A DNA stretch of 56,833 nt from Crenothrix polyspora (lineage in GTDB: Bacteria; Pseudomonadota; Gammaproteobacteria; Methylococcales; Methylomonadaceae). Shown here piece after piece: positions 1 to 56,833 of the stretch (the first letter of the stretch is position 1; each line of letters opens with the position of its first letter). The DNA lies in the NCBI GenBank assembly GCA_945902915.1, contig CAMDNJ010000002.1, positions 1 to 56,833 on the forward strand, written 5' to 3'. The notes under the pieces are model-generated. The model worked only from the letters and a program-made list of their open reading frames with translations, did not search any database and had not been told where the DNA came from. The translations under genes were made by a program, and so were the position numbers.

Positions 1-228
1 ATCACCATAGACATTATAGGTGACGCCATTTTCACGTAATAAGCGTTGAGCTTCCCTACGACGCAACTCAAGATTTTCACTACCCATACTGTCCAATGCT
101 TCCATAAGGCGCTGCCAATAAGGCAGGGCTTTATTTTCAGCCGTATACATTTCATCATGGTTGCAAAGTTGCGTCTCGTAATATTGCCTACTTAACTGAT
201 GATCTGGGATTGGAGTGTTATTCGGCAC
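1..228 (-). CDS. Circularly permuted ATP-grasp protein (second copy), N-terminal part only
   Basis: This is the first 76 codons of a minus-strand gene that leaves the window at base 1. I place the start at GTG 228, because an in-frame TGA lies only 12 bases upstream (238-240) and no ATG intervenes. The sequence ends in RENGVTYNVYGD, a signature near the N-terminus of the long circularly permuted ATP-grasp / DUF404-DUF407 proteins, which often carry a C-terminal alpha-E (DUF403) domain. It is preceded by a segment with W(39)QRL and an Arg/Leu-rich helix, as in those proteins. The family is predicted to ligate carboxylates to amines using ATP. It lies downstream of gltA on the same strand and would be a second ligase of the cluster at 1972-7998. 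Only the N-terminus is visible, so the domain order beyond it is inference. Confidence 0.72.
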   Translation of the reverse strand, partial: MPNNTPIPDHQLSRQYYETQLCNHDEMYTAENKALPYWQRLMEALDSMGSENLELRRREAQRLLRENGVTYNVYGD

Positions 229-260
229 GCGTTGTTCTCATCGTCAGAAATGTAGAAATA

Positions 261-299
261 TAGGTTGGGTTAACTGTTTTATCGTTAACCCAGCATTGA
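261..299. repeat. Family C intergenic repeat (TAGGTTGGGTTAA...TTAACCCA hairpin), short copy C1
   Basis: TAGGTTGGGTTAA at 261-273 is followed by GTTAACCCAGCATT at 284-297, forming a small inverted repeat. Related sequence occurs at 19274-19359 and 30551-30696. This copy abuts the truncated end of repeat B1. Confidence 0.6.
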
Positions 300-302
300 G
301 CT

Positions 303-457
303 TTAAGATAGGGCTCTTCTACGTGCAGACAAAGGGCAAAAGGCAAAAGGTTAAGCTTAGTATCTGTCATGCCTTATTGTTGTTAGCCTCCTAGGCTTAA
401 TCATTCGCCTTGAGCCTTTCGTCTGGGCTGAAACTGTTCCGCTTTAAGTTAGTAGCC
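303..457 (-). repeat. Family B MITE-like element, copy B1 (one end lost)
   Basis: Read on the minus strand it begins GGCTACTAACTTAAA (457 downwards) and continues with CAGTTTCAGCCCAGAC, CCTAGGAGGCTA and CCTTTTGCCCTTTGTCTGCA. The same blocks in the same order occur at 23070-23259 and 45104-45289. Homology ends near 303, where family C sequence begins, so the second terminal repeat is missing. It lies between gltA, whose stop is at 487-489, and the partial ATP-grasp gene. Confidence 0.75.
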
Positions 458-486
458 CGAAAAGCATGCCGCCCAAGCTACTGCAC

Positions 487-1791
487 TTATACCCGTTGTT
501 TAATATCTTGATAATGACGCAGAGTTTCTCCGATATAAATCTGACGAGGCCTATAAATAGTGACTTGCTCACCATGGATCATTTCACGCCAATGAGCCAA
601 CCAGCCTGGCATACGACCGATGGCAAACAACACCGTAAACATATTGGTGGGAATGCCTGCTGCACGCAGTATCAATCCTGAGTAAAAATCTACATTGGGA
701 TATAACTTGCGAGAAATAAAATAGTCATCATTCAGGGCAATTTCTTCGATACGCCTAGCAATATCGAGGAGCGGATCATTAATGCCTGGCTTGTTAAGTA
801 ATTTGTCGCAATGCTGTTTTAAGACCTGTGCACGAGGATCAAAGTTTTTATAAACCCGATGACCAAAGCCCATCAGCCTACGACCAGAATTTTTATCTTT
901 TGCTTGATTAATAAACTCAGTGCCATCGCCACCTTCCGCATGGATTTGCTCCAGCATTTTAATCACTTCTTGATTGGCACCGCCATGACGTGGCCCCCAA
1001 AGTGCCGCGATACCTGCGGTAATTACCGCATAGACATTAGCCATACTAGAACCGGCTGTACGTACTGAGGAGGTACTACAGTTTTGTTCATGATCAGCAT
1101 GGAGTATGAGTAACATATCAATAGCGCGGACGATATCATGATCAAGTTGATAGTCGCGTACCGGTGAAGAAAACATCATGTTTAAGAAATTACTGGTGTA
1201 TTTATACTTAATTGACGGATAAACCAAGGGTTCACCGATGGACTTCTTGTAAGAAAAAGCCGCAATGGTCCGTACCTGAGACACTAAGTTGGCCACAATT
1301 TGTACTTCGGTATCCGCATCGAGTTGATCGGGTAAAGGATAAAAAGTAGACAATGAGGCGACCATAGTGGCGAGTATGCCCATAGGGTGAGAGCCGCGAG
1401 GGAAGCCATTAAAAAAATGATGTACATCCTCATGAATAATAGAAGATTCATTAAGACGGGTAGAAAACTTTAGTAATTGTTCACTGTTTGGCAACTCGCC
1501 ATAGAGTAATAAATAGGAGACTTCGACAAATCGAGAGTGTTCAGCCAATTCTTCTATAGGATAACCTCTGTAACGAAGTATGCCTTTTTCACCATCAATA
1601 TAGGTAATGGCGCTTTCACACGCACCGGTGTTACCGTAACCATCATCCAGCGTGACATAGCCTGTTTGGTTACGTAACTTAGTAATATCAATGGCTCTTT
1701 CACCTTCAACACCCATATAAGTAGGTAATGAATAACTTTTGTCGTCCAGTATCAAGGTAGCTGGCGTCAGGAGTTTTAATTTATCGCTCAT
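487..1791 (-). CDS. gltA: Type II citrate synthase
   Basis: Condenses acetyl-CoA with oxaloacetate to citrate in the cytoplasm, the entry step of the TCA cycle. The 434-residue protein is close to the 427 residues of the E. coli enzyme. The catalytic residues are visible: His270 in WGPRHGGAN, His311 in GFGHRVYK and Asp368 in NVDFYSG. The N-terminal small domain of hexameric type II enzymes is present. The ATG at 1791 has a GGAG ribosome-binding site nine bases upstream. It sits on the same strand as the transglutaminase gene, 180 bp downstream of its stop. That gap contains a hairpin, so it may have its own promoter. Its position between two ATP-grasp genes is unusual, but the protein itself looks ordinary. 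Confidence 0.97.
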   Translation of the reverse strand: MSDKLKLLTPATLILDDKSYSLPTYMGVEGERAIDITKLRNQTGYVTLDDGYGNTGACESAITYIDGEKGILRYRGYPIEELAEHSRFVEVSYLLLYGELPNSEQLLKFSTRLNESSIIHEDVHHFFNGFPRGSHPMGILATMVASLSTFYPLPDQLDADTEVQIVANLVSQVRTIAAFSYKKSIGEPLVYPSIKYKYTSNFLNMMFSSPVRDYQLDHDIVRAIDMLLILHADHEQNCSTSSVRTAGSSMANVYAVITAGIAALWGPRHGGANQEVIKMLEQIHAEGGDGTEFINQAKDKNSGRRLMGFGHRVYKNFDPRAQVLKQHCDKLLNKPGINDPLLDIARRIEEIALNDDYFISRKLYPNVDFYSGLILRAAGIPTNMFTVLFAIGRMPGWLAHWREMIHGEQVTIYRPRQIYIGETLRHYQDIKQRV

Positions 1792-1873
1792 AGGTATAAA
1801 TCTCCAGAGTCATAGGGTGTGTTCTCTTTTTAGTTATGCAGTTTACGTCAATGTTGATCAGTCTATGAGATAC

Positions 1874-1899
1874 CTGAGAGCCTAAGGTATGGCTCTCAG
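1874..1899 (-). terminator. Hairpin between the transglutaminase gene and gltA
   Basis: A perfect 9-bp stem, CTGAGAGCC / GGCTCTCAG, with an 8-base loop lies downstream of the transglutaminase stop (1972) and upstream of gltA. No U-tract follows on the minus strand, so it is either a weak terminator or an RNA-processing structure. Confidence 0.4.
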
Positions 1900-1971
1900 A
1901 TGCATAATGGCACTAAATCATGGTACATTTTAGCTTAGAGATAGGCCTATTGTCTCTGTAAGCTCGATTAA

Positions 1972-4900
1972 TTAACGACTGCGATGACGTAAGTCCAGTG
2001 TAAAGGGATATTCTGTACTTAATTCTTCGGCAGGTGGCGACATGGCTCTGGGCGCTTCATTAGACACAGTAAAGGTTGCCAATAAAGGTAGCTCAGACGC
2101 TGGAACCTGACTACTGGCCAATGGCGGACGAATAATAACACCGGGTGTATGACTATAATCCCAAAAGCGCGTCATGCGTCGTGTTTCTGCGGCATAATCA
2201 TTGACGGGAAAATCGTCATAACTACGGCCACCTGGGTGGGCGACAAAATAAGTACAGCCTCCCACAGAGCGTCCATTCCACGTATCAATAACATCAAATA
2301 CTAAGGGTACATGAGGTGCGATGGTGGGATGCAAGGCAGAAGGCGGTTGCCAAGCACGATAACGTAGACCGGCAACAAACTCACCATGTCGAGCGGTTTT
2401 ACGCATGGGTAAACGTCTACCGTTACAGGAGATAACATAACGCGCTTCGTTAAAGCCAGTCACTAAAACCTGTACGCGCTCTACTGAGGAATCCACATAC
2501 CGAGCAGTGCCGGTGCTGCTCATCTCTTCACCTAGCACATGCCAAGGTTCAATAGCGAAACGTAATTCCAGATCAATGCCGTCAACCAGGGTATTGCCAT
2601 AACGTGGAAAGCGAAATTCAAAAAAGGGCTCTAACCATTCCATATCAAAGGCAAAGCCCGCTCTTTGTAAATCTTGCGTAACTTGTTTCAGGTCTTCGCG
2701 TACATAGTGCGGCAACATAAATTGATCGTGTAATTCTGTGCCCCAGCGCACTAGATCATGTTTATAAGGTACGCGCCAAAACCAAGCAATCAGAGAGCGC
2801 AGTAATACGGTCTGTACTAAGGACATCTGGGCATGAGGCGGCATTTCAAAAGAGCGCAGTTCGAGTATGCCCAATCTTCCTGTTGAACTATCTGGAGAAT
2901 AAAGCTTATCAATGCAGAATTCAGAGCGATGGGTATTGCCGGTGATATCCGTTAATAAATGGCGTAATAACCTATCCACTAACCAAGGAGCTGGCGTTTC
3001 ACCTTCGGGCATTTGTTGAAAGGCGATTTCCAGTTCATAGAGTTTTTCATCGCGGCCTTCATCAACCCGTGGTGCTTGGCTGGTGGGGCCTATAAACATG
3101 CCCGAAAATAAATAAGAAAGCCCCGGATGATGTTGCCAATAAGTAATCAAGCTGCGCAATAAATCAGGCCGGCGTAAGAGTGGGCTATCGGTGGGCATTT
3201 CTGCGCCCATAGTGATATGGTTGCCACCACCTGTTCCGGTATGGCGACCATCTTGCATAAACTTTTCGGTACCTAGTTTGGTTTGATGAGCTAGCTCATA
3301 AAGTAGCGTGGTTTTTTCAACTAACTCCTGCCAGGTTTTAGAAGGATGTATATTGACTTCAATAACACCTGGATCTGGCGTGACCATTAAGCGTTCGATA
3401 CGATAATCACGAGGTGGCTCATAGCCTTCTAGTACCACGGGCAGCCCTAGGTTTTCGGCTGTCGCTTCTATCGCTGCGATTAACTCAAGGTAATGTTCTA
3501 GTGACGTTAAAGGCGGCATAAAAATATACAAGCGACCCTCTCGAACTTCTACGCACAGCGCGGTATGTGGTACTTCGACTTCTTGCGCGACTATATCTCC
3601 TGCTTCTTGTTCAATAATTTCGGGGTGTTCTTTGGCTTTAGCAATAATGTGGCTATAGCGTCTAGTAACTTCACCATAATAATCAGCTAATTCAGGTAGA
3701 TCTTCAAACAGACTTTGCGGTTCTGAGCTGTCTCGTTTGTCTGGTGCAAGCCAAGGTAAGCTAGCTAAGGGTAAGCGCATGCCCATAGGCGAATTACCGG
3801 GAATTAAAAACAAAGTGCCACGTCGAAAATCCCACGGGCCGCTTTTCCAGCAGAGATCGAGTGCGTTCCATTTAATAGGCAGAACAAAACCAGTCGGTTG
3901 ATTTAAACCGACATCTAATAATTTAGTTAAGGTTTTACGTTCGATAGAATCTTTTAGATTACAGGCTAAAGGATCAATATTTTCGGGCAGTGTGCCTTCT
4001 TGCCATAGATAATAAAAGCTATCTTCAAAAGCTGTTTTGATATAGCGAGTCGGTATGTCTAAATGTTGACTGATTTGCGAAATAAATTTCTGAGCTTGTT
4101 TGACAGTGTGCCCATAATCTTTATTAATGTCAGCGAGTAGCGCAGGATTACGCCACAGTGCCGTGCCATCTTTACGCCAAAATATACCATATTGCCAACG
4201 AGGTAAGGGCTCGCCAGGATACCATTTGCCTTGACCATAATGCAGCATGGCGGTCTTTGCAAAAGCATCCCGTAAACGTAGGGTTAGTTGTTGAGCGAGT
4301 TCACGTTTATTTTCGCCATCGGCTTCGGTGTTCCATTGCTCGTCTTCCATATCATCGACGGAAACAAACGTGGGTTCGCCGCCCATGGTCAGTCGAACAT
4401 CATCTTCATTTAAGCGTTGGTCGACGAACTGTCCCAAAGCATCAATGTGATACCACTGTTCATCGGTATAGGGTTTGGTGACTCTGGGGTCTTCATGCAA
4501 ACGTTCGACGCTATTAGAAAATTCAAAGTCTACTTTGCATTTATCAGTACCACCGGTTACTGGCGTGGCGCTCGCAGGATCTGGCGTGCAAGCTAAGGGA
4601 ATATGACCTTCCCCAGTTAATAAACCCGAGGTAGGGTCTAAGCCTATCCAGCCAGCGCCAGGGATATAAACTTCTGTCCAAGCATGTAAATCAGTAAAGT
4701 CTTGTTCAGGTCCTGAGGGGCCATCGAGTGATTTTATATCAGAAGTCAGTTGCACCAGATAACCTGAGACAAAGCGCGCCGCGAGTCCAAGATGACGTAG
4801 CACTTGCACTAGTAACCAAGCGGAATCTCGGCAGGACCCTGTGCGTTTAGCTAAGGAGTCTTCGCAGCTTTGTATACCGACTTCCATGCGGATGTTATAG

Positions 4901-5370
4901 CCGATAGCGGCAAAAATATGGCGATTAATGTCGACGATAAAATCATTGATAGAACGTTTACTAATATCTAAGGTTTTGATCAATTCCACTAATAATGGAC
5001 CGTTTTCAGTGATTTCTAAATAAGGTTGTAGCTCTTTAAAGGTCAGTTCGTCGTAATCAAAAGGATAGTTTTCGGCATAGGCTTCAACAAAAAAGTCGAA
5101 AGGATTAATGACGGTCATATCAGCGATCACTTCCACTTCAACGCTGAGTTTTTGACATTTATCAGGAAATACCACCCGAGCAACAATATTACCAAAGGGG
5201 TCTTGTTGCCAATTAATATAATGATTTTTTGGTTCTATACGCAAGGCATAGGCTTTGATCGGCGTCCGGCTATGGACGGCCGGACGTAATCGAAACACAT
5301 GAGGCGACAATGATACCGGCCTATCGAACCGGTAGATTGTTTTGTGACGAATAGCAACGCGTATGGTCAT
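1972..5370 (-). CDS. Transglutaminase-like protease fused to DUF2126 (predicted peptide-ligase partner)
   Basis: This is a 1132-residue cytoplasmic protein with two parts. Residues 1-260 form the N-terminal beta domain and transglutaminase core of the COG1305 type. The catalytic triad is readable: Cys180 in TGSCRDSA, His229 in LHAWTEVY and Asp245 in GLDPTSG. Residues from about 310 to 1110 match DUF2126, with the landmarks GGEPTFVSVDD, GTGGGNHITMG and FIGPTSQAPR. Family knowledge: DUF2126 proteins have been predicted to be glutamine-synthetase-like COOH-NH2 ligases, and these fusions co-occur with circularly permuted ATP-grasp and alpha-E proteins. A cluster that both ligates and hydrolyses amide bonds is the usual inference; the substrate is unknown. 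The gene is third in the minus-strand cluster, 173 bp after the alpha-E gene, with a large hairpin in the gap. The ATG at 5370 has a ribosome-binding site (AGAAAAA) that is weak. Confidence 0.9.
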   Translation of the reverse strand: MTIRVAIRHKTIYRFDRPVSLSPHVFRLRPAVHSRTPIKAYALRIEPKNHYINWQQDPFGNIVARVVFPDKCQKLSVEVEVIADMTVINPFDFFVEAYAENYPFDYDELTFKELQPYLEITENGPLLVELIKTLDISKRSINDFIVDINRHIFAAIGYNIRMEVGIQSCEDSLAKRTGSCRDSAWLLVQVLRHLGLAARFVSGYLVQLTSDIKSLDGPSGPEQDFTDLHAWTEVYIPGAGWIGLDPTSGLLTGEGHIPLACTPDPASATPVTGGTDKCKVDFEFSNSVERLHEDPRVTKPYTDEQWYHIDALGQFVDQRLNEDDVRLTMGGEPTFVSVDDMEDEQWNTEADGENKRELAQQLTLRLRDAFAKTAMLHYGQGKWYPGEPLPRWQYGIFWRKDGTALWRNPALLADINKDYGHTVKQAQKFISQISQHLDIPTRYIKTAFEDSFYYLWQEGTLPENIDPLACNLKDSIERKTLTKLLDVGLNQPTGFVLPIKWNALDLCWKSGPWDFRRGTLFLIPGNSPMGMRLPLASLPWLAPDKRDSSEPQSLFEDLPELADYYGEVTRRYSHIIAKAKEHPEIIEQEAGDIVAQEVEVPHTALCVEVREGRLYIFMPPLTSLEHYLELIAAIEATAENLGLPVVLEGYEPPRDYRIERLMVTPDPGVIEVNIHPSKTWQELVEKTTLLYELAHQTKLGTEKFMQDGRHTGTGGGNHITMGAEMPTDSPLLRRPDLLRSLITYWQHHPGLSYLFSGMFIGPTSQAPRVDEGRDEKLYELEIAFQQMPEGETPAPWLVDRLLRHLLTDITGNTHRSEFCIDKLYSPDSSTGRLGILELRSFEMPPHAQMSLVQTVLLRSLIAWFWRVPYKHDLVRWGTELHDQFMLPHYVREDLKQVTQDLQRAGFAFDMEWLEPFFEFRFPRYGNTLVDGIDLELRFAIEPWHVLGEEMSSTGTARYVDSSVERVQVLVTGFNEARYVISCNGRRLPMRKTARHGEFVAGLRYRAWQPPSALHPTIAPHVPLVFDVIDTWNGRSVGGCTYFVAHPGGRSYDDFPVNDYAAETRRMTRFWDYSHTPGVIIRPPLASSQVPASELPLLATFTVSNEAPRAMSPPAEELSTEYPFTLDLRHRSR

Positions 5371-5436
5371 AATTTTTCTTCCAATGGCCTGATGTTAAAA
5401 GTGCTGTTGATTAACATCTAAAATTAAATACCCCCT

Positions 5437-5513
5437 ATAGGATGTGCTGAACGATAGTGAAGCGCATCGCTCTATCATGGTGATGCGCTTCACTGCCGTT
5501 CAGCACATCCTAT
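5437..5513. repeat. 77-bp near-perfect hairpin inside the ATP-grasp/transglutaminase cluster
   Basis: The outer arms 5437-5453 and 5497-5513 (ATAGGATGTGCTGAACG and its complement) pair over 17 bp. The inner arms 5456-5468 and 5482-5494 pair over 13 bp. A 2x2 mismatch separates them, and the loop is 13 bases. It resembles a REP-type or small palindromic element. It sits in the 173-bp gap between the alpha-E and transglutaminase genes, where it would fold in the mRNA. Confidence 0.85.
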
Positions 5514-5543
5514 AAATGTGGAGGGTTTATTATTACGTCTTAC

Positions 5544-6515
5544 CTAAGTTGTGAGCTGTCGAATCATTGCCGTATCTTGGCGTGATAAATAAGCCTCACG
5601 TATTTCTCGACTTAATAGCGCGGTATTCTTTAAAAAGTCAGTGAGAAACTCATGTAGACCCTCACTAAATGCATCTTGAGTAAGACCAAAGTGCAGTGCG
5701 GCGTGTTGTTCGCCCGCTAGTCGCCTCGCTTCTTTTCCTGACTGCCCGTTAATAGCCATCAAGGCATCTTCTACTTCATCCATACAGGCATGTAATGATC
5801 TAGGCATATCATCTCTAAAGATGAGTAATTCACTGACGCGCTGCGGCGAAATAACATCCCTATAGGTTTTTTGGTAAGCTTCAAAAGCACTGACGGACTT
5901 AAGCAAGGAACCCCATTGATAATAATCAGCGGCACCACCTACATCATTAAGACTGGGTAGTAAGATGTGATATTTGACATCCAAAATACGTGCGGTATTG
6001 TCGGCACGTTCGAGAAAGGTACCTAGCTTGATAAAACTAAGGCCAATATCTTTAATAATCGTGTCTAAGGTCACGCCACGGAATAAATGTGAACGATTCT
6101 TAACCCAGTCGAAAAAATCACGAAACTTTTCATAATCCATTTGTTTGGGTAAGCGGTTTAGCTCTAGCCACGTGTCATTAATGACCTCCCACATTTCTGA
6201 GGTAATAGCGCCGCGTACTGTTCTGGCATTTTCTCTGGCAAGCTTAAGACAGCTATAGATGCTGGTAGGATTGTCTGGGTCTAAGGCCATATAATGGCTT
6301 ACTGTATCGGCTTTGGCTAAGCCATATTTGACTTCGTAACTATCCGCGCAACCTGTTATGTTCAACGGCGCATACCATAAATAGGCTTGAGTGCCCTCGA
6401 TATCTAAAGGCAATAATGAAGTTCGGTGTGCAACATCGAGGACACGCGCGGTGTTCTCGGCGCGTTCGATATGACGGGCCATCCAAAATAAATTTTCGGC
6501 GGTGCGAGATAACAT
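5544..6515 (-). CDS. Alpha-E domain protein (DUF403)
   Basis: The all-helical alpha-E protein begins MLSRTAENLFWMARHIERAENTA in essence, the hallmark N-terminus of the family (residues 1-22), and runs 323 residues. Later landmarks are FLERADNTARILD and QDAFSEGLHEFLTDFL. The function is unknown; these proteins almost always accompany or are fused to circularly permuted ATP-grasp proteins. I chose ATG 6515 because homology begins exactly there and GGAGAAA precedes it. A second in-frame ATG at 6569, with its own GGAGG, adds 18 residues. That start arose from a 54-bp tandem duplication (6507-6614), so the extra residues are translated from copied ATP-grasp 3' sequence in another frame. Both starts look usable. 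The gene follows the ATP-grasp gene almost without a gap. Confidence 0.9.
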   Translation of the reverse strand: MLSRTAENLFWMARHIERAENTARVLDVAHRTSLLPLDIEGTQAYLWYAPLNITGCADSYEVKYGLAKADTVSHYMALDPDNPTSIYSCLKLARENARTVRGAITSEMWEVINDTWLELNRLPKQMDYEKFRDFFDWVKNRSHLFRGVTLDTIIKDIGLSFIKLGTFLERADNTARILDVKYHILLPSLNDVGGAADYYQWGSLLKSVSAFEAYQKTYRDVISPQRVSELLIFRDDMPRSLHACMDEVEDALMAINGQSGKEARRLAGEQHAALHFGLTQDAFSEGLHEFLTDFLKNTALLSREIREAYLSRQDTAMIRQLTT

Positions 6516-6614
6516 ACTATTTCTCCAATATCCAAGTGTCTTTGGTGCTGCCGCCCTGTGAGATAACATGCTAATCCTCCAATACCCACGTGTCTTTGGT
6601 GCCGCCGCCCTGTG
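6507..6614. repeat. 54-bp tandem duplication spanning the ATP-grasp/alpha-E junction
   Basis: Copies 6507-6560 and 6561-6614 align without gaps and differ at 6 of 54 positions (48/54 identical). Each carries, on the minus strand, the last codons of the ATP-grasp gene with a stop, a ribosome-binding site and an ATG TTA TCT start. The length is a multiple of three, so the upstream start stays in frame with alpha-E. Confidence 0.95.
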
Positions 6615-7998
6615 AGGAATTAACTACTAATGAGCCTTCTGTGAGTGCCACCCGCGTTAAGCCGCCGGGTACGATACGCACGTCCTTACCCGATAAAACA
6701 AAGGGTCTTAAATCGACATGACGTGGCGCAACTCCAGATTCAACGAGTGTTGGGCAGGACGATAAGGCTAAGGTCGGTTGAGCTATAAATTTAGCGGGTT
6801 CTGCAAGAATCCGTAGTCGGTAAGCCTCTATTTCAGCTTTAGAACTGGTAGGGCCTATTAACATGCCATAGCCACCTGAACCTTGTACTTCTTTAATAAC
6901 AAGTTCGGGTAAATGTGCGAGTACATAACTTAAATCATCAGGCTCACTTAAGCGCCAAGTGGGTACATTGGATAATAGGGGCGCTTCGCCTAGATAGTAG
7001 CGAATCATGTCCGGCACGAATAAATAAGTGGATTTGTCATCGGCAACACCGGTACCTACGCCATTAGCCAAGGCTACATTGCCACTACAATAGGCCTCCA
7101 TCAAACCAGGTACACCCAATGTTGAATCCGCACGAAATACACGGGGATCGATAAAATCATCATCGACTCTGCGGTAAATGACATGAACTTGTTGTGGTCC
7201 TTCAGTAGTGTGCATATAGACTTTTTGTTGATGTACAAATAAGTCCTGACCTTCGACCAGTTCTGCGCCCATTTGACTGGCTAAATAAGCATGCTCAAAA
7301 TAAGCGCTGTTATAAGAGCCGGGTGTCATCACCACGATGACTGGATAAGCAACATTGGGAGGCGCAGCTTCTCGTAGCGTATTAAGTAGCATTTGTGGAT
7401 AGTGCTCTACCGGTTCGACTGCGTGTTTAACGAACAATTCTGGAAATAAGCGCATCATGGTTTTGCGATTTTCCAACATGTAAGAAACACCCGAAGGTGT
7501 GCGTAGATTGTCCTCTAAGACATAAAAATCGTTTTCGGCAATCCGAACCAGATCAATTCCGGCAATATGGGCATAAACCTGATTGGGTAGATCTACGCCT
7601 TTCATTTCTGGGCGATATTGTGCGTTGTTGAGTACTTGGTGCGCACTAATAATGCCGGCTTTGATGATCTCTTGATCGTGATAAATATCATGTAAAAAGG
7701 CATTAAGCGCACGCACGCGTTGCTTAAGACCCAGTTCCAAACGCTGCCATTCTGCTGCACCGAAAATTCTAGGGACTATATCAAATGGAATCAGGCGCTC
7801 TGCTTCACCAGCGTCACCATAAACGGCAAAGGTAATGCCTAGTCGACGGAATAATAGCTCGGCTTCTGCATTCCTACGTTCTAAGGTGCCATCAGGCAAG
7901 TCTTTTAACCAAAGTCCATAGCGGCCGTAAATATCGCGAACGGCGCCATTGTCAGCATACATTTCGTTAAAATATTTCTTTAAAGTGTTTGTATCCAT
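6571..7998 (-). CDS. Circularly permuted type 2 ATP-grasp protein
   Basis: This 475-residue cytoplasmic protein belongs to the DUF404/DUF407 circularly permuted ATP-grasp family, predicted to form amide bonds between a carboxylate and an amine at the cost of ATP. Visible landmarks are GITFAVYGD (residues 54-62), AGIDLVRIAENDFYVLEDN (near 150), RTPSGVSYMLENR, VIYRRVDDDFIDP, a substrate/nucleotide segment LANGVGTGVADDKS, VIKEVQGSGGYGM and the C-terminal SSQGGGTKDTWVLED. It starts the visible minus-strand cluster, followed by alpha-E, transglutaminase-DUF2126, gltA and a second ATP-grasp protein. Only weak Shine-Dalgarno sequence precedes ATG 7998. The promoter should lie in the gene-poor DNA upstream. 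The biochemical role in this organism is inference from family predictions. Confidence 0.93.
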   Translation of the reverse strand: MDTNTLKKYFNEMYADNGAVRDIYGRYGLWLKDLPDGTLERRNAEAELLFRRLGITFAVYGDAGEAERLIPFDIVPRIFGAAEWQRLELGLKQRVRALNAFLHDIYHDQEIIKAGIISAHQVLNNAQYRPEMKGVDLPNQVYAHIAGIDLVRIAENDFYVLEDNLRTPSGVSYMLENRKTMMRLFPELFVKHAVEPVEHYPQMLLNTLREAAPPNVAYPVIVVMTPGSYNSAYFEHAYLASQMGAELVEGQDLFVHQQKVYMHTTEGPQQVHVIYRRVDDDFIDPRVFRADSTLGVPGLMEAYCSGNVALANGVGTGVADDKSTYLFVPDMIRYYLGEAPLLSNVPTWRLSEPDDLSYVLAHLPELVIKEVQGSGGYGMLIGPTSSKAEIEAYRLRILAEPAKFIAQPTLALSSCPTLVESGVAPRHVDLRPFVLSGKDVRIVPGGLTRVALTEGSLVVNSSQGGGTKDTWVLED

Positions 7999-9355
7999 GT
8001 TTTATCTTATGAAGAAGTCTTTCGTTAAAATATTCTTTCGTATTCATTCTTAAAGTTAAAAGCAATAGTTATGCCATAACAATTAGATGGTATTTTGATA
8101 ACTAGTCTTGGCGTCTAGTTAATGATTAACGGCTGTTAAAGGGGGTTGGGGCATTAGAGCATATCGAAACGCTAAAAAAAATACGTATAAATACTGAAAA
8201 GCTGTTTTTAGTTTAAAAATAAGCGCTCAATGTGTTTAAGTTTGAAGCTGAAGGGTGGAATGCTTTGTTTAGGTTAAATCTGCTTTCAAGAAATAACGAA
8301 AAATAATGAGTAGGCATGAAATATCCGCTAGTTAGAAAATCCTTAAGCGTGTAAGCACTACAGGTTGTTATTTACAATTAAATGCTTGGTTACGCACCAA
8401 ATAAGTGCTCCATTAGAAAAAGACTGCGCTCATTAGGTGCGATTTAAAGGCGGCAATAAAGATAATGATTTAAACGGAGTTGTGAACTACACTGCGTTAA
8501 TCTTTTGTTGCTCTTGATAACGCTAAATCAACAAATGATATCAATGTCTCATCTTGAGCGTTTAGGCACAAAATCAGGCCTCGTAAATGCCTTAACCTAG
8601 CCAATAAAAACACATAAAAAACATGAGGCAGAACGCCAAGCAAGACTTATAGTCGATGCCAAGACAGGCTCTGAAGGTTTAGCGGTCGTTAATTCAGGCT
8701 TTGAATTCGTCTGTTAAGCTTTTGGAACCGTTATAGTCGATTATAGAAACGTCTATGACCCTATAGCCAAGCCTAATGCTTGTTCAAGAACAGTGCATGA
8801 CCGTTCAGTGAAGCTTAAATCTTGTATAAAAATGTTCCATGGTCGTTGAAGCCATTAAATATAACGCGCGTAGACCTTTTGTTAGCAGCCATAGATTTTC
8901 CATTAGCCGTCATGAACGCTCCAAAAGTCGGCATGAGTCTTCCAGTAAATGACCTAGTTTTGGGCAACAGCTAAGGCAGGGTAAGTAATGATGGTCATCA
9001 CAATCAGGATAGTAACATTAGTCTAATAGTTAGTAGCTAACTATGTTCGACATTTCGGTCGATGTGTCGAGTTAATCTGGGATTAATTGTACGACAAATC
9101 CCGCAGCCATTATTCGCTTTGCTTCCCGTATCAATTGGGCGTAGGTCTCCGCTGGAGTGTCTCCGTATTGGTCATGCTCCAGTCGAGTGGTCCCAATCTG
9201 GTAATTAAGGTATATTACAATCGTAGCATTTAATTAGAATTGCTTATGTTTAGAGACCAACCTAACTTAACCGAAGCTGATTTAGTAGGGTATGAATTTT
9301 TTTTTAATAAATCATTAATGCTTTATCTGTTGGTGTAAACACTAGGAATTACTCA
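7999..9355. other. Gene-poor, eroded 1.36-kb stretch
   Basis: No convincing gene is seen. All frames are interrupted at short intervals. The stretch must contain the promoters of the ATP-grasp gene (minus) and the phosphoesterase (plus). One short open segment at 9072-9233 on the minus strand looks like a leftover of coding sequence and is listed separately. Confidence 0.6.
9072..9233 (-). pseudogene. Possible 3' remnant of an unrecognised gene
   Basis: A minus-strand frame stays open for 53 codons and ends at TAA 9072-9074. It has no ATG, GTG or TTG start with a ribosome-binding site. Its last 36 residues, beginning LEHDQYGDTPAETYAQL, have a protein-like composition, and the local DNA is more GC-rich than its surroundings. 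I do not recognise the family. It could equally be chance. Confidence 0.25.
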
Positions 9356-10387
9356 ATGTCTATTATCAATAAAACGGCAGTAATCAGCTTTGCAGCATTA
9401 ACCATTGTGGTGTGTTTAAATATCCATACGGCCCCTGAAAATCACCCAGCAGAAACATTCAGCTTTGCAGTTTGGGGCGATATGCCTTACGAAAAAAATG
9501 CTGATGGCCCTAAAATACAGGCGCTGATTGATGACATCAATGCCTCCAATGTTGAATTCAGTGTGTTTGATGGCGATATCAAGGATGGCAGCTCAACTTG
9601 CAACGACGGGCAATACACCACTGCTGCAGACCGCTTCAACCAATTTAAAAAGCCCATGGTTTATGTCCCCGGCGACAACGAGTGGAGCGACTGTCACCGA
9701 ATCAACAACGGCGGTTACAACAATTTAGAACGACTCAATCATCTACGTCAGGTCATGTTCAACAGCCCAGATAGCTTTGGCCAGAAGACAATGACGCTCG
9801 AACATCAGGGAAAATTGGGTGGTGAATATGCTGAAAATGTACGTTGGACGCATAGCAACGTGGTGTTTGTAGGCTTAAACATTCCCGGCAGTAACAACAA
9901 TAAAGTGAATGCCGTCGACTGTCTTTCCGCCAAAAGCGCACGCACCCAAGCCGACTGTGATGCCGATAATATTGAATACCAGGCACGCGATGAGGCGAAC
10001 ATTAAGTTTGTTAAAGAATCCTTTCAAACAGCGAAGTCTATCAACGCCAGAGGTCTGGTCATCACGATTCAGGCCGATCCTAGCTTTGATTTGCCAGAAA
10101 CGGAAAGCGTTAACGAACGCACTTTGCTGGGATTCGACGGATACACCCACTTTGTGAATGTTTTAGCTGAAGAAACTGGCCATTTCGTCGGCGAAGTGGT
10201 CCTGGTGCATGGTGACGTGCATTTCTTTAAAGTCGACAAACCACTGCTCGACCAAGCTCATTTAATCAAAAATTTCACGCGGGTAGAAACCTTTGGTAGC
10301 CCTAATGTGCATTGGATTAAAGTGTCGGTAAATACCGAAGGCCGTAATCTGTTTACTTTTGAGCCGATGATGGTTCAAAGTAATTAG
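9356..10387 (+). CDS. Secreted calcineurin-like metallophosphoesterase
   Basis: This 343-residue protein has an N-terminal hydrophobic segment (residues 7-22) that reads as a signal peptide or anchor, so it probably works in the periplasm. Metal-ligand motifs of the metallophosphoesterase fold appear in order: WGDMPY with Asp42, FDGDIKDG with Asp74, PGDNEWSDCH with Asn108 and Glu109, and HGDVHFF with His285 and His289. The substrate is unknown. Eight cysteines, several in close pairs, suggest disulfides. The ATG at 9356 is preceded by AGGAAT. The gene stands alone between eroded DNA on both sides, and its codon use looks more GC-rich than its neighbours, which hints at transfer. The family call is firm; the substrate is not. 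Confidence 0.82.
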   Translation: MSIINKTAVISFAALTIVVCLNIHTAPENHPAETFSFAVWGDMPYEKNADGPKIQALIDDINASNVEFSVFDGDIKDGSSTCNDGQYTTAADRFNQFKKPMVYVPGDNEWSDCHRINNGGYNNLERLNHLRQVMFNSPDSFGQKTMTLEHQGKLGGEYAENVRWTHSNVVFVGLNIPGSNNNKVNAVDCLSAKSARTQADCDADNIEYQARDEANIKFVKESFQTAKSINARGLVITIQADPSFDLPETESVNERTLLGFDGYTHFVNVLAEETGHFVGEVVLVHGDVHFFKVDKPLLDQAHLIKNFTRVETFGSPNVHWIKVSVNTEGRNLFTFEPMMVQSN

Positions 10388-10471
10388 TAAGTTAAGATAA
10401 CACCTCAAGCCATACCATAAATTGTATATAGATATTTTTACGAATTTCCTTTCTTTAGGATTTAATAAATA

Positions 10472-10803
10472 ATGTACTCGAGTCTGTTTGTATGCGGACT
10501 CAGTATGTTGATCCTACTTTATTGGGGCGGAATCTACTCTAAGCTCATTATCTTGATGATGGCGAGTTTTTTTTATTTCATGATTTAAAAAACTTATGGA
10601 AATTGAATCCGAATTTAATAACATTAGTGATGCCTAGTCTTGCAGAAGAATAAGCCTATGCGCTGAAAGATGATATCTATCTAAGCATGCTGACAGAAAG
10701 CGCCCGTTTTATGACAAAAAACGAAAAATCTGATAATAAAATCTTGCTATATCACAGGACTAAAGCTGGAGATAAACGGTCGCACTGGGACGCTTACGCT
10801 TAA
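10472..10803 (+). pseudogene. Decayed reading frame with an apparent frameshift and a nonsense codon
   Basis: An ATG at 10472 opens a 38-codon frame with a hydrophobic start, ending at 10588. A second frame, open from near 10546, reads on through LDDGEFFLFHDLKN to a single TAA near 10650. It then continues in the same frame to TAA 10801-10803 with plausible protein sequence (LKDDIYLSMLTESARF). Joining the frames needs one frameshift and one read-through. I cannot name the family. A chance arrangement is possible. Confidence 0.35.
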
Positions 10804-10827
10804 AGTGGGTAAACGTCTCTTGTGCGT

Positions 10828-11274
10828 TTATTCAGCTTTTATCCAAGCATCAATATCGAAAGTTTCATGAGTAGCCAATGCAATTTCACGTAGGAAACAC
10901 AATAAGCCACAGGTTAAGGTCAGCATGGCGGTGATAAATAACATCGCCACAGCTCTGGGTGAATCGATATTAAATTCTACGGCAATAAAAAAGAAAGCGA
11001 TGGTAAGGCAGACACACAAAATTGATAGCGTACATAAGCTAACGGCTCTTCTCATCCATTGTATGCGTTTGGAAATGGTTTTGATTTCTTGTAGTGAGCT
11101 GTTGGAAAGGTCTTGATATTTCAGTTCAGTTAATTTTCGATAGCGATCAATCGCTCTGCCCAAACGATTAGTGAGTACGCCAAGTATGGAGCCTATGCCG
11201 GTGATTAAAAATACTGGCGTTACAGCATCTCGAATAGCATTGCTAGCAGTGGGAATGTCGGCTATAGATATCAT
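10828..11274 (-). CDS. DUF2721 family membrane protein
   Basis: This 148-residue integral membrane protein begins with AIRDAVTPVFLITGIGSIL and NRLGRAIDRYR, the conserved N-terminal motif of DUF2721. Hydrophobic segments lie near residues 18-36, 75-98 and 104-127. The function is unknown. Stop codon 10828-10830 follows KAE. The gene begins 13 bp downstream of the glucokinase stop on the same strand and may be transcribed with it. Confidence 0.85.
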   Translation of the reverse strand: MISIADIPTASNAIRDAVTPVFLITGIGSILGVLTNRLGRAIDRYRKLTELKYQDLSNSSLQEIKTISKRIQWMRRAVSLCTLSILCVCLTIAFFFIAVEFNIDSPRAVAMLFITAMLTLTCGLLCFLREIALATHETFDIDAWIKAE

Positions 11275-11287
11275 AGTTTAAGATAAG

Positions 11288-12259
11288 TTAATCAAAGTAA
11301 TGTATCGCGCCAATTAACGGCGTGCGCGGATTAAGTGAACATTTAACGGATATTTTATTGAGCAAAGGTTCAAAGCGACCTTTGGCTTTAAAGGCCTGCA
11401 TAAAATGGCCGTTTTGCAGGGCAGGTAAAATTTTAGGGCCTATGCCGCCGCCTATAAAAACACCGCCGGTTGCAAAAGATTTTAAGGCAAGGTTACCGGT
11501 TTCTGCGCCATAGATATCAATAAATAATTTTAAGACTTCTACGCAGCAAGGATCTTTATAGCTGATGCCTAATTCAGAAATCAAGGCATTTTTATCCATG
11601 TCGCTGCTAATGTTTTCTACTTCAGAGCAGGGCGGAGCCATTTTTAGTTCACACAGGAAATCATATAAATGACTAAAGCCTATGCCCGATAATATGCGTT
11701 CATAACTGACATGATCAGGATGTCGCTTTCTGAGATAACTTAATAGTTGATCTTGTAAGCTGTTTTGAGCGGCAAAGTCAGAATGTCCACCTTCAGTTGC
11801 AATAGCGTGATGCTGATGGCCATCCCAATAAAGCAACGCTTCACCTAAACCGGTACCTGCTGCGATTACAGCGCAATTGCCGGTTTGAATGTGTGCATTA
11901 GGATTTAACTCTAGCAGTTCATGGTCGGGTAAATGCAGCATACCCAAAGCCATGGCTTCTAAGTCATTCAGTAACTTTACTTTAGTGAAGCCGCGCTTTA
12001 GTTTTAAGTCGTCAGCATCTAACAACCAAGGTAAATTGGTGGTTTGGCAGCGTTGATTAACCACGGGGCCGGCAACACCGAAACAGGCGGATTTAATGGA
12101 GCATGGGCTAGGTAAAAAATCGCTCAGAATGTCATCAAATTCGGCAAACTGCTGGCTGGGGTAAGACTGTTCTTTTACACAGCTTAATAGGCCATTAGTA
12201 TCGCGGCTTAAAAGGGCTAGTACGGTTTTAGTTCCACCTATGTCACCTGCAAGTATCAC
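11288..12259 (-). CDS. glk: Glucokinase
   Basis: Phosphorylates glucose with ATP in the cytoplasm. The 323-residue protein carries the phosphate-binding GDIGGTKT at residues 5-12, a PVVNQRC segment followed by TNLPWLLD (substrate region), LLNDLEAMALG (catalytic Asp in the LND motif), AAGTGLGEA, EGGHSDFA and the C-terminal GGVFIGGGI. All are typical of the Glk (Pfam glucokinase) family rather than ROK kinases, and its length matches the E. coli enzyme (321). It starts 11 bp after the GH15/PhK-like gene on the same strand. This pairing suggests that glucose released from storage glucan is recaptured by phosphorylation. Confidence 0.95.
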   Translation of the reverse strand: MILAGDIGGTKTVLALLSRDTNGLLSCVKEQSYPSQQFAEFDDILSDFLPSPCSIKSACFGVAGPVVNQRCQTTNLPWLLDADDLKLKRGFTKVKLLNDLEAMALGMLHLPDHELLELNPNAHIQTGNCAVIAAGTGLGEALLYWDGHQHHAIATEGGHSDFAAQNSLQDQLLSYLRKRHPDHVSYERILSGIGFSHLYDFLCELKMAPPCSEVENISSDMDKNALISELGISYKDPCCVEVLKLFIDIYGAETGNLALKSFATGGVFIGGGIGPKILPALQNGHFMQAFKAKGRFEPLLNKISVKCSLNPRTPLIGAIHYFD

Positions 12260-12270
12260 GTTGTATTCCT

Positions 12271-15200
12271 TTAGTTATTGTCGAGTAAATAGATAAGAGC
12301 ATCCAATATGGCATTGGCCACTTTATGGGGCGGCAAGCCATAAAAATCTTGCCAAGCTAATGCGGTCACGGTTTCATAATGTTCAGCTTGGTCTGGATGC
12401 TTGTTTAGCCAGCTAATTCTTACTGCATAACCAATAATAATATCGGTTAATAAATTATCATCAATGAATAAATCTTCATTGGCTCTAAAAATAGAGGTCA
12501 TGGCTTTTAAAGCCTCTACTGTTAATTGCCTATAAACAGGCGCTTGTATTTTATTAAGCACATGATTGACTTGTATCTTAAAGCTTTGTTCGCCTTCGGT
12601 CATCTGTGACAGGATAGTTTCGCTGTCTAAGCGGTATTTACTGTTAAGTTTTTCACCCATCATTAGGCCTTTGCAATGATGCAGAATATCCCAGATGCCC
12701 GCATAGAATGCGTTGTTTTCTCTGCCTACGCTACCTTGCTGTTCACGCCATTCATACCAATCTATTGCTTCACCTTGATCTTTAGGATCCATAGTTTGCG
12801 AGAAAATGGCTAGATTAATTTTATGATGACTGCCGTCAATATGCAGGGTTTCTGCTGATTCGAGTTGATTTTCGGTATTGCTGATATCATCCAACATTTC
12901 TTTGAGCTTGTTGGATAATTGATAAGGCGGTAAGGCCATGATTTCATTAAAGGCTTGATCTAAAGAGCCGCAGCCAGAGGCTCGTTTCTGTCTAACGATG
13001 ATCAATTGCAAAATATGGCCGACGCGCAGGGTGTGCATATCGGCAAATAGTTCTGGGTTCGATTTTATTAACATACCCAAATAAACCACGAGCTCTTGAA
13101 TAATAATGCGTTCACTAGCGTCACTATTATAAGTATTGATGATGTTTAAAATTTCTGAAGAATCTGCGGGGCGCGTTAAAGTGGCTTTGCCGCTGTAAGC
13201 TCTGCCCAAAGTCAGTGCGTGCTGACGAACCAGTATTTCGGTCGCCGCCTGCTCTAAATTAATGTCATATTTGCCGAGTAAGCTGGCACAACGTCTAACA
13301 ATACTCCAAATGTGCTGATCTCCTGCACGTTCATAGACTTCTTCGAGTAGATCGCCGACATTTGCAGGCTTGTTATCAGCACCCAGTGTGGTATTGAAGG
13401 CTAAGTCATGTCTTAAACTGAGTAAACTGAGTGCCTCAAATTGAGCATAAAGATTACTATCGCTTGTTAATAACTCGATTAATGCTTCATCACTCGATAA
13501 ATCCCATTCATTGAGTAACAGCGTATTCAAGGGCATTGAAGGTTCAGTGCTACGAGGCAATGCCTGCATAAAAGGTCGCTCAGTATTTTTCCCTGAAGCT
13601 TTTGAGAACTGAAAGTCATGTAAGTTTTTTATTTTTTCATGGCTAGATGCTTGGGTAAAATTGAGTAGTGTGCCTAGTTCAATGGCAATGCCTTGAGAGA
13701 CACCTTGTTGCAGTTCTTTGAGAAAATTAATTAATATGTCGCGATGATGGCTGTCCAACATATTCTGTTTGATAGAAATAGCCAGTACTGGATTGCCAGG
13801 TCTATCCCAATGGCGATAGATATAAGACATTTCTAAGCGTAAGCGCGAAATCAGTAGATGGTTATCCATTGCCAAATAAAAGCCTTTTTGATTAAGGCAT
13901 TGTGGTAAGAATAGCAGAGGTTCTCCTGCTAAATTATACATTTTTGAGGTTGCCAATGTTCGCAGCTGTCGCAGAGGTCTGCCAGTGATACCAATGCGGT
14001 CATTTCGACCTACATGGGTATAAGCTTCTGCTAATTCGTTAGCGTGTCTAATTTGTATAGGTGCAATTTCGGCGCGTGTTTGTGCGCTAATGCCCTGTTC
14101 TTTTAAGATGTTTTGTACTATATCGTCTTGAGCCAGTAACTGAATTTGTAGTTTTATGTCCTTGGTTTTTTTAACGACTTTATGCCGACCTAGAGGATCT
14201 ATATCATCACAAGCTAGCAAGCCATCTTGAATCAGACAGCCTAATATAAAAAGACTTTGTGCCCAGACTAATGGCATGTTTTCATTGGCTAAGCGTTCTT
14301 GGCTATGGGGCTTAGCTTTTTCTGCGGCAATTAAATCGATAGGGACTACATAGAGTTCGGGTAATAACAGTTGCTCATTTTGCTCTACTAATAGGCTTTC
14401 GAGTTTATGGCGATAATTTAAAGCCGCAGCGTCATTGCCCGCGTATAGATTATTTAAGAGTAAATAGGTGAAAAATAGCGGCCATTCACATTCAATATCC
14501 ATAAATTGTTTAAGTTCATGGGCATCATAATACAGGCGCTGACTATCTTCTATGGCCGTTTGATGGCCATCTAGCAGAAAACGTTTACAGCCATAACGGC
14601 CTTCTAGTTTTTCACAAATCAGCGCCTCTGTTCTTGCTCTTAGGGACTGATCATCAACTGAAAATGCGGGGAAGCCAGTAATACTAAGTACCGCAGCATC
14701 GACTGCTTTAGAGATAGATTCTCTAGGTAACAGCGCTTCTAAAGTGATTCGAGTTCTGGCAATATCGTCACTGATAACATGAACGATAGAGGCTTGGCCA
14801 CCGTCTTTGCCAAATAAATTAAAACCAGAAAGTGCTTCTAAGGCGGCTTTTGCCATGCCAATGGAACTGGCATTGAGTTCGGCAATACCTTGATTTGTCT
14901 TGTGGCCACGCTCCCAAATACCATAATCGGGTGTGCGATAAGTACGACTAATATAGTGCACCAAGTTTTGCACAAAATTGACTTCATCAATAGTAAAGAC
15001 GATGCGTAAACCAGAGGCGGTCATTTGCGCGAGCATTAACAAAAATAAAGACGTGGCATCGAGTTGTAAGTGTCCCCACTCGTTATCACCGACCACACAA
15101 GCGCCCGATTTGGTGTCATATTTGGCATGCAGAGCATCCAAAGGGTTTTGAGATTGTTTGAATTTTTCTACTTTAGGCGCTTGGCGCATCATCGCCGTTA

Positions 15201-15465
15201 ACAAGCCACGCATCAGCTTTACCACGCTTTGCTCGAGTACATAAGTGCGCCCTAGAGTCTCATCAGTGCGCCGATAAGCCAGTGCCAAACCCCATGCTGA
15301 TAGTATGCTGTAAACATTATCCCTAACCCAAGCATCCGTATAGTTACCATGAACAGTTACCGCGGTACTGGCGGGTAATAAACCTGTAAGCCAATCTTGC
15401 CGCTTAATAATGAGGTCTTGAACTTGTTGGAAATAAGCATCCAATTTTTCGTGAGCTTGGTTCAT
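12271..15465 (-). CDS. GH15-like / phosphorylase-kinase alpha-like glucan protein
   Basis: This large 1064-residue cytoplasmic protein has its N-terminal half in the (alpha/alpha)6 glucoamylase-like fold shared by GH15 enzymes and the alpha/beta subunits of phosphorylase kinase. Markers are TDAWVRDNVYSILSAWGLAL near residues 44-63, WGHLQLDATSLFLLMLAQM near 130, and ELNASSIGMAKAALEAL near 195. The C-terminal part (from about 480) has the extended helical region of PhK-type proteins. Whether it hydrolyses glucan or acts as a regulator cannot be told from sequence. No signal peptide is seen, which argues against an exported amylase. It is first in a minus-strand set with glk and the DUF2721 gene. 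The ATG is at 15465. Confidence 0.82.
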   Translation of the reverse strand: MNQAHEKLDAYFQQVQDLIIKRQDWLTGLLPASTAVTVHGNYTDAWVRDNVYSILSAWGLALAYRRTDETLGRTYVLEQSVVKLMRGLLTAMMRQAPKVEKFKQSQNPLDALHAKYDTKSGACVVGDNEWGHLQLDATSLFLLMLAQMTASGLRIVFTIDEVNFVQNLVHYISRTYRTPDYGIWERGHKTNQGIAELNASSIGMAKAALEALSGFNLFGKDGGQASIVHVISDDIARTRITLEALLPRESISKAVDAAVLSITGFPAFSVDDQSLRARTEALICEKLEGRYGCKRFLLDGHQTAIEDSQRLYYDAHELKQFMDIECEWPLFFTYLLLNNLYAGNDAAALNYRHKLESLLVEQNEQLLLPELYVVPIDLIAAEKAKPHSQERLANENMPLVWAQSLFILGCLIQDGLLACDDIDPLGRHKVVKKTKDIKLQIQLLAQDDIVQNILKEQGISAQTRAEIAPIQIRHANELAEAYTHVGRNDRIGITGRPLRQLRTLATSKMYNLAGEPLLFLPQCLNQKGFYLAMDNHLLISRLRLEMSYIYRHWDRPGNPVLAISIKQNMLDSHHRDILINFLKELQQGVSQGIAIELGTLLNFTQASSHEKIKNLHDFQFSKASGKNTERPFMQALPRSTEPSMPLNTLLLNEWDLSSDEALIELLTSDSNLYAQFEALSLLSLRHDLAFNTTLGADNKPANVGDLLEEVYERAGDQHIWSIVRRCASLLGKYDINLEQAATEILVRQHALTLGRAYSGKATLTRPADSSEILNIINTYNSDASERIIIQELVVYLGMLIKSNPELFADMHTLRVGHILQLIIVRQKRASGCGSLDQAFNEIMALPPYQLSNKLKEMLDDISNTENQLESAETLHIDGSHHKINLAIFSQTMDPKDQGEAIDWYEWREQQGSVGRENNAFYAGIWDILHHCKGLMMGEKLNSKYRLDSETILSQMTEGEQSFKIQVNHVLNKIQAPVYRQLTVEALKAMTSIFRANEDLFIDDNLLTDIIIGYAVRISWLNKHPDQAEHYETVTALAWQDFYGLPPHKVANAILDALIYLLDNN

Positions 15466-15618
15466 AGTTAGGGTATGGTTAATTTTAATTTTAATGTATG
15501 AGTATTAGTATAAAAATAGAAAGCAGATTATGTGCCAGTTATCTATGAGCGGTCGTTATGGGATTTAGTTGCTGGTTTTGGTAGCGATTTAATGGCTATA
15601 GAAATAATCTTAATAATA

Positions 15619-15836
15619 TAACTGATATTACGCAGTCATTTGACGCTTTAAAAAACAAATAATGACGACGCTTGTTGTGTCGGGTATTCGCACGCGAAGG
15701 CGAGATGCTTTCTTGTGCGCAGCCTTTAGAAAGTATTCAAAGAAAAGGCGCTACTGTTGTGGCTAATCCCAACAAAACCTCCGCTGCTAGTCGCGGCAAA
15801 CGAGAGTCAAGCAACGTTACTGCGTAAGGTCTGTAA
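15619..15836. repeat. Family A MITE-like element, copy A1
   Basis: It begins TAACTGATATTACGCAG and ends with the inverted counterpart CTGCGTAAGGTCTGTAA. It shares with A2 (20831-21054) and A3 (35488-35769) the internal blocks GGGTATTCGCAC, GGCGAGATRCTTTCTT, AAAGAAAAGGC and GCGGCAAACGAG. No coding capacity is seen. Confidence 0.82.
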
Positions 15837-16138
15837 TATAACTAAATTAGTTGCACAGGACTAATGCCAGAGATGTTAATGCTATTAAAGTAGGTGTTAT
15901 TTTTTGTTATGCGCACATTGATGCTGTGAGGGTGGCTCTGATTTATCGGAGGGTGCTGTAAATGAGTTTGAATTAAAGCGAGATGAATAATCGCTGTATT
16001 TGCGAAGGTGAAGTATGGAAACGTATCGGGCGACTAAAAGTCGCCCAGATAGCTCTGCTATTGCATAATTTTTCAGTCTGCCTGTTAAAAACAACTGACT
16101 GAAAGGTTTGGGTAAATAGCTAGATAAGAAAGGTGTTA
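15837..16138. other. Non-coding stretch downstream of the RRM gene, with one hairpin
   Basis: No convincing gene is seen. A 65-codon minus-strand frame (15897-16094) lacks a ribosome-binding site and any family signature. A perfect 8-bp hairpin, GGGCGACT-AAA-AGTCGCCC, lies at 16028-16046. Confidence 0.5.
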
Positions 16139-16402
16139 CTAACGTCTACCGTTTTTTCCGGTAGCGGGTTCTTCAAACTTAACTTTTAAAGGTTTTCCGC
16201 AATACAAGTTGCCATCTAATGCTGCAATAGCAGCTCTGGCCTCGTGACCTTCCATGCCGATAAAGCCAAAGCCTCGGCATTTGCCGCTGAATATGTCAGC
16301 AACAAGTTGGATGGAGCGTACTTTGCCGTATTCTGAAAATAAGGCTTGCACACTTTCTTCAGTGGCGTCGCTAGGTAAATTTCCTACAAAAAGTCGTTTC
16401 AA
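16139..16402 (-). CDS. Small RRM-type RNA-binding protein
   Basis: A single RNA-recognition motif protein of 87 residues, like those of cyanobacteria and many proteobacteria (Rbp family). RNP2 is LFVGNLP near the start, RNP1 is CRGFGFI near residues 40-46, and the C-terminus is basic (TGKNGRR). I place the start at TTG 16402. The RRM begins at its second codon, AGGA lies eight bases upstream, and a longer frame to 16468 would translate hairpin sequence. It follows the cold-shock gene on the same strand, with two hairpins between them, so the pair may be co-transcribed and controlled at RNA level. A role as an RNA chaperone, perhaps in cold, is inference. Confidence 0.88.
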   Translation of the reverse strand: MKRLFVGNLPSDATEESVQALFSEYGKVRSIQLVADIFSGKCRGFGFIGMEGHEARAAIAALDGNLYCGKPLKVKFEEPATGKNGRR

Positions 16403-16442
16403 AAGACATGTCCTAAATTCGGGGGGAGGGAGGGGATTGATT

Positions 16443-16494
16443 AGCCTGATAAGCAGGCTATGCCACAACCTTGCCAGCTTTAGGCAAGGTTGTG
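16443..16494 (-). promoter_or_regulatory. Two consecutive hairpins between the cold-shock and RRM genes
   Basis: The cspA-proximal hairpin pairs 16464-16475 (CACAACCTTGCC) with 16483-16494 across a 7-base loop. The second is AGCCTGATAAGCAGGCT at 16443-16459. Neither is followed by a U-tract on the minus strand. They could cause partial termination, processing, or temperature-dependent folding upstream of the RRM gene. Confidence 0.6.
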
Positions 16495-16511
16495 TGTCAG
16501 AAAGTAACGGT

Positions 16512-16718
16512 TTATGCGGTCGTTACATTTGAAGCTTGTGGGCCTTTAGGGCCTGATTCGACTTCGTATTTTACTGCTTGGCCTTCGGCCAATGTGCGGT
16601 AACCGCCGTCGCTTGCAATTGCAGAAAAATGTACGAATACATCTGCTGTGCCATCGCTAGGAGAAATAAAGCCGAAACCTTTAGATTCGTTAAACCACTT
16701 AACTGTACCAGTTGCCAT
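16512..16718 (-). CDS. Cold-shock domain protein (CspA family)
   Basis: A 68-residue single cold-shock domain protein, a nucleic-acid chaperone that melts RNA secondary structure in the cytoplasm. RNP1 KGFGFI (residues 13-18) and RNP2 VFVHF (27-31) are intact, and the flanking SKGF and FNESKG residues are typical. The length equals the family norm. The 220 bp upstream to the next gene have no other candidate and would hold the promoter and 5' leader usual for such genes. The RRM gene follows on the same strand. Confidence 0.95.
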
Positions 16719-16942
16719 GTAATTGTCTCAATAAATGAATGAAAATATTTTTATTGCAAATCATATCCGGGCACAAAAGCGGGAAAAACGGATGGAATTT
16801 CTAAATAAAGTGCTGATTAATTGCAAAACTTATTAGAGTAACGCTAAGTTAAACACTAGCATTACTAACTAACATAATTATTATAGGGGTTAACGCTTAG
16901 TTTAGCCATCTAAACTTTAAGCAGTATGTTCATGTTGATCAT

Positions 16943-19177
16943 TTACTTCCAAATACTAATGATATTAGTGTAGTCATCAGTCCAAGGTTTCATATCAAAG
17001 TATAAAGGCAATTTTTGCCAGTTGCCAAGACGACTCATAGCTAAGGGCATAAGGGTTTCTGGTTTTTTAGCTAACACCACCCAGTCGGTTGCCACAATCA
17101 ATTCTGAGGCTTGTTGCGGTTTAAATTCTTGTATGAGTGCGGCTAAATGCAAATGCTCGGCATGTATAGATAATACTTTCTTCAGTAATAAATGACGGTT
17201 AGTGATATGAAACGCGAGCAGGCCATCAGGTTTTAATTTGTCGAAATAGAGTTGTAGCGCTTCTTCTGTTAATAAGTGAGTGGGTACTGAATCGGAACTA
17301 AAAGCATCCATGATTAATAAATCGAAATGCTGCTTAGGTTCTTTTTCCAGTGATAAGCGTGCATCACCAATACGCAGAGTGCTATGCTGACTGCAACGTT
17401 GTAAATAATGGAAATATTTAGGGTTACTAGCGATATCGACGACTAAAGGATCAATTTCATATAGCGTCCAATTTTGTTGTTCTTTGGCATAGCACGTTAA
17501 AGCCCCTGCGCCTAAGCCAACGATACCAATATTCCAGTGTTGATCGACAGTATCGAAAGTTTTAAACAACTGCCCCATAGGGCCAGGACGACTGTAATAG
17601 GTATAGGGGATAGTGGCTACATCTTCGGCTAGGCGTTCTGCGCCATGTTTAGTAGTGCCATGAAACAGTTCGTGATAAGTTTCTGCTTGCTGTTGTTCGT
17701 TTGTAAACACGCTTTCACGCACAGCTAATACACCAAAAAATGTGCGCTCTTGATAAAGGGTATGTGACGATAAACCATGTAGTCCTAAGGCAAGAAAAAT
17801 AATCGCCCCTGTTAAAAAAGCGAAAGCGACAGGCCTAGCTCTGAGTAAATAAGATAATAAGGTTAGGGTAATTAAGCTGATGACAATAATGTCAAAATAT
17901 TGCAGTAGATCAGCACAGTTTATATAAATAATTAGACCTGCCATTATCAACAACAATGGCGCTATTATTTGTAGCAGCAAACTTTTATTGAGTGTTAACA
18001 CAACACCGGGACGCAACAAGAGGGCCGCAACGATCATCAGAGGGTATTCATAAATGCCATTGAAAATAAAGGGCGCGACAAAAGTATTAAACATGCCGCC
18101 CAACATGCCGGCAAAAGACATGATCAAATAAAAGTTCGTTAAATGCTGGGTAGAAGGTCTATTCTTGGCTAATTCGCCATGACAGACCATAACTGCAAAG
18201 AAAAAAGCCAGTAAATGCAAAATCAGATAGGCCCAATAAGGTAAGTCTGCTGGATTAATAAAGGCATAGGCGATAAAGGGAATTAAAATTAGAGGCTGTA
18301 ACTTAACCATCAGTGGATGAATCGCAGCGCTCCATTTAGAAAACACGATAACAAAAGACAGCAAATATAAGGTTAAGGGAATAATCCACAATAACGGCAC
18401 TGAGGCAATGTCGGTGCTAATGAAATTGGTTAAACCCAGTAATAAACTCGAGGGTACAAAAGCCAAGGCCATCCAGTGAAGTTTTCGACGCAGACTGAGC
18501 GAACTTGCATCTGGCGTAGACTTTTCTATATTAATGGTGGTTTGCTGGCTTTTCCATAGCACTAGTGCGCAAACCGCTATCAATGCACAGAGTATTAAAT
18601 AACCAAAGCTCCAGCTGGTTTTTTGTAGCGTTAAGCCGATGGCAGGTTCTAATAGAAAAGGATAGCTGAGTAAAGCCAATAGGCTGCCGGCGTTGCTAGC
18701 CGCATAAAGGTAATAAGGATCCTCACTGGTATGGTGGCCGATATTGGCAAACCATTTTTGTATCAGTGGAGAGGTGGTGGATATAACAAAGTAGGGTAAG
18801 CCTATGGCTAAGAATAAAGTCCAGCATAACCAGAAGGTAGGATTGGTATCGGTGGGAGGTGCTATATTTTCAGGCAAAGCAACCGGTAGAGCTAGCAAAC
18901 TGATCAGTATGATAACGGCATGTATCTGAATTTGGCGGCGTTGATCAAAGCGCATGGACAACAGATGTGCATATAGATACCCCAAAAATAACAGACTTTG
19001 ATAAAACACCATGCAGGTGTTCCATACCGCCGGTGAACCGCCTAATAAGGGTAATAGCAATTTACCAAACAAGGGTTGCAGCACAAACATCAGGGAGGCA
19101 CTGACAAATAAGGTGCCCGCAAATAAGATAATTAGGGATAAGCGACTGTCGGAATGATCTACTGAAGGCTGGTTCAT
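16943..19177 (-). CDS. Membrane-fused spermidine synthase-like protein
   Basis: This 744-residue protein has two parts. Residues 1 to about 490 contain at least a dozen hydrophobic segments resembling an MFS-like membrane region. Residues from about 540 hold a spermidine-synthase-like methyltransferase fold: the nucleotide-binding motif GLGAGALTCYA, an acidic strand end YEIDPLVVDIA, GDARLSL and LLIMDAFSSDSVPTHLLT. Family knowledge: such fused proteins are widespread and mostly uncharacterised, and the classic spermidine synthase residues are only partly kept, so true aminopropyl transfer is uncertain. The ATG at 19177 follows a GATTGTTT-rich leader without a strong ribosome-binding site. No polyamine gene is adjacent. 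nspC, a norspermidine-pathway gene, lies 35 kb away. Confidence 0.82.
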   Translation of the reverse strand: MNQPSVDHSDSRLSLIILFAGTLFVSASLMFVLQPLFGKLLLPLLGGSPAVWNTCMVFYQSLLFLGYLYAHLLSMRFDQRRQIQIHAVIILISLLALPVALPENIAPPTDTNPTFWLCWTLFLAIGLPYFVISTTSPLIQKWFANIGHHTSEDPYYLYAASNAGSLLALLSYPFLLEPAIGLTLQKTSWSFGYLILCALIAVCALVLWKSQQTTINIEKSTPDASSLSLRRKLHWMALAFVPSSLLLGLTNFISTDIASVPLLWIIPLTLYLLSFVIVFSKWSAAIHPLMVKLQPLILIPFIAYAFINPADLPYWAYLILHLLAFFFAVMVCHGELAKNRPSTQHLTNFYLIMSFAGMLGGMFNTFVAPFIFNGIYEYPLMIVAALLLRPGVVLTLNKSLLLQIIAPLLLIMAGLIIYINCADLLQYFDIIVISLITLTLLSYLLRARPVAFAFLTGAIIFLALGLHGLSSHTLYQERTFFGVLAVRESVFTNEQQQAETYHELFHGTTKHGAERLAEDVATIPYTYYSRPGPMGQLFKTFDTVDQHWNIGIVGLGAGALTCYAKEQQNWTLYEIDPLVVDIASNPKYFHYLQRCSQHSTLRIGDARLSLEKEPKQHFDLLIMDAFSSDSVPTHLLTEEALQLYFDKLKPDGLLAFHITNRHLLLKKVLSIHAEHLHLAALIQEFKPQQASELIVATDWVVLAKKPETLMPLAMSRLGNWQKLPLYFDMKPWTDDYTNIISIWK

Positions 19178-19273
19178 CGTTTTTATTTTAGCCCTTTAGG
19201 CGGGTTGTTTTTAAGGCGCTAATATACTGCAAGCGTTTACGTTTGTTGTTTTTTTAAACAATCGAAAATTTAA

Positions 19274-19359
19274 CGTAGCTTGGGTTAATGGCTTTATCAT
19301 TAACCCAACATTGCAGCGTAATGTGTTGGGTTTCGAAAAAGCACGCAGCCCAACCTACG
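19274..19359. repeat. Family C intergenic repeat, copy C2
   Basis: CGTAGCTTGGGTTAATG at the left pairs with GCAGCCCAACCTACG at the right. The interior contains CATTAACCCAACATT and GTGTTGGGTTTCG, as in C3. Confidence 0.65.
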
Positions 19360-19666
19360 CGAAACATCAACATGCATCATTACATTCGCGTGGGTTACTG
19401 CAGGAACTATAATAAAGCATTTACGCTAATTGGACGCTAGTCGATATAATTTTTCGCTGAAAACATAGTGTCGACAAGCTATAACTGCTGATATCAGCAT
19501 AATCGATGCTTCATCTATTTGTAAAACAGATATAATCATCTAATAATAGCATTATATTAACAGCAGCGAATGAGTTAGCCTCTACCCAAAAAGTGTGGCA
19601 GGGCTTATCTTTGCATTACTTAACGACTAACACACTATTTAATTTTATTAATTACAAGGGAATACC
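19360..19666. promoter_or_regulatory. Upstream region of serA
   Basis: About 300 bp without a gene precede serA. AT-rich blocks include GATATAATTTT (19443-19453) and CAGATATAATCATC, either of which could hold a -10 element. AAGGGAA lies just before the ATG at 19667 and is a good ribosome-binding site. No riboswitch was recognised. Confidence 0.35.
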
Positions 19667-20833
19667 ATGTTTAAAATATTGACTTACAACAACATTTCAC
19701 GAGCTGGACTTGATAAGTTTCCTGATGCGCAGTATCAAGTCGGCGCGCAAGTCGATAGCCCTGATGCCGTCATGTTACGTTCTTTTAACTTACATGGACA
19801 AACCATTCCAGATTCTTTAAAGGCAGTGGGTCGTGCTGGCGCAGGGGTTAATAACATTCCAGTTGCTGAATACACTCAGCGTGGTATTCCCGTGTTTAAT
19901 GCCCCAGGTGCTAATTCAAATGCAGTGGCTGAATTAGTCATTGTTGGTATGTTGTTGGCTGCCAGAAATATCGTACCTGCCTTAAATTTCGTTAGAGATC
20001 TTAAAGGTAGCGATGAAAGCCTCAATGAACAAATTGAGAATGAAAAGAAACATTTCGCGGGCTTCGAGCTTTCTGGCAAGACTTTAGGTGTTTTGGGTTT
20101 AGGTGCTATCGGCGTTAAAGTGGCCAATTCTTCTGCTGCTATAGGCATGAATATTATCGGCTTTGATCCTTTCATGTCGCTAGAAAATGCTTGGAAATTA
20201 ACCTCATCAGCCGAACAAGCGCTTAGCATTGATGATCTGACTTCACGTTCAGATTTGATTAGCCTGCATATTCCGCTGAATGATAAAACCAAGAACTTGA
20301 TTAGTGAAGAGCACATTAAACGCATTAAGAAAGGCGCTATCTTACTTAACTTCTCTCGTGCCGGCGTTGTTGATGAGGCTGCCGTACTCGCTGCCTTAGA
20401 TAGCGGCGCGTTATTAGCTTATGTCTGTGATTTTCCAACAGGCGCCTTGATTAATCATCCACGCGCTATTGCTTTACCTCATTTAGGCGCCTCCACTGAA
20501 GAAGCAGAAGACAACTGTGCAGCTATGGTTGCCGACCAGTTACGTGAGTTTTTAGAGCATGGCACGATTCGTAATTCGGTTAACTTTCCAGAAGTCATAG
20601 TAACTCCTAGCGGTGAAGGTTTTCGTTTAAGTATTGCTAATGAAAATAAACCTGGCGTAGTGGGTCATATTTCTTCTATTTTAGGGGCAGCAGGTCTTAA
20701 TATTCTTGATTTACTTAATAAATCAAGAGGTGATTATGCCTATACTTTGGTGGATATTCATGCCGCCGCATCTGAAGCAGTAGTCGAGCAACTACGCGCT
20801 ATTGATGGCGTATTATCGGTACGCGTTATTTAA
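19667..20833 (+). CDS. serA: D-3-phosphoglycerate dehydrogenase
   Basis: Oxidises 3-phosphoglycerate with NAD in the first committed step of serine synthesis. The 388-residue protein has the Rossmann motif GLGAIG near residues 145-150, the substrate-side GRAGAGVNNI near 56-65, HIPL and HLGAST (catalytic His), plus a C-terminal ACT domain (about 317-388) that in relatives binds serine for feedback control. It lacks the intervening domain of the long type and so is the shorter class. The stop TAA at 20831-20833 is the first three bases of repeat A2. Serine made here feeds the cysE-cysK pair directly downstream on the same strand. Confidence 0.95.
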   Translation: MFKILTYNNISRAGLDKFPDAQYQVGAQVDSPDAVMLRSFNLHGQTIPDSLKAVGRAGAGVNNIPVAEYTQRGIPVFNAPGANSNAVAELVIVGMLLAARNIVPALNFVRDLKGSDESLNEQIENEKKHFAGFELSGKTLGVLGLGAIGVKVANSSAAIGMNIIGFDPFMSLENAWKLTSSAEQALSIDDLTSRSDLISLHIPLNDKTKNLISEEHIKRIKKGAILLNFSRAGVVDEAAVLAALDSGALLAYVCDFPTGALINHPRAIALPHLGASTEEAEDNCAAMVADQLREFLEHGTIRNSVNFPEVIVTPSGEGFRLSIANENKPGVVGHISSILGAAGLNILDLLNKSRGDYAYTLVDIHAAASEAVVEQLRAIDGVLSVRVI

Positions 20834-21054
20834 CTGATGTTACGCAGCCATTCAGCGGTTTATAAAAAAACAAATAATGAGATCGCTATCGCGACGATTT
20901 ATTAAATCGGGTTATCGCACCCGAAGGCGAGATACTTTCTTTTGCGCCGCCAAAAAAAAGTATCCAAAGAAAAGGCGGCTCGATTGCCGCTTCTTCCTGC
21001 GCTCCTCAGCGCGGTAAACGAGAGTAAGTCGACGTTACTGCGTAACGTCAGTTA
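20831..21054. repeat. Family A MITE-like element, copy A2
   Basis: Terminal inverted repeats TAACTGATGTTACGCAG (20831) and CTGCGTAACGTCAGTTA (ending 21054) differ at one position. The interior holds a hairpin, GATACTTTCTTTTG / CCAAAAAAAAGTATC. The element overlaps the serA stop and ends 35 bp before the cysK start. Confidence 0.88.
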
Positions 21055-21089
21055 TTTAAACATCAGCGATTCAAAGATAGGAGACGGTT

Positions 21090-22067
21090 ATGTCACATTG
21101 GTACCAAGATAATTCCCACAGCATAGGCAACACACCTTTAGTGCGACTTAACCGTATCACCGAGGGCTGTTCTGCGACGATATTGGCAAAAATTGAAGGT
21201 CGCAATCCGGCTTATTCCGTTAAATGCCGTATTGGTGCCGCGATGATTTGGGATGCTGAGCAACGTGGCTTGCTAGGGCCTGGTAAAGAATTGGTAGAGC
21301 CTACCAGTGGCAATACCGGTATAGCTTTGGCCTTTGTTGCAGCGGCCAGAGGTTTACCTTTAACCTTAACCATGCCAGAAACCATGAGCTTAGAGCGTCG
21401 TAAGTTACTCATTGCTTATGGTGCCAAGTTGGTATTAACAGAAGGCGCTAAAGGCATGAGTGGGGCTATCGCTAAAGCCGAAGAAATTGCCGCCTCCGAT
21501 CCTGAGCGTTATGTGCTGTTACAGCAGTTTAAAAACCCAGCGAATCCAGCCATACATGAACGTACCACAGGGCCGGAAATCTGGAATGATACCGATGGTG
21601 AAATTGATATTTTAATTTCAGGGGTAGGTACCGGCGGTACCATTACTGGCGTCACTCGATATATTAAGCAAACTCAAGGTAAGGCCATTCTTTCTGTTGC
21701 TGTAGAACCTAGCGCTAGTCCTGTTTTAACACAGACTCGTGCGGGTGATGCTATACAACCTGGTCCTCATAAAATACAAGGTATAGGCGCGGGTTTTGTG
21801 CCCAGCGTACTTGATTTAGAGCTTGTTGATGATATCGAACAAGTCACTAATGAAGAGGCTATAGATTTTGCAAGACGCTTAGCCAAAGAAGAAGGTATCT
21901 TAGCCGGTATTTCTTGTGGTGCTGCAGTTGCTGTTGCAGTACGCGTGGCTAAACGTCCAGAACATGCCGGTAAAACCATCGTGGTGATCTTGCCTGATTC
22001 CGGTGAGCGTTATTTAAGCTCACCTTTGTTTGAAGGCTTGTTTGATGCGAGTGGTTTGGCTGTATGA
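21090..22067 (+). CDS. cysK: Cysteine synthase A (O-acetylserine sulfhydrylase)
   Basis: PLP enzyme that replaces the acetyl group of O-acetylserine with sulfide to give cysteine. The 325-residue protein matches the E. coli enzyme (323). The PLP lysine is Lys45 in [16 protein letters not shown] (71-77) is the asparagine loop, and GVGTGGT binds phosphate. A strong AGGAG precedes ATG 21090. The stop overlaps the cysE start by four bases (ATGA), so the two are translationally coupled. That suits the CysE-CysK complex known from other bacteria. Confidence 0.96.
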
Positions 22068-23002
22068 ATGATGCGGCGAGACTAGGTAGCCAATATAATT
22101 GGGGCATTGATGGGTTGGTCGCACAGCTTAGAAATTTACGTGTGCAATCCTTAGAAACACGCAATCTGCTAGATAAGCCACCTAAATTACCGTCACGTAA
22201 AGAACTACATAAAATCTTGGATGGTTTGGGAGCCGTGTTGTTTCCTAATCGTTTAGGTAGGCCTGATTTAAATGATGAGGGCATCGATTATTTTGTAGGC
22301 CATACTTTAGAAACCTTACTACGTGAATTGCACACGCAAATCCGTAGAGAACTACAATTTATATCGGGGCATCAAGGGATTGATAATGTCGCGCATCAAC
22401 AAGCGATCAATATTGCTAGAGAGTTCGCAGCGCAACTGCCTATAGTTAGACGCTTGTTAGACACCGATATACAAGCTGCTTTCGAGGGCGACCCTGCTGC
22501 CCGCAGTCCTGATGAGGTTTTGGTCTGTTATCCGGGCATAACCGCCATTATGCATCATCGCTTAGCGCATATCTTGTATCAATTAGGTGCGCCTTTGGTA
22601 GCCCGTATGATTTCAGAGTTGGCGCATTCAGCCACAGGTATTGATATACATCCCGGTGCCCAAATCGGCGAGAGTTTCTTTATCGATCATGGTACCGGTG
22701 TGGTCATCGGCGAAACCGCCATTATAGGTCGTTATGTTCGGGTTTATCAGGCGGTTACCTTAGGCGCCAAACGTTTTCAAAAAGATGACAACGGCCTATT
22801 AGTTAAAGGTAATGCAAGGCATCCGATTGTTGAAGACCATGTGGTTATTTATGCAGGAGCCACCATACTCGGACGTATTACCATCGGCCAAGGCTCAACT
22901 ATAGGTGGTAATGTTTGGCTGACGCACAGCGTACCGCCCGATAGTAATATTAGCCAAGCCAGCGCTCGCAGTGAATTGTTTCAAGGTGGTGCGGGAATTT
23001 GA
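22064..23002 (+). CDS. cysE: Serine O-acetyltransferase, EpsC type
   Basis: Acetylates serine with acetyl-CoA to O-acetylserine, the substrate of the coupled cysK product. The 312-residue protein has a long helical N-terminal half. A left-handed beta-helix of hexapeptide repeats follows from about 190, with [19 protein letters not shown] and [12 protein letters not shown] containing the acceptor-site residues, and then TLGAKRF and [18 protein letters not shown]. It is longer than E. coli CysE (273), as usual for the EpsC type. The C-terminus ends GGAGI; a C-terminal isoleucine is what inserts into the CysK active site in studied pairs. A family B repeat lies between this gene and the convergent response regulator. 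Confidence 0.94.
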
Positions 23003-23069
23003 TTTGTCCGGCATGAGTGTTAGGTTAATGATAAAGCCAGTAATGCAAGTTGCGTGATTCGCAATTAGT

Positions 23070-23259
23070 GGCTACCAATTTAAGATGGGACAGTTTCAGC
23101 CCAGACAAAGGGTGAAGGGCGAAAGATTAAGTCTAGGAGGCTAGCAACTTAAGGCGTTTCAGATACTAGGTTTAACCCTTCGCCCTTTGTCTGCACTTAG
23201 AAGAACCCTATCTAAAAATGAACGGTTGAGCTAAACCGTCCGCTCTTAAGTTGGTAGCC
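23070..23259. repeat. Family B MITE-like element, copy B2 (complete)
   Basis: A 190-bp element with terminal inverted repeats GGCTACCAATTTAAGA (23070) and TCTTAAGTTGGTAGCC (ending 23259), one mismatch in 16. A second inner inverted repeat pairs CAGACAAAGGGTGAAGGG with CCCTTCGCCCTTTGTCTG. It ends two bases before the stop codon of the convergent response-regulator gene. Confidence 0.88.
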
Positions 23260-23261
23260 CC

Positions 23262-23882
23262 TTAATTTAACTGTGCATTAATAACCAAGGTGGTCAGTTC
23301 AGCCAAGCTTTTAGCTTGGGTTTTCTCTTTAATATGTATACGATGCGCTTCTACAGTACGCGTGCTGATATCTAATATATTGGCGATGTCTTTATTAGCT
23401 TGGCCTTGAGTAATCAGTAGTAATATTTCACGTTCTCTATCGGTCAGTTGTTGTACCAGCAGACTGGCTTTACGTTTACCCAAAAAATCTTTTCGATTAG
23501 CGCGGTCTTTTCTTAACGCTTCAGTAATGCATGCTTTTAACTGATCATAATCAAAAGGTTTCTCTAAAAAATGTACGGCACCAGCTCTAAAGGCTCGGGC
23601 TGATTCTGGGATGCCAGAATGGCCACTGATAAAAATAATGGGCAAGCTGATGCTGCGTTCTATCATGATGTTTTGTAAGTCTAATCCGCTCATAGTCGGC
23701 ATCATCACATCTAAAATCAGACACCCAGTTTCAGCGGGTTGGTAATGTTCTAAAAACGCCTCTGCTGAAGTGTAGCATTTAACCTTTAAGCCTAATGTTT
23801 CCAATAATATCGAAACTGAATCAAGCACATCAATTTCATCGTCAACTATATAAACAGTGGCGGCTGATGACTTCTTTTTCAT
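23262..23882 (-). CDS. FixJ-like response regulator
   Basis: Cytoplasmic DNA-binding partner of the histidine kinase encoded just upstream. The 206-residue protein has a receiver domain (residues 8-120) with acidic pocket Asp14/Asp15, phosphoacceptor Asp58 in CLILDVMMP and Lys107 in EKPFDYDQL. A LuxR-type helix-turn-helix follows (about 145-200) with LTDREREILLLITQGQANKD. This is the FixJ/NarL-like arrangement. Its ATG overlaps the kinase stop by four bases (ATGA), so the two are coupled. The stop is flush with repeat B2. The signal and target genes are unknown. Confidence 0.93.
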   Translation of the reverse strand: MKKKSSAATVYIVDDEIDVLDSVSILLETLGLKVKCYTSAEAFLEHYQPAETGCLILDVMMPTMSGLDLQNIMIERSISLPIIFISGHSGIPESARAFRAGAVHFLEKPFDYDQLKACITEALRKDRANRKDFLGKRKASLLVQQLTDREREILLLITQGQANKDIANILDISTRTVEAHRIHIKEKTQAKSLAELTTLVINAQLN

Positions 23883-25747
23883 AGATATTCTCCATTGATA
23901 GGCAGGATAAAATAAAAAGTAGTGCCAGCACCTAAGAGGCTATCAAATCTAATCATACCGCCATGGGCTTCGATGATGGAGCGACTAATGGAAAGTCCCA
24001 TGCCCATGCCGCTGGCTTTGCTGGTATAAAAAGGCATCAGTATTTTTACTTTTTGCAGATCAGTCAGACCTGGGCCGTTATCTTTTATACGGACTTCTAG
24101 GCCTTTATTTAATCGAGTCTGTATCGATATCGTTTTATCATCAGCATTGAGCTTTTCTTCTAAAGCATCGATAGCGTTTTTGATTAGATTTAATAGCACT
24201 TGCTCAATTTGCACACTATCTATCGCTACTTTAGGCATATTAGGTTTGAGTTCAAGTGTCACCTTAATATTGTGCTGATAACATTCATGAGCACAGAAGT
24301 TAACGGCGTTTTCAATCAACGTGTCAATAGAGGTCATACTGCGAGTTGTAGTACGTTGGCTGGCTAAATCTTTCATGCGATGGATGATTTTTCCGGCTTT
24401 TTGGGCTTGTGCATAGGTTTTGCTTAGAACCTCGCTGAGCTTAGTTAAGTCGGGATTTTCAGCCTTAATCAGTTGTAAGCAGGCTTGGCTATAATTGCTG
24501 ATCGCGGTCAAAGGTTGATTAACTTGATGGGCAATGCCGGAACCCATGCTACCGATAAGACTTAAACGTGTCATATGGGCTATTTCAGCCAAATGCTCTT
24601 TTTCATGCTGTTCTTGTCGCAGACGTAAGCTATTGTCACGGATGAGTATGGCAAAATGATCGGCCTGCTTAAGCCTAAAGTTCACTAAAGACAATGATAA
24701 TGGCACGATAAAGCCCTTTCTATGGAGCCCATCGACACTATAGTTGAGCGCGGCATTATTTGAAGTATTGCGAAGCAACAAATCAATACTGGATTCAGTA
24801 AAAAACGGCGATATTAACAGTTGATTAAAAGACATTCCCAAAAGCTGTGCTTCCTCATAGCCTAGCAATAAACAGGCGGCTGTATTGCTCGATTCTACGA
24901 TGCCCAATAGGTTGAGCATAATAATGCCTTCACTAGAGGCATTAAAAATATGGCTGTGGGTCGCCTTTAGTTCGGAGCTGATTTTCTGCGATTTTTCTAG
25001 TTCTGCGTTTGTCGTGTGTAAAAGCTGACGATGAGCTATTAAATCCGATTGTTGTGTCCGTATTTCTGCCACTTGTTTTTTGTTGAGACGCGTTAGCGTA
25101 TCTTCCAGAAATTTATAGGCAGTTACATCCTTGAGAGCTAAATAAATGTTTAGCTCATTGTTTTCTTGTCTGTCAACCGTAGCCATTAATTCTAGGTAAG
25201 TAAATACTGGGCTCTCTGGATGCTGGTTAGGCGCATATTCATGAAAATCGGAGTTTTGGTTATGTGGTTCATGCTTAGCCTGATTAGGCTGTGTGATTCG
25301 GATAAGTAGCTTAGTGCTGAGCGGTTCATTTTGCAGCTTACGAAAAAAAAGATAATAAGCATCTTGATCGTCAACATGAATAAAGTTATCTAGTCTCTGG
25401 CTCAATAAGCTTGTTAAAGGCGTATTAAGTAGCGTAGTAGCCGCTAAATTGGCTTGCAAAATAGTACCTTGCAAAGACAATGTCAGATAGGCGACAGGTG
25501 CCAAGTTATAAATACGTGCATAGTCAGTTTGAGATTTATTGAGTGCCTGCTGAGTATTTTTAAGTTCATCATTTTGCATTTCCAGCTCAATTTGATGTAC
25601 TTGTAGTTCATGAATCAGCGTTTGAATTTGTTCGGGCTTCAACTTGGTAATATCAAGGTCGGCTTGATTCAGTAGCTTGTCACTGCATTGGGCTTCTGCC
25701 TGTTCTGCGCGTTGGCGTAAGTTAACTATATCTAAGGACTGCTTCAT
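23879..25747 (-). CDS. PAS-domain sensor histidine kinase (FixL/TtrS-like)
   Basis: This kinase lacks obvious membrane segments and is predicted soluble. From ATG 25747 it has 622 residues. In order it has an N-terminal helical coiled region with IQTLIHELQVHQIELEMQNDEL, a PAS domain (about 75-215), a second coiled coil, a second PAS (about 265-380), HisKA with phosphoacceptor His407 in GIAHQVNQPLTA, and an HATPase domain with NLIKNAIDAL, IKDNGPGL and GMGMGLSIS. No heme-binding His motif of FixL was recognised, so the ligand is unknown. The frame opens at 25822, but AAAGAG lies nine bases before 25747, and protein similarity of this family usually starts near there. It is cotranscribed with the response regulator. 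Confidence 0.88.
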   Translation of the reverse strand: MKQSLDIVNLRQRAEQAEAQCSDKLLNQADLDITKLKPEQIQTLIHELQVHQIELEMQNDELKNTQQALNKSQTDYARIYNLAPVAYLTLSLQGTILQANLAATTLLNTPLTSLLSQRLDNFIHVDDQDAYYLFFRKLQNEPLSTKLLIRITQPNQAKHEPHNQNSDFHEYAPNQHPESPVFTYLELMATVDRQENNELNIYLALKDVTAYKFLEDTLTRLNKKQVAEIRTQQSDLIAHRQLLHTTNAELEKSQKISSELKATHSHIFNASSEGIIMLNLLGIVESSNTAACLLLGYEEAQLLGMSFNQLLISPFFTESSIDLLLRNTSNNAALNYSVDGLHRKGFIVPLSLSLVNFRLKQADHFAILIRDNSLRLRQEQHEKEHLAEIAHMTRLSLIGSMGSGIAHQVNQPLTAISNYSQACLQLIKAENPDLTKLSEVLSKTYAQAQKAGKIIHRMKDLASQRTTTRSMTSIDTLIENAVNFCAHECYQHNIKVTLELKPNMPKVAIDSVQIEQVLLNLIKNAIDALEEKLNADDKTISIQTRLNKGLEVRIKDNGPGLTDLQKVKILMPFYTSKASGMGMGLSISRSIIEAHGGMIRFDSLLGAGTTFYFILPINGEYL

Positions 25748-25802
25748 TAGCATCATCTCTTTATAATGAATAATGACAAACTTAGAGTAAGCAAAATAAT
25801 CT

Positions 25803-26027
25803 TCATAAACTGGGCCTTTCATTAAAACTTAGCGACATATGAGGCGGTAACTCTAGATTTAGTTTAAGTAGATAGTCATTAATTCTCAACTGCTTATGTC
25901 TAAGATGGCAAAAGAGGCGCGTTAGCCCTTTTAGTCTGCTCAAGGAAGCACTCATAGCCACTACGGTTAATGCTAGCTCAACAAAGGTGGTATCTTCTGG
26001 CGTTATTTGGTCAGTTAATGAGTCCAC
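25803..26027 (-). CDS. Small unrecognised protein upstream of the sensor kinase
   Basis: A 74-codon frame with a GTG start at 26027, preceded by AGGAT at a suitable distance. It ends 55 bases before the chosen kinase start and is on the same strand, so it would lead the two-component operon. The sequence is leucine-rich with a basic stretch (LRHKQLRINDYLLKL). No family is recognised and it may be a chance frame. Confidence 0.45.
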   Translation of the reverse strand: MDSLTDQITPEDTTFVELALTVVAMSASLSRLKGLTRLFCHLRHKQLRINDYLLKLNLELPPHMSLSFNERPSL

Positions 26028-26425
26028 TAAAAGCTATCCTATAAGGTAGAGTGTAGGTTAAGTTGTCTAAATTATAATCTGCACCTAGTAAATAATTCAT
26101 GATCCATAATGCAATGTCGTCTAGACATGTCGGATTAGGTGCTAGCGCTAACCGGAGGTATGGATTTGGAAATGTAGGGTACCGTATCGTATCGCTAAAC
26201 AGACCTAAAAGACTTATGTTATTAAAAATTGATTGGACTAACTTTATCCTAAAAAGCTATCAGTTGTCACGCACTTAAGTAGTTATACGAATAGCTAATA
26301 TTTTATTAGCGGTTAAAGTAGTGGCTCATCAAAGATAAATTCCCTGATAAAGGCCTGTTAGCCTTGTATTGTTTTGGGATATCTTTATTAACATAAACTT
26401 ATTTATTTTGTTAGAGGTTATTACT
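26028..26425. promoter_or_regulatory. Divergent promoter region between the two-component operon and the Host_attach gene
   Basis: About 400 bp without a supported gene. It must hold promoters for both directions. A short palindrome, ATGTC-GTCTA-GACAT, lies at 26114-26128. The right-hand part is AT-rich and ends with AGAGG ahead of ATG 26426. Confidence 0.4.
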
Positions 26426-26869
26426 ATGAAAGCAACTTTAATTGTGGTCGCTGACCAAAGTCGAGCGCGTATTTTTAAAACCGACGCACCTGCTGCACCC
26501 TTAATTGAAATAGAAACCCTGACGCATACTGAAGGTCGCTTGCATGACAGAGATTTGACTTCGGACTTGCCCGGCAGAATTCAAGGTTCTGGCCATATTG
26601 GCCATGCCTATGAACAAGCTACCGACCCTAAGCAACATGAAGCAGATTTGTTTGCGCATAGGCTTGCACATTACTTAGAAGAGGCACTCAATGCTCAGCA
26701 ATTTAAGCAATTATTGATCATAGCCGAACCGTCTATGCTCGGCTTATTACGTAACTGTCTACCCGAACGCATCAAAAAAACTATAGGTTTCGAATTAGCT
26801 AAAAACATCACCACCTTAAGCCCCGAAGAAATCCGTATGCATTTACCGGATTATTTGCCTAGTCATTGA
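26426..26869 (+). CDS. Host attachment protein family (Host_attach)
   Basis: A 147-residue cytoplasmic protein beginning MKATLIVVADQSRARIF, the diagnostic N-terminus of the Pfam Host_attach family. It continues with LTHTEGRLHDRDLTSDLPGR and, near the C-terminus, LLIIAEPSMLGLLRNCLPE. The name comes from a plant-associated study; the biochemical role is unknown, although the fold resembles eRF1-like domains in family descriptions. An upstream in-frame ATG at 26369 would add 19 hydrophobic residues. I prefer 26426 because the domain starts there and AGAGG precedes it. The gene is monocistronic and convergent with pepN. Confidence 0.88.
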   Translation: MKATLIVVADQSRARIFKTDAPAAPLIEIETLTHTEGRLHDRDLTSDLPGRIQGSGHIGHAYEQATDPKQHEADLFAHRLAHYLEEALNAQQFKQLLIIAEPSMLGLLRNCLPERIKKTIGFELAKNITTLSPEEIRMHLPDYLPSH

Positions 26870-26870
26870 T

Positions 26871-26926
26871 AGGAGTGCAACAGCTTCAGCTGTTGCACTT
26901 AAAACAGCTGAAGCTGGTTTACTCCT
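26871..26926. terminator. Long inverted repeat between convergent Host_attach gene and pepN
   Basis: Arms 26871-26894 and 26903-26926 pair over 24 bp with four mismatches. The left arm alone also folds as AGTGCAACAGCT / AGCTGTTGCACT. A second hairpin, GGGCAACCGTTTTATCGTTGCCC, follows at about 26937-26959. The site suits a bidirectional terminator, although U-tracts are poor. Confidence 0.6.
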
Positions 26927-26982
26927 GAAAGGATCGGGCAACCGTTTTATCGTTGCCCGACATGGCAGCATTCAACAACCCT

Positions 26983-29604
26983 CTACGCTAAACTCTTACT
27001 AGCAACCTCGTACACATCCCTAGACACAGCCTCTGTATTTATAATGCGTTCTAACTGGGCTTTGATGAGCTCTTGTCTGGCGACATCATAACGACGCCAA
27101 GTGGTTAAGGCGCTTAACATACGTGAAGCCACTTGGGGGTTGAGACTATTAAGGCTGATAATCTGATCGGCTAGATATTGATAACCCTGACCATTTTCGG
27201 CATGAAAATGTAAAGGATTGGCCTGACTAAAAGCACCCACTAAGGCTCTGACCCGATTAGGATTACTAATATCAAAGGCCGGGTGTTGCATTAAGGCTTG
27301 CACCTTAGCAAACGTATCGGCATCAGGGCTAGTGGCTTGCAGGGCAAACCATTTGTCGATCACTAAGGCTTCAGCTTGCCATTGCTGATAAAAATCAGCC
27401 AAGCATTGTTGTTTAGCAGGATGCGCATTATTAACGATCACCGCTAAGGCGGCAATTTGATCGGTCATATTTTTAGCGCTGCTAAATTGCTGCTCTGCCC
27501 AGTGTTGATATTCAGCAAGTTCTAAGCGACCTAAGTAAGCTAAGCAGGTATTTTTAATGCGGCGACGACCTATGGCATCAGCATTAAACAGCCCTGATTC
27601 ATCGCGATGATGGGCGATATATAAAGCTTTGAATTGCGCCTGTAACTGTTCAGTTAAGCCATGCATGACAAATTCACGTGCCTGATGAATGGCAACGACA
27701 TCAATCACCGACATTTGCTCGGCTAAATAAGTTTCTGAGGGTAGGCTAAGTAATAACGATAAATACGATAAATCAGCAGGCGCTTGCGCCATGATTTGTG
27801 TAAACGCTTCACTAAGGATAGGGTTTAGCACTAAAGCACGCCCCTGGTTTAGATCTTCGATTAAATTAAAAATAATTTGGCTGGCCAGTTGTTGTCCGGC
27901 TTCCCAGCGATTGAAGGTATCGCTGTCATGGCTTAATAAAAAAGCCCGTTCTTCAAGGCTACGTTCGAAAGCCAGTTTAACCGGCGCTGAAAAACCTCTT
28001 AAGATAGAAATGATCGGCGGCTGTGCTAGCGACTCAAAGCTAAAGCTTTGCTGGGCTTCAGTCAGTTGCAAAATCACTTCAGCACCGGCAGGGCTGCCAT
28101 CAGGATTAAGCAAGCCGACCGTAACAGGAATATGTAAGGGTTGTTTATTAGATTGTCCCGGCGTATCGGGGCAGTGTTGGCTCAGCGTTAAGCTTAAGCT
28201 TTGGCTCTCTGCATCATAACTTTGTTGTACGCTGATGACTGGCGTCCCCGCTTGTTCATACCAGCGTCGGAATTGAGTTAAGTCGATGTTATTGGCCGCT
28301 TCCATGGCGTTAACAAAGTCCTCGCAAGTGACAGCTTGACCATCATGACGTTCAAAATACAGATCACTACCTTTACGAAAACCCTCTGCACCGACTAAGG
28401 TATGGATCATACGCACCACTTCAGCGCCTTTTTCATACACGGTTAAGGTATAAAAATTATTGATTTCTATATAAGCCTCGGGACGTATCGGATGAGCCAT
28501 GGGGCCTGCATCTTCGGCAAACTGCCGCGAGCGTAACATGTTGACATCTTCGATACGTTTAACGGCTTTAGAGGTGCGGTCACCGGTAAATTCTTGGTCT
28601 CTAAAGACGGTAAAACCTTCTTTAAGACTCAACTGAAACCAGTCACGGCAAGTAATACGATTGCCCGTCCAATTATGGAAATATTCATGGCCTATAACGC
28701 CTTCAATATGTTCATAATCACTGTCGGTGGCGGTATCAGGCCGTGCCAACACAAACTTAGTGTTGAATACGTTCAGGCCTTTATTTTCCATAGCGCCCAT
28801 ATTGAAATGCCCTACCGCGACGATCATGTATAAATCTAAGTCGTATTCACGGCCGTATACTTGTTCATCCCAGTGCATAGCATTTTTAAGAGACTGCATG
28901 GCATGAGCGCATTTGTCTAAGTCATGCGCTTCGACAAAAATTTGTAAACTGATGTGGCGCTTAGACAGCGTGATAAATTCATCTTCAATACACTCAAGTT
29001 GCCCGGCAACTAGGGCAAATAAATAACAAGGTTTGTTAAACGGATCTTCCCAGGTCACCCAATGTTGATTATCAGCCAAATCGCCTGCAGCGATTTTATT
29101 GCCGTTCGACAACAGCACGGGATAAAGACTTTTGTCACCTACCAAGGTGGTGGTGAATTTAGTCATGACATCGGGACGATCTAGAAAGTAGGTGATTTTT
29201 CTAAAGCCTTCTGCTTCGCATTGCGTGCATAACATGCTGTTAGATAGATATAAACCTTCCAAAGCGGTATTGGCTTTTGGGTTAATGGTGTTTTCGATCG
29301 TTACTACAAAACTACGATGTTGCGGCACGTTAGCAATAGTGAGAGATTCTTCAGTCTGCTGATAATCATGCGCCGTTAATTCCTTATCATCATTCAGCAC
29401 GACGCGCGTTAAGCGTAAATTCTCGCCGGCTAAAACCAGTGCCACATCGCCGGTTTGGCTGGCTGGATTACGGATTAAGGTCAGGCGTGCAATTACCTGA
29501 GTGTGTTCTTCAGCTAAGTTGAATTTTAAGTCAACGCTTTGAATGAGATAGTCAGGTACGGTGTAATCTTTTAAAAGAATAGTCGGTGGATTAATGGCTG
29601 TCAT
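26983..29604 (-). CDS. pepN: Aminopeptidase N
   Basis: Zinc metallo-aminopeptidase (M1 family) that removes N-terminal residues from peptides in the cytoplasm. From ATG 29604 the protein has 873 residues, against 870 in E. coli. The exopeptidase motif GAMEN is at 270-274, and the zinc site HEYFH at 306-310 with Glu329 in LKEG. A longer frame starts at 29682, but its extra 26 residues would overlap the DUF423 gene and lie before the family N-terminus, so I rejected it. The chosen start still overlaps the DUF423 stop by 14 bases, suggesting translational coupling in a moaB-DUF423-pepN operon. Confidence 0.96.
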   Translation of the reverse strand: MTAINPPTILLKDYTVPDYLIQSVDLKFNLAEEHTQVIARLTLIRNPASQTGDVALVLAGENLRLTRVVLNDDKELTAHDYQQTEESLTIANVPQHRSFVVTIENTINPKANTALEGLYLSNSMLCTQCEAEGFRKITYFLDRPDVMTKFTTTLVGDKSLYPVLLSNGNKIAAGDLADNQHWVTWEDPFNKPCYLFALVAGQLECIEDEFITLSKRHISLQIFVEAHDLDKCAHAMQSLKNAMHWDEQVYGREYDLDLYMIVAVGHFNMGAMENKGLNVFNTKFVLARPDTATDSDYEHIEGVIGHEYFHNWTGNRITCRDWFQLSLKEGFTVFRDQEFTGDRTSKAVKRIEDVNMLRSRQFAEDAGPMAHPIRPEAYIEINNFYTLTVYEKGAEVVRMIHTLVGAEGFRKGSDLYFERHDGQAVTCEDFVNAMEAANNIDLTQFRRWYEQAGTPVISVQQSYDAESQSLSLTLSQHCPDTPGQSNKQPLHIPVTVGLLNPDGSPAGAEVILQLTEAQQSFSFESLAQPPIISILRGFSAPVKLAFERSLEERAFLLSHDSDTFNRWEAGQQLASQIIFNLIEDLNQGRALVLNPILSEAFTQIMAQAPADLSYLSLLLSLPSETYLAEQMSVIDVVAIHQAREFVMHGLTEQLQAQFKALYIAHHRDESGLFNADAIGRRRIKNTCLAYLGRLELAEYQHWAEQQFSSAKNMTDQIAALAVIVNNAHPAKQQCLADFYQQWQAEALVIDKWFALQATSPDADTFAKVQALMQHPAFDISNPNRVRALVGAFSQANPLHFHAENGQGYQYLADQIISLNSLNPQVASRMLSALTTWRRYDVARQELIKAQLERIINTEAVSRDVYEVASKSLA

Positions 29605-29995
29605 GTGTGTACCTGTTGATATGCGGTTTTTTAGCGGCGTAGATAGTGAGTAAAGCCCAAGCGCAAATAAAGCTAACACCACCGATGGGAGTGATGATGC
29701 CTAATATTTTCATATCCAGCAAGACCAGTAAATATAAGCTACCAGAAAATAACAGTATGCCGAAAAACATCAAGAAACCGGCCCACTTTAATAATTTAGA
29801 GCTAGGTGCTTGTAGCAAGGCCAAAGCAATGCCCATCAAGCCTAGGGCATGCCACATTTGATAGCTAACGCCGGTTTGATAAGTTGCTAGTTGCTCGAGG
29901 CTTAAGCTGGCTTTTAAAGCATGAGCGCCAAAAGCTCCCATGGCTACGCCTACCAAGGCACTTAAGGCACCTAAAAATAAAAACATGGATTTCAT
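29591..29995 (-). CDS. DUF423 family membrane protein
   Basis: A 134-residue inner-membrane protein with four hydrophobic segments. The N-terminus LGALSALVGVAMGAFGAHALK is the family signature, and YQTGVSYQMWHALGLM and PIGGVSFICAWALL are further conserved blocks (YgdD relatives). The function is unknown. It lies between moaB (1 bp gap) and pepN (14-bp overlap), so it is embedded in their operon. Confidence 0.9.
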   Translation of the reverse strand: MKSMFLFLGALSALVGVAMGAFGAHALKASLSLEQLATYQTGVSYQMWHALGLMGIALALLQAPSSKLLKWAGFLMFFGILLFSGSLYLLVLLDMKILGIITPIGGVSFICAWALLTIYAAKKPHINRYTHDSH

Positions 29996-29996
29996 A

Positions 29997-30518
29997 TTAA
30001 CGCTCTGTGAGTCTAGGAATGAGTTGAGCTAAGTTGCACGGTCGAGTACGGTGATCTAACTGCTCCTTAATGAGACTGTCCCAACCGGTACGGCAAGCAC
30101 CTGATGAACCGGGCAGGCAGAATACATAGGTGGCATTAGCGACACCCGCTAAAGCGCGAGATTGTATGGTTGAGGTTTTAATGTCTTGATAAGATAACAT
30201 CCTAAAGGTTTCACCAAAGCCGTCTAGCACTTTATCCAGTAAGGGCTCTATCGCTTCGGGTGTGCCATCACGACCGGTTACGCCCGTGCCGCCGGTGCTA
30301 AGCACCACTTGCACCTCTGCTAGTGCTATCCACTCTGAAACCACGGCACGAATCTGGTAGATATTATCAGGCACTATTTTCTTTTCTAGCACATGATGTC
30401 CAGCAGCTATGGCGCGTTCTACTAAGGTTTTTCCCGATATATCATCGGCTTCAGTACGCGAGTCAGAAACCACTAGAATGGCAATGTTTAAAGGTATAAA
30501 TTCTCTTTCAGAGCTCAT
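29997..30518 (-). CDS. moaB: Molybdenum cofactor biosynthesis protein B
   Basis: A 173-residue cytoplasmic protein of the MoaB/Mog fold, thought to adenylylate molybdopterin. Landmarks are VSDSRTEADDISGKTL near residues 17-32, VVLSTGGTGVTGRDGTPEAIEPLLD near 80-105 and LPGSSGACRTGWDSLI near 135. A hexapeptide after the GGTG loop distinguishes MoaB from MogA. Its length fits E. coli MoaB (170). It heads the moaB-DUF423-pepN run. A family C repeat separates it from degQ upstream. Confidence 0.93.
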   Translation of the reverse strand: MSSEREFIPLNIAILVVSDSRTEADDISGKTLVERAIAAGHHVLEKKIVPDNIYQIRAVVSEWIALAEVQVVLSTGGTGVTGRDGTPEAIEPLLDKVLDGFGETFRMLSYQDIKTSTIQSRALAGVANATYVFCLPGSSGACRTGWDSLIKEQLDHRTRPCNLAQLIPRLTER

Positions 30519-30550
30519 GATTTAAGTTGCTTATTTGGGTGTGGAGCTAT

Positions 30551-30696
30551 GTTAGGTTAACGATAAGGCGGTTAGCCCAACCTACAGATTATTCGTTTAA
30601 AGCGATGGGTCATGTAGGTTGGGCTGCCTTTTGGGGCAACCCAACATTACATAGCATCAATATTGGGTTAATGATAAAGCCATTAGCCCAACCTAC
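30551..30696. repeat. Family C intergenic repeats, copies C3a and C3b
   Basis: A short unit, GTTAGGTTAACGATAAGG to GCCCAACCTAC (30551-30585), is followed by a complete unit from GTAGGTTGGGCT (30614) to AGCCCAACCTAC (30696), a perfect 12-bp terminal inverted repeat. The pair fills the gap between degQ and moaB. Confidence 0.75.
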
Positions 30697-30708
30697 AAGA
30701 TATGTCTA

Positions 30709-32061
30709 TTATCTTAACACAACAAATAAGCCTTGTTCGCCGCGTTGGATATTAATCAACACCGGATTATTGGGATTGATGACGCGTTTTAATTCATCCA
30801 GATTATGTACGCGATAGCGATTAGCTGAGACTATCACATCGCCCGGCCTTAAACCTACTCGCCAAGCATAAGAGGTCGTATTAATTTTATCGAGGCTAAT
30901 GCCTTCTAGCTGGTTTTTTACGGTGCCGGTTAACACGGTGCCCACTAATAAGCGATGTAGTTTTTCACCGGCTAATTGAGTTTGCTCTGGTTTAGCGATA
31001 ATAGCCGTGACGGCTTTTTTTTCTGTGCCATGAAAGTAATCTAAGGTGACTTTATCGCCAATTTGCAATAAGCCGACAATGTTATTGATATCTTGACTGT
31101 TATTAATAGGCTTATCGTTAGCAGCAACGATAATATCGCCGGGCTCTAAACCTGCTTTGGCTGCGGGTGAATCATTTTCAATACGACTAATAGCCGCACC
31201 ATGCTGGGTTTCTAAGTTAAAGGCTTTAACCAAGTCAGGTGTTAAATCTTGGGTGGTCACACCTAGCAAGCCACGCTTTACTTCGCCATGCGCAATCAGT
31301 ACATCTTTAATGGTGGTAATCATATTGGTGGGTATGGCAAAACCAATGCCGACATTGCCGCCAGTAGGTGCCAAGATGGCAGTATTCATACCTATGAGTT
31401 CGCCGCGTAAATTAACCAGTGCGCCGCCTGAATTACCGGGATTAATAGAGGCATCCGTTTGAATAAAGTTTTCGTACTTTTCTATGCCTAAGCCAGAGCG
31501 ACCTAAGGCACTGACAATACCGGAAGTAACGGTTTGCCCTAAACCAAAAGGATTACCAATGGCGACCACAAAATCACCGACTTTAAGTAAGCTAGAATCA
31601 GCCATGCTTAATTGGCTTAAATTATTGGCAGGAATTTTAATAACCGCGACATCAGACTCAGGGTCTGTGCCGATGAGTTCGGCATTGAGTTGCCTGCCAT
31701 CATGCAGAGTCACCAGAATGCTGTCGGCTTTATCAATGACATGATTATTGGTTAAAACCAAGCCTTGCTTGCTATCGATAATAACGCCAGATCCTAAGCT
31801 GTTTTTTTGCTGTTGGCGAGACTGATTAGGCACATTAAAAAATTGCCTAAACACAGGGTCTTGCATTAAGGGATTATCGTTGATCTGAATATTTTTTGAA
31901 GTAGCGATGTTAACCACGGCAGGCATACTATGCTCTAACATAGGCGCTAACGAAGGTAAGGCTTGCGTGCCATCGTAAGGGGGTAAACCGGCTGCTAGAT
32001 TAAGGGTGGATACTGAGAAGATAGCTAATAAAGTTAATGATTTTAATAAGTATTTTTTCAT
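30709..32061 (-). CDS. degQ: DegP/DegQ-type periplasmic serine protease
   Basis: Periplasmic protease and chaperone of the HtrA family. A signal peptide covers residues 1-24 (ending LAAG). The catalytic triad is His107 in LTNNHVID, Asp137 in DPESDVAVI and Ser211 in NPGNSGGAL. Two PDZ domains follow (about 250-345 and 355-445) with RGLLGVTTQDLTPDL and AGLEPGDIIVAAN. The short Q-linker (NQSRQQQKN, about residues 79-87) favours DegQ over DegP, although the assignment between the two names is not secure. The ATG at 32061 follows TTACAGAT without a strong Shine-Dalgarno sequence. Confidence 0.93.
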   Translation of the reverse strand: MKKYLLKSLTLLAIFSVSTLNLAAGLPPYDGTQALPSLAPMLEHSMPAVVNIATSKNIQINDNPLMQDPVFRQFFNVPNQSRQQQKNSLGSGVIIDSKQGLVLTNNHVIDKADSILVTLHDGRQLNAELIGTDPESDVAVIKIPANNLSQLSMADSSLLKVGDFVVAIGNPFGLGQTVTSGIVSALGRSGLGIEKYENFIQTDASINPGNSGGALVNLRGELIGMNTAILAPTGGNVGIGFAIPTNMITTIKDVLIAHGEVKRGLLGVTTQDLTPDLVKAFNLETQHGAAISRIENDSPAAKAGLEPGDIIVAANDKPINNSQDINNIVGLLQIGDKVTLDYFHGTEKKAVTAIIAKPEQTQLAGEKLHRLLVGTVLTGTVKNQLEGISLDKINTTSYAWRVGLRPGDVIVSANRYRVHNLDELKRVINPNNPVLINIQRGEQGLFVVLR

Positions 32062-32182
32062 CTGTAAGAGTCAAAGGTGAGTTAAACAGTCCTAGATGAC
32101 AATATAAGTACGAAAACGTTTAATATCAAGGCTAAAATGTTTAGTGTGGGGCAGGGTTAATATTTTCGAGGCTATATTTTTA

Positions 32183-32218
32183 CTTGGAGTAAAACAGCGT
32201 TAGCGATTGCACTCCAAG
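32183..32218 (-). terminator. Hairpin downstream of the secreted unknown protein
   Basis: CTTGGAGT (32183-32190) pairs with ACTCCAAG (32211-32218). TTTTTAAA flanks it on the plus strand and TAAAAATATA on the minus strand. It lies 33 bp after the 32251 stop and upstream of degQ. Confidence 0.5.
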
Positions 32219-32250
32219 ATTTTTAAAGGCCTTAGCTTTTAGTTTGATTA

Positions 32251-32655
32251 TTAATGATCTGCTACTTTAATTAGCCAGCCGGTATTATCATCGCAACCTA
32301 ATACGGCCGTGGCGCCCACATTGATTCTAACAAATTCACCGGTATATTCAGCCGGTAATTGGGCTTTGATTTTAAAAAAAGTACTGGTAGTTTCTACTGT
32401 AAAAGGTAAAGGCAGTTTTTTTGCAGTTAAGGTAATGGTAGTGGGGTCTATCCAAGCAGAGATTTTAATGAAAAACTCTGCTTTAGGAGAGACTTCAATA
32501 TTATCGGGAGCTTTATATTCAGGTAAATTAAAATCGGTAAAGCGTGGCTTTTTACAAGATTTTGCTAATTCTTCTGGGCTATAAGCTAAAGCTTGGCCAC
32601 TTAAGGCGACAAGTGCTATTAACAGCACTGATTTAAAGAGTGGGATCAATGTCAT
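32251..32655 (-). CDS. Secreted protein of unknown function
   Basis: A 134-residue protein with a clear signal peptide (residues 1-24, cleavage expected after QALA). The mature part has two cysteines (CKKPRFTDF and LGCDDNT) that could form a disulfide, and a predicted all-beta composition. The phrase ISAWIDPTTITLTAKKLPLPF suggests a small immunoglobulin-like or beta-sandwich fold, but no family is recognised. It is upstream of degQ on the same strand, with a hairpin between them. A periplasmic location near a periplasmic protease is suggestive only. Confidence 0.72.
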   Translation of the reverse strand: MTLIPLFKSVLLIALVALSGQALAYSPEELAKSCKKPRFTDFNLPEYKAPDNIEVSPKAEFFIKISAWIDPTTITLTAKKLPLPFTVETTSTFFKIKAQLPAEYTGEFVRINVGATAVLGCDDNTGWLIKVADH

Positions 32656-32911
32656 GGTTATTCCTCAATCAAGGTTTGATGTTATTTTTATGTAACCTAG
32701 TAATGCAGTGGGTTACTTTAGATATATTTACCATGAAATTCAACTATTTCCTGCATCAGCTATCAATTAAAATCGTGTCGTCACCTAGGTCGGGTAAAAG
32801 CGCCAGCGTTTTCGGACATAGCGCTCATTGAATATCGAGACGTCGGGCAACTATAAAGAAGTTGTACTAGCATTACGATGATGAAAACTTGGGTCAGATC
32901 GCGACCTGTCC

Positions 32912-33391
32912 TTAGCCGATATTTCGATAAGCGCCACTATAATATAAAAGAGGCTCACCTGTCCTACAGATGCTATCTTGAACTTCAGCGATGATGATCC
33001 AATGACTGCCGGCGCGGACTCTTTCTAGAACTTTGCATTCTAAAGACATCAAACTTTCATTCAACAGCGGCGCACCGGTAATGCCGGCTTTCCAACTGGT
33101 ATTATCAAAACGTAGTTGTTGGCTAGCGCCACCGGCAAATTGACTGGAAGTGTCTTGTTGTTCTGATGTTAAAATATTAACAGCAAAATAACCGCTTTCT
33201 TGTATGCCGGCGCAGGTGTCGGCAGCATCATTAATACAGACTAAAATTTGTGGAGGATCAACGGAGACGCTGCTAAAAGCTGTAGCTGTCATGCCTTGCA
33301 CACCATATTGTTCAGAAACAGTCGTGACGACGGTCACGCCGCTAGCCCAAAGTTGTAGTGCTTTTTTAAAATCATCAATGCTAACAGTCAT
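32912..33391 (-). CDS. Flavin reductase family protein
   Basis: A 159-residue FMN-binding split-barrel protein, the reductase class that supplies reduced flavin to two-component monooxygenases (HpaC/RutF relatives). Landmarks are LWASGVTVVTT, GMTATAFSSVSVDPPQILVCI near 33-53, FAVNILTSEQQ, and SLECKVLERVRAGSHWIIIAEV. No partner monooxygenase is adjacent. A periodic 42-bp repeat array lies 180 bp upstream of its start. Confidence 0.9.
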   Translation of the reverse strand: MTVSIDDFKKALQLWASGVTVVTTVSEQYGVQGMTATAFSSVSVDPPQILVCINDAADTCAGIQESGYFAVNILTSEQQDTSSQFAGGASQQLRFDNTSWKAGITGAPLLNESLMSLECKVLERVRAGSHWIIIAEVQDSICRTGEPLLYYSGAYRNIG

Positions 33392-33572
33392 TATGTTCTC
33401 CAGTTATTTAGGTTATGTATTTAAGGTTTTGACGTGCAAACCTAAGATCTAAGCGTAGATTATTTAGCGCTTATAATACAGCACCCTAGTCGCCTTGTTA
33501 ACAAAACAGCAACACGCTGAGCTGATATCTCATCGATAAGCTTAGTTATATTAAATTAGCTGAGCATTGGTA

Positions 33573-33950
33573 GAGAAAATAACGAGCATTCTTGCGCTAA
33601 TAGATATAGTTTGTAGTTTGATAGAGGCAGGTTCTCGTTAGCCCTGCAAGCTTGCTAGTTTAATGCTGATAATGCCTAGATGATCCTACAGCTTTCTTAG
33701 CTTGATGTGGATAATTCTTAGATGACCATACAGCGTTGCAAGATTGATAGTGATGATTTCTAGTTAGCCATACAATAATCTGTGTTTGATAACGACAGTT
33801 TCTAGTTGATCATAGAATGCTCTGTGCTGAGCAGAGATCGTTGCTAGGTGGCCAGACAAGGCTAGGTATTTGCCAGGGCTTTTTCCTAGCCAAGCATGCA
33901 AGGCCCAGTATCTGACAGGGATTATTGTCTGTCAGTGAAGGAAGGGTCTA
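33573..33950. repeat. Array of about nine degenerate 42-bp tandem repeats
   Basis: Starting at 33615, eight consecutive 42-base units (33615, 33657, 33699, 33741, 33783, 33825, 33867, 33909) align without gaps, and a weaker one begins at 33573. The consensus starts AGTTTGATNNNGATAATTTC and continues TAGNTGNCCATACA. Units 33657-33824 are the best conserved. All six frames contain stops. The spacing equals four turns of B-DNA, so the same face of the helix would carry each motif. Confidence 0.85.
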
Positions 33951-33983
33951 CTATTGAATAGAAATGCTGGCTTGTTATAAAGC

Positions 33984-34015
33984 CCAACAGTCTAGTTATC
34001 ATACTAGGCTGTTGG
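33984..34015. terminator. Hairpin downstream of the 34068-34544 gene
   Basis: CCAACAGTCTAGT (33984-33996) pairs with ACTAGGCTGTTGG (34003-34015) over 13 bp, with a single T-G wobble and a 6-base loop. It lies 53 bp after the stop of the minus-strand gene. It is followed by only a short T-run on the plus strand. Confidence 0.55.
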
Positions 34016-34067
34016 TTTAGTAAGGAATGATACGGCTAAAACCATCAATGTTACTATCTGGGAGCGC

Positions 34068-34544
34068 CTAGGCTGGTGTGGCAGGAGTGGTGTCTTTTGT
34101 TGGAGATTTACGAGCAAAGCGTTGGGCTAGGCTGTCTAAATGTTCATCTAAAAGGCCGTTTTTATCAGCGAGTTTAGCGACTTGATAAACCACTAAGGTT
34201 TGACTGTAAGCATCGCTACCCACCGCCATAAAGGTATCTTCTAAGCGTTTCATGAGTTGGCGCATTGCCAAAACAATCGGTTCTAGTTGCCTAACTAAGG
34301 TCACTTCTTGGTTGTATTGATCAAGATCAAAATTTCGTGGCAGTATGCCGGTATTTTGGTTGGCTAAGACTAAACCATGGTCGATAAAGGCGCGGCTTTT
34401 GTCGCCTAGTTTGGGTAAGCTGCGTCTATCGGCGGTGGTTAAATCAAGTAAAAAAGGTAGTTTGCTTTGAATGTCGGTGATAGCTTGTAACAGGACGACT
34501 TGTTGATCAGTGGGTAATTCGCCTTTGATAAGATTGTTAATCAT
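34068..34544 (-). CDS. Uncharacterised cytoplasmic helical protein
   Basis: A 158-residue protein without signal peptide or membrane segments and predicted mostly helical. The phrase LLDLTTADRRSLPKLGDKSRAFIDHGL (residues 32-58, read in parts) is a recurring motif of small bacterial proteins without assigned function. The C-terminus is low-complexity (SPTKDTTPATPA). The ATG at 34544 is followed by an AT-rich codon run, and AAGAGGT lies upstream. It is monocistronic as far as can be seen. Confidence 0.72.
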   Translation of the reverse strand: MINNLIKGELPTDQQVVLLQAITDIQSKLPFLLDLTTADRRSLPKLGDKSRAFIDHGLVLANQNTGILPRNFDLDQYNQEVTLVRQLEPIVLAMRQLMKRLEDTFMAVGSDAYSQTLVVYQVAKLADKNGLLDEHLDSLAQRFARKSPTKDTTPATPA

Positions 34545-34888
34545 AAGTACCTCTTAAGATGAGAAGAAACATATAAAATCTGTATTGCAAAAAGGTGTTT
34601 TAAGCGTTTTTTCAGTAGTTTACTGCGCTAACGAATTTTATGTGTAGATAGAGGCTAGATACAGCCGCCGATTAGATGGTAACACAGAATATATAAAAAG
34701 AATTGCTTAATGCGTTAGTTTTTTCTTATGCCTGCGCTGGACTTATGCTGCGTTAGGTATGTGCAAATCATGCGGATATCGGGGAGATGCTGTAGATTCC
34801 GTAATTCGTCCTTAGTATTGGCTGACTAAGGACGATTGCTAGGTCATAGCTATGAATTGGCGCTCACTTATAAAAGTGGCTATGCATT
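34545..34888. other. Non-coding gap with one hairpin
   Basis: No gene is supported. A perfect 10-bp hairpin, CGTCCTTAGT (34807-34816) with ACTAAGGACG (34825-34834), lies 55 bp after the stop of the next minus-strand gene and may terminate it, although no U-tract follows. Confidence 0.5.
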
Positions 34889-35326
34889 TTAGTTATTTTC
34901 TAGTCCTGATAAACCGACCACAGACCAGTTATCAAAATCGAGTATGCCTTCCTGATCGTCACCGTTATTGTAAGTGATGCGGCAGGTGTAATTTTTAGAC
35001 GCAGTATTTGAAGTTTGATCTGTAGTACTAAATTCACCGTGGACTAGGTAATCATAATTACCCATAGACCAGGCATTTAGCGCTTTTTCAGGAAAACTAA
35101 CGACAGCATCAGTGCCGAGTTTGGTTTTAATTTCATGATTGCAATGCATGTAAGCAATCGCGGTTAAGGGCGTTGAGATAGGTAATTGGCTGGCTTGGTC
35201 TTTACTGTCGACCAGAAAAAGATCCGATGCAGCAACTTTGTACATGAACGGCATGACCAGTTTATATTGGCTTAACAGTAGCGCAATAAAGGCGATGATA
35301 AACAGAAAGTTTTTATATTTTTTCAT
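34889..35326 (-). CDS. Membrane-anchored or exported protein of unknown function
   Basis: A 145-residue protein with a hydrophobic N-terminus (residues 6-30) that reads as a signal anchor. The remainder is a small extracytoplasmic domain with two cysteines (MHCNHEIK and YTCRITYNN). WSMGNYDYLVHGEF and DFDNWSVVGLSG resemble the small secreted domains found in many gammaproteobacteria, but I cannot name a family. It is alone on its strand, with a family A repeat and mgtE upstream. Confidence 0.68.
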   Translation of the reverse strand: MKKYKNFLFIIAFIALLLSQYKLVMPFMYKVAASDLFLVDSKDQASQLPISTPLTAIAYMHCNHEIKTKLGTDAVVSFPEKALNAWSMGNYDYLVHGEFSTTDQTSNTASKNYTCRITYNNGDDQEGILDFDNWSVVGLSGLENN

Positions 35327-35487
35327 AGGTATATAGTATTGATTTAGTAATTATTGTTGGCACTATAATATAAGAAGATTCTCAGAATCTCAGCTTATTA
35401 ATAAGCTGTAAGTGTATCATCTCTTTCTTTAAAGGCAAGAAGCTAAGGTTGGGTTCAGATGATTTCTGGGCGCTGTTCAAGTTTATT

Positions 35488-35769
35488 TAACTGATGTTAG
35501 GCAGCCATTCAGCAGTTTAAAAAAACAAATGATGAGGTCGCTATCGCGACGATGTGTTAATCGGGTATTCGCACCCTAAGGCGAGATACTTTCTTTTGCG
35601 CAGCCTTTAGAAAGTATTTAAAGAAAAGGCGGCTTGATTGCAGCTAGTTCCTGCCCTCCTACCGACGCGCGGCATCCATGCCGCGCCCCTTCGGGCTAAT
35701 CCCAACAAAACCTGCGGTGCTAGTCGCGGCAAACGAGTGTAAAGCGCCATTACTGCGTAACATCAGTTA
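35488..35769. repeat. Family A MITE-like element, copy A3
   Basis: 282 bp with terminal repeats TAACTGATGTTAGGCAG (35488) and CTGCGTAACATCAGTTA (ending 35769). It is longer than A1 and A2 because of a GC-rich insert (CGACGCGCGGCATCCATGCC). The right terminus supplies, on the minus strand, the TAA stop of mgtE (35767-35769). Confidence 0.88.
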
Positions 35770-37212
35770 TTTAATTAGAAATAAACTGGCTAGTCCTAAA
35801 AAAATAAAGAAGCCCATGGAGTCGGTGACGGCGGTCAAAATGACACTGGTACCTACTGCGGGATCTTTGCCGAATTGATGGCGTAATAAGGGTATGCCTA
35901 GGCCAAAAATAACAGCAACGAGTAGATTAATAAACATGGCGGTCGCCATAACTGCTGAAAGAGCTGGGTCTTGGTAGAGAACTAGGCTGACTAAGCCCAT
36001 AATTAAGCCGATAAAAACACCGTTGATGATGGCGAGTTTAAGTTCTTTTTTTATCAATCTGCCTACATTGCTAGGCGTGACTTGGCCTAAAGCCAGCGAT
36101 CTTATGATTAACATGCTGGTTTGATTGCCGGTATTGCCGCCCATTGCCGCAATGATGGGCATTAATGAGGCGAGCGCCACTAATTGCAAGATGATGTCTT
36201 CGAATACGCCAATAATGCGTGTTGAAGCAAAGGCGGTGGCAATATTAATTAATAACCAACCCCAGCGATTTCTGGCGCTTTTCCAAACACTGGAGAACAA
36301 ATCTTCTTCTTCACTAACGCCGGCTTGGCTGAGTAAATCTTCATCTGATTTTTCGCGGATAAAATCGAGTATATGGTCTACGCAAAGTCGTCCTTGTAGT
36401 TTGCCTTGTTTGTCGACTACAGGTGCAGAAATAAGATCATAACGCTCGAAGGCGCGAACGGCTTCAGCGGTTTCTTGATCAATCTGGAATCTTACAAAAT
36501 CCGTGACCATGACCTCAGCGACTTGTTGTGAAGGCAGATGGGTGAGTAGTCTTTGTAGTGGCAATATACCCTGAACTATATTGTTTTGATCGACAACAAA
36601 TAGCTTGTCGGTGTGGCTAGGCAGTTTTCCTAATCGTCGTATATAAGCAATGATGGCTTTTAGGTTGAGATCATTGCGGATAGTAATCATGCCGAAATCC
36701 ATCAACGCACCCACTTGGGTTTCCTGATAAGACAAGATAGCGTTTAAATGTTGGCGATCTTCGCTGTTTAATGAGCGAAGTATTTTTAGCATGGTTCTTT
36801 TCGGTAGATTGGCCGCTAGGTCGGCTATTTCGTCGGTATTTAATTTGCCGGCGACTGTGGCCAGTTCTTCGGCTGCCATGCTTGAGATCAGCGTTTGCCT
36901 GACGGCATCGGAAACTTCGAGTAAAATTTGTCCCTCATGATGCGACTTGATGGCATTCCATACGATCTGCCGTTTATCTAAAGGTAATGATTCGAGTATG
37001 AACGCGCAATCGGCAGGATGTAACAGGATAAGTTTTTCTTGTAGTCGGGCTTGATGTTGATTTTGCAGCATGGCTGCAATAAGTTCGTGGTTAACTGAGG
37101 GGCCACGTTGAACCAAGGTTGTTTCTATGCGCTGTTTTTCGAGTAAGCTGATGATCTCTTGTAATTGATGATCTAGAAATTGTGCTGAATGGCTTTGTTC
37201 AGTAGTTTCCAT
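35767..37212 (-). CDS. mgtE: Magnesium transporter MgtE
   Basis: Inner-membrane Mg2+ channel of 481 residues. In order it has the cytoplasmic N domain (superhelical, about 55-160), two CBS domains (about 165-290) that sense Mg2+, the plug helix, and five membrane segments from about 315, including LMPIIAAMGGNTGNQTS, the conserved pore region, and GTSVILTAVTDSMGFFIF near the end. All are family hallmarks. The TAA stop is donated by the terminal repeat of element A3, so the original C-terminus may have differed by a few residues. Confidence 0.95.
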   Translation of the reverse strand: METTEQSHSAQFLDHQLQEIISLLEKQRIETTLVQRGPSVNHELIAAMLQNQHQARLQEKLILLHPADCAFILESLPLDKRQIVWNAIKSHHEGQILLEVSDAVRQTLISSMAAEELATVAGKLNTDEIADLAANLPKRTMLKILRSLNSEDRQHLNAILSYQETQVGALMDFGMITIRNDLNLKAIIAYIRRLGKLPSHTDKLFVVDQNNIVQGILPLQRLLTHLPSQQVAEVMVTDFVRFQIDQETAEAVRAFERYDLISAPVVDKQGKLQGRLCVDHILDFIREKSDEDLLSQAGVSEEEDLFSSVWKSARNRWGWLLINIATAFASTRIIGVFEDIILQLVALASLMPIIAAMGGNTGNQTSMLIIRSLALGQVTPSNVGRLIKKELKLAIINGVFIGLIMGLVSLVLYQDPALSAVMATAMFINLLVAVIFGLGIPLLRHQFGKDPAVGTSVILTAVTDSMGFFIFLGLASLFLIK

Positions 37213-37339
37213 AGTGCTAGACCCATTATTAAGTTTGTGATGGTTGATTGACTGTTAGCTTAAATCAAATGCTAGCCAACGTTGTCTGTTTTTGATTAAT
37301 AATAGCCCTAATTCCAGAATTTAAGATTTTTATAACAGC

Positions 37340-39485
<2,146 letters not shown>

Positions 39486-39523
39486 TTACACGCGCCACGC
39501 TTTAAAAACCAATCGATAAAAAC

Positions 39524-39560
39524 AAAAAAAGCCCCGCCAAAAATGACGGAGCTTTTTAAA
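39524..39560 (-). terminator. Rho-independent terminator after rpmA
   Basis: On the minus strand, AAAGCTCCGTCA (from 39555) folds with TGGCGGGGC around a short loop and runs into seven T residues (39530-39524). It is the clearest intrinsic terminator of the window. It should insulate rplU-rpmA from obgE, or allow partial read-through. Confidence 0.85.
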
Positions 39561-39622
39561 AGCCACCGGCTTAAACTAATAAATCCGGTTTACATAACTT
39601 AAAGCTGTAAAGCAGTTTAAAT

Positions 39623-39880
39623 TTATGCAGCAACAATGCTGATAAATTTACGTCCTTTAGGACCTTTAACTTGAAATACGACTCTACCTTCTGCCGTCGC
39701 AAACAAGGTATGATCTTTTCCACAGCCTACATTATCGCCGGCGTGAAATTTAGTTCCACGTTGACGTACAATGATGTTTCCTGCTGCTACTAGTTCGCCA
39801 CCGTAGCGTTTGACACCTAAGCGTTTTGCATTAGAGTCACGACCGTTGCGAGTACTACCACCCGCCTTCTTATGAGCCAT
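39623..39880 (-). CDS. rpmA: 50S ribosomal protein L27
   Basis: An 85-residue ribosomal protein reaching the peptidyl-transferase centre. [20 protein letters not shown] is the invariant N-terminus, without the cleavable extension seen in Firmicutes. It follows rplU by 17 bp on the same strand, as in nearly all gammaproteobacteria, and AGGAGT precedes the ATG at a good distance. Confidence 0.98.
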
Positions 39881-39897
39881 TTTTAACTCCTAAAATA

Positions 39898-40209
39898 TTA
39901 AGCAGAAATGCCAGTAATCTGGATTTCAGTATAGTATTGACGATGCCCCATTTGTTTCATATGGTGCTTACGTCTTCTGAATTTAATGATTTTGATTTTG
40001 TCGTGTCTGCCTTGAGACAGAACAGTTGCTGTAACTTTGCCGCCTTCAATAAAAGGCAAGCCGATTTTAACAGTATCATCTGTTTGAATCATCAGCACTT
40101 TGTCAAATTCAATGCTATCGCCTGTGCCCAGCTCTAGTTTTTCTATTTTTAAGTAAGTACCTTCTTCAACACGGTACTGTTTACCACCTGTTTGAATTAC
40201 CGCATACAT
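39898..40209 (-). CDS. rplU: 50S ribosomal protein L21
   Basis: A 103-residue ribosomal protein starting [17 protein letters not shown], the universal L21 start, with [19 protein letters not shown] as the conserved C-terminal basic block. An upstream ATG at 40227 would add six residues. I chose 40209 because it matches the family N-terminus and has GGAG upstream. It is the first gene of rplU-rpmA and divergent from ispB. Confidence 0.98.
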
Positions 40210-40472
40210 CGGCGCAAGCTCCATCAAGCATTAATCTGTTATAAACTGAACAGACGATTATATTTTTAAAGCAGAAGTTAGTCAACAATAAACTATTTTA
40301 TTTTATGTTGTTTTAACTTAAGAGTAATAAGAAAATCTTATAAAGACACCTGTACTTTTATTAATAGCATGGGCAGTTAGTTTCCTATTGGGTTATAATA
40401 ACGCAAATAGATGATGATTTATAGTTATCACTTTGAAAAATAACCTAAACTTACATATTCAGTATTAAATCA

Positions 40473-41483
40473 ATGGTATCGAACTCACAATCGCCCACGA
40501 ATACGCCCGCATCGATTGATTTTGATTCGATCAAACAATTAACGGCCATCGATGCAGTAGCTGTCGATCAACTTATTATTAATGAGTTAAGTTCAGATGT
40601 TATTCTCATTAATCAGATGGGGCGCTATATTGTCGGCAATGGTGGCAAACGTTTGCGACCCATGCTGTTATTACTTGCTGCTAAGGCCTTAGGTGGGGTT
40701 AGTGATAATCATCTAGTGCTTGCTGCTGTCATTGAGTTTATTCATACGGCAACACTATTACATGATGATGTGGTGGATGAATCTGATCTCAGACGAGGCA
40801 AAGAGTCTGCTAATGCTGTTTGGGGTAATGCAGCTAGTGTATTAGTAGGGGATTATCTTTATTCCAGTGCTTTTGAAATGATGGTCCGTACTGGCAATAT
40901 GCGGGTTATGGAGATTTTATCAAAAACCACCACCGCTATTGCAGAGGGTGAAGTATTGCAATTATTAAATTGTAATAATCCAGAGACTACAGAAGCTAAA
41001 TATTTAGAAGTTGTTGCTAGAAAAACAGCGATCTTGTTTAGTGCTGCAACTCGATTGAGTGCTGTAATAACAGGAGTCTCATCTGAGATAGAAGAAGGCT
41101 TAGCTCTATATGGACAACATTTAGGGATTGCCTTTCAATTGATTGATGATGCTCTTGATTATAAGGCAAGCCAAAGCGATTTAGGTAAGAATCTAGGTGA
41201 TGATCTTGCCGAAGGCAAACCAACCTTGCCGTTGATTTATGCCATACAAAAAGGTACTGAGCATGAAGCTTCGATTATTATTGAAGCGATAAAACACGGC
41301 AATCGTGACGTCTTTAATGAAGTGTATGCCATCGTGCAAAGTACCCAAGCTATCGCTTATACAGAACAACGTGCCGATGAAGAAGCTGAAAAAGCGATTA
41401 ATGCCTTGAGTGTTTTAGAGGAATCAGACTATAAAACGGCATTGATTCAATTGGCTAAGTTTTCTGTACAAAGAAGTTATTGA
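40473..41483 (+). CDS. ispB: Octaprenyl (polyprenyl) diphosphate synthase
   Basis: Elongates farnesyl diphosphate with isopentenyl diphosphate to the side chain of ubiquinone. The 336-residue protein has both aspartate-rich motifs of trans-prenyltransferases: LLHDDVVDESDLRRG (about 91-105) and FQLIDDALDYK (about 220). GNGGKRLRPML is the substrate-binding segment. It is divergent from rplU-rpmA, the classical arrangement. No Shine-Dalgarno sequence of strength precedes ATG 40473. Confidence 0.95.
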   Translation: MVSNSQSPTNTPASIDFDSIKQLTAIDAVAVDQLIINELSSDVILINQMGRYIVGNGGKRLRPMLLLLAAKALGGVSDNHLVLAAVIEFIHTATLLHDDVVDESDLRRGKESANAVWGNAASVLVGDYLYSSAFEMMVRTGNMRVMEILSKTTTAIAEGEVLQLLNCNNPETTEAKYLEVVARKTAILFSAATRLSAVITGVSSEIEEGLALYGQHLGIAFQLIDDALDYKASQSDLGKNLGDDLAEGKPTLPLIYAIQKGTEHEASIIIEAIKHGNRDVFNEVYAIVQSTQAIAYTEQRADEEAEKAINALSVLEESDYKTALIQLAKFSVQRSY

Positions 41484-41491
41484 TACCGTCG

Positions 41492-43156
41492 TTAATGGCT
41501 AGTCGGAAATTTATCAACTAAACCCGTCACTCGTTGCACTCTTTGCCGTACTGTACTAGAAAAAACCGCCATATTAGTAACTAATTTAATGGTCTTTTTT
41601 GCTCTAGTGATAGCGGTATAGAGTAATTCTTTCGTTAATAGGGGACTGTTAGTCTCTGGTAATATAATTAAGACCTCTTCAAACTCTGAGCCTTGGCTTT
41701 TATGTATGGTCATGGCAAAAACCGTTTCGCAATGCGGAATGCGTGCAGGTAAGTATTTTCTAATGCTACCGTCAGCTCGTTGGAAAAACACCCGAAGTTG
41801 ATCTCCTTGTTCCTTATCGCGCAAACAAATACCGATGTCACCATTGTAAAGTTGTAAATCTGCATTATTTTGAGTGATCATAATGGGGCGACCGCAATAC
41901 CATAGTCCTGATATATGGATGAGTTTTTTGTTAGATAGCGATTGCTCTACAGCATGGGTAATATCGGCTACACTATTTTTGCCCAGCCTTATTGCGCATA
42001 AGGCTTGAAAGCGATTGAAGGCTTTGTAAATGTCACTAAATTCAGCGCCTTTGGATATCAAGTGTAAATAAGCTATTTGTTGCTGAGAGATATAGTCGAT
42101 TAAATCAGTTTCTAGTAGAGCAATATTTTTATTGCCGATCTGTAATAGCTGCCAAGCCTCGCGATCTTGTTGTTGGTTGATAGCAAGCGCAAAGTTTTTT
42201 ATATCTTCATCAAAACGATGTGATTTTTGTAGCTCCAATGTTTGCTGTGGCAAAGCCATGGTAAGATCTGCCAGCACAGATCCGGATTCAACAGAGGCTA
42301 ATTGATCTTTGTCGCCCAGAAGTATGAGTTTAGCTCCCGGTTTTAAGGCGTCTAATAATTTACTCATTAATGCCAAATCAACCATTGAGGCTTCATCAAC
42401 GACAACTAGGTCGTAAACTAAAGGTTGCTTGGCGTTATGGCGGAAATAGGGAGAGGGCGGCTTTGCTCCTAATAAGCGATGCAAGGTCATCACTATTTCT
42501 GGTATAGCTGATTTTATCTCAGCCGAGCAGGGTAATGCGGTTTTGTTAAAGCCTATGGATTCTTGTAAGCGCATAGCCGCTTTGCCAGTGGGTGCGGCTA
42601 GAGCAATGAGCAAGGGTTGATCTGATAGCTCTTGTAATAGGGCTAGGATTTTGACGACGGTGGTTGTTTTCCCAGTTCCTGGTCCTCCAGTAATCATGCA
42701 AAAATCTTGATTTACAGCCATGATCGCTGCCGCACGCTGCCAGTCAATGCTAGTTGAGATGCCGAAATATTTATCAAACAGAAAGCTAGAGTCGGGAGTA
42801 GTTTTCAGCTCAGGGCTAATGTTGCCTTGAGTCATTTTTGTTAGTTGCTGTGCTAAACGCTGCTCATAGAACCAATAACGATGCAGATACAAGCGATCTT
42901 GTTCAACAACTAGGGGAAGTATAGTCGTGGTGTCAGGGCTGTTAGTCAGCGTTAATGCTAATCCAGACTCTAAGATTAATGCTTGGGCTACTGCATCTAT
43001 TTGCATACAGCTGTGTCCTTGGCTTTGTTCAAATGATAATGACATCACAATATTTTCAAAGGCTAGTTTTTGCGAAGCGTCTAGTAATGAGCGTTCACTT
43101 AGAAAGCGGGCGAACACTCTATCAAGTTGGCTAAAGGTTTGTTTTTCGTAAATCAT
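41492..43156 (-). CDS. recD: Exodeoxyribonuclease V alpha subunit (RecD)
   Basis: The 5'-3' helicase subunit of RecBCD, used in double-strand break repair. The 554-residue protein has the Walker A motif GGPGTGKTTTVVK near 158-170, VVDEASMVDLALM (motif II), GDKDQLASVESGSVL (motif III) and the C-terminal UvrD-like block AMTIHKSQGSEFEEV and LLYTAITRAKKTI. It is slightly shorter than E. coli RecD (608). It stands alone here; recB lies 7.5 kb away on the other strand and recC is not in the window. The stop is 9 bp after the convergent ispB stop. Confidence 0.94.
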   Translation of the reverse strand: MIYEKQTFSQLDRVFARFLSERSLLDASQKLAFENIVMSLSFEQSQGHSCMQIDAVAQALILESGLALTLTNSPDTTTILPLVVEQDRLYLHRYWFYEQRLAQQLTKMTQGNISPELKTTPDSSFLFDKYFGISTSIDWQRAAAIMAVNQDFCMITGGPGTGKTTTVVKILALLQELSDQPLLIALAAPTGKAAMRLQESIGFNKTALPCSAEIKSAIPEIVMTLHRLLGAKPPSPYFRHNAKQPLVYDLVVVDEASMVDLALMSKLLDALKPGAKLILLGDKDQLASVESGSVLADLTMALPQQTLELQKSHRFDEDIKNFALAINQQQDREAWQLLQIGNKNIALLETDLIDYISQQQIAYLHLISKGAEFSDIYKAFNRFQALCAIRLGKNSVADITHAVEQSLSNKKLIHISGLWYCGRPIMITQNNADLQLYNGDIGICLRDKEQGDQLRVFFQRADGSIRKYLPARIPHCETVFAMTIHKSQGSEFEEVLIILPETNSPLLTKELLYTAITRAKKTIKLVTNMAVFSSTVRQRVQRVTGLVDKFPTSH

Positions 43157-43307
43157 AGGGCCGAACTCATTAGATGTTTTTAGTTAGCAATAGGCACTTG
43201 AGCCCATATTTGGTTAAAGCAAAATAAGCTTAATGGTTTAATTTTTTTAGAACTTAAAGCGCATCATTATAATCGATAGCCTCTTTTTAAGGTTAAATAC
43301 CACTAGC

Positions 43308-44405
43308 ATGTCTATACCCATAGAGCATTTTTCAAAACAACAAACGACAATCCTAAAGGGATTGGGTATTTTGTTAATTGTCTTGCATAATTTTTATCAT
43401 AATTTAACGCCTGTTATGGGTGAAAATGAATTTAGCTTTTCTGAAGATATATTCTGGAATTATTATCTCGTTTTGCAATCTAGCCCAGAACACGTGCTTA
43501 GGTTGTTATTTAGTTATTTTGGTCATTATGGTGTTCAGGTGTTTATATTTTTTAGTGGCTATGGTTTAACCAGAAAATACGATCATCAGCCCATTATCAT
43601 GAGTCAATTTCTAATAGGCCGGATAAAAAAGCTTTACCTGTCTTTTTTATTTTGTATAGCGCTTTATATGGTCTTGGGTTTAGTAAAAGCCGAATTCCTG
43701 ACAGATGAAAAAGTATTTTATTGGGATAGCTTACTTTGGAAGGTTTTGCTAATCTCGAACTTTATACCAGGGCAAGCATTGATGCCAGTAGGGCCGTGGT
43801 GGTTTATAGTCTTTATTTTTCAGGTATATGTACTCTTCCCTTGGCTTTTAAAGTCTTATCAAAAACTGGGCGCTAAGTTTCTTGTTTTCGTTTCTTTACT
43901 AGGGATATTACTGGAGTTTCAGTTTAATACTCACTTAATAACGCAACAGCTTAATATTAATTATACGATTTTTGGCCATTTACCTGTGCTATGTTTAGGG
44001 ATGTTCTTTGCTAAGCAAGAGCGCATAGATTCGCTGGCTTTGTCTGTAGGAATCAGTCTGAGCCTTTGTGTGTTGCTGCTGGCAAATTTTGAAAAAGCTG
44101 CTTGGGTGTTAAGTAATGCTGCGCTGGTGATTATCTTTTTGTCGATATCAACTAAACTATTTAAGCTGTTGTCGTCATGGCACTTAATAGAAAGCTGTTT
44201 ATTGTTTTATGGCAAACTGTCATTTCACTTGTTTCTGGTTAGTGGTTTTTTACGTTCGCCTTTTCATAATATTGCAGAAAGCTATCATTTTTGGTGGCTA
44301 GACAATTTAGCAGCTTTAATGTGTTTATTATTTTCTACTCTGAGTGCTATTGCTTTTTTGCGGCTAGATGATAAATTACGCTATATTGTTTGCAAAGCAG
44401 CATAA
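43308..44405 (+). CDS. Acyltransferase family 3 membrane protein
   Basis: A 365-residue inner-membrane protein with about ten hydrophobic segments. The N-terminus has KGLGILLIVLHNFYHN, where family members place the catalytic His, and FGHYGVQVFIFFSGYGLTRKY, the conserved second block of the OafA/YrhL-type acyltransferase-3 family. Such proteins move acyl groups to extracytoplasmic polysaccharide or lipid. The acceptor is unknown. It is followed on the same strand by a small membrane-anchored unknown (44583). The ATG at 43308 has a weak ribosome-binding site. Confidence 0.87.
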   Translation: MSIPIEHFSKQQTTILKGLGILLIVLHNFYHNLTPVMGENEFSFSEDIFWNYYLVLQSSPEHVLRLLFSYFGHYGVQVFIFFSGYGLTRKYDHQPIIMSQFLIGRIKKLYLSFLFCIALYMVLGLVKAEFLTDEKVFYWDSLLWKVLLISNFIPGQALMPVGPWWFIVFIFQVYVLFPWLLKSYQKLGAKFLVFVSLLGILLEFQFNTHLITQQLNINYTIFGHLPVLCLGMFFAKQERIDSLALSVGISLSLCVLLLANFEKAAWVLSNAALVIIFLSISTKLFKLLSSWHLIESCLLFYGKLSFHLFLVSGFLRSPFHNIAESYHFWWLDNLAALMCLLFSTLSAIAFLRLDDKLRYIVCKAA

Positions 44406-44582
44406 GTGATGCTTGTTTATTATGATTGGAATATGCTGGTGTTTCTGTGAATCGCTCCTTGATTATCGTATCCGTATTTTTAATATGATTGGCCTAATAA
44501 AGTTGTTTTCCTATCAATTTCAGTACTTCAGAAAGTTCAATAAGTCTTTGTCCTTAATTATAAATACTAGAGCAAAGCTAAT

Positions 44583-45068
44583 ATGATAGCCTGTCGCATA
44601 TTGCCATTATGTTTTGCAATAATTACGTGGTTTTTTCTAACTGGACTGATGTTGTTGGATGATCAGGAAATGGCCTTAGTCAATAAGCAGAAGGTAACAA
44701 TAAATCCTATTTCAAACGACGCTGAAAACGATGCACAGCCACTAAAAACGAAAGCTGCTGAAAAGCTTGTTAAAGTGCGATCTAAAAAAACGGCAAAGCT
44801 TGAAGATAACAGCAAGCCCCAGTTGCTCATACAAAATGAACAAACTAATGCACTGGATCTTTCTATTCCCTTTAAAGCCAATGAAAAATTTGATCTTGAA
44901 AAAAAGTGGTTAATTCCTCACAAAACCTTAGATGTTTTTGCCGTTGATCCTAATAAGAAATCGAGATCACTAGAATTGAAGGGTGAAATGCTAAAGTCTC
45001 CTGATCCGCAACCAGAAAAGCGAAAGTCAGTAGATGGTGCGAGGGTTAGTATCAATATTAAGCTTTGA
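44583..45068 (+). CDS. Small membrane-anchored protein of unknown function
   Basis: A 161-residue protein with one N-terminal hydrophobic segment (residues 5-25). A lysine-rich, probably disordered linker follows (about 30-80, with KLVKVRSKKTAKLED), and then a short C-terminal region containing LDLSIPFKANEKFDLEK and VSINIKL. A single-pass protein with most residues outside the membrane is the likely topology. No family is recognised. It lies 177 bp downstream of the acyltransferase gene on the same strand and may depend on it functionally. Family B element B3 begins 36 bp after its stop. Confidence 0.6.
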   Translation: MIACRILPLCFAIITWFFLTGLMLLDDQEMALVNKQKVTINPISNDAENDAQPLKTKAAEKLVKVRSKKTAKLEDNSKPQLLIQNEQTNALDLSIPFKANEKFDLEKKWLIPHKTLDVFAVDPNKKSRSLELKGEMLKSPDPQPEKRKSVDGARVSINIKL

Positions 45069-45103
45069 GGGTTATGGGCATTAAGCTTGCATTGAGCTTC
45101 ATT

Positions 45104-45289
45104 GGCTATCCTTAAAGTGCGACAGTTTGTGCGAAGACGAAAGGCACAGGGCGAAGGGTTAAGCCTAGGGGGCTAGTAACTTAAGGCGAGAAGGCATAAT
45201 CTTTTACCTTTCGCCTTTTGTCTGTGCACAAGACAGCTCAATCTAAAAGTGAACGTTTAATCTAAATGCCCCATCTTAAATTGTTAGCC
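45104..45289. repeat. Family B MITE-like element, copy B3
   Basis: It runs from GGCTATCCTTAAAG (degenerate left end, 45104) to CTTAAATTGTTAGCC (ending 45289). The interior carries GGGCGAAGGGTTAAGCCTAG, GGGGGCTAGTAACTTAAGGCG and CCTTTCGCCTTTTGTCTGTG, matching B1 and B2. It fills the gap between two convergent genes and ends two bases before the stop of the 45292 gene. Confidence 0.82.
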
Positions 45290-45291
45290 AC

Positions 45292-45720
45292 CTAATCTAA
45301 CCATTCAATTATATGGTCTTCTAGGTCTAAGTTAGGTGATTCTTTAATGGCATAGCGATGAATGGATATACCGGCCTTTTTAACGCTAGTAGTACGACCC
45401 GATATCAAAGGATGCCAACTAGGTAGTTCTTGCTGGTCATTAACTAAGCGATAAGCGCAGGTGGCGGGTAACCAATGATATTGCGTAAAATCAAAACGCT
45501 TTAAATTCAAACATTCTGGTACTAATTGACTGCGTTCAGTATAGCGAGTGCAGCGACAGGTCTTAAGATCAATGAGTTTACAGGCCACATTGGTATAAGC
45601 AATTTCTCCGGTATCTTCATCTTCTAGTTTGTGTAAACAGCATTTTCCGCAACCATCACATAATGATTCCCATTCTTCGGTGCTCATCTCGCTTAGTTTT
45701 TTTGTTTTCCAAAAGCTCAT
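45292..45720 (-). CDS. YcgN-like cysteine-cluster protein (UPF0260)
   Basis: A 142-residue cytoplasmic protein of the YkgJ/YcgN family. It has a CxxCxxCC-type cysteine cluster, CDGCGKCCLHKLED near residues 21-34, with further cysteines in TNVACKLIDLKTCRCTRYTER, suggesting metal or Fe-S binding. WLPATCAYRL and WHPLISG are conserved blocks. The function is unproven. The stop TAG is directly followed by repeat B3. It is downstream of the CarH-like regulator on the same strand, 59 bp apart. Confidence 0.9.
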   Translation of the reverse strand: MSFWKTKKLSEMSTEEWESLCDGCGKCCLHKLEDEDTGEIAYTNVACKLIDLKTCRCTRYTERSQLVPECLNLKRFDFTQYHWLPATCAYRLVNDQQELPSWHPLISGRTTSVKKAGISIHRYAIKESPNLDLEDHIIEWLD

Positions 45721-45778
45721 GCTGGATTTAATAAAGTAATAAGGCGGTCATGGTTAAATAAGTGATGAAGAACACGAC

Positions 45779-46750
45779 TCAGCATGAGTTTTTCTGACTT
45801 TGCGCCAATTCTTTTAGTAGTTCTCTAAAGTGCTGGTAACTGTGAATAGTTAATACGCCAATTTCACTAAGTAGTCCTTGAAAATGCCAGGCAGCCCTAC
45901 CACCCACGATAAGAGCGACATCATTGCCGATTAATTTTTTGAGTCTTCGTAGTTCTTTATGTACAAGATGATCATCGCTAGCAAAGCTAAGGCTGAGAGT
46001 CAGAGCCTGTGCATCAACGTATTTAACCGCGATAGCAATTTCTTCAGCCGGTAAGTCGGCACCTAAATAAGTCACTTGCCAGCCGCTAAACTCTGCCATG
46101 ATGGCTGCTAACATGGCACCTAATTCATGAAGTTGACCCATGGGCGTAGTGACTACCATTCTGGGGGCGTTGGCTGGACTAGGGCTGTTGTTGCGTAAAA
46201 TATAGGTTAAGGAGCGAATAACGGATGAGGCCATGTGTTCATGTACAGGTCTTAGCTCGCCTTCTGTCCAGCTTTTACCAATTTGGCTCAATAAAGGCGT
46301 TAATAAATGCTCAATAAAGGTTTCAGTGCCTAATTCTACAATGGCATTTTCAAAATGTGTTTCTAGTAATTTCGCATCAAAAGCTAATACGGCTGCATAA
46401 CATTTTTCTATGTAATCTTCGGTAATATGAGACTGATTTCGCTTTGAATTGAGTGCCTGAGGCAAAGGCGTCGGGCTGGTATCACACTCTTCTTTCAGCA
46501 GCGTTTTTAGATCACTCAGCGAGAACAAAGCAATTAGGCTAATACTGTGGCCATTAGTTGTGGCTTTATGGAGTAGTTTTAAGCGAGCAATGTCTTGGTC
46601 ATTATAGACCCTGTGTCCACCGGCAGTGCGTGTGGGTGTAACGGCTTGATAGCGACGCTCCCAAGCTCTGACTAAGTCAGATTTAACGCCTGATCTTTTA
46701 GAAACTGTACTGATTAAATATTGTCCTAAGTCGTCATTAAATTCGGCCAT
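45779..46750 (-). CDS. MerR-type regulator with B12-binding domain (CarH/LitR-like)
   Basis: A 323-residue regulator with an N-terminal MerR helix-turn-helix (residues 10-80, VKSDLVRAWERRYQAVTPTRTAGGHRVY). The light-sensing helical bundle has the CarH motif W-x9-EH, with Trp161 and Glu171-His172 in WTEGELRPVHEH. A Rossmann B12-binding domain follows, with His208 in GQLHELGAM as the expected lower ligand and LGADLPAEEI. In CarH, adenosylcobalamin binding makes a DNA-bound tetramer that light breaks down. All residues needed for that appear present, so a B12-dependent photoreceptor is a reasonable inference. The target genes are unknown; carotenoid or photolyase genes are not adjacent. It is divergent from nadE. 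Confidence 0.85.
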   Translation of the reverse strand: MAEFNDDLGQYLISTVSKRSGVKSDLVRAWERRYQAVTPTRTAGGHRVYNDQDIARLKLLHKATTNGHSISLIALFSLSDLKTLLKEECDTSPTPLPQALNSKRNQSHITEDYIEKCYAAVLAFDAKLLETHFENAIVELGTETFIEHLLTPLLSQIGKSWTEGELRPVHEHMASSVIRSLTYILRNNSPSPANAPRMVVTTPMGQLHELGAMLAAIMAEFSGWQVTYLGADLPAEEIAIAVKYVDAQALTLSLSFASDDHLVHKELRRLKKLIGNDVALIVGGRAAWHFQGLLSEIGVLTIHSYQHFRELLKELAQSQKNSC

Positions 46751-46780
46751 AAGTTGCTTCTTTGCATCAAAACGAAAGGC

Positions 46781-46816
46781 TTTATACTAACATAAACTTA
46801 TACAAAACATTGACAA
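46781..46816. promoter_or_regulatory. Possible autoregulatory operator and promoter of the CarH-like gene
   Basis: On the minus strand a TATAAA (46786-46781) lies 30 bp before the regulator start. Directly upstream, plus-strand ACTTATACAAAACATTGACA carries two T-N-N-ACA elements 11 bp apart (ACA at 46802 and 46813), with another ACA at 46790. CarH-type repressors bind 11-bp direct repeats, so this is a candidate site. This is inference. Confidence 0.35.
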
Positions 46817-46999
46817 AAAAGCATCAATTAACCTAAGGTTTACGCTTAATCAGGTTAATTAATATGCTGGTAAATGCTTTAAAGCCAAAAAACTGCAGTC
46901 ATCGCCTTCATTTTAGAGCCTAATATAAACAGGGTTTAACAATATAAGTATAATGACGCTATCGCTTTCTTGCCTATTTAATGAGCACCTTGAATCTTT

Positions 47000-48610
47000 A
47001 TGTCCTTAAAAATTGCACTCGCACAAATTAATTTCTTAGTCGGTAATATTGCCGCTAATGTTGATCATATGGTTGAGGCCGCTATAGTTGCGAGGGATGA
47101 ATTACAGGCCGATATTATTGTTTTTCCAGAGTTGAGTGTTACAGGTTATCCGGCAGAAGACTTGCTGTTGCGTGCTGATTTTATTCGTGCCGCCAATAAT
47201 GCTATTTATCAGCTAGGTGATCGTGTTGCTGATATAGCTATGGTCGTGGGTTTTCCTGAACAGGAGGGTGAGGCGCTTTATAACAGTGCCGTGGTCTTGC
47301 ATCAAGGTGCAATATTAGCTTGTTATCGTAAACAGGCCTTGCCGAATTATGGCGTCTTTGATGAGCAACGTTATTTTACTGCAGGTCTCGAGCCGTGTGT
47401 ATTTGAGTTTAATGGCACTTTTATTGGCCTGACCATTTGCGAAGATGTTTGGAAAAGTGGCATTATTGAGGCCAGCAAGCAAACCGGTGCCGAGTTATTG
47501 TTGACCTTGAATGCTTCGCCGTTTAATTCAGGCAAGATTCATCAACGTGAAGCGATCATTTGTCAGCAAGTTAAAGCTGCAAAAATCCCTTTGGTTTATG
47601 TCAATCAAGTCGGCGGTCAAGATGAATTGATCTTTGATGGTGCCTCGTTTGTAGTCGATGCAGATGGCGAGATTGTCTTTCGCGCCGAAGAATTTAAAGA
47701 GCAAATTAGCGTTATCGAATTTGAAGGTAATACGCCACTCAAAGCAGACTGTGCGCCACTTTATGCTGAAATATCCAGTGAATATCAGGCTTTAGTGTTG
47801 GGTATTAAAGATTACGTGCGCAAAAATGGCTTTCAAGGCGCTTTATTAGGCTTATCCGGCGGGATTGATTCCGCATTGGTATTGGCTTTGGCGGTCGATG
47901 CACTGGGTGCTGATAAAGTCGAAGTCGTGCTTATGCCGTCTCGTTATACGCAAGACATGAGTAACGAAGATGCGTTATTACAGGCGAAAGCTTTAGGTGT
48001 AAAGCATCATGTTATTCCTATAGAACCTGCCGTGAGTGCTTTTACGGGTATGTTAGCCGAGGTGTTTAGTGGCGAGACTAAAGATACCACTGAAGAGAAT
48101 ATTCAGGCGCGTTGCCGAGGCGTAGTGTTAATGGCGCTGTCTAACAAGCAAGGTAAATTATTATTAACTACCGGTAATAAAAGTGAAATGAGTGTTGGCT
48201 ATGCCACGCTCTATGGCGACATGGCGGGTGGTTTTGCGCCGATTAAAGATGTGCCTAAGTTGCTAGTTTATCAATTGACTAAGTATCGCAATAGCCTGTC
48301 TGAGGTGATACCTGAGCGTGTGATTACCCGTCCGCCTTCTGCTGAACTAGCACCCGATCAAGTGGATGCTGACTCTTTACCGCCCTACGAGATTTTAGAT
48401 CCTATCCTAGAGCGTTATATAGAATTAGACCAATCGGCTGAAACGATTATCGCTGCTGGCTTTGCTACTGCGGATGTTAAAAGAGCGATAAGCTTAGTCG
48501 ATAGAAATGAATATAAGCGCCGGCAATCTCCGCCGGGTATTCGTATTACCGAAAAGGCTTTCGGTCGTGATCGACGTTATCCGATCACATCGGGCTATAA
48601 GGGTATTTGA
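47000..48610 (+). CDS. nadE: Glutamine-dependent NAD+ synthetase
   Basis: Amidates deamido-NAD to NAD using ammonia from glutamine. The 536-residue protein has an N-terminal nitrilase-type glutaminase (about 1-250), with Glu in FPELSVTGYP, the Lys in YRKQALPNYG, and the Cys in LTICEDVW. It is followed by the synthetase domain with the PP-loop GLSGGIDSAL near 277-286, TTGNKSEMSVGYATLYGD and KRRQSPPGIRIT. It is a full-length fused enzyme. It is divergent from the CarH-like gene. The ribosome-binding site is weak. Confidence 0.96.
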   Translation: MSLKIALAQINFLVGNIAANVDHMVEAAIVARDELQADIIVFPELSVTGYPAEDLLLRADFIRAANNAIYQLGDRVADIAMVVGFPEQEGEALYNSAVVLHQGAILACYRKQALPNYGVFDEQRYFTAGLEPCVFEFNGTFIGLTICEDVWKSGIIEASKQTGAELLLTLNASPFNSGKIHQREAIICQQVKAAKIPLVYVNQVGGQDELIFDGASFVVDADGEIVFRAEEFKEQISVIEFEGNTPLKADCAPLYAEISSEYQALVLGIKDYVRKNGFQGALLGLSGGIDSALVLALAVDALGADKVEVVLMPSRYTQDMSNEDALLQAKALGVKHHVIPIEPAVSAFTGMLAEVFSGETKDTTEENIQARCRGVVLMALSNKQGKLLLTTGNKSEMSVGYATLYGDMAGGFAPIKDVPKLLVYQLTKYRNSLSEVIPERVITRPPSAELAPDQVDADSLPPYEILDPILERYIELDQSAETIIAAGFATADVKRAISLVDRNEYKRRQSPPGIRITEKAFGRDRRYPITSGYKGI

Positions 48611-48638
48611 TACACCTTATAACCCTGATGATTGATGG

Positions 48639-50339
48639 TTAATGACTTTTTAAGGATTCTAATAAACTAATAGCCGTTTTCTTTTCCGAGAACTCTAAGT
48701 CTGTGTTTACTAGAGGTTCCAAAATAGCAATGGCTTTGGCTATGTTGTTATTACTCACATAGGCTTCAGCTAAATGAAGTTGTATTTCATTTTGTTTAGG
48801 CGCTAAAGTTGCAGCTTTTTCAATTAGACTCAGACCTAAATTAGCTTGATTTTGTTTAAGCAGCATATGGCCATAAGTATCTAAAATAGCTGCGGATTCA
48901 GGTGCTTTATCGTAAGCTCTTTTCGCTAGATCTAGTGCTCTAGGGTCGTTTTGTTGGTCATAAAGTATGGCTAAGTTGTTTAAGGCGAGCACATTATCGC
49001 TTTGCTCGGTCAGCATGGCATCATAATGAATTTCGGCTTGTTTATAATCATTCTGCTGTTGGTAAATATTCGCCAATTTAAAGTGAATCGCTAAGTTTTT
49101 AGGTGCCTTTTCTAAAGCCTCATTCAATAGCTTAATGGCCTCGCTAGGTTTCTTTTGGATTATCAATAAGTCGCTTATGGTCAATAAAATTCTTTCATTC
49201 GGTTGACTTTTATAGGCGAGTTTATACTGCTCATGGGCTTTTTCATATTGCTTTTGCGCCAAATAAGTATCCCCTGCTAATAGCTTACCCAAGACTAACT
49301 TTGGAAACTGCTGGTCAATTTTGTGAGCCAGCGCCAAGGCTTCTGGATAATGTTGCTGTTTAATTAAAAAGGCTGTTTTAAAAATCAAGGCTTCTGGTTT
49401 GTCAGGGCTTATAAGTGCTGTTTCATCTAATAAGGCTAAGGTTTCTTTATCTTTATCGGGGTGTTCACTGAGTAGTCTGGCCAATAATAAGCGACTGCCT
49501 ATATCTTGTTTGTCTAGAGCAATGACCTTTTGCAGACTTTGTTCGGCTAATGGTTTTTGATTATTAAAAAGTTGCGCCTGGGCTAGCAGGTCAAGCGCCA
49601 TGGTGTTATTTGGATAGCGGCTAATTAAGTCTTCACATAGGCCTAAGATTTTTTCGGGTTGTTTTTGTAAGCCATAAAACTTTCCTAGGCCTTTAATAAC
49701 ATTTATTTCTTCTTTAACATCGTCCTTGGCTTTGTCTTTTGCCGTTAGCAATACTTTTTCTACTTCTGCAGTGTTTTTTTGCTTATAAGCAATATCGGCT
49801 AACATGAGGTAAGCATTAATGGTTTTATCATTGATAGAGATGGCTTTAGTAGCAAATTCATGAGCTTTATCTAATTGGTTATCATCTAAAGCCAATTTTG
49901 CTGAACCTAGCAGTGCTAGAATATTTTTGGGGTCTAGTCTAAGTACTTTATCGTAATTTTTTTGTGCGGCAATGAGGTCTTTTTTCAAGGTTTCCAACAA
50001 GGCTTGTAAATTATAATAATCAGCTTCATCTGGATGAGTTTTTAAATAATCGGCTATTTTGTTGCCAGCTTCTTCAAGTTTGTTTTGTCTCAGTTGATCG
50101 AGTATTTCTAAATAATGGGCTCTTTTGCTGGTTAATTCGGATTGTTGTAATGACTCGAGTATCGATTTAGCTTTGCCTTGCTCATCAACATTAGGGTTCA
50201 GTTGCTCAAGTGTACTGAAATTATTTTGTGAATGTTCTACGGGGTTATAAGTAGACGCCATCAATAGTGAACTAGTGCTTAGTAGTACTATAGCGAGAGC
50301 TGTGAGTTTTATTTTTGAAGGTTTATTTATAGGATTCAT
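48639..50339 (-). CDS. Exported tetratricopeptide-repeat protein
   Basis: A 566-residue protein with a signal peptide (residues 1-28, KLTALAIVLLSTSSLLMA). About twelve tetratricopeptide repeats follow, recognisable by spaced A-x-x-x-Y/L and P-x-x-x-x-A patterns such as LDPKNILALLGSAKLAL and APKNLAIHFKLANIYQQ. It probably acts in the periplasm as a scaffold. It resembles the long TPR proteins of exopolysaccharide and exosortase-associated loci, but no partner gene is nearby, so that role is a guess. A 17-base palindrome lies 40 bp upstream of the ATG. Confidence 0.8.
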   Translation of the reverse strand: MNPINKPSKIKLTALAIVLLSTSSLLMASTYNPVEHSQNNFSTLEQLNPNVDEQGKAKSILESLQQSELTSKRAHYLEILDQLRQNKLEEAGNKIADYLKTHPDEADYYNLQALLETLKKDLIAAQKNYDKVLRLDPKNILALLGSAKLALDDNQLDKAHEFATKAISINDKTINAYLMLADIAYKQKNTAEVEKVLLTAKDKAKDDVKEEINVIKGLGKFYGLQKQPEKILGLCEDLISRYPNNTMALDLLAQAQLFNNQKPLAEQSLQKVIALDKQDIGSRLLLARLLSEHPDKDKETLALLDETALISPDKPEALIFKTAFLIKQQHYPEALALAHKIDQQFPKLVLGKLLAGDTYLAQKQYEKAHEQYKLAYKSQPNERILLTISDLLIIQKKPSEAIKLLNEALEKAPKNLAIHFKLANIYQQQNDYKQAEIHYDAMLTEQSDNVLALNNLAILYDQQNDPRALDLAKRAYDKAPESAAILDTYGHMLLKQNQANLGLSLIEKAATLAPKQNEIQLHLAEAYVSNNNIAKAIAILEPLVNTDLEFSEKKTAISLLESLKSH

Positions 50340-50644
50340 GGGCTTGCCTAGTTGAGTGAAAAAGATGCTATTGTCGAGCCAGTCATGATGACTGGATTTA
50401 TGGTTGTAATCGCTGTTGTTTGCTGCTTTTAAGTTGAGTTAGTTTGTTAAGATGCTGGATTATTCTTGAGTAAGTCGCTGCTGTTTTGCTGGGAAAATAT
50501 CTAGTTATATAACAGAGTGGCTAAAATATACCACCTTCTTTATGGTTTGTGCTAGGTTTTTACGTAAAGATTTTTGTGACGATAGGGTTATAGCTTAAGA
50601 AATTGTATGATGTACCGCTATGGTAGATAAAAAAAGAGTGTCCA
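50340..50644. promoter_or_regulatory. Divergent promoter region between the TPR gene and recB, with a palindrome
   Basis: No gene is seen. A perfect palindrome, CCAGTCAT-G-ATGACTGG, occupies 50379-50395, 40 bp before the TPR gene start, and looks like an operator. The right-hand part is AT-rich and ends with AGAGTG before the TTG start of recB. Confidence 0.5.
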
Positions 50645-53600
50645 TTGTTAAAAACTAATTATTTTGAGTCAGCTACATCACCTTTACTTAAAGGCATTAA
50701 TCTTATAGAAGCCAGTGCCGGAACGGGGAAGACTTATGCTATCGCTATGTTGGTGCTGCGCTTTGTCGTTGAGCACGGTTTCACCATAGATCAGCTATTA
50801 GTGGTCACCTTCACCAAAGCCGCAACCGAAGAACTTAAAGACCGAGTTCGAGCAAGGCTTGCCGAAGCCAAAAGAGCAGTCGACGGCCACGTAGATCATC
50901 AAAATGCCGATGTGCAAACCTGGTTAGAGTCGCTGCAGATAGCCAAAGAAGTTAAAAAGCAACGCTTGGTTGCGGCCTTATTAGATTTAGATCGATCTGG
51001 TATTTTTACCATTCATGGTTTTTGTCAGCGCGTTTTACGCGAACATGCCTTAGAAAGCGGGCAGTTATTTGATGCGGAATTGACCGATGATTTAGCGGCC
51101 ATTAAACAAGCCTGCGCTGATGATTTCTGGCGACGGCAGATTTATACACGCTCATTGACGGAGGTCGCCTTATTAACCGCAACTTATAAAACCCCAAAGC
51201 AGTTACTGGACAGTGTTAATTTTATTGCTGATCAGCATAAGGTTTATCCTGAGCTTGATGATTTAGATGCCCTGTTAAGTGCTACGCAAGTAACGGCAAC
51301 TAAGGCTAAAGATCAGTTGGATGCTAACGCACTAGCCTTAAGGGCCGGTTTTGAGGCACAGACTTTTAAAACGAGTTATAGCGATGCTTTCGAACTGAAC
51401 CTCGCGTCATTAAGTGCTTGGCTGACTAAGGACAGCGTACAACTTCCCAGTAGCGAAGCTCTAGCCTTATTCACTGAGCAAGGGCTGATAGAGGCTTTAA
51501 ATGGCCACAAATTCAGAACCAATAAAGCCCAGAGCAGCGAACAACGTAAAGCCGAGTATTTGGCAACCTTAGCGATTGATACGGCTGTATTTGATACGCT
51601 GTCTAAGGCAATATCTCAAGTGAGCTTAGTGTTGCGTAGAATGCTGTTAGAAACTCTGCGTGTGGAATTGGATAAGCGCTTACAGCAATTGAATGTCATG
51701 TCTTTTGATAATCTGATTAGCCGATTAGCAGAGGCTTTAGAAGACGATAAGCTGAGTGGTGGTGATTTGATTGTTGAGTTACGCCAGCGCTTTGCCGTGG
51801 CCTTAATTGATGAGTTTCAAGATACCGATAACAGTCAGTGGTCTATTTTTTCTGCCTTGTTTGCGGTTTCTAGTCATTATTTATATCTGATCGGTGATCC
51901 TAAACAAGCCATTTATAAATTTCGGGGTGCCGATATTTATTCTTATCTGTCTGCACAGCAGCAGGCAGAGCATCGCTATACCTTGGCTCAAAACTGGCGC
52001 TCACATCCACAGTTAGTGGCAGGGGTAAATCGCTTGTTTCAACGAGAGCGCGCGTTTTTACTGGCGGATTTAAACTTTAATGACGTTCAGGCGGCTAAGA
52101 CTTCAAAAGATGGCGAGTTACAACAAAATGGCCAGACGCTTGCGCCTATGATGCTTTGGCAGTTAGCAAAAAGTGACACTAAAGCAGGTTATTGGTCTGC
52201 GGGTAAAGCCGCAGAGCAGATTAGTGTTGCCGTCATTAATGAAGTAGTCGCTTTATTAGCCGATGGTTATTGTTTGCAACCTACTAATCGGCCGTTGCTC
52301 GCTAAAGATATCGCCATTTTGGTAAGAACCAATGCCCAAGCTCGAGACTATCAAGCGGCTTTGCGTGCGGCAGGTGTGCCTTCGGTATTGAATAATACCG
52401 AATCAGTTTTTACAGCACAGGAAGCTTCCGATTTATATATCTTATTACAGGCTGTCGCAAATCCTGGAGATAGCGGTTTGCTTAAGCAAGCCTTGACCTT
52501 AAATTGGTTTGCTCTTGATGGCGCTGCGCTTTATCAAGTCATTAATGATGAACTAGCCTTAGATGCTTGGTTATTTCGGTTTGCCGCTTATTATCAGCTT
52601 TGGCAAAAAGCGGGGCTCATGGCCATGATGCAGCAGTTGCTAGCACAAGAAGCGATTAGGCCTAAGCTTGCTAGGGGTTCACTGGCTGAAAGACGCTTGA
52701 CCAATATCCATCAGCTAATTGAGTTACTACAGCAAGCAGCTGTCGATGAACATTTAGGGATCAATAAAACCTTAGATTGGTTACGAACGGCTATGACGCA
52801 AGCCAGTAGTTCAGAAGCCCAGCAGTTACGCTTAGAGAGTGATGAAGATGCAGTGAAGATTGTCACCATGCATCGCTCTAAGGGCTTGGAGTATTCCGTG
52901 GTGTTCTGTCCTTGTTTATGGCAGCGTAGCGATCGCTTAAAGACTGAGCAAAGCTTAATCCAATGTCATGTTACTGGGCAGATGATGGTCGATTTGGGTT
53001 CAGAGGCTTTTGAACAGCATCGAGCGCTAGCCTTGGAAGAAGAGCTGGCGGAAGATTGCCGCATGTTTTATGTCGCGGTCACGCGTGCTAAATATCGTTG
53101 CTATGTGGTTTGGGCTGATCAGCGTTCTGAAAATCATGCAAATGAGTCTGCTATGGCTTGGTTATTAGAGCTAGCAGAGCACGATTTCGATGGCCAGCAA
53201 GGGCTATTACAAGGCTTGGTTGACGCTAAGCCCTTAAGCTTTGCTTATCAATGTTTAGAGACAACGGCTGTGCCGATTAGAGTCTGGCAGCATGACTTGG
53301 CGGCTACGCTGGCGCTTGTTGCTAGAGAGCGTAAGCGCTCTTTATACACCCGTTGGCAAATGAGTAGTTATACGGCCTTATCGGCTTTAAGTCAGTACGA
53401 TGCGCCTGAATGGCCTGAAGACAAGGCTAGAGAGCCACAAGTAATTGCTGCAGAACCTGAAGCTATCTTGGCCAATGCCGCGTTATCCTTGCCCAGAGGC
53501 ACGGTAACAGGCAATGTGGTTCATGACTTGTTAGAAAACTGTAGCTTTAGTGATTTGGCAGGGCTTAAGGATATTTCCGTAGCACAGGACAAAGCCTGTC

Positions 53601-54175
53601 AACGCTATGGCTTAAGCTTAGAGCAACCCGAGCAATTAGCCTTGTTGTTACAAGCCGTGGTGACTACACCCTTATCTGAGCAAGATCGTTCTTTTTGTTT
53701 AATGAACTTGGATGCCAATAAGTGCTTGAAGGAAATGCCTTTTTATTTAGCTATGCAAACGATGGATGTCAGTCAAATTAATGTGATATTAAAAGATACT
53801 GCCGTTTATCAAAGCTTAGACAGTAAAGTCATGTGTGGCTATTTAACCGGCTTTATCGATCTTATTTGTGAGCATCAAGGCCGCTATTATTTAATGGATT
53901 ACAAAACCACTAGCTTGCCAGATTATCAGCCTGAACATTTGGCTCAGGCCATGTATACGCACAATTATGGTTTGCAATATTGGCTATACACGGTAGTTTT
54001 GCATAGATATTTACAACAGCGTGTGCCTGATTATGACTATGAACGTCATTTCGGCGGCGTGCGTTATTTATTTGTGCGAGGTATGCATCCTGAGCACGCC
54101 ATGAGTGGGGTTTATCAAGATAGGCCTGCTATTGCTAAGGTTAAGGCTTTGGCTTCCTTGTTTGCGGAAATTTAG
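50645..54175 (+). CDS. recB: Exodeoxyribonuclease V beta subunit (RecB)
   Basis: 3'-5' helicase and nuclease subunit of RecBCD for double-strand break processing. The 1176-residue protein matches E. coli RecB (1180). Walker A is EASAGTGKTYAIA (22-34), motif Ia VTFTKAATEELKDRV, motif II ALIDEFQDTDNSQW, motif III LIGDPKQAIYKFRGAD, and motif VI FYVAVTRAK. The C-terminal RecB nuclease has TGFIDLIC and YYLMDYKT, with the catalytic Asp/Asp/Lys in order. I accept TTG 50645 as start because the family begins there and no ATG is in frame nearby. recC is not adjacent and recD is 7.5 kb away, so the subunit genes are split. Confidence 0.95.
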   Translation: MLKTNYFESATSPLLKGINLIEASAGTGKTYAIAMLVLRFVVEHGFTIDQLLVVTFTKAATEELKDRVRARLAEAKRAVDGHVDHQNADVQTWLESLQIAKEVKKQRLVAALLDLDRSGIFTIHGFCQRVLREHALESGQLFDAELTDDLAAIKQACADDFWRRQIYTRSLTEVALLTATYKTPKQLLDSVNFIADQHKVYPELDDLDALLSATQVTATKAKDQLDANALALRAGFEAQTFKTSYSDAFELNLASLSAWLTKDSVQLPSSEALALFTEQGLIEALNGHKFRTNKAQSSEQRKAEYLATLAIDTAVFDTLSKAISQVSLVLRRMLLETLRVELDKRLQQLNVMSFDNLISRLAEALEDDKLSGGDLIVELRQRFAVALIDEFQDTDNSQWSIFSALFAVSSHYLYLIGDPKQAIYKFRGADIYSYLSAQQQAEHRYTLAQNWRSHPQLVAGVNRLFQRERAFLLADLNFNDVQAAKTSKDGELQQNGQTLAPMMLWQLAKSDTKAGYWSAGKAAEQISVAVINEVVALLADGYCLQPTNRPLLAKDIAILVRTNAQARDYQAALRAAGVPSVLNNTESVFTAQEASDLYILLQAVANPGDSGLLKQALTLNWFALDGAALYQVINDELALDAWLFRFAAYYQLWQKAGLMAMMQQLLAQEAIRPKLARGSLAERRLTNIHQLIELLQQAAVDEHLGINKTLDWLRTAMTQASSSEAQQLRLESDEDAVKIVTMHRSKGLEYSVVFCPCLWQRSDRLKTEQSLIQCHVTGQMMVDLGSEAFEQHRALALEEELAEDCRMFYVAVTRAKYRCYVVWADQRSENHANESAMAWLLELAEHDFDGQQGLLQGLVDAKPLSFAYQCLETTAVPIRVWQHDLAATLALVARERKRSLYTRWQMSSYTALSALSQYDAPEWPEDKAREPQVIAAEPEAILANAALSLPRGTVTGNVVHDLLENCSFSDLAGLKDISVAQDKACQRYGLSLEQPEQLALLLQAVVTTPLSEQDRSFCLMNLDANKCLKEMPFYLAMQTMDVSQINVILKDTAVYQSLDSKVMCGYLTGFIDLICEHQGRYYLMDYKTTSLPDYQPEHLAQAMYTHNYGLQYWLYTVVLHRYLQQRVPDYDYERHFGGVRYLFVRGMHPEHAMSGVYQDRPAIAKVKALASLFAEI

Positions 54176-54207
54176 TCATGCGCAAAGAACCTCAGTTATG
54201 AAATTAT

Positions 54208-54285
54208 GTAGGTCGGGTTAGCGATAGCGTAACCCGACAAAATTACCTACGAAATGTCGGGTTACGCTACGCTAACCCGACCTAC
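54208..54285. repeat. 78-bp cruciform repeat between recB and nspC
   Basis: Arms 54208-54239 and 54255-54285 (GTAGGTCGGGTTAGCG...CCCGACA) pair with a single base inserted in one arm. Each arm is itself a smaller GTCGGGTTA / TAACCCGAC hairpin. It resembles family C in layout with a different core. Confidence 0.75.
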
Positions 54286-54333
54286 GTAACTTTATGTTTG
54301 TGACTTAGCCCTTTTAGATTAAATAACAGCACT

Positions 54334-55476
54334 ATGGATTTTCAAGTAATAAAAGACAGTATTAACTCATCCCCCGCTTTTGTGTTGGATGCCGATGCGA
54401 TAACTAAGGCTTTAACAGGCTTAGCCTCTTTACGTGAACAATGTGGTGTTCAGGTCTTGTATGCACTTAAAGCCTTACCGCTTTCTAGCGTTCTGGAATT
54501 GGCTAAACCCTTTGTCGATGGCTATTCAGTCAGTTCTTTATTTGAAGCTCGTTTAGCTTATGAGCATTTATTAGATGCTGGCAGTATTCATTTAACGACG
54601 CCGGGCATTAGACAAGAGGAATGGCAGGACCTTAAGCGTTACAGCACGCATATTAGTTTCAATTCTTTTAGCCAATATCAGCGTTTTGCAGATAAAGACA
54701 TAACTGGGCTGTCTTTAGGTTTAAGAATCAATCCCAAACAGTCTTTTCTGGATGATGAGCGCTTTGATCCTTGTCGACCTAATTCAAAGCTAGGTGTTTC
54801 TATCGATGAACTATGGCAATCAGCTGATTTCGAACGCCTTAAAGGCTTGCACATCCATAATGTCTTTTCAGTTACAGACTATAAGCCGCTACTTGAAACC
54901 ATAGCAAAGTTAAGAAAGTATTTTGGCAAAGATCTCGCCAAGCTTGAATGGCTAAATTTGGGCGGCGGTTATTTGTTTGAGCGCATTAAAGATCATCAGC
55001 CTTTTGTATCAGCCATCAATCAACTCAGAGCTGATTATCAGCTTGAGATTTATATTGAGCCCGGTAAAGGCATAGTCGGTCATGCAGGGCATTTAGTCAC
55101 AACTGTTATTGATAGCTTTGTGAGTGATGGCAAAACCATTGCCATAGTAGATACCTCAGTCAATCATAATCCTGAAGTTTTTGAATATCAGCGTCAGCCG
55201 CTCTTGCATGAGCATGATGCTAAGGGACGATATAGCGCACTATTGGCAGGCTGTACCTGTTTGGCCGGTGATGTGTTTGGTGAATACCGTTTTAATCAGC
55301 CTTTAAAGATAGGCGATAAATTAGTTTTTAAAGAAGTAGGTGCTTATAGTTTGATTAAAGCTAATCGCTTTAATGGCTATCCATTGCCGGATATTTATCT
55401 GCATCAAGATAAGTACCTGAAAGCTATTAAACAAGATAGCTTTCAGGATTATCGTAGACAATGGCAAGCTAATTGA
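54334..55476 (+). CDS. nspC: Carboxynorspermidine decarboxylase
   Basis: PLP enzyme that decarboxylates carboxynorspermidine or carboxyspermidine, the last step of the alternative polyamine route in which Vibrio and others avoid S-adenosylmethionine decarboxylase. The 380-residue protein has the PLP lysine in YALKALPL near 46, LHIHNV, LNLGGGYLFE, IYIEPGKGIVG and GCTCLAGDVFGEY with the partner-site Cys. The length matches family members (about 377-380). The usual partner carboxynorspermidine synthase is not in the window. A second copy of its last 13 codons lies 220 bp downstream. Confidence 0.93.
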   Translation: MDFQVIKDSINSSPAFVLDADAITKALTGLASLREQCGVQVLYALKALPLSSVLELAKPFVDGYSVSSLFEARLAYEHLLDAGSIHLTTPGIRQEEWQDLKRYSTHISFNSFSQYQRFADKDITGLSLGLRINPKQSFLDDERFDPCRPNSKLGVSIDELWQSADFERLKGLHIHNVFSVTDYKPLLETIAKLRKYFGKDLAKLEWLNLGGGYLFERIKDHQPFVSAINQLRADYQLEIYIEPGKGIVGHAGHLVTTVIDSFVSDGKTIAIVDTSVNHNPEVFEYQRQPLLHEHDAKGRYSALLAGCTCLAGDVFGEYRFNQPLKIGDKLVFKEVGAYSLIKANRFNGYPLPDIYLHQDKYLKAIKQDSFQDYRRQWQAN

Positions 55477-55765
55477 TGCGGATGTGATTAACAGTGTGGT
55501 GATGGCCTCTACGGTCGCAGTCCGTAGCCTCGATGTAGCAAGGCGGAATCGAGGATTTACAGCACTCCGACTTCCTCGATTACACTGCGTTTCATGGAGG
55601 CTAGTGGCTAGGTAGCAAAGGCCTTTAATATAAACTCATTGACAACGCTTCTGATTTAAGTTGCGAGGTGGATGCGCTACGCTTATTCACCCTACAGAGC
55701 TTATCAGGATTACCATAAACAATGGCAAGCTCAGTGAGGCTTGCCCAATCAGGAGACATTAAATA
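55477..55765. repeat. Repeat-rich gap with a duplicated nspC 3' end
   Basis: 55528-55554 is a hairpin (CCTCGAT...ATCGAGG). 55667-55692 is a palindromic repeat (GGTGGATGCGCTACGC to TTATTCACC). 55698-55737 repeats the end of nspC (55438-55476) and still reads AYQDYHKQWQAQ-stop, against SFQDYRRQWQAN-stop. No other gene is seen. Confidence 0.7.
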
Positions 55766-56767
55766 ATGAAAGCAATCGTAATGACGGCGGTAGGCGCTGC
55801 CGAGGTTTTAAAGTGTCAAGATATCGCCGAACCTGAAATAACCCGTGCTACCGAAGTTAAAATCAAAGTGCAGGCGGCCGGTGTAAATCCTGTCGACACT
55901 AAAGTAAGACGGCATGGGCTTTTATTTGAGAAAGCGCTGCCGGCTATATTAGGTTGCGATGGTGCCGGTGTAATAGTAGAAATTGGCGCCGACGTTTCGC
56001 AATTTAAAGTGGGCGACAAAGTCTGGTATTGTCATGGTGGTTTAGGGCGTGAGCCAGGAAGTTATGCCGAGTACAGCGTTATTGAGCAGCGTTGGCTTAG
56101 TTTAAGTCCTCAATCTTTTTCTTTTGTGGAAGCCGCCGCCGCGCCTTTAGTGTTAATTACAGCTTGGGGTGCTTTGTTTGAGCGTGGTGGTTTACAAGCC
56201 GGACAAACGGTATTGATTCATGCCGGTGCCGGTGGTGTCGGGCATGTGGCGATACAACTGGCGAAACTAAAAGGCGCTAGAGTTATCACTACGATAAGTT
56301 CAGAGCAAAAAGCCGATTTTGTCAGAAGTTTGGGTGCGGACGAAGTCATCAATTATAAGGAACACGATTTTGTCGCTACAGTAAATGAGCTGACAGAAGG
56401 TCAAGGTGCTGATTTAGTGTTTGATACCGTGGGTGCTGAGGTCTTTAAAGCCAGTATTGCTGCGACCGCGCATTTTGGTCGCTTGATTACGTTGCTAGAT
56501 CCGGGGCAACAAGATTTAACTGAGGCAAGATTACGTAATCTATTGCTAGGTTTTGAGTTGATGTTAACGCCCATGCTCAGAGATTTACTTACAGCGAGAG
56601 ATCAACATGTCGATATTTTAAAACAATGTGCCTTATGGATAGATCAAGGACTCTTAAAATTGCATGTGAGTAATGTGTTGCCGTTGGAGTCAGCCATTGA
56701 GGCGCATCAATTAATAGAAGCGGGGCATACCTTAGGTAAAATCGTCTTGACGCATAGCAAGAGTTGA
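55766..56767 (+). CDS. Quinone oxidoreductase / zinc-type alcohol dehydrogenase-like protein
   Basis: NAD(P)H-dependent quinone or enone reductase of the medium-chain dehydrogenase family, cytoplasmic, 333 residues. The N-terminal GroES-like domain includes AAGVNPVDTKVR near 36-47 and GCDGAGVIVEIG. The Rossmann part has VLIHAGAGGVGHVAIQLAK near 148-166. Zinc-binding cysteines of true alcohol dehydrogenases are absent, so it belongs to the zinc-independent QOR class. AGGAG precedes ATG 55766 at ideal distance. The substrate is unknown. Confidence 0.9.
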   Translation: MKAIVMTAVGAAEVLKCQDIAEPEITRATEVKIKVQAAGVNPVDTKVRRHGLLFEKALPAILGCDGAGVIVEIGADVSQFKVGDKVWYCHGGLGREPGSYAEYSVIEQRWLSLSPQSFSFVEAAAAPLVLITAWGALFERGGLQAGQTVLIHAGAGGVGHVAIQLAKLKGARVITTISSEQKADFVRSLGADEVINYKEHDFVATVNELTEGQGADLVFDTVGAEVFKASIAATAHFGRLITLLDPGQQDLTEARLRNLLLGFELMLTPMLRDLLTARDQHVDILKQCALWIDQGLLKLHVSNVLPLESAIEAHQLIEAGHTLGKIVLTHSKS

Positions 56768-56833
56768 AAATAGGTCGTTGGTTTGCCTGTTTTTAGCAAG
56801 CCAAGCTGATTAAGCATTCGACAGCGTAGGGGC

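Follow-up and report, generated by a model that had tools for sequence, protein, structure and literature searches.

A likely CarH-type B12 regulator in a methanotroph genome, with a candidate operator that recurs before oxidoreductase and sigma factor genes

The window, meaning the whole stretch of DNA that was analysed, is the 56.8-kb contig C2 of a genome of 2.7 Mb in 209 contigs. It contains a reverse-strand gene for a protein of 323 residues, assigned from its open reading frame, Pfam domains, and matches of sequence and fold. A ycgN-family gene lies directly behind this gene, and nadE is its divergent neighbor. The features of the locus are listed below; all three Pfam domains scored above their cut-offs.

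45779..46750, reverse strand: carH-like gene, 323 aa, ATG start
46529..46720, reverse strand: MerR_1 DNA-binding domain (PF13411), residues 11-74, 52.3 bits
46196..46411, reverse strand: B12-binding_2 four-helix cap (PF02607), residues 114-185, 44.8 bits
46235..46270, reverse strand: W161-x9-E171H172 motif (W161TEGELRPVHE171H172), the adenosyl cap in CarH, from motif reading
45893..46162, reverse strand: Rossmann B12-binding domain (PF02310), residues 197-286, containing H208, 40.9 bits
46127..46129, reverse strand: H208, the expected lower axial cobalamin ligand, in G205QLH208ELG, from motif reading and alignment
45292..45720, reverse strand: ycgN-family gene (CxxCxxCC), 204 bits against NF003501 (cut-off 167)
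47000..48610, forward strand: nadE, 772 bits against NF010588

The domain order of the protein, a MerR-type helix-turn-helix followed by a four-helix B12-binding_2 domain (which contains W161, H170, E171 and H172) and a Rossmann B12-binding domain, is that of CarH and class I LitR. Its closest solved relatives by sequence are the Thermus CarH/LitR proteins (~5e-30). An AlphaFold2 model (pLDDT 83.3) returned Thermus CarH in the top rows of a Foldseek search, and VIA-align gave a Chloracidobacterium MerR B12 domain, photocobilins and CarH domains at Z scores of 18-21 over ~200 residues. Photocobilins and the AppA SCHIC domain were considered as kin and set aside, their high Z in VIA-align being read as a common fold only. 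The nearest named relatives of the gene come from Methylococcales/Methylococcaceae MAGs (81-87% identity), and further ones from Methylobacter, Methyloglobulus, Methylovulum and other records; on this basis the organism is taken for a Methylobacter-like methanotroph. A reading made from the sequence alone had proposed a CarH-like regulator, and domains, motifs and predicted fold agree in making this the likely identity.

The same sequence-only reading had described the W-x9-EH motif and His208 as intact and spaced as in CarH. This was borne out, as W161-x9-E171H172 and H208 are present with a distance of 47 residues from the tryptophan to the ligand histidine, compared with 46 in Thermus CarH numbering (Trp131 and His177; PMC10442372). 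The light signature listed in PMC11796333 (GxxW, EH, GxxH, GxxxP) is complete, with G158xxW161, E171H172, G205xxH208 and G230xxxP234. Three further points go beyond the earlier reading: deviations from the strict motif, the residue next to W161, and relatives that have lost the tryptophan. CarH homologs have been defined by Wx9EH together with ExHx2Gx41SxV/Tx22-27GG (PMC8156234). The spacing of the second motif is kept, with H208, G211, S253 and G283G284 at the published distances, but two of its residues differ: Q206 stands two residues before H208, where the published motif has Glu, and S255 occupies the V/T position. In Thermus CarH, His132, which lies beside the Trp, becomes the light-state ligand (PMC10442372). 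The equivalent residue is T162 in the window protein and V in a relative from genome G045, and thus the photocycle residue known from Thermus is absent. H170, beside E171, is invariant across an alignment of 27 proteins, our selection from 68 loci; that it substitutes for His132 as light-state ligand is speculation. Against the NCBIfam CarH equivalog NF052513 the protein scored 132.7 bits, compared with a curated cut-off of 400. Since this cut-off is missed, Q206 and S255 deviate, and a His132 equivalent is absent, we file the protein as a CarH-type variant and not as a strict member.

Both Wx9EH and the ligand histidine are intact in all 30 orthologs read from the genus. Among the 68 loci from named records, 63 have an intact Wx9EH, three lack the tryptophan, and in two the gene is truncated by a contig end. 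The Trp-less relatives are L087, L092 and L105. L092 has in addition lost the ligand histidine, which is now Tyr, and the operator described below is kept in L092 and L105, the two with upstream DNA. Such proteins may be blind to B12, and all three are possible B12-independent derivatives. The window protein itself could repress without B12, in the manner of Myxococcus CarA or class II LitR, with some other light sensor or an antirepressor releasing it. The absence of W161 from L087, L092 and L105, the absence of H208 from L092, the retention of the operator in L092 and L105, and cluster 34, a protein cluster that includes a BLUF-domain member and occurs close to carH in four of the named-record loci, are consistent with this; the motif that is intact in the window protein and in those 63 loci argues against it, and we regard it as very improbable.

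CarH operators have been described as three or four tandem 11-bp nnnnTnnACAn repeats overlapping the -35 or -10 (PMC9304148). On the strand of the gene, the sequence upstream of the start codon reads TTTTGTCAATG-TTTTGTATAAG-TTTATGTTAGT at 46786-46818, and is divided as follows.

46808..46818, reverse strand: direct repeat DR1, TTTTGTCAATG (TnnACA on the other strand)
46797..46807, reverse strand: direct repeat DR2, TTTTGTATAAG (TnnACA on the other strand)
46786..46796, reverse strand: degenerate third repeat, TTTATGTTAGT, overlapping the extended -10
46784..46792, reverse strand: extended -10-like TGtTAGTAT in the carH promoter, inferred from how it is conserved among 20 selected sites

The forward-strand TnnACA elements at 46799 and 46810 are 11 bp apart, as had been noticed from the sequence, and form the only such pair in the window when both strands are checked (183 and 265 single elements on the two strands; 1 and 0 pairs at 11 bp). 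It is the degenerate third repeat, and not this pair as had been supposed, that overlaps the -10, and the end coordinate of 46816 given earlier has to be corrected, since it loses two bases of the first repeat in an operator that reaches 46818.

Conservation supports the assignment of a candidate operator, which the earlier reading had also proposed. A putative site of the published CarH type, with two intact 11-bp repeats and a degenerate one over the promoter, was found upstream of carH in 30 of 30 genus loci read, with a mean column identity of 0.93 in the two intact repeats versus 0.51 in the preceding 60 bases. When up to 3 mismatches were allowed, the carH operator was located in 29 of the 35 genus genomes, at one place in each, and the reversed pattern in none; G020 is among the 29, yet lacks carH. 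Over 20 sites from several genera (our selection from the 68 loci), TTGTC-A, TTGTA-A and the TG-TA---T of the -10 are invariant, and the distance from the repeats to the -10 varies by at most 3 bases. All 66 named-record loci with upstream DNA score at least 10 of 12 core positions, 50 of them scoring 12. The weak carH sites gave leave-one-out matrix scores of 8.9 (L098), 6.6 (L104) and 0.6 (L111, Methylovulum miyakonense). An Rfam scan of the window produced no match at gathering level.

The position of such a regulator next to nadE and a ycgN-like gene had been considered unexpected. The neighborhood is in fact recurrent, as nadE adjoins carH divergently in 23 of 30 genus loci and ycgN lies behind it in 28 of 30, but the likely targets are elsewhere in the genome, where the same operator is found. 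Whereas ycgN is probably co-transcribed with carH, the other neighbors are not likely to be targets. nadE was examined as a target, or as the cause of the position of carH, and was dropped: it occurs (as cluster 3) in only 26 of the 68 named-record loci, with flanks of up to 6 kb.

Several other genes were observed around carH. In the window, a RecD-like gene (41492-43156, reverse strand; RecD_N above cut-off) and a RecB-like gene (50645-54175, forward strand; UvrD helicase and PD-(D/E)XK nuclease) flank the carH-nadE stretch on opposite strands, apart rather than together. A TPR protein encoded at 48639-50339 (reverse strand) scored 283.6 bits, just under the XrtA/PEP-CTERM PrsT cut-off of 312.2. 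Among relatives, a BLUF-PsiE protein is encoded near carH at L130:4967-5830, where the domain was read, and cluster 34, to which it belongs, also occurs in L105, L119 and L121. A TudS-DUF1722 (RudS-type) gene lies upstream of carH at L107:3980-4909, its domains being read in L107, and the corresponding cluster 19 is also present in L092, L093, L105, L121 and L127. RudS-type genes have been reported within light-responsive operons (PMC11417400).

A generic three-repeat pattern, searched genus-wide with up to one mismatch, occurred at 33 places, compared with 6 for a reversed-pattern control. Two of the 33 precede carH, 22 (21 sites) are of a reductase/membrane-protein type, 5 are of a sigma type, and 4 are other; one sigma-type place, G014:C104, was scored (25.5) with its neighboring genes left unread. 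Of 15 regions examined from an 18-mer search, 5 were of known types and 10 lay at unrelated genes. A profile search gave 40 regions among the matches listed, 5 of which (L249, L250, L254, L258 and L259) were without recurrent neighbors. The reductase-type site precedes genes for a TIGR01777 oxidoreductase (365 bits versus a cut-off of 207) and a TIGR02450 Trp-rich protein, and in many genus genomes it also faces genes for a 149-aa membrane protein of no known family and a lipocalin (Lipocalin_2, 148 bits). The sigma-type site precedes a gene for an RpoD-like sigma factor, with sigma70 regions 2, 3 and 4 and a long N-terminal part, which is followed by a gene for an FtsH-type protease. Both types are present in the genome of the window.

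C32:715-742: reductase-type site, with the reductase gene at 783-1685
C13:12758-12783: sigma-type site, with the sigma gene from C13:12888

From the C32 site towards the contig start there is no open reading frame of at least 60 aa, and only the reductase side is seen in this genome.

The repeats of the reductase and sigma promoters extend into a TTGACA that is conserved, an arrangement that fits the expectation for repression. A TAT--TTTGACA flank is common to these two types and absent at the carH site. With loci picked by profile, among the matches listed, the reductase/membrane-protein type is found in 31 of 35 genus genomes and the sigma type in 30 of 35. Because a score of 10 of 12 can be reached by chance (in 14 of 60 shuffles for one promoter, and in 43-60 of 60 for three promoters with a best score of 8 or 9), these counts rest on the prior choice of loci by the profile. 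Sites of each of the three types went into the training of the profile, R1, whose E-values are therefore not independent.

A matrix was constructed from carH operators alone (48 distinct operators, from named-record loci only) and scored over the 400 bp upstream of the reductase and sigma genes. Two backgrounds were used: 560 windows of contig C2, with a maximum of 6.3, and 3165 windows from the carH neighborhoods of relatives, with a 99% mark of 7.8 and a maximum of 15.7; the latter set includes some likely real sites. In the genome of the window the reductase promoter scored 24.3, and the sigma promoter 14.8, which is under the maximum of the wider background. A usable gene was available in 17 (reductase) and 21 (sigma) of 24 carH-bearing outgroup genomes, G035 and G077 being the same and counted once. 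Reductase sites exceeded 7.8 in 11 of 17 and 15.7 in 6 of 17, with scores below 7.8 in G061, G065, G068, G072, G079 and G081. Sigma sites exceeded 7.8 in 18 of 21 and 15.7 in 16 of 21, falling below 7.8 in G068, G077 and G082. In relatives without CarH of the window's type, none of 5 reductase promoters scored above 7.8.

Four background windows scored highest, the next being 12.5, and all are on the reverse strand. L107:1847 and L093:1852 lie between photolyase and membrane-protein genes, a few kb from carH, in Methyloglobulus-like loci, and the L107 membrane protein is 44% identical to the 149-aa protein. L127:39 is a repeat pair at a contig end, on the far side of a photolyase-like gene, again in a Methyloglobulus-like locus. 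L119:9682, in Methylobacter sp. BlB1, is a full repeat pair that precedes an FtsH gene by ~0.7 kb; no match for the sigma factor was found in that genome. Photolyase as a direct target within the genus was considered separately and rejected: all 44 PF00875 places, in 31 of 35 genomes, are without a site (best score 6.8, below the 7.8 mark). With an earlier matrix, made from 16 typed sites, one of 30 photolyase places (L141) scored as high as 13.2, compared with 18-31.5 for those 16.

The genes at these sites bear on what the protein might sense. It could respond to adenosylcobalamin and not to light, repressing when B12 is plentiful, with light having no role in the habitat. B12-using metabolism is likely in this organism, as a B12-binding match above the Pfam cut-off lies in a 1241-aa frame, taken for MetH by its size, and a BtuR/CobA-type adenosyltransferase is encoded (E 4.8e-62); T162 in place of the Thermus light-state ligand His132 would also be in keeping with such a sensor. 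The sites, however, precede reductase and sigma/FtsH genes and no recognised B12-metabolism genes, and in some relatives they stand beside photolyase. In addition, the adenosyl-capping Wx9EH is intact in the window protein, and this motif is absent from MetH according to PMC8156234. We consider a sensor of this kind unlikely.

The sigma factor and carH tend to occur together. The sigma factor (E < 1e-90) was found in 21 of the 24 carH-bearing outgroup genomes (not in G062 or G079, and broken in G072), and in none of 8 family- and order-level relatives without carH of the window's type, where best matches near 1e-50 are taken for RpoD. FtsH adjoins the sigma factor in 21 of 22 loci. carH was not found in 4 of the 35 genus genomes (G009, G012, G020 and G023), and G012 and G023 have good reductase-type and sigma-type sites despite its absence. 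The explanation may be a recent loss of carH, gaps in these MAGs, or a further protein that acts at the sites as well. In G020, a single contig contains no carH between nadE and ycgN (L192, G020:C147:1551-6000), and the carH operator-promoter stands ~50 bp before ycgN. In G072 (Candidatus Methylobacter favarea), the receptor lacks the Trp, there is no reductase site, and the carH and sigma sites are kept; the sigma gene itself (L328, G072:C43) is broken and its repeat operator is intact.

These genomes raise the question of whether one protein acts at all of the sites. A different regulator with a similar site might run the reductase and sigma promoters, leaving CarH to run only itself and ycgN. 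Such a division could account for the good sites in G012 and G023, and for the TAT--TTTGACA flank that the reductase and sigma sites share and the carH site lacks. Three observations speak against it: both promoters are picked out by a matrix for which carH operators were the sole training set, the sigma factor tracks carH across genomes, and a search of the genome with the whole protein returned one match, the protein itself, with only two B12-binding matches in all. We judge a second regulator to be rather unlikely.

Clustered arrangements were found in relatives. Genome G045 encodes a CarH relative (L325:5890-6804), 28% identical to the window protein, with Wx9EH and the ligand histidine; Pfam recognizes its helix-turn-helix and four-helix domains, the Rossmann domain falling below threshold. 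The gene is divergent from one for an RpoD-like sigma factor, a repeat pair (L325:5868-5889) lies directly before its start, and the sigma factor gene is followed by amine-oxidase, DUF1365 and cyclopropane-synthase-type genes (Pfam). In L331, a MerR gene without Wx9EH lies among photolyase, lipocalin and reductase genes, and in L326 another MerR gene without Wx9EH adjoins FtsH. Taken together, these arrangements suggest that the lineage of the window scattered a once clustered light regulon.

We propose, at a probability of about two in three, that the window protein is a CarH/LitR-type dark, AdoCbl-dependent repressor of its own gene, of ycgN and of dispersed reductase and sigma/FtsH promoters, and that it governs a photo-oxidative stress programme; the proposal is built on sequence (domains, motifs, a conserved operator, its recurrence at three promoters of this genome, co-occurrence with the sigma factor, and the encoded adenosyltransferase) and on analogy with characterized systems. 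In the dark, AdoCbl would be held between the four-helix and Rossmann subdomains, with W161, E171 and H172 above and H208 below, and the loaded protein would oligomerise and occupy the tandem 11-bp repeats over the promoter. UV to green light would then break the Co-C bond, the oligomer would dissociate and the promoter would open. carH and the co-directional ycgN would be controlled through 46786-46818, and at least two distant promoters of the same genome would be subject to the same control, that of the reductase and TIGR02450 genes (C32) and that of the sigma factor and FtsH-type protease genes (C13). The expected outcome is a programme against photo-oxidative stress whose second tier is a dedicated sigma factor, and which the sigma factor and FtsH would presumably carry out. 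The recurrence of the operator before an oxidoreductase gene and before the sigma factor and FtsH suggests a light-response programme in methanotrophs.

A broader proposal, which we advance tentatively and at somewhat less than even odds, is that methane-oxidising Methylococcales have a dispersed CarH regulon in which an RpoD-like sigma factor specific to the lineage, together with FtsH, is under the direct control of a B12 photoreceptor. Light and B12 would together set second-tier transcription, and the light-state histidine would differ from that of Thermus CarH, possibly being H170. If this holds, the aerobic methane consumers of lakes and wetlands would have a stress programme gated by light and B12 supply together, and light effects on methanotrophs would gain a testable basis. 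The sequence evidence connects CarH with FtsH and with a sigma factor outside the ECF group, and the natural variants (Trp lost, ligand histidine lost, carH lost) offer ready-made comparisons. Our search covered the open literature, subscription papers excluded, and listed no paper whose title or abstract showed it to concern CarH in methanotrophs; in the accessible part of a 2025 Methylobacter genome survey (PMC12810054), the terms CarH, photolyase, cobalamin and B12 do not occur.

Thermus thermophilus CarH/LitR (PDB 5C8D, 5C8E, 5C8F and 3WHP) and the window protein have in common the domain order, Wx9EH, the ligand histidine and GxxxP, with ~30% identity over the B12 domains, and both have tandem 11-bp repeats over the promoter. 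The window protein differs in having Q for E two residues before the ligand histidine, and in having T162, and hence no histidine, beside the Trp, with the invariant H170 beside E171. The Thermus gene adjoins a phytoene/squalene synthase gene, whereas the window gene has no such neighbor. In Streptomyces coelicolor, as in the system described here, a LitR/CarH regulator is linked to a sigma factor. The Streptomyces factor is reportedly of the ECF type and serves carotenoid genes, whereas that of the window's lineage is RpoD-like, with regions 2-4 and a long N-terminal part, and is followed by FtsH. A light regulon with protective genes in a gammaproteobacterium would resemble those of Pseudomonas class II LitR (PplR/PmlR), which include protective genes, among them one for a short-chain dehydrogenase (PMC9758184). 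Of the B12 domains, class II LitR has kept the four-helix part alone (PMC9758184); the window protein, in contrast, has both B12 subdomains, PF02310 being present, and falls outside that class. The G045 relative shares Wx9EH and the ligand histidine with the window protein and has an adjacent, divergent sigma gene and a repeat pair, but its amine-oxidase, DUF1365 and cyclopropane-synthase-type genes stand behind the sigma gene, whereas in the lineage of the window the likely targets are dispersed.
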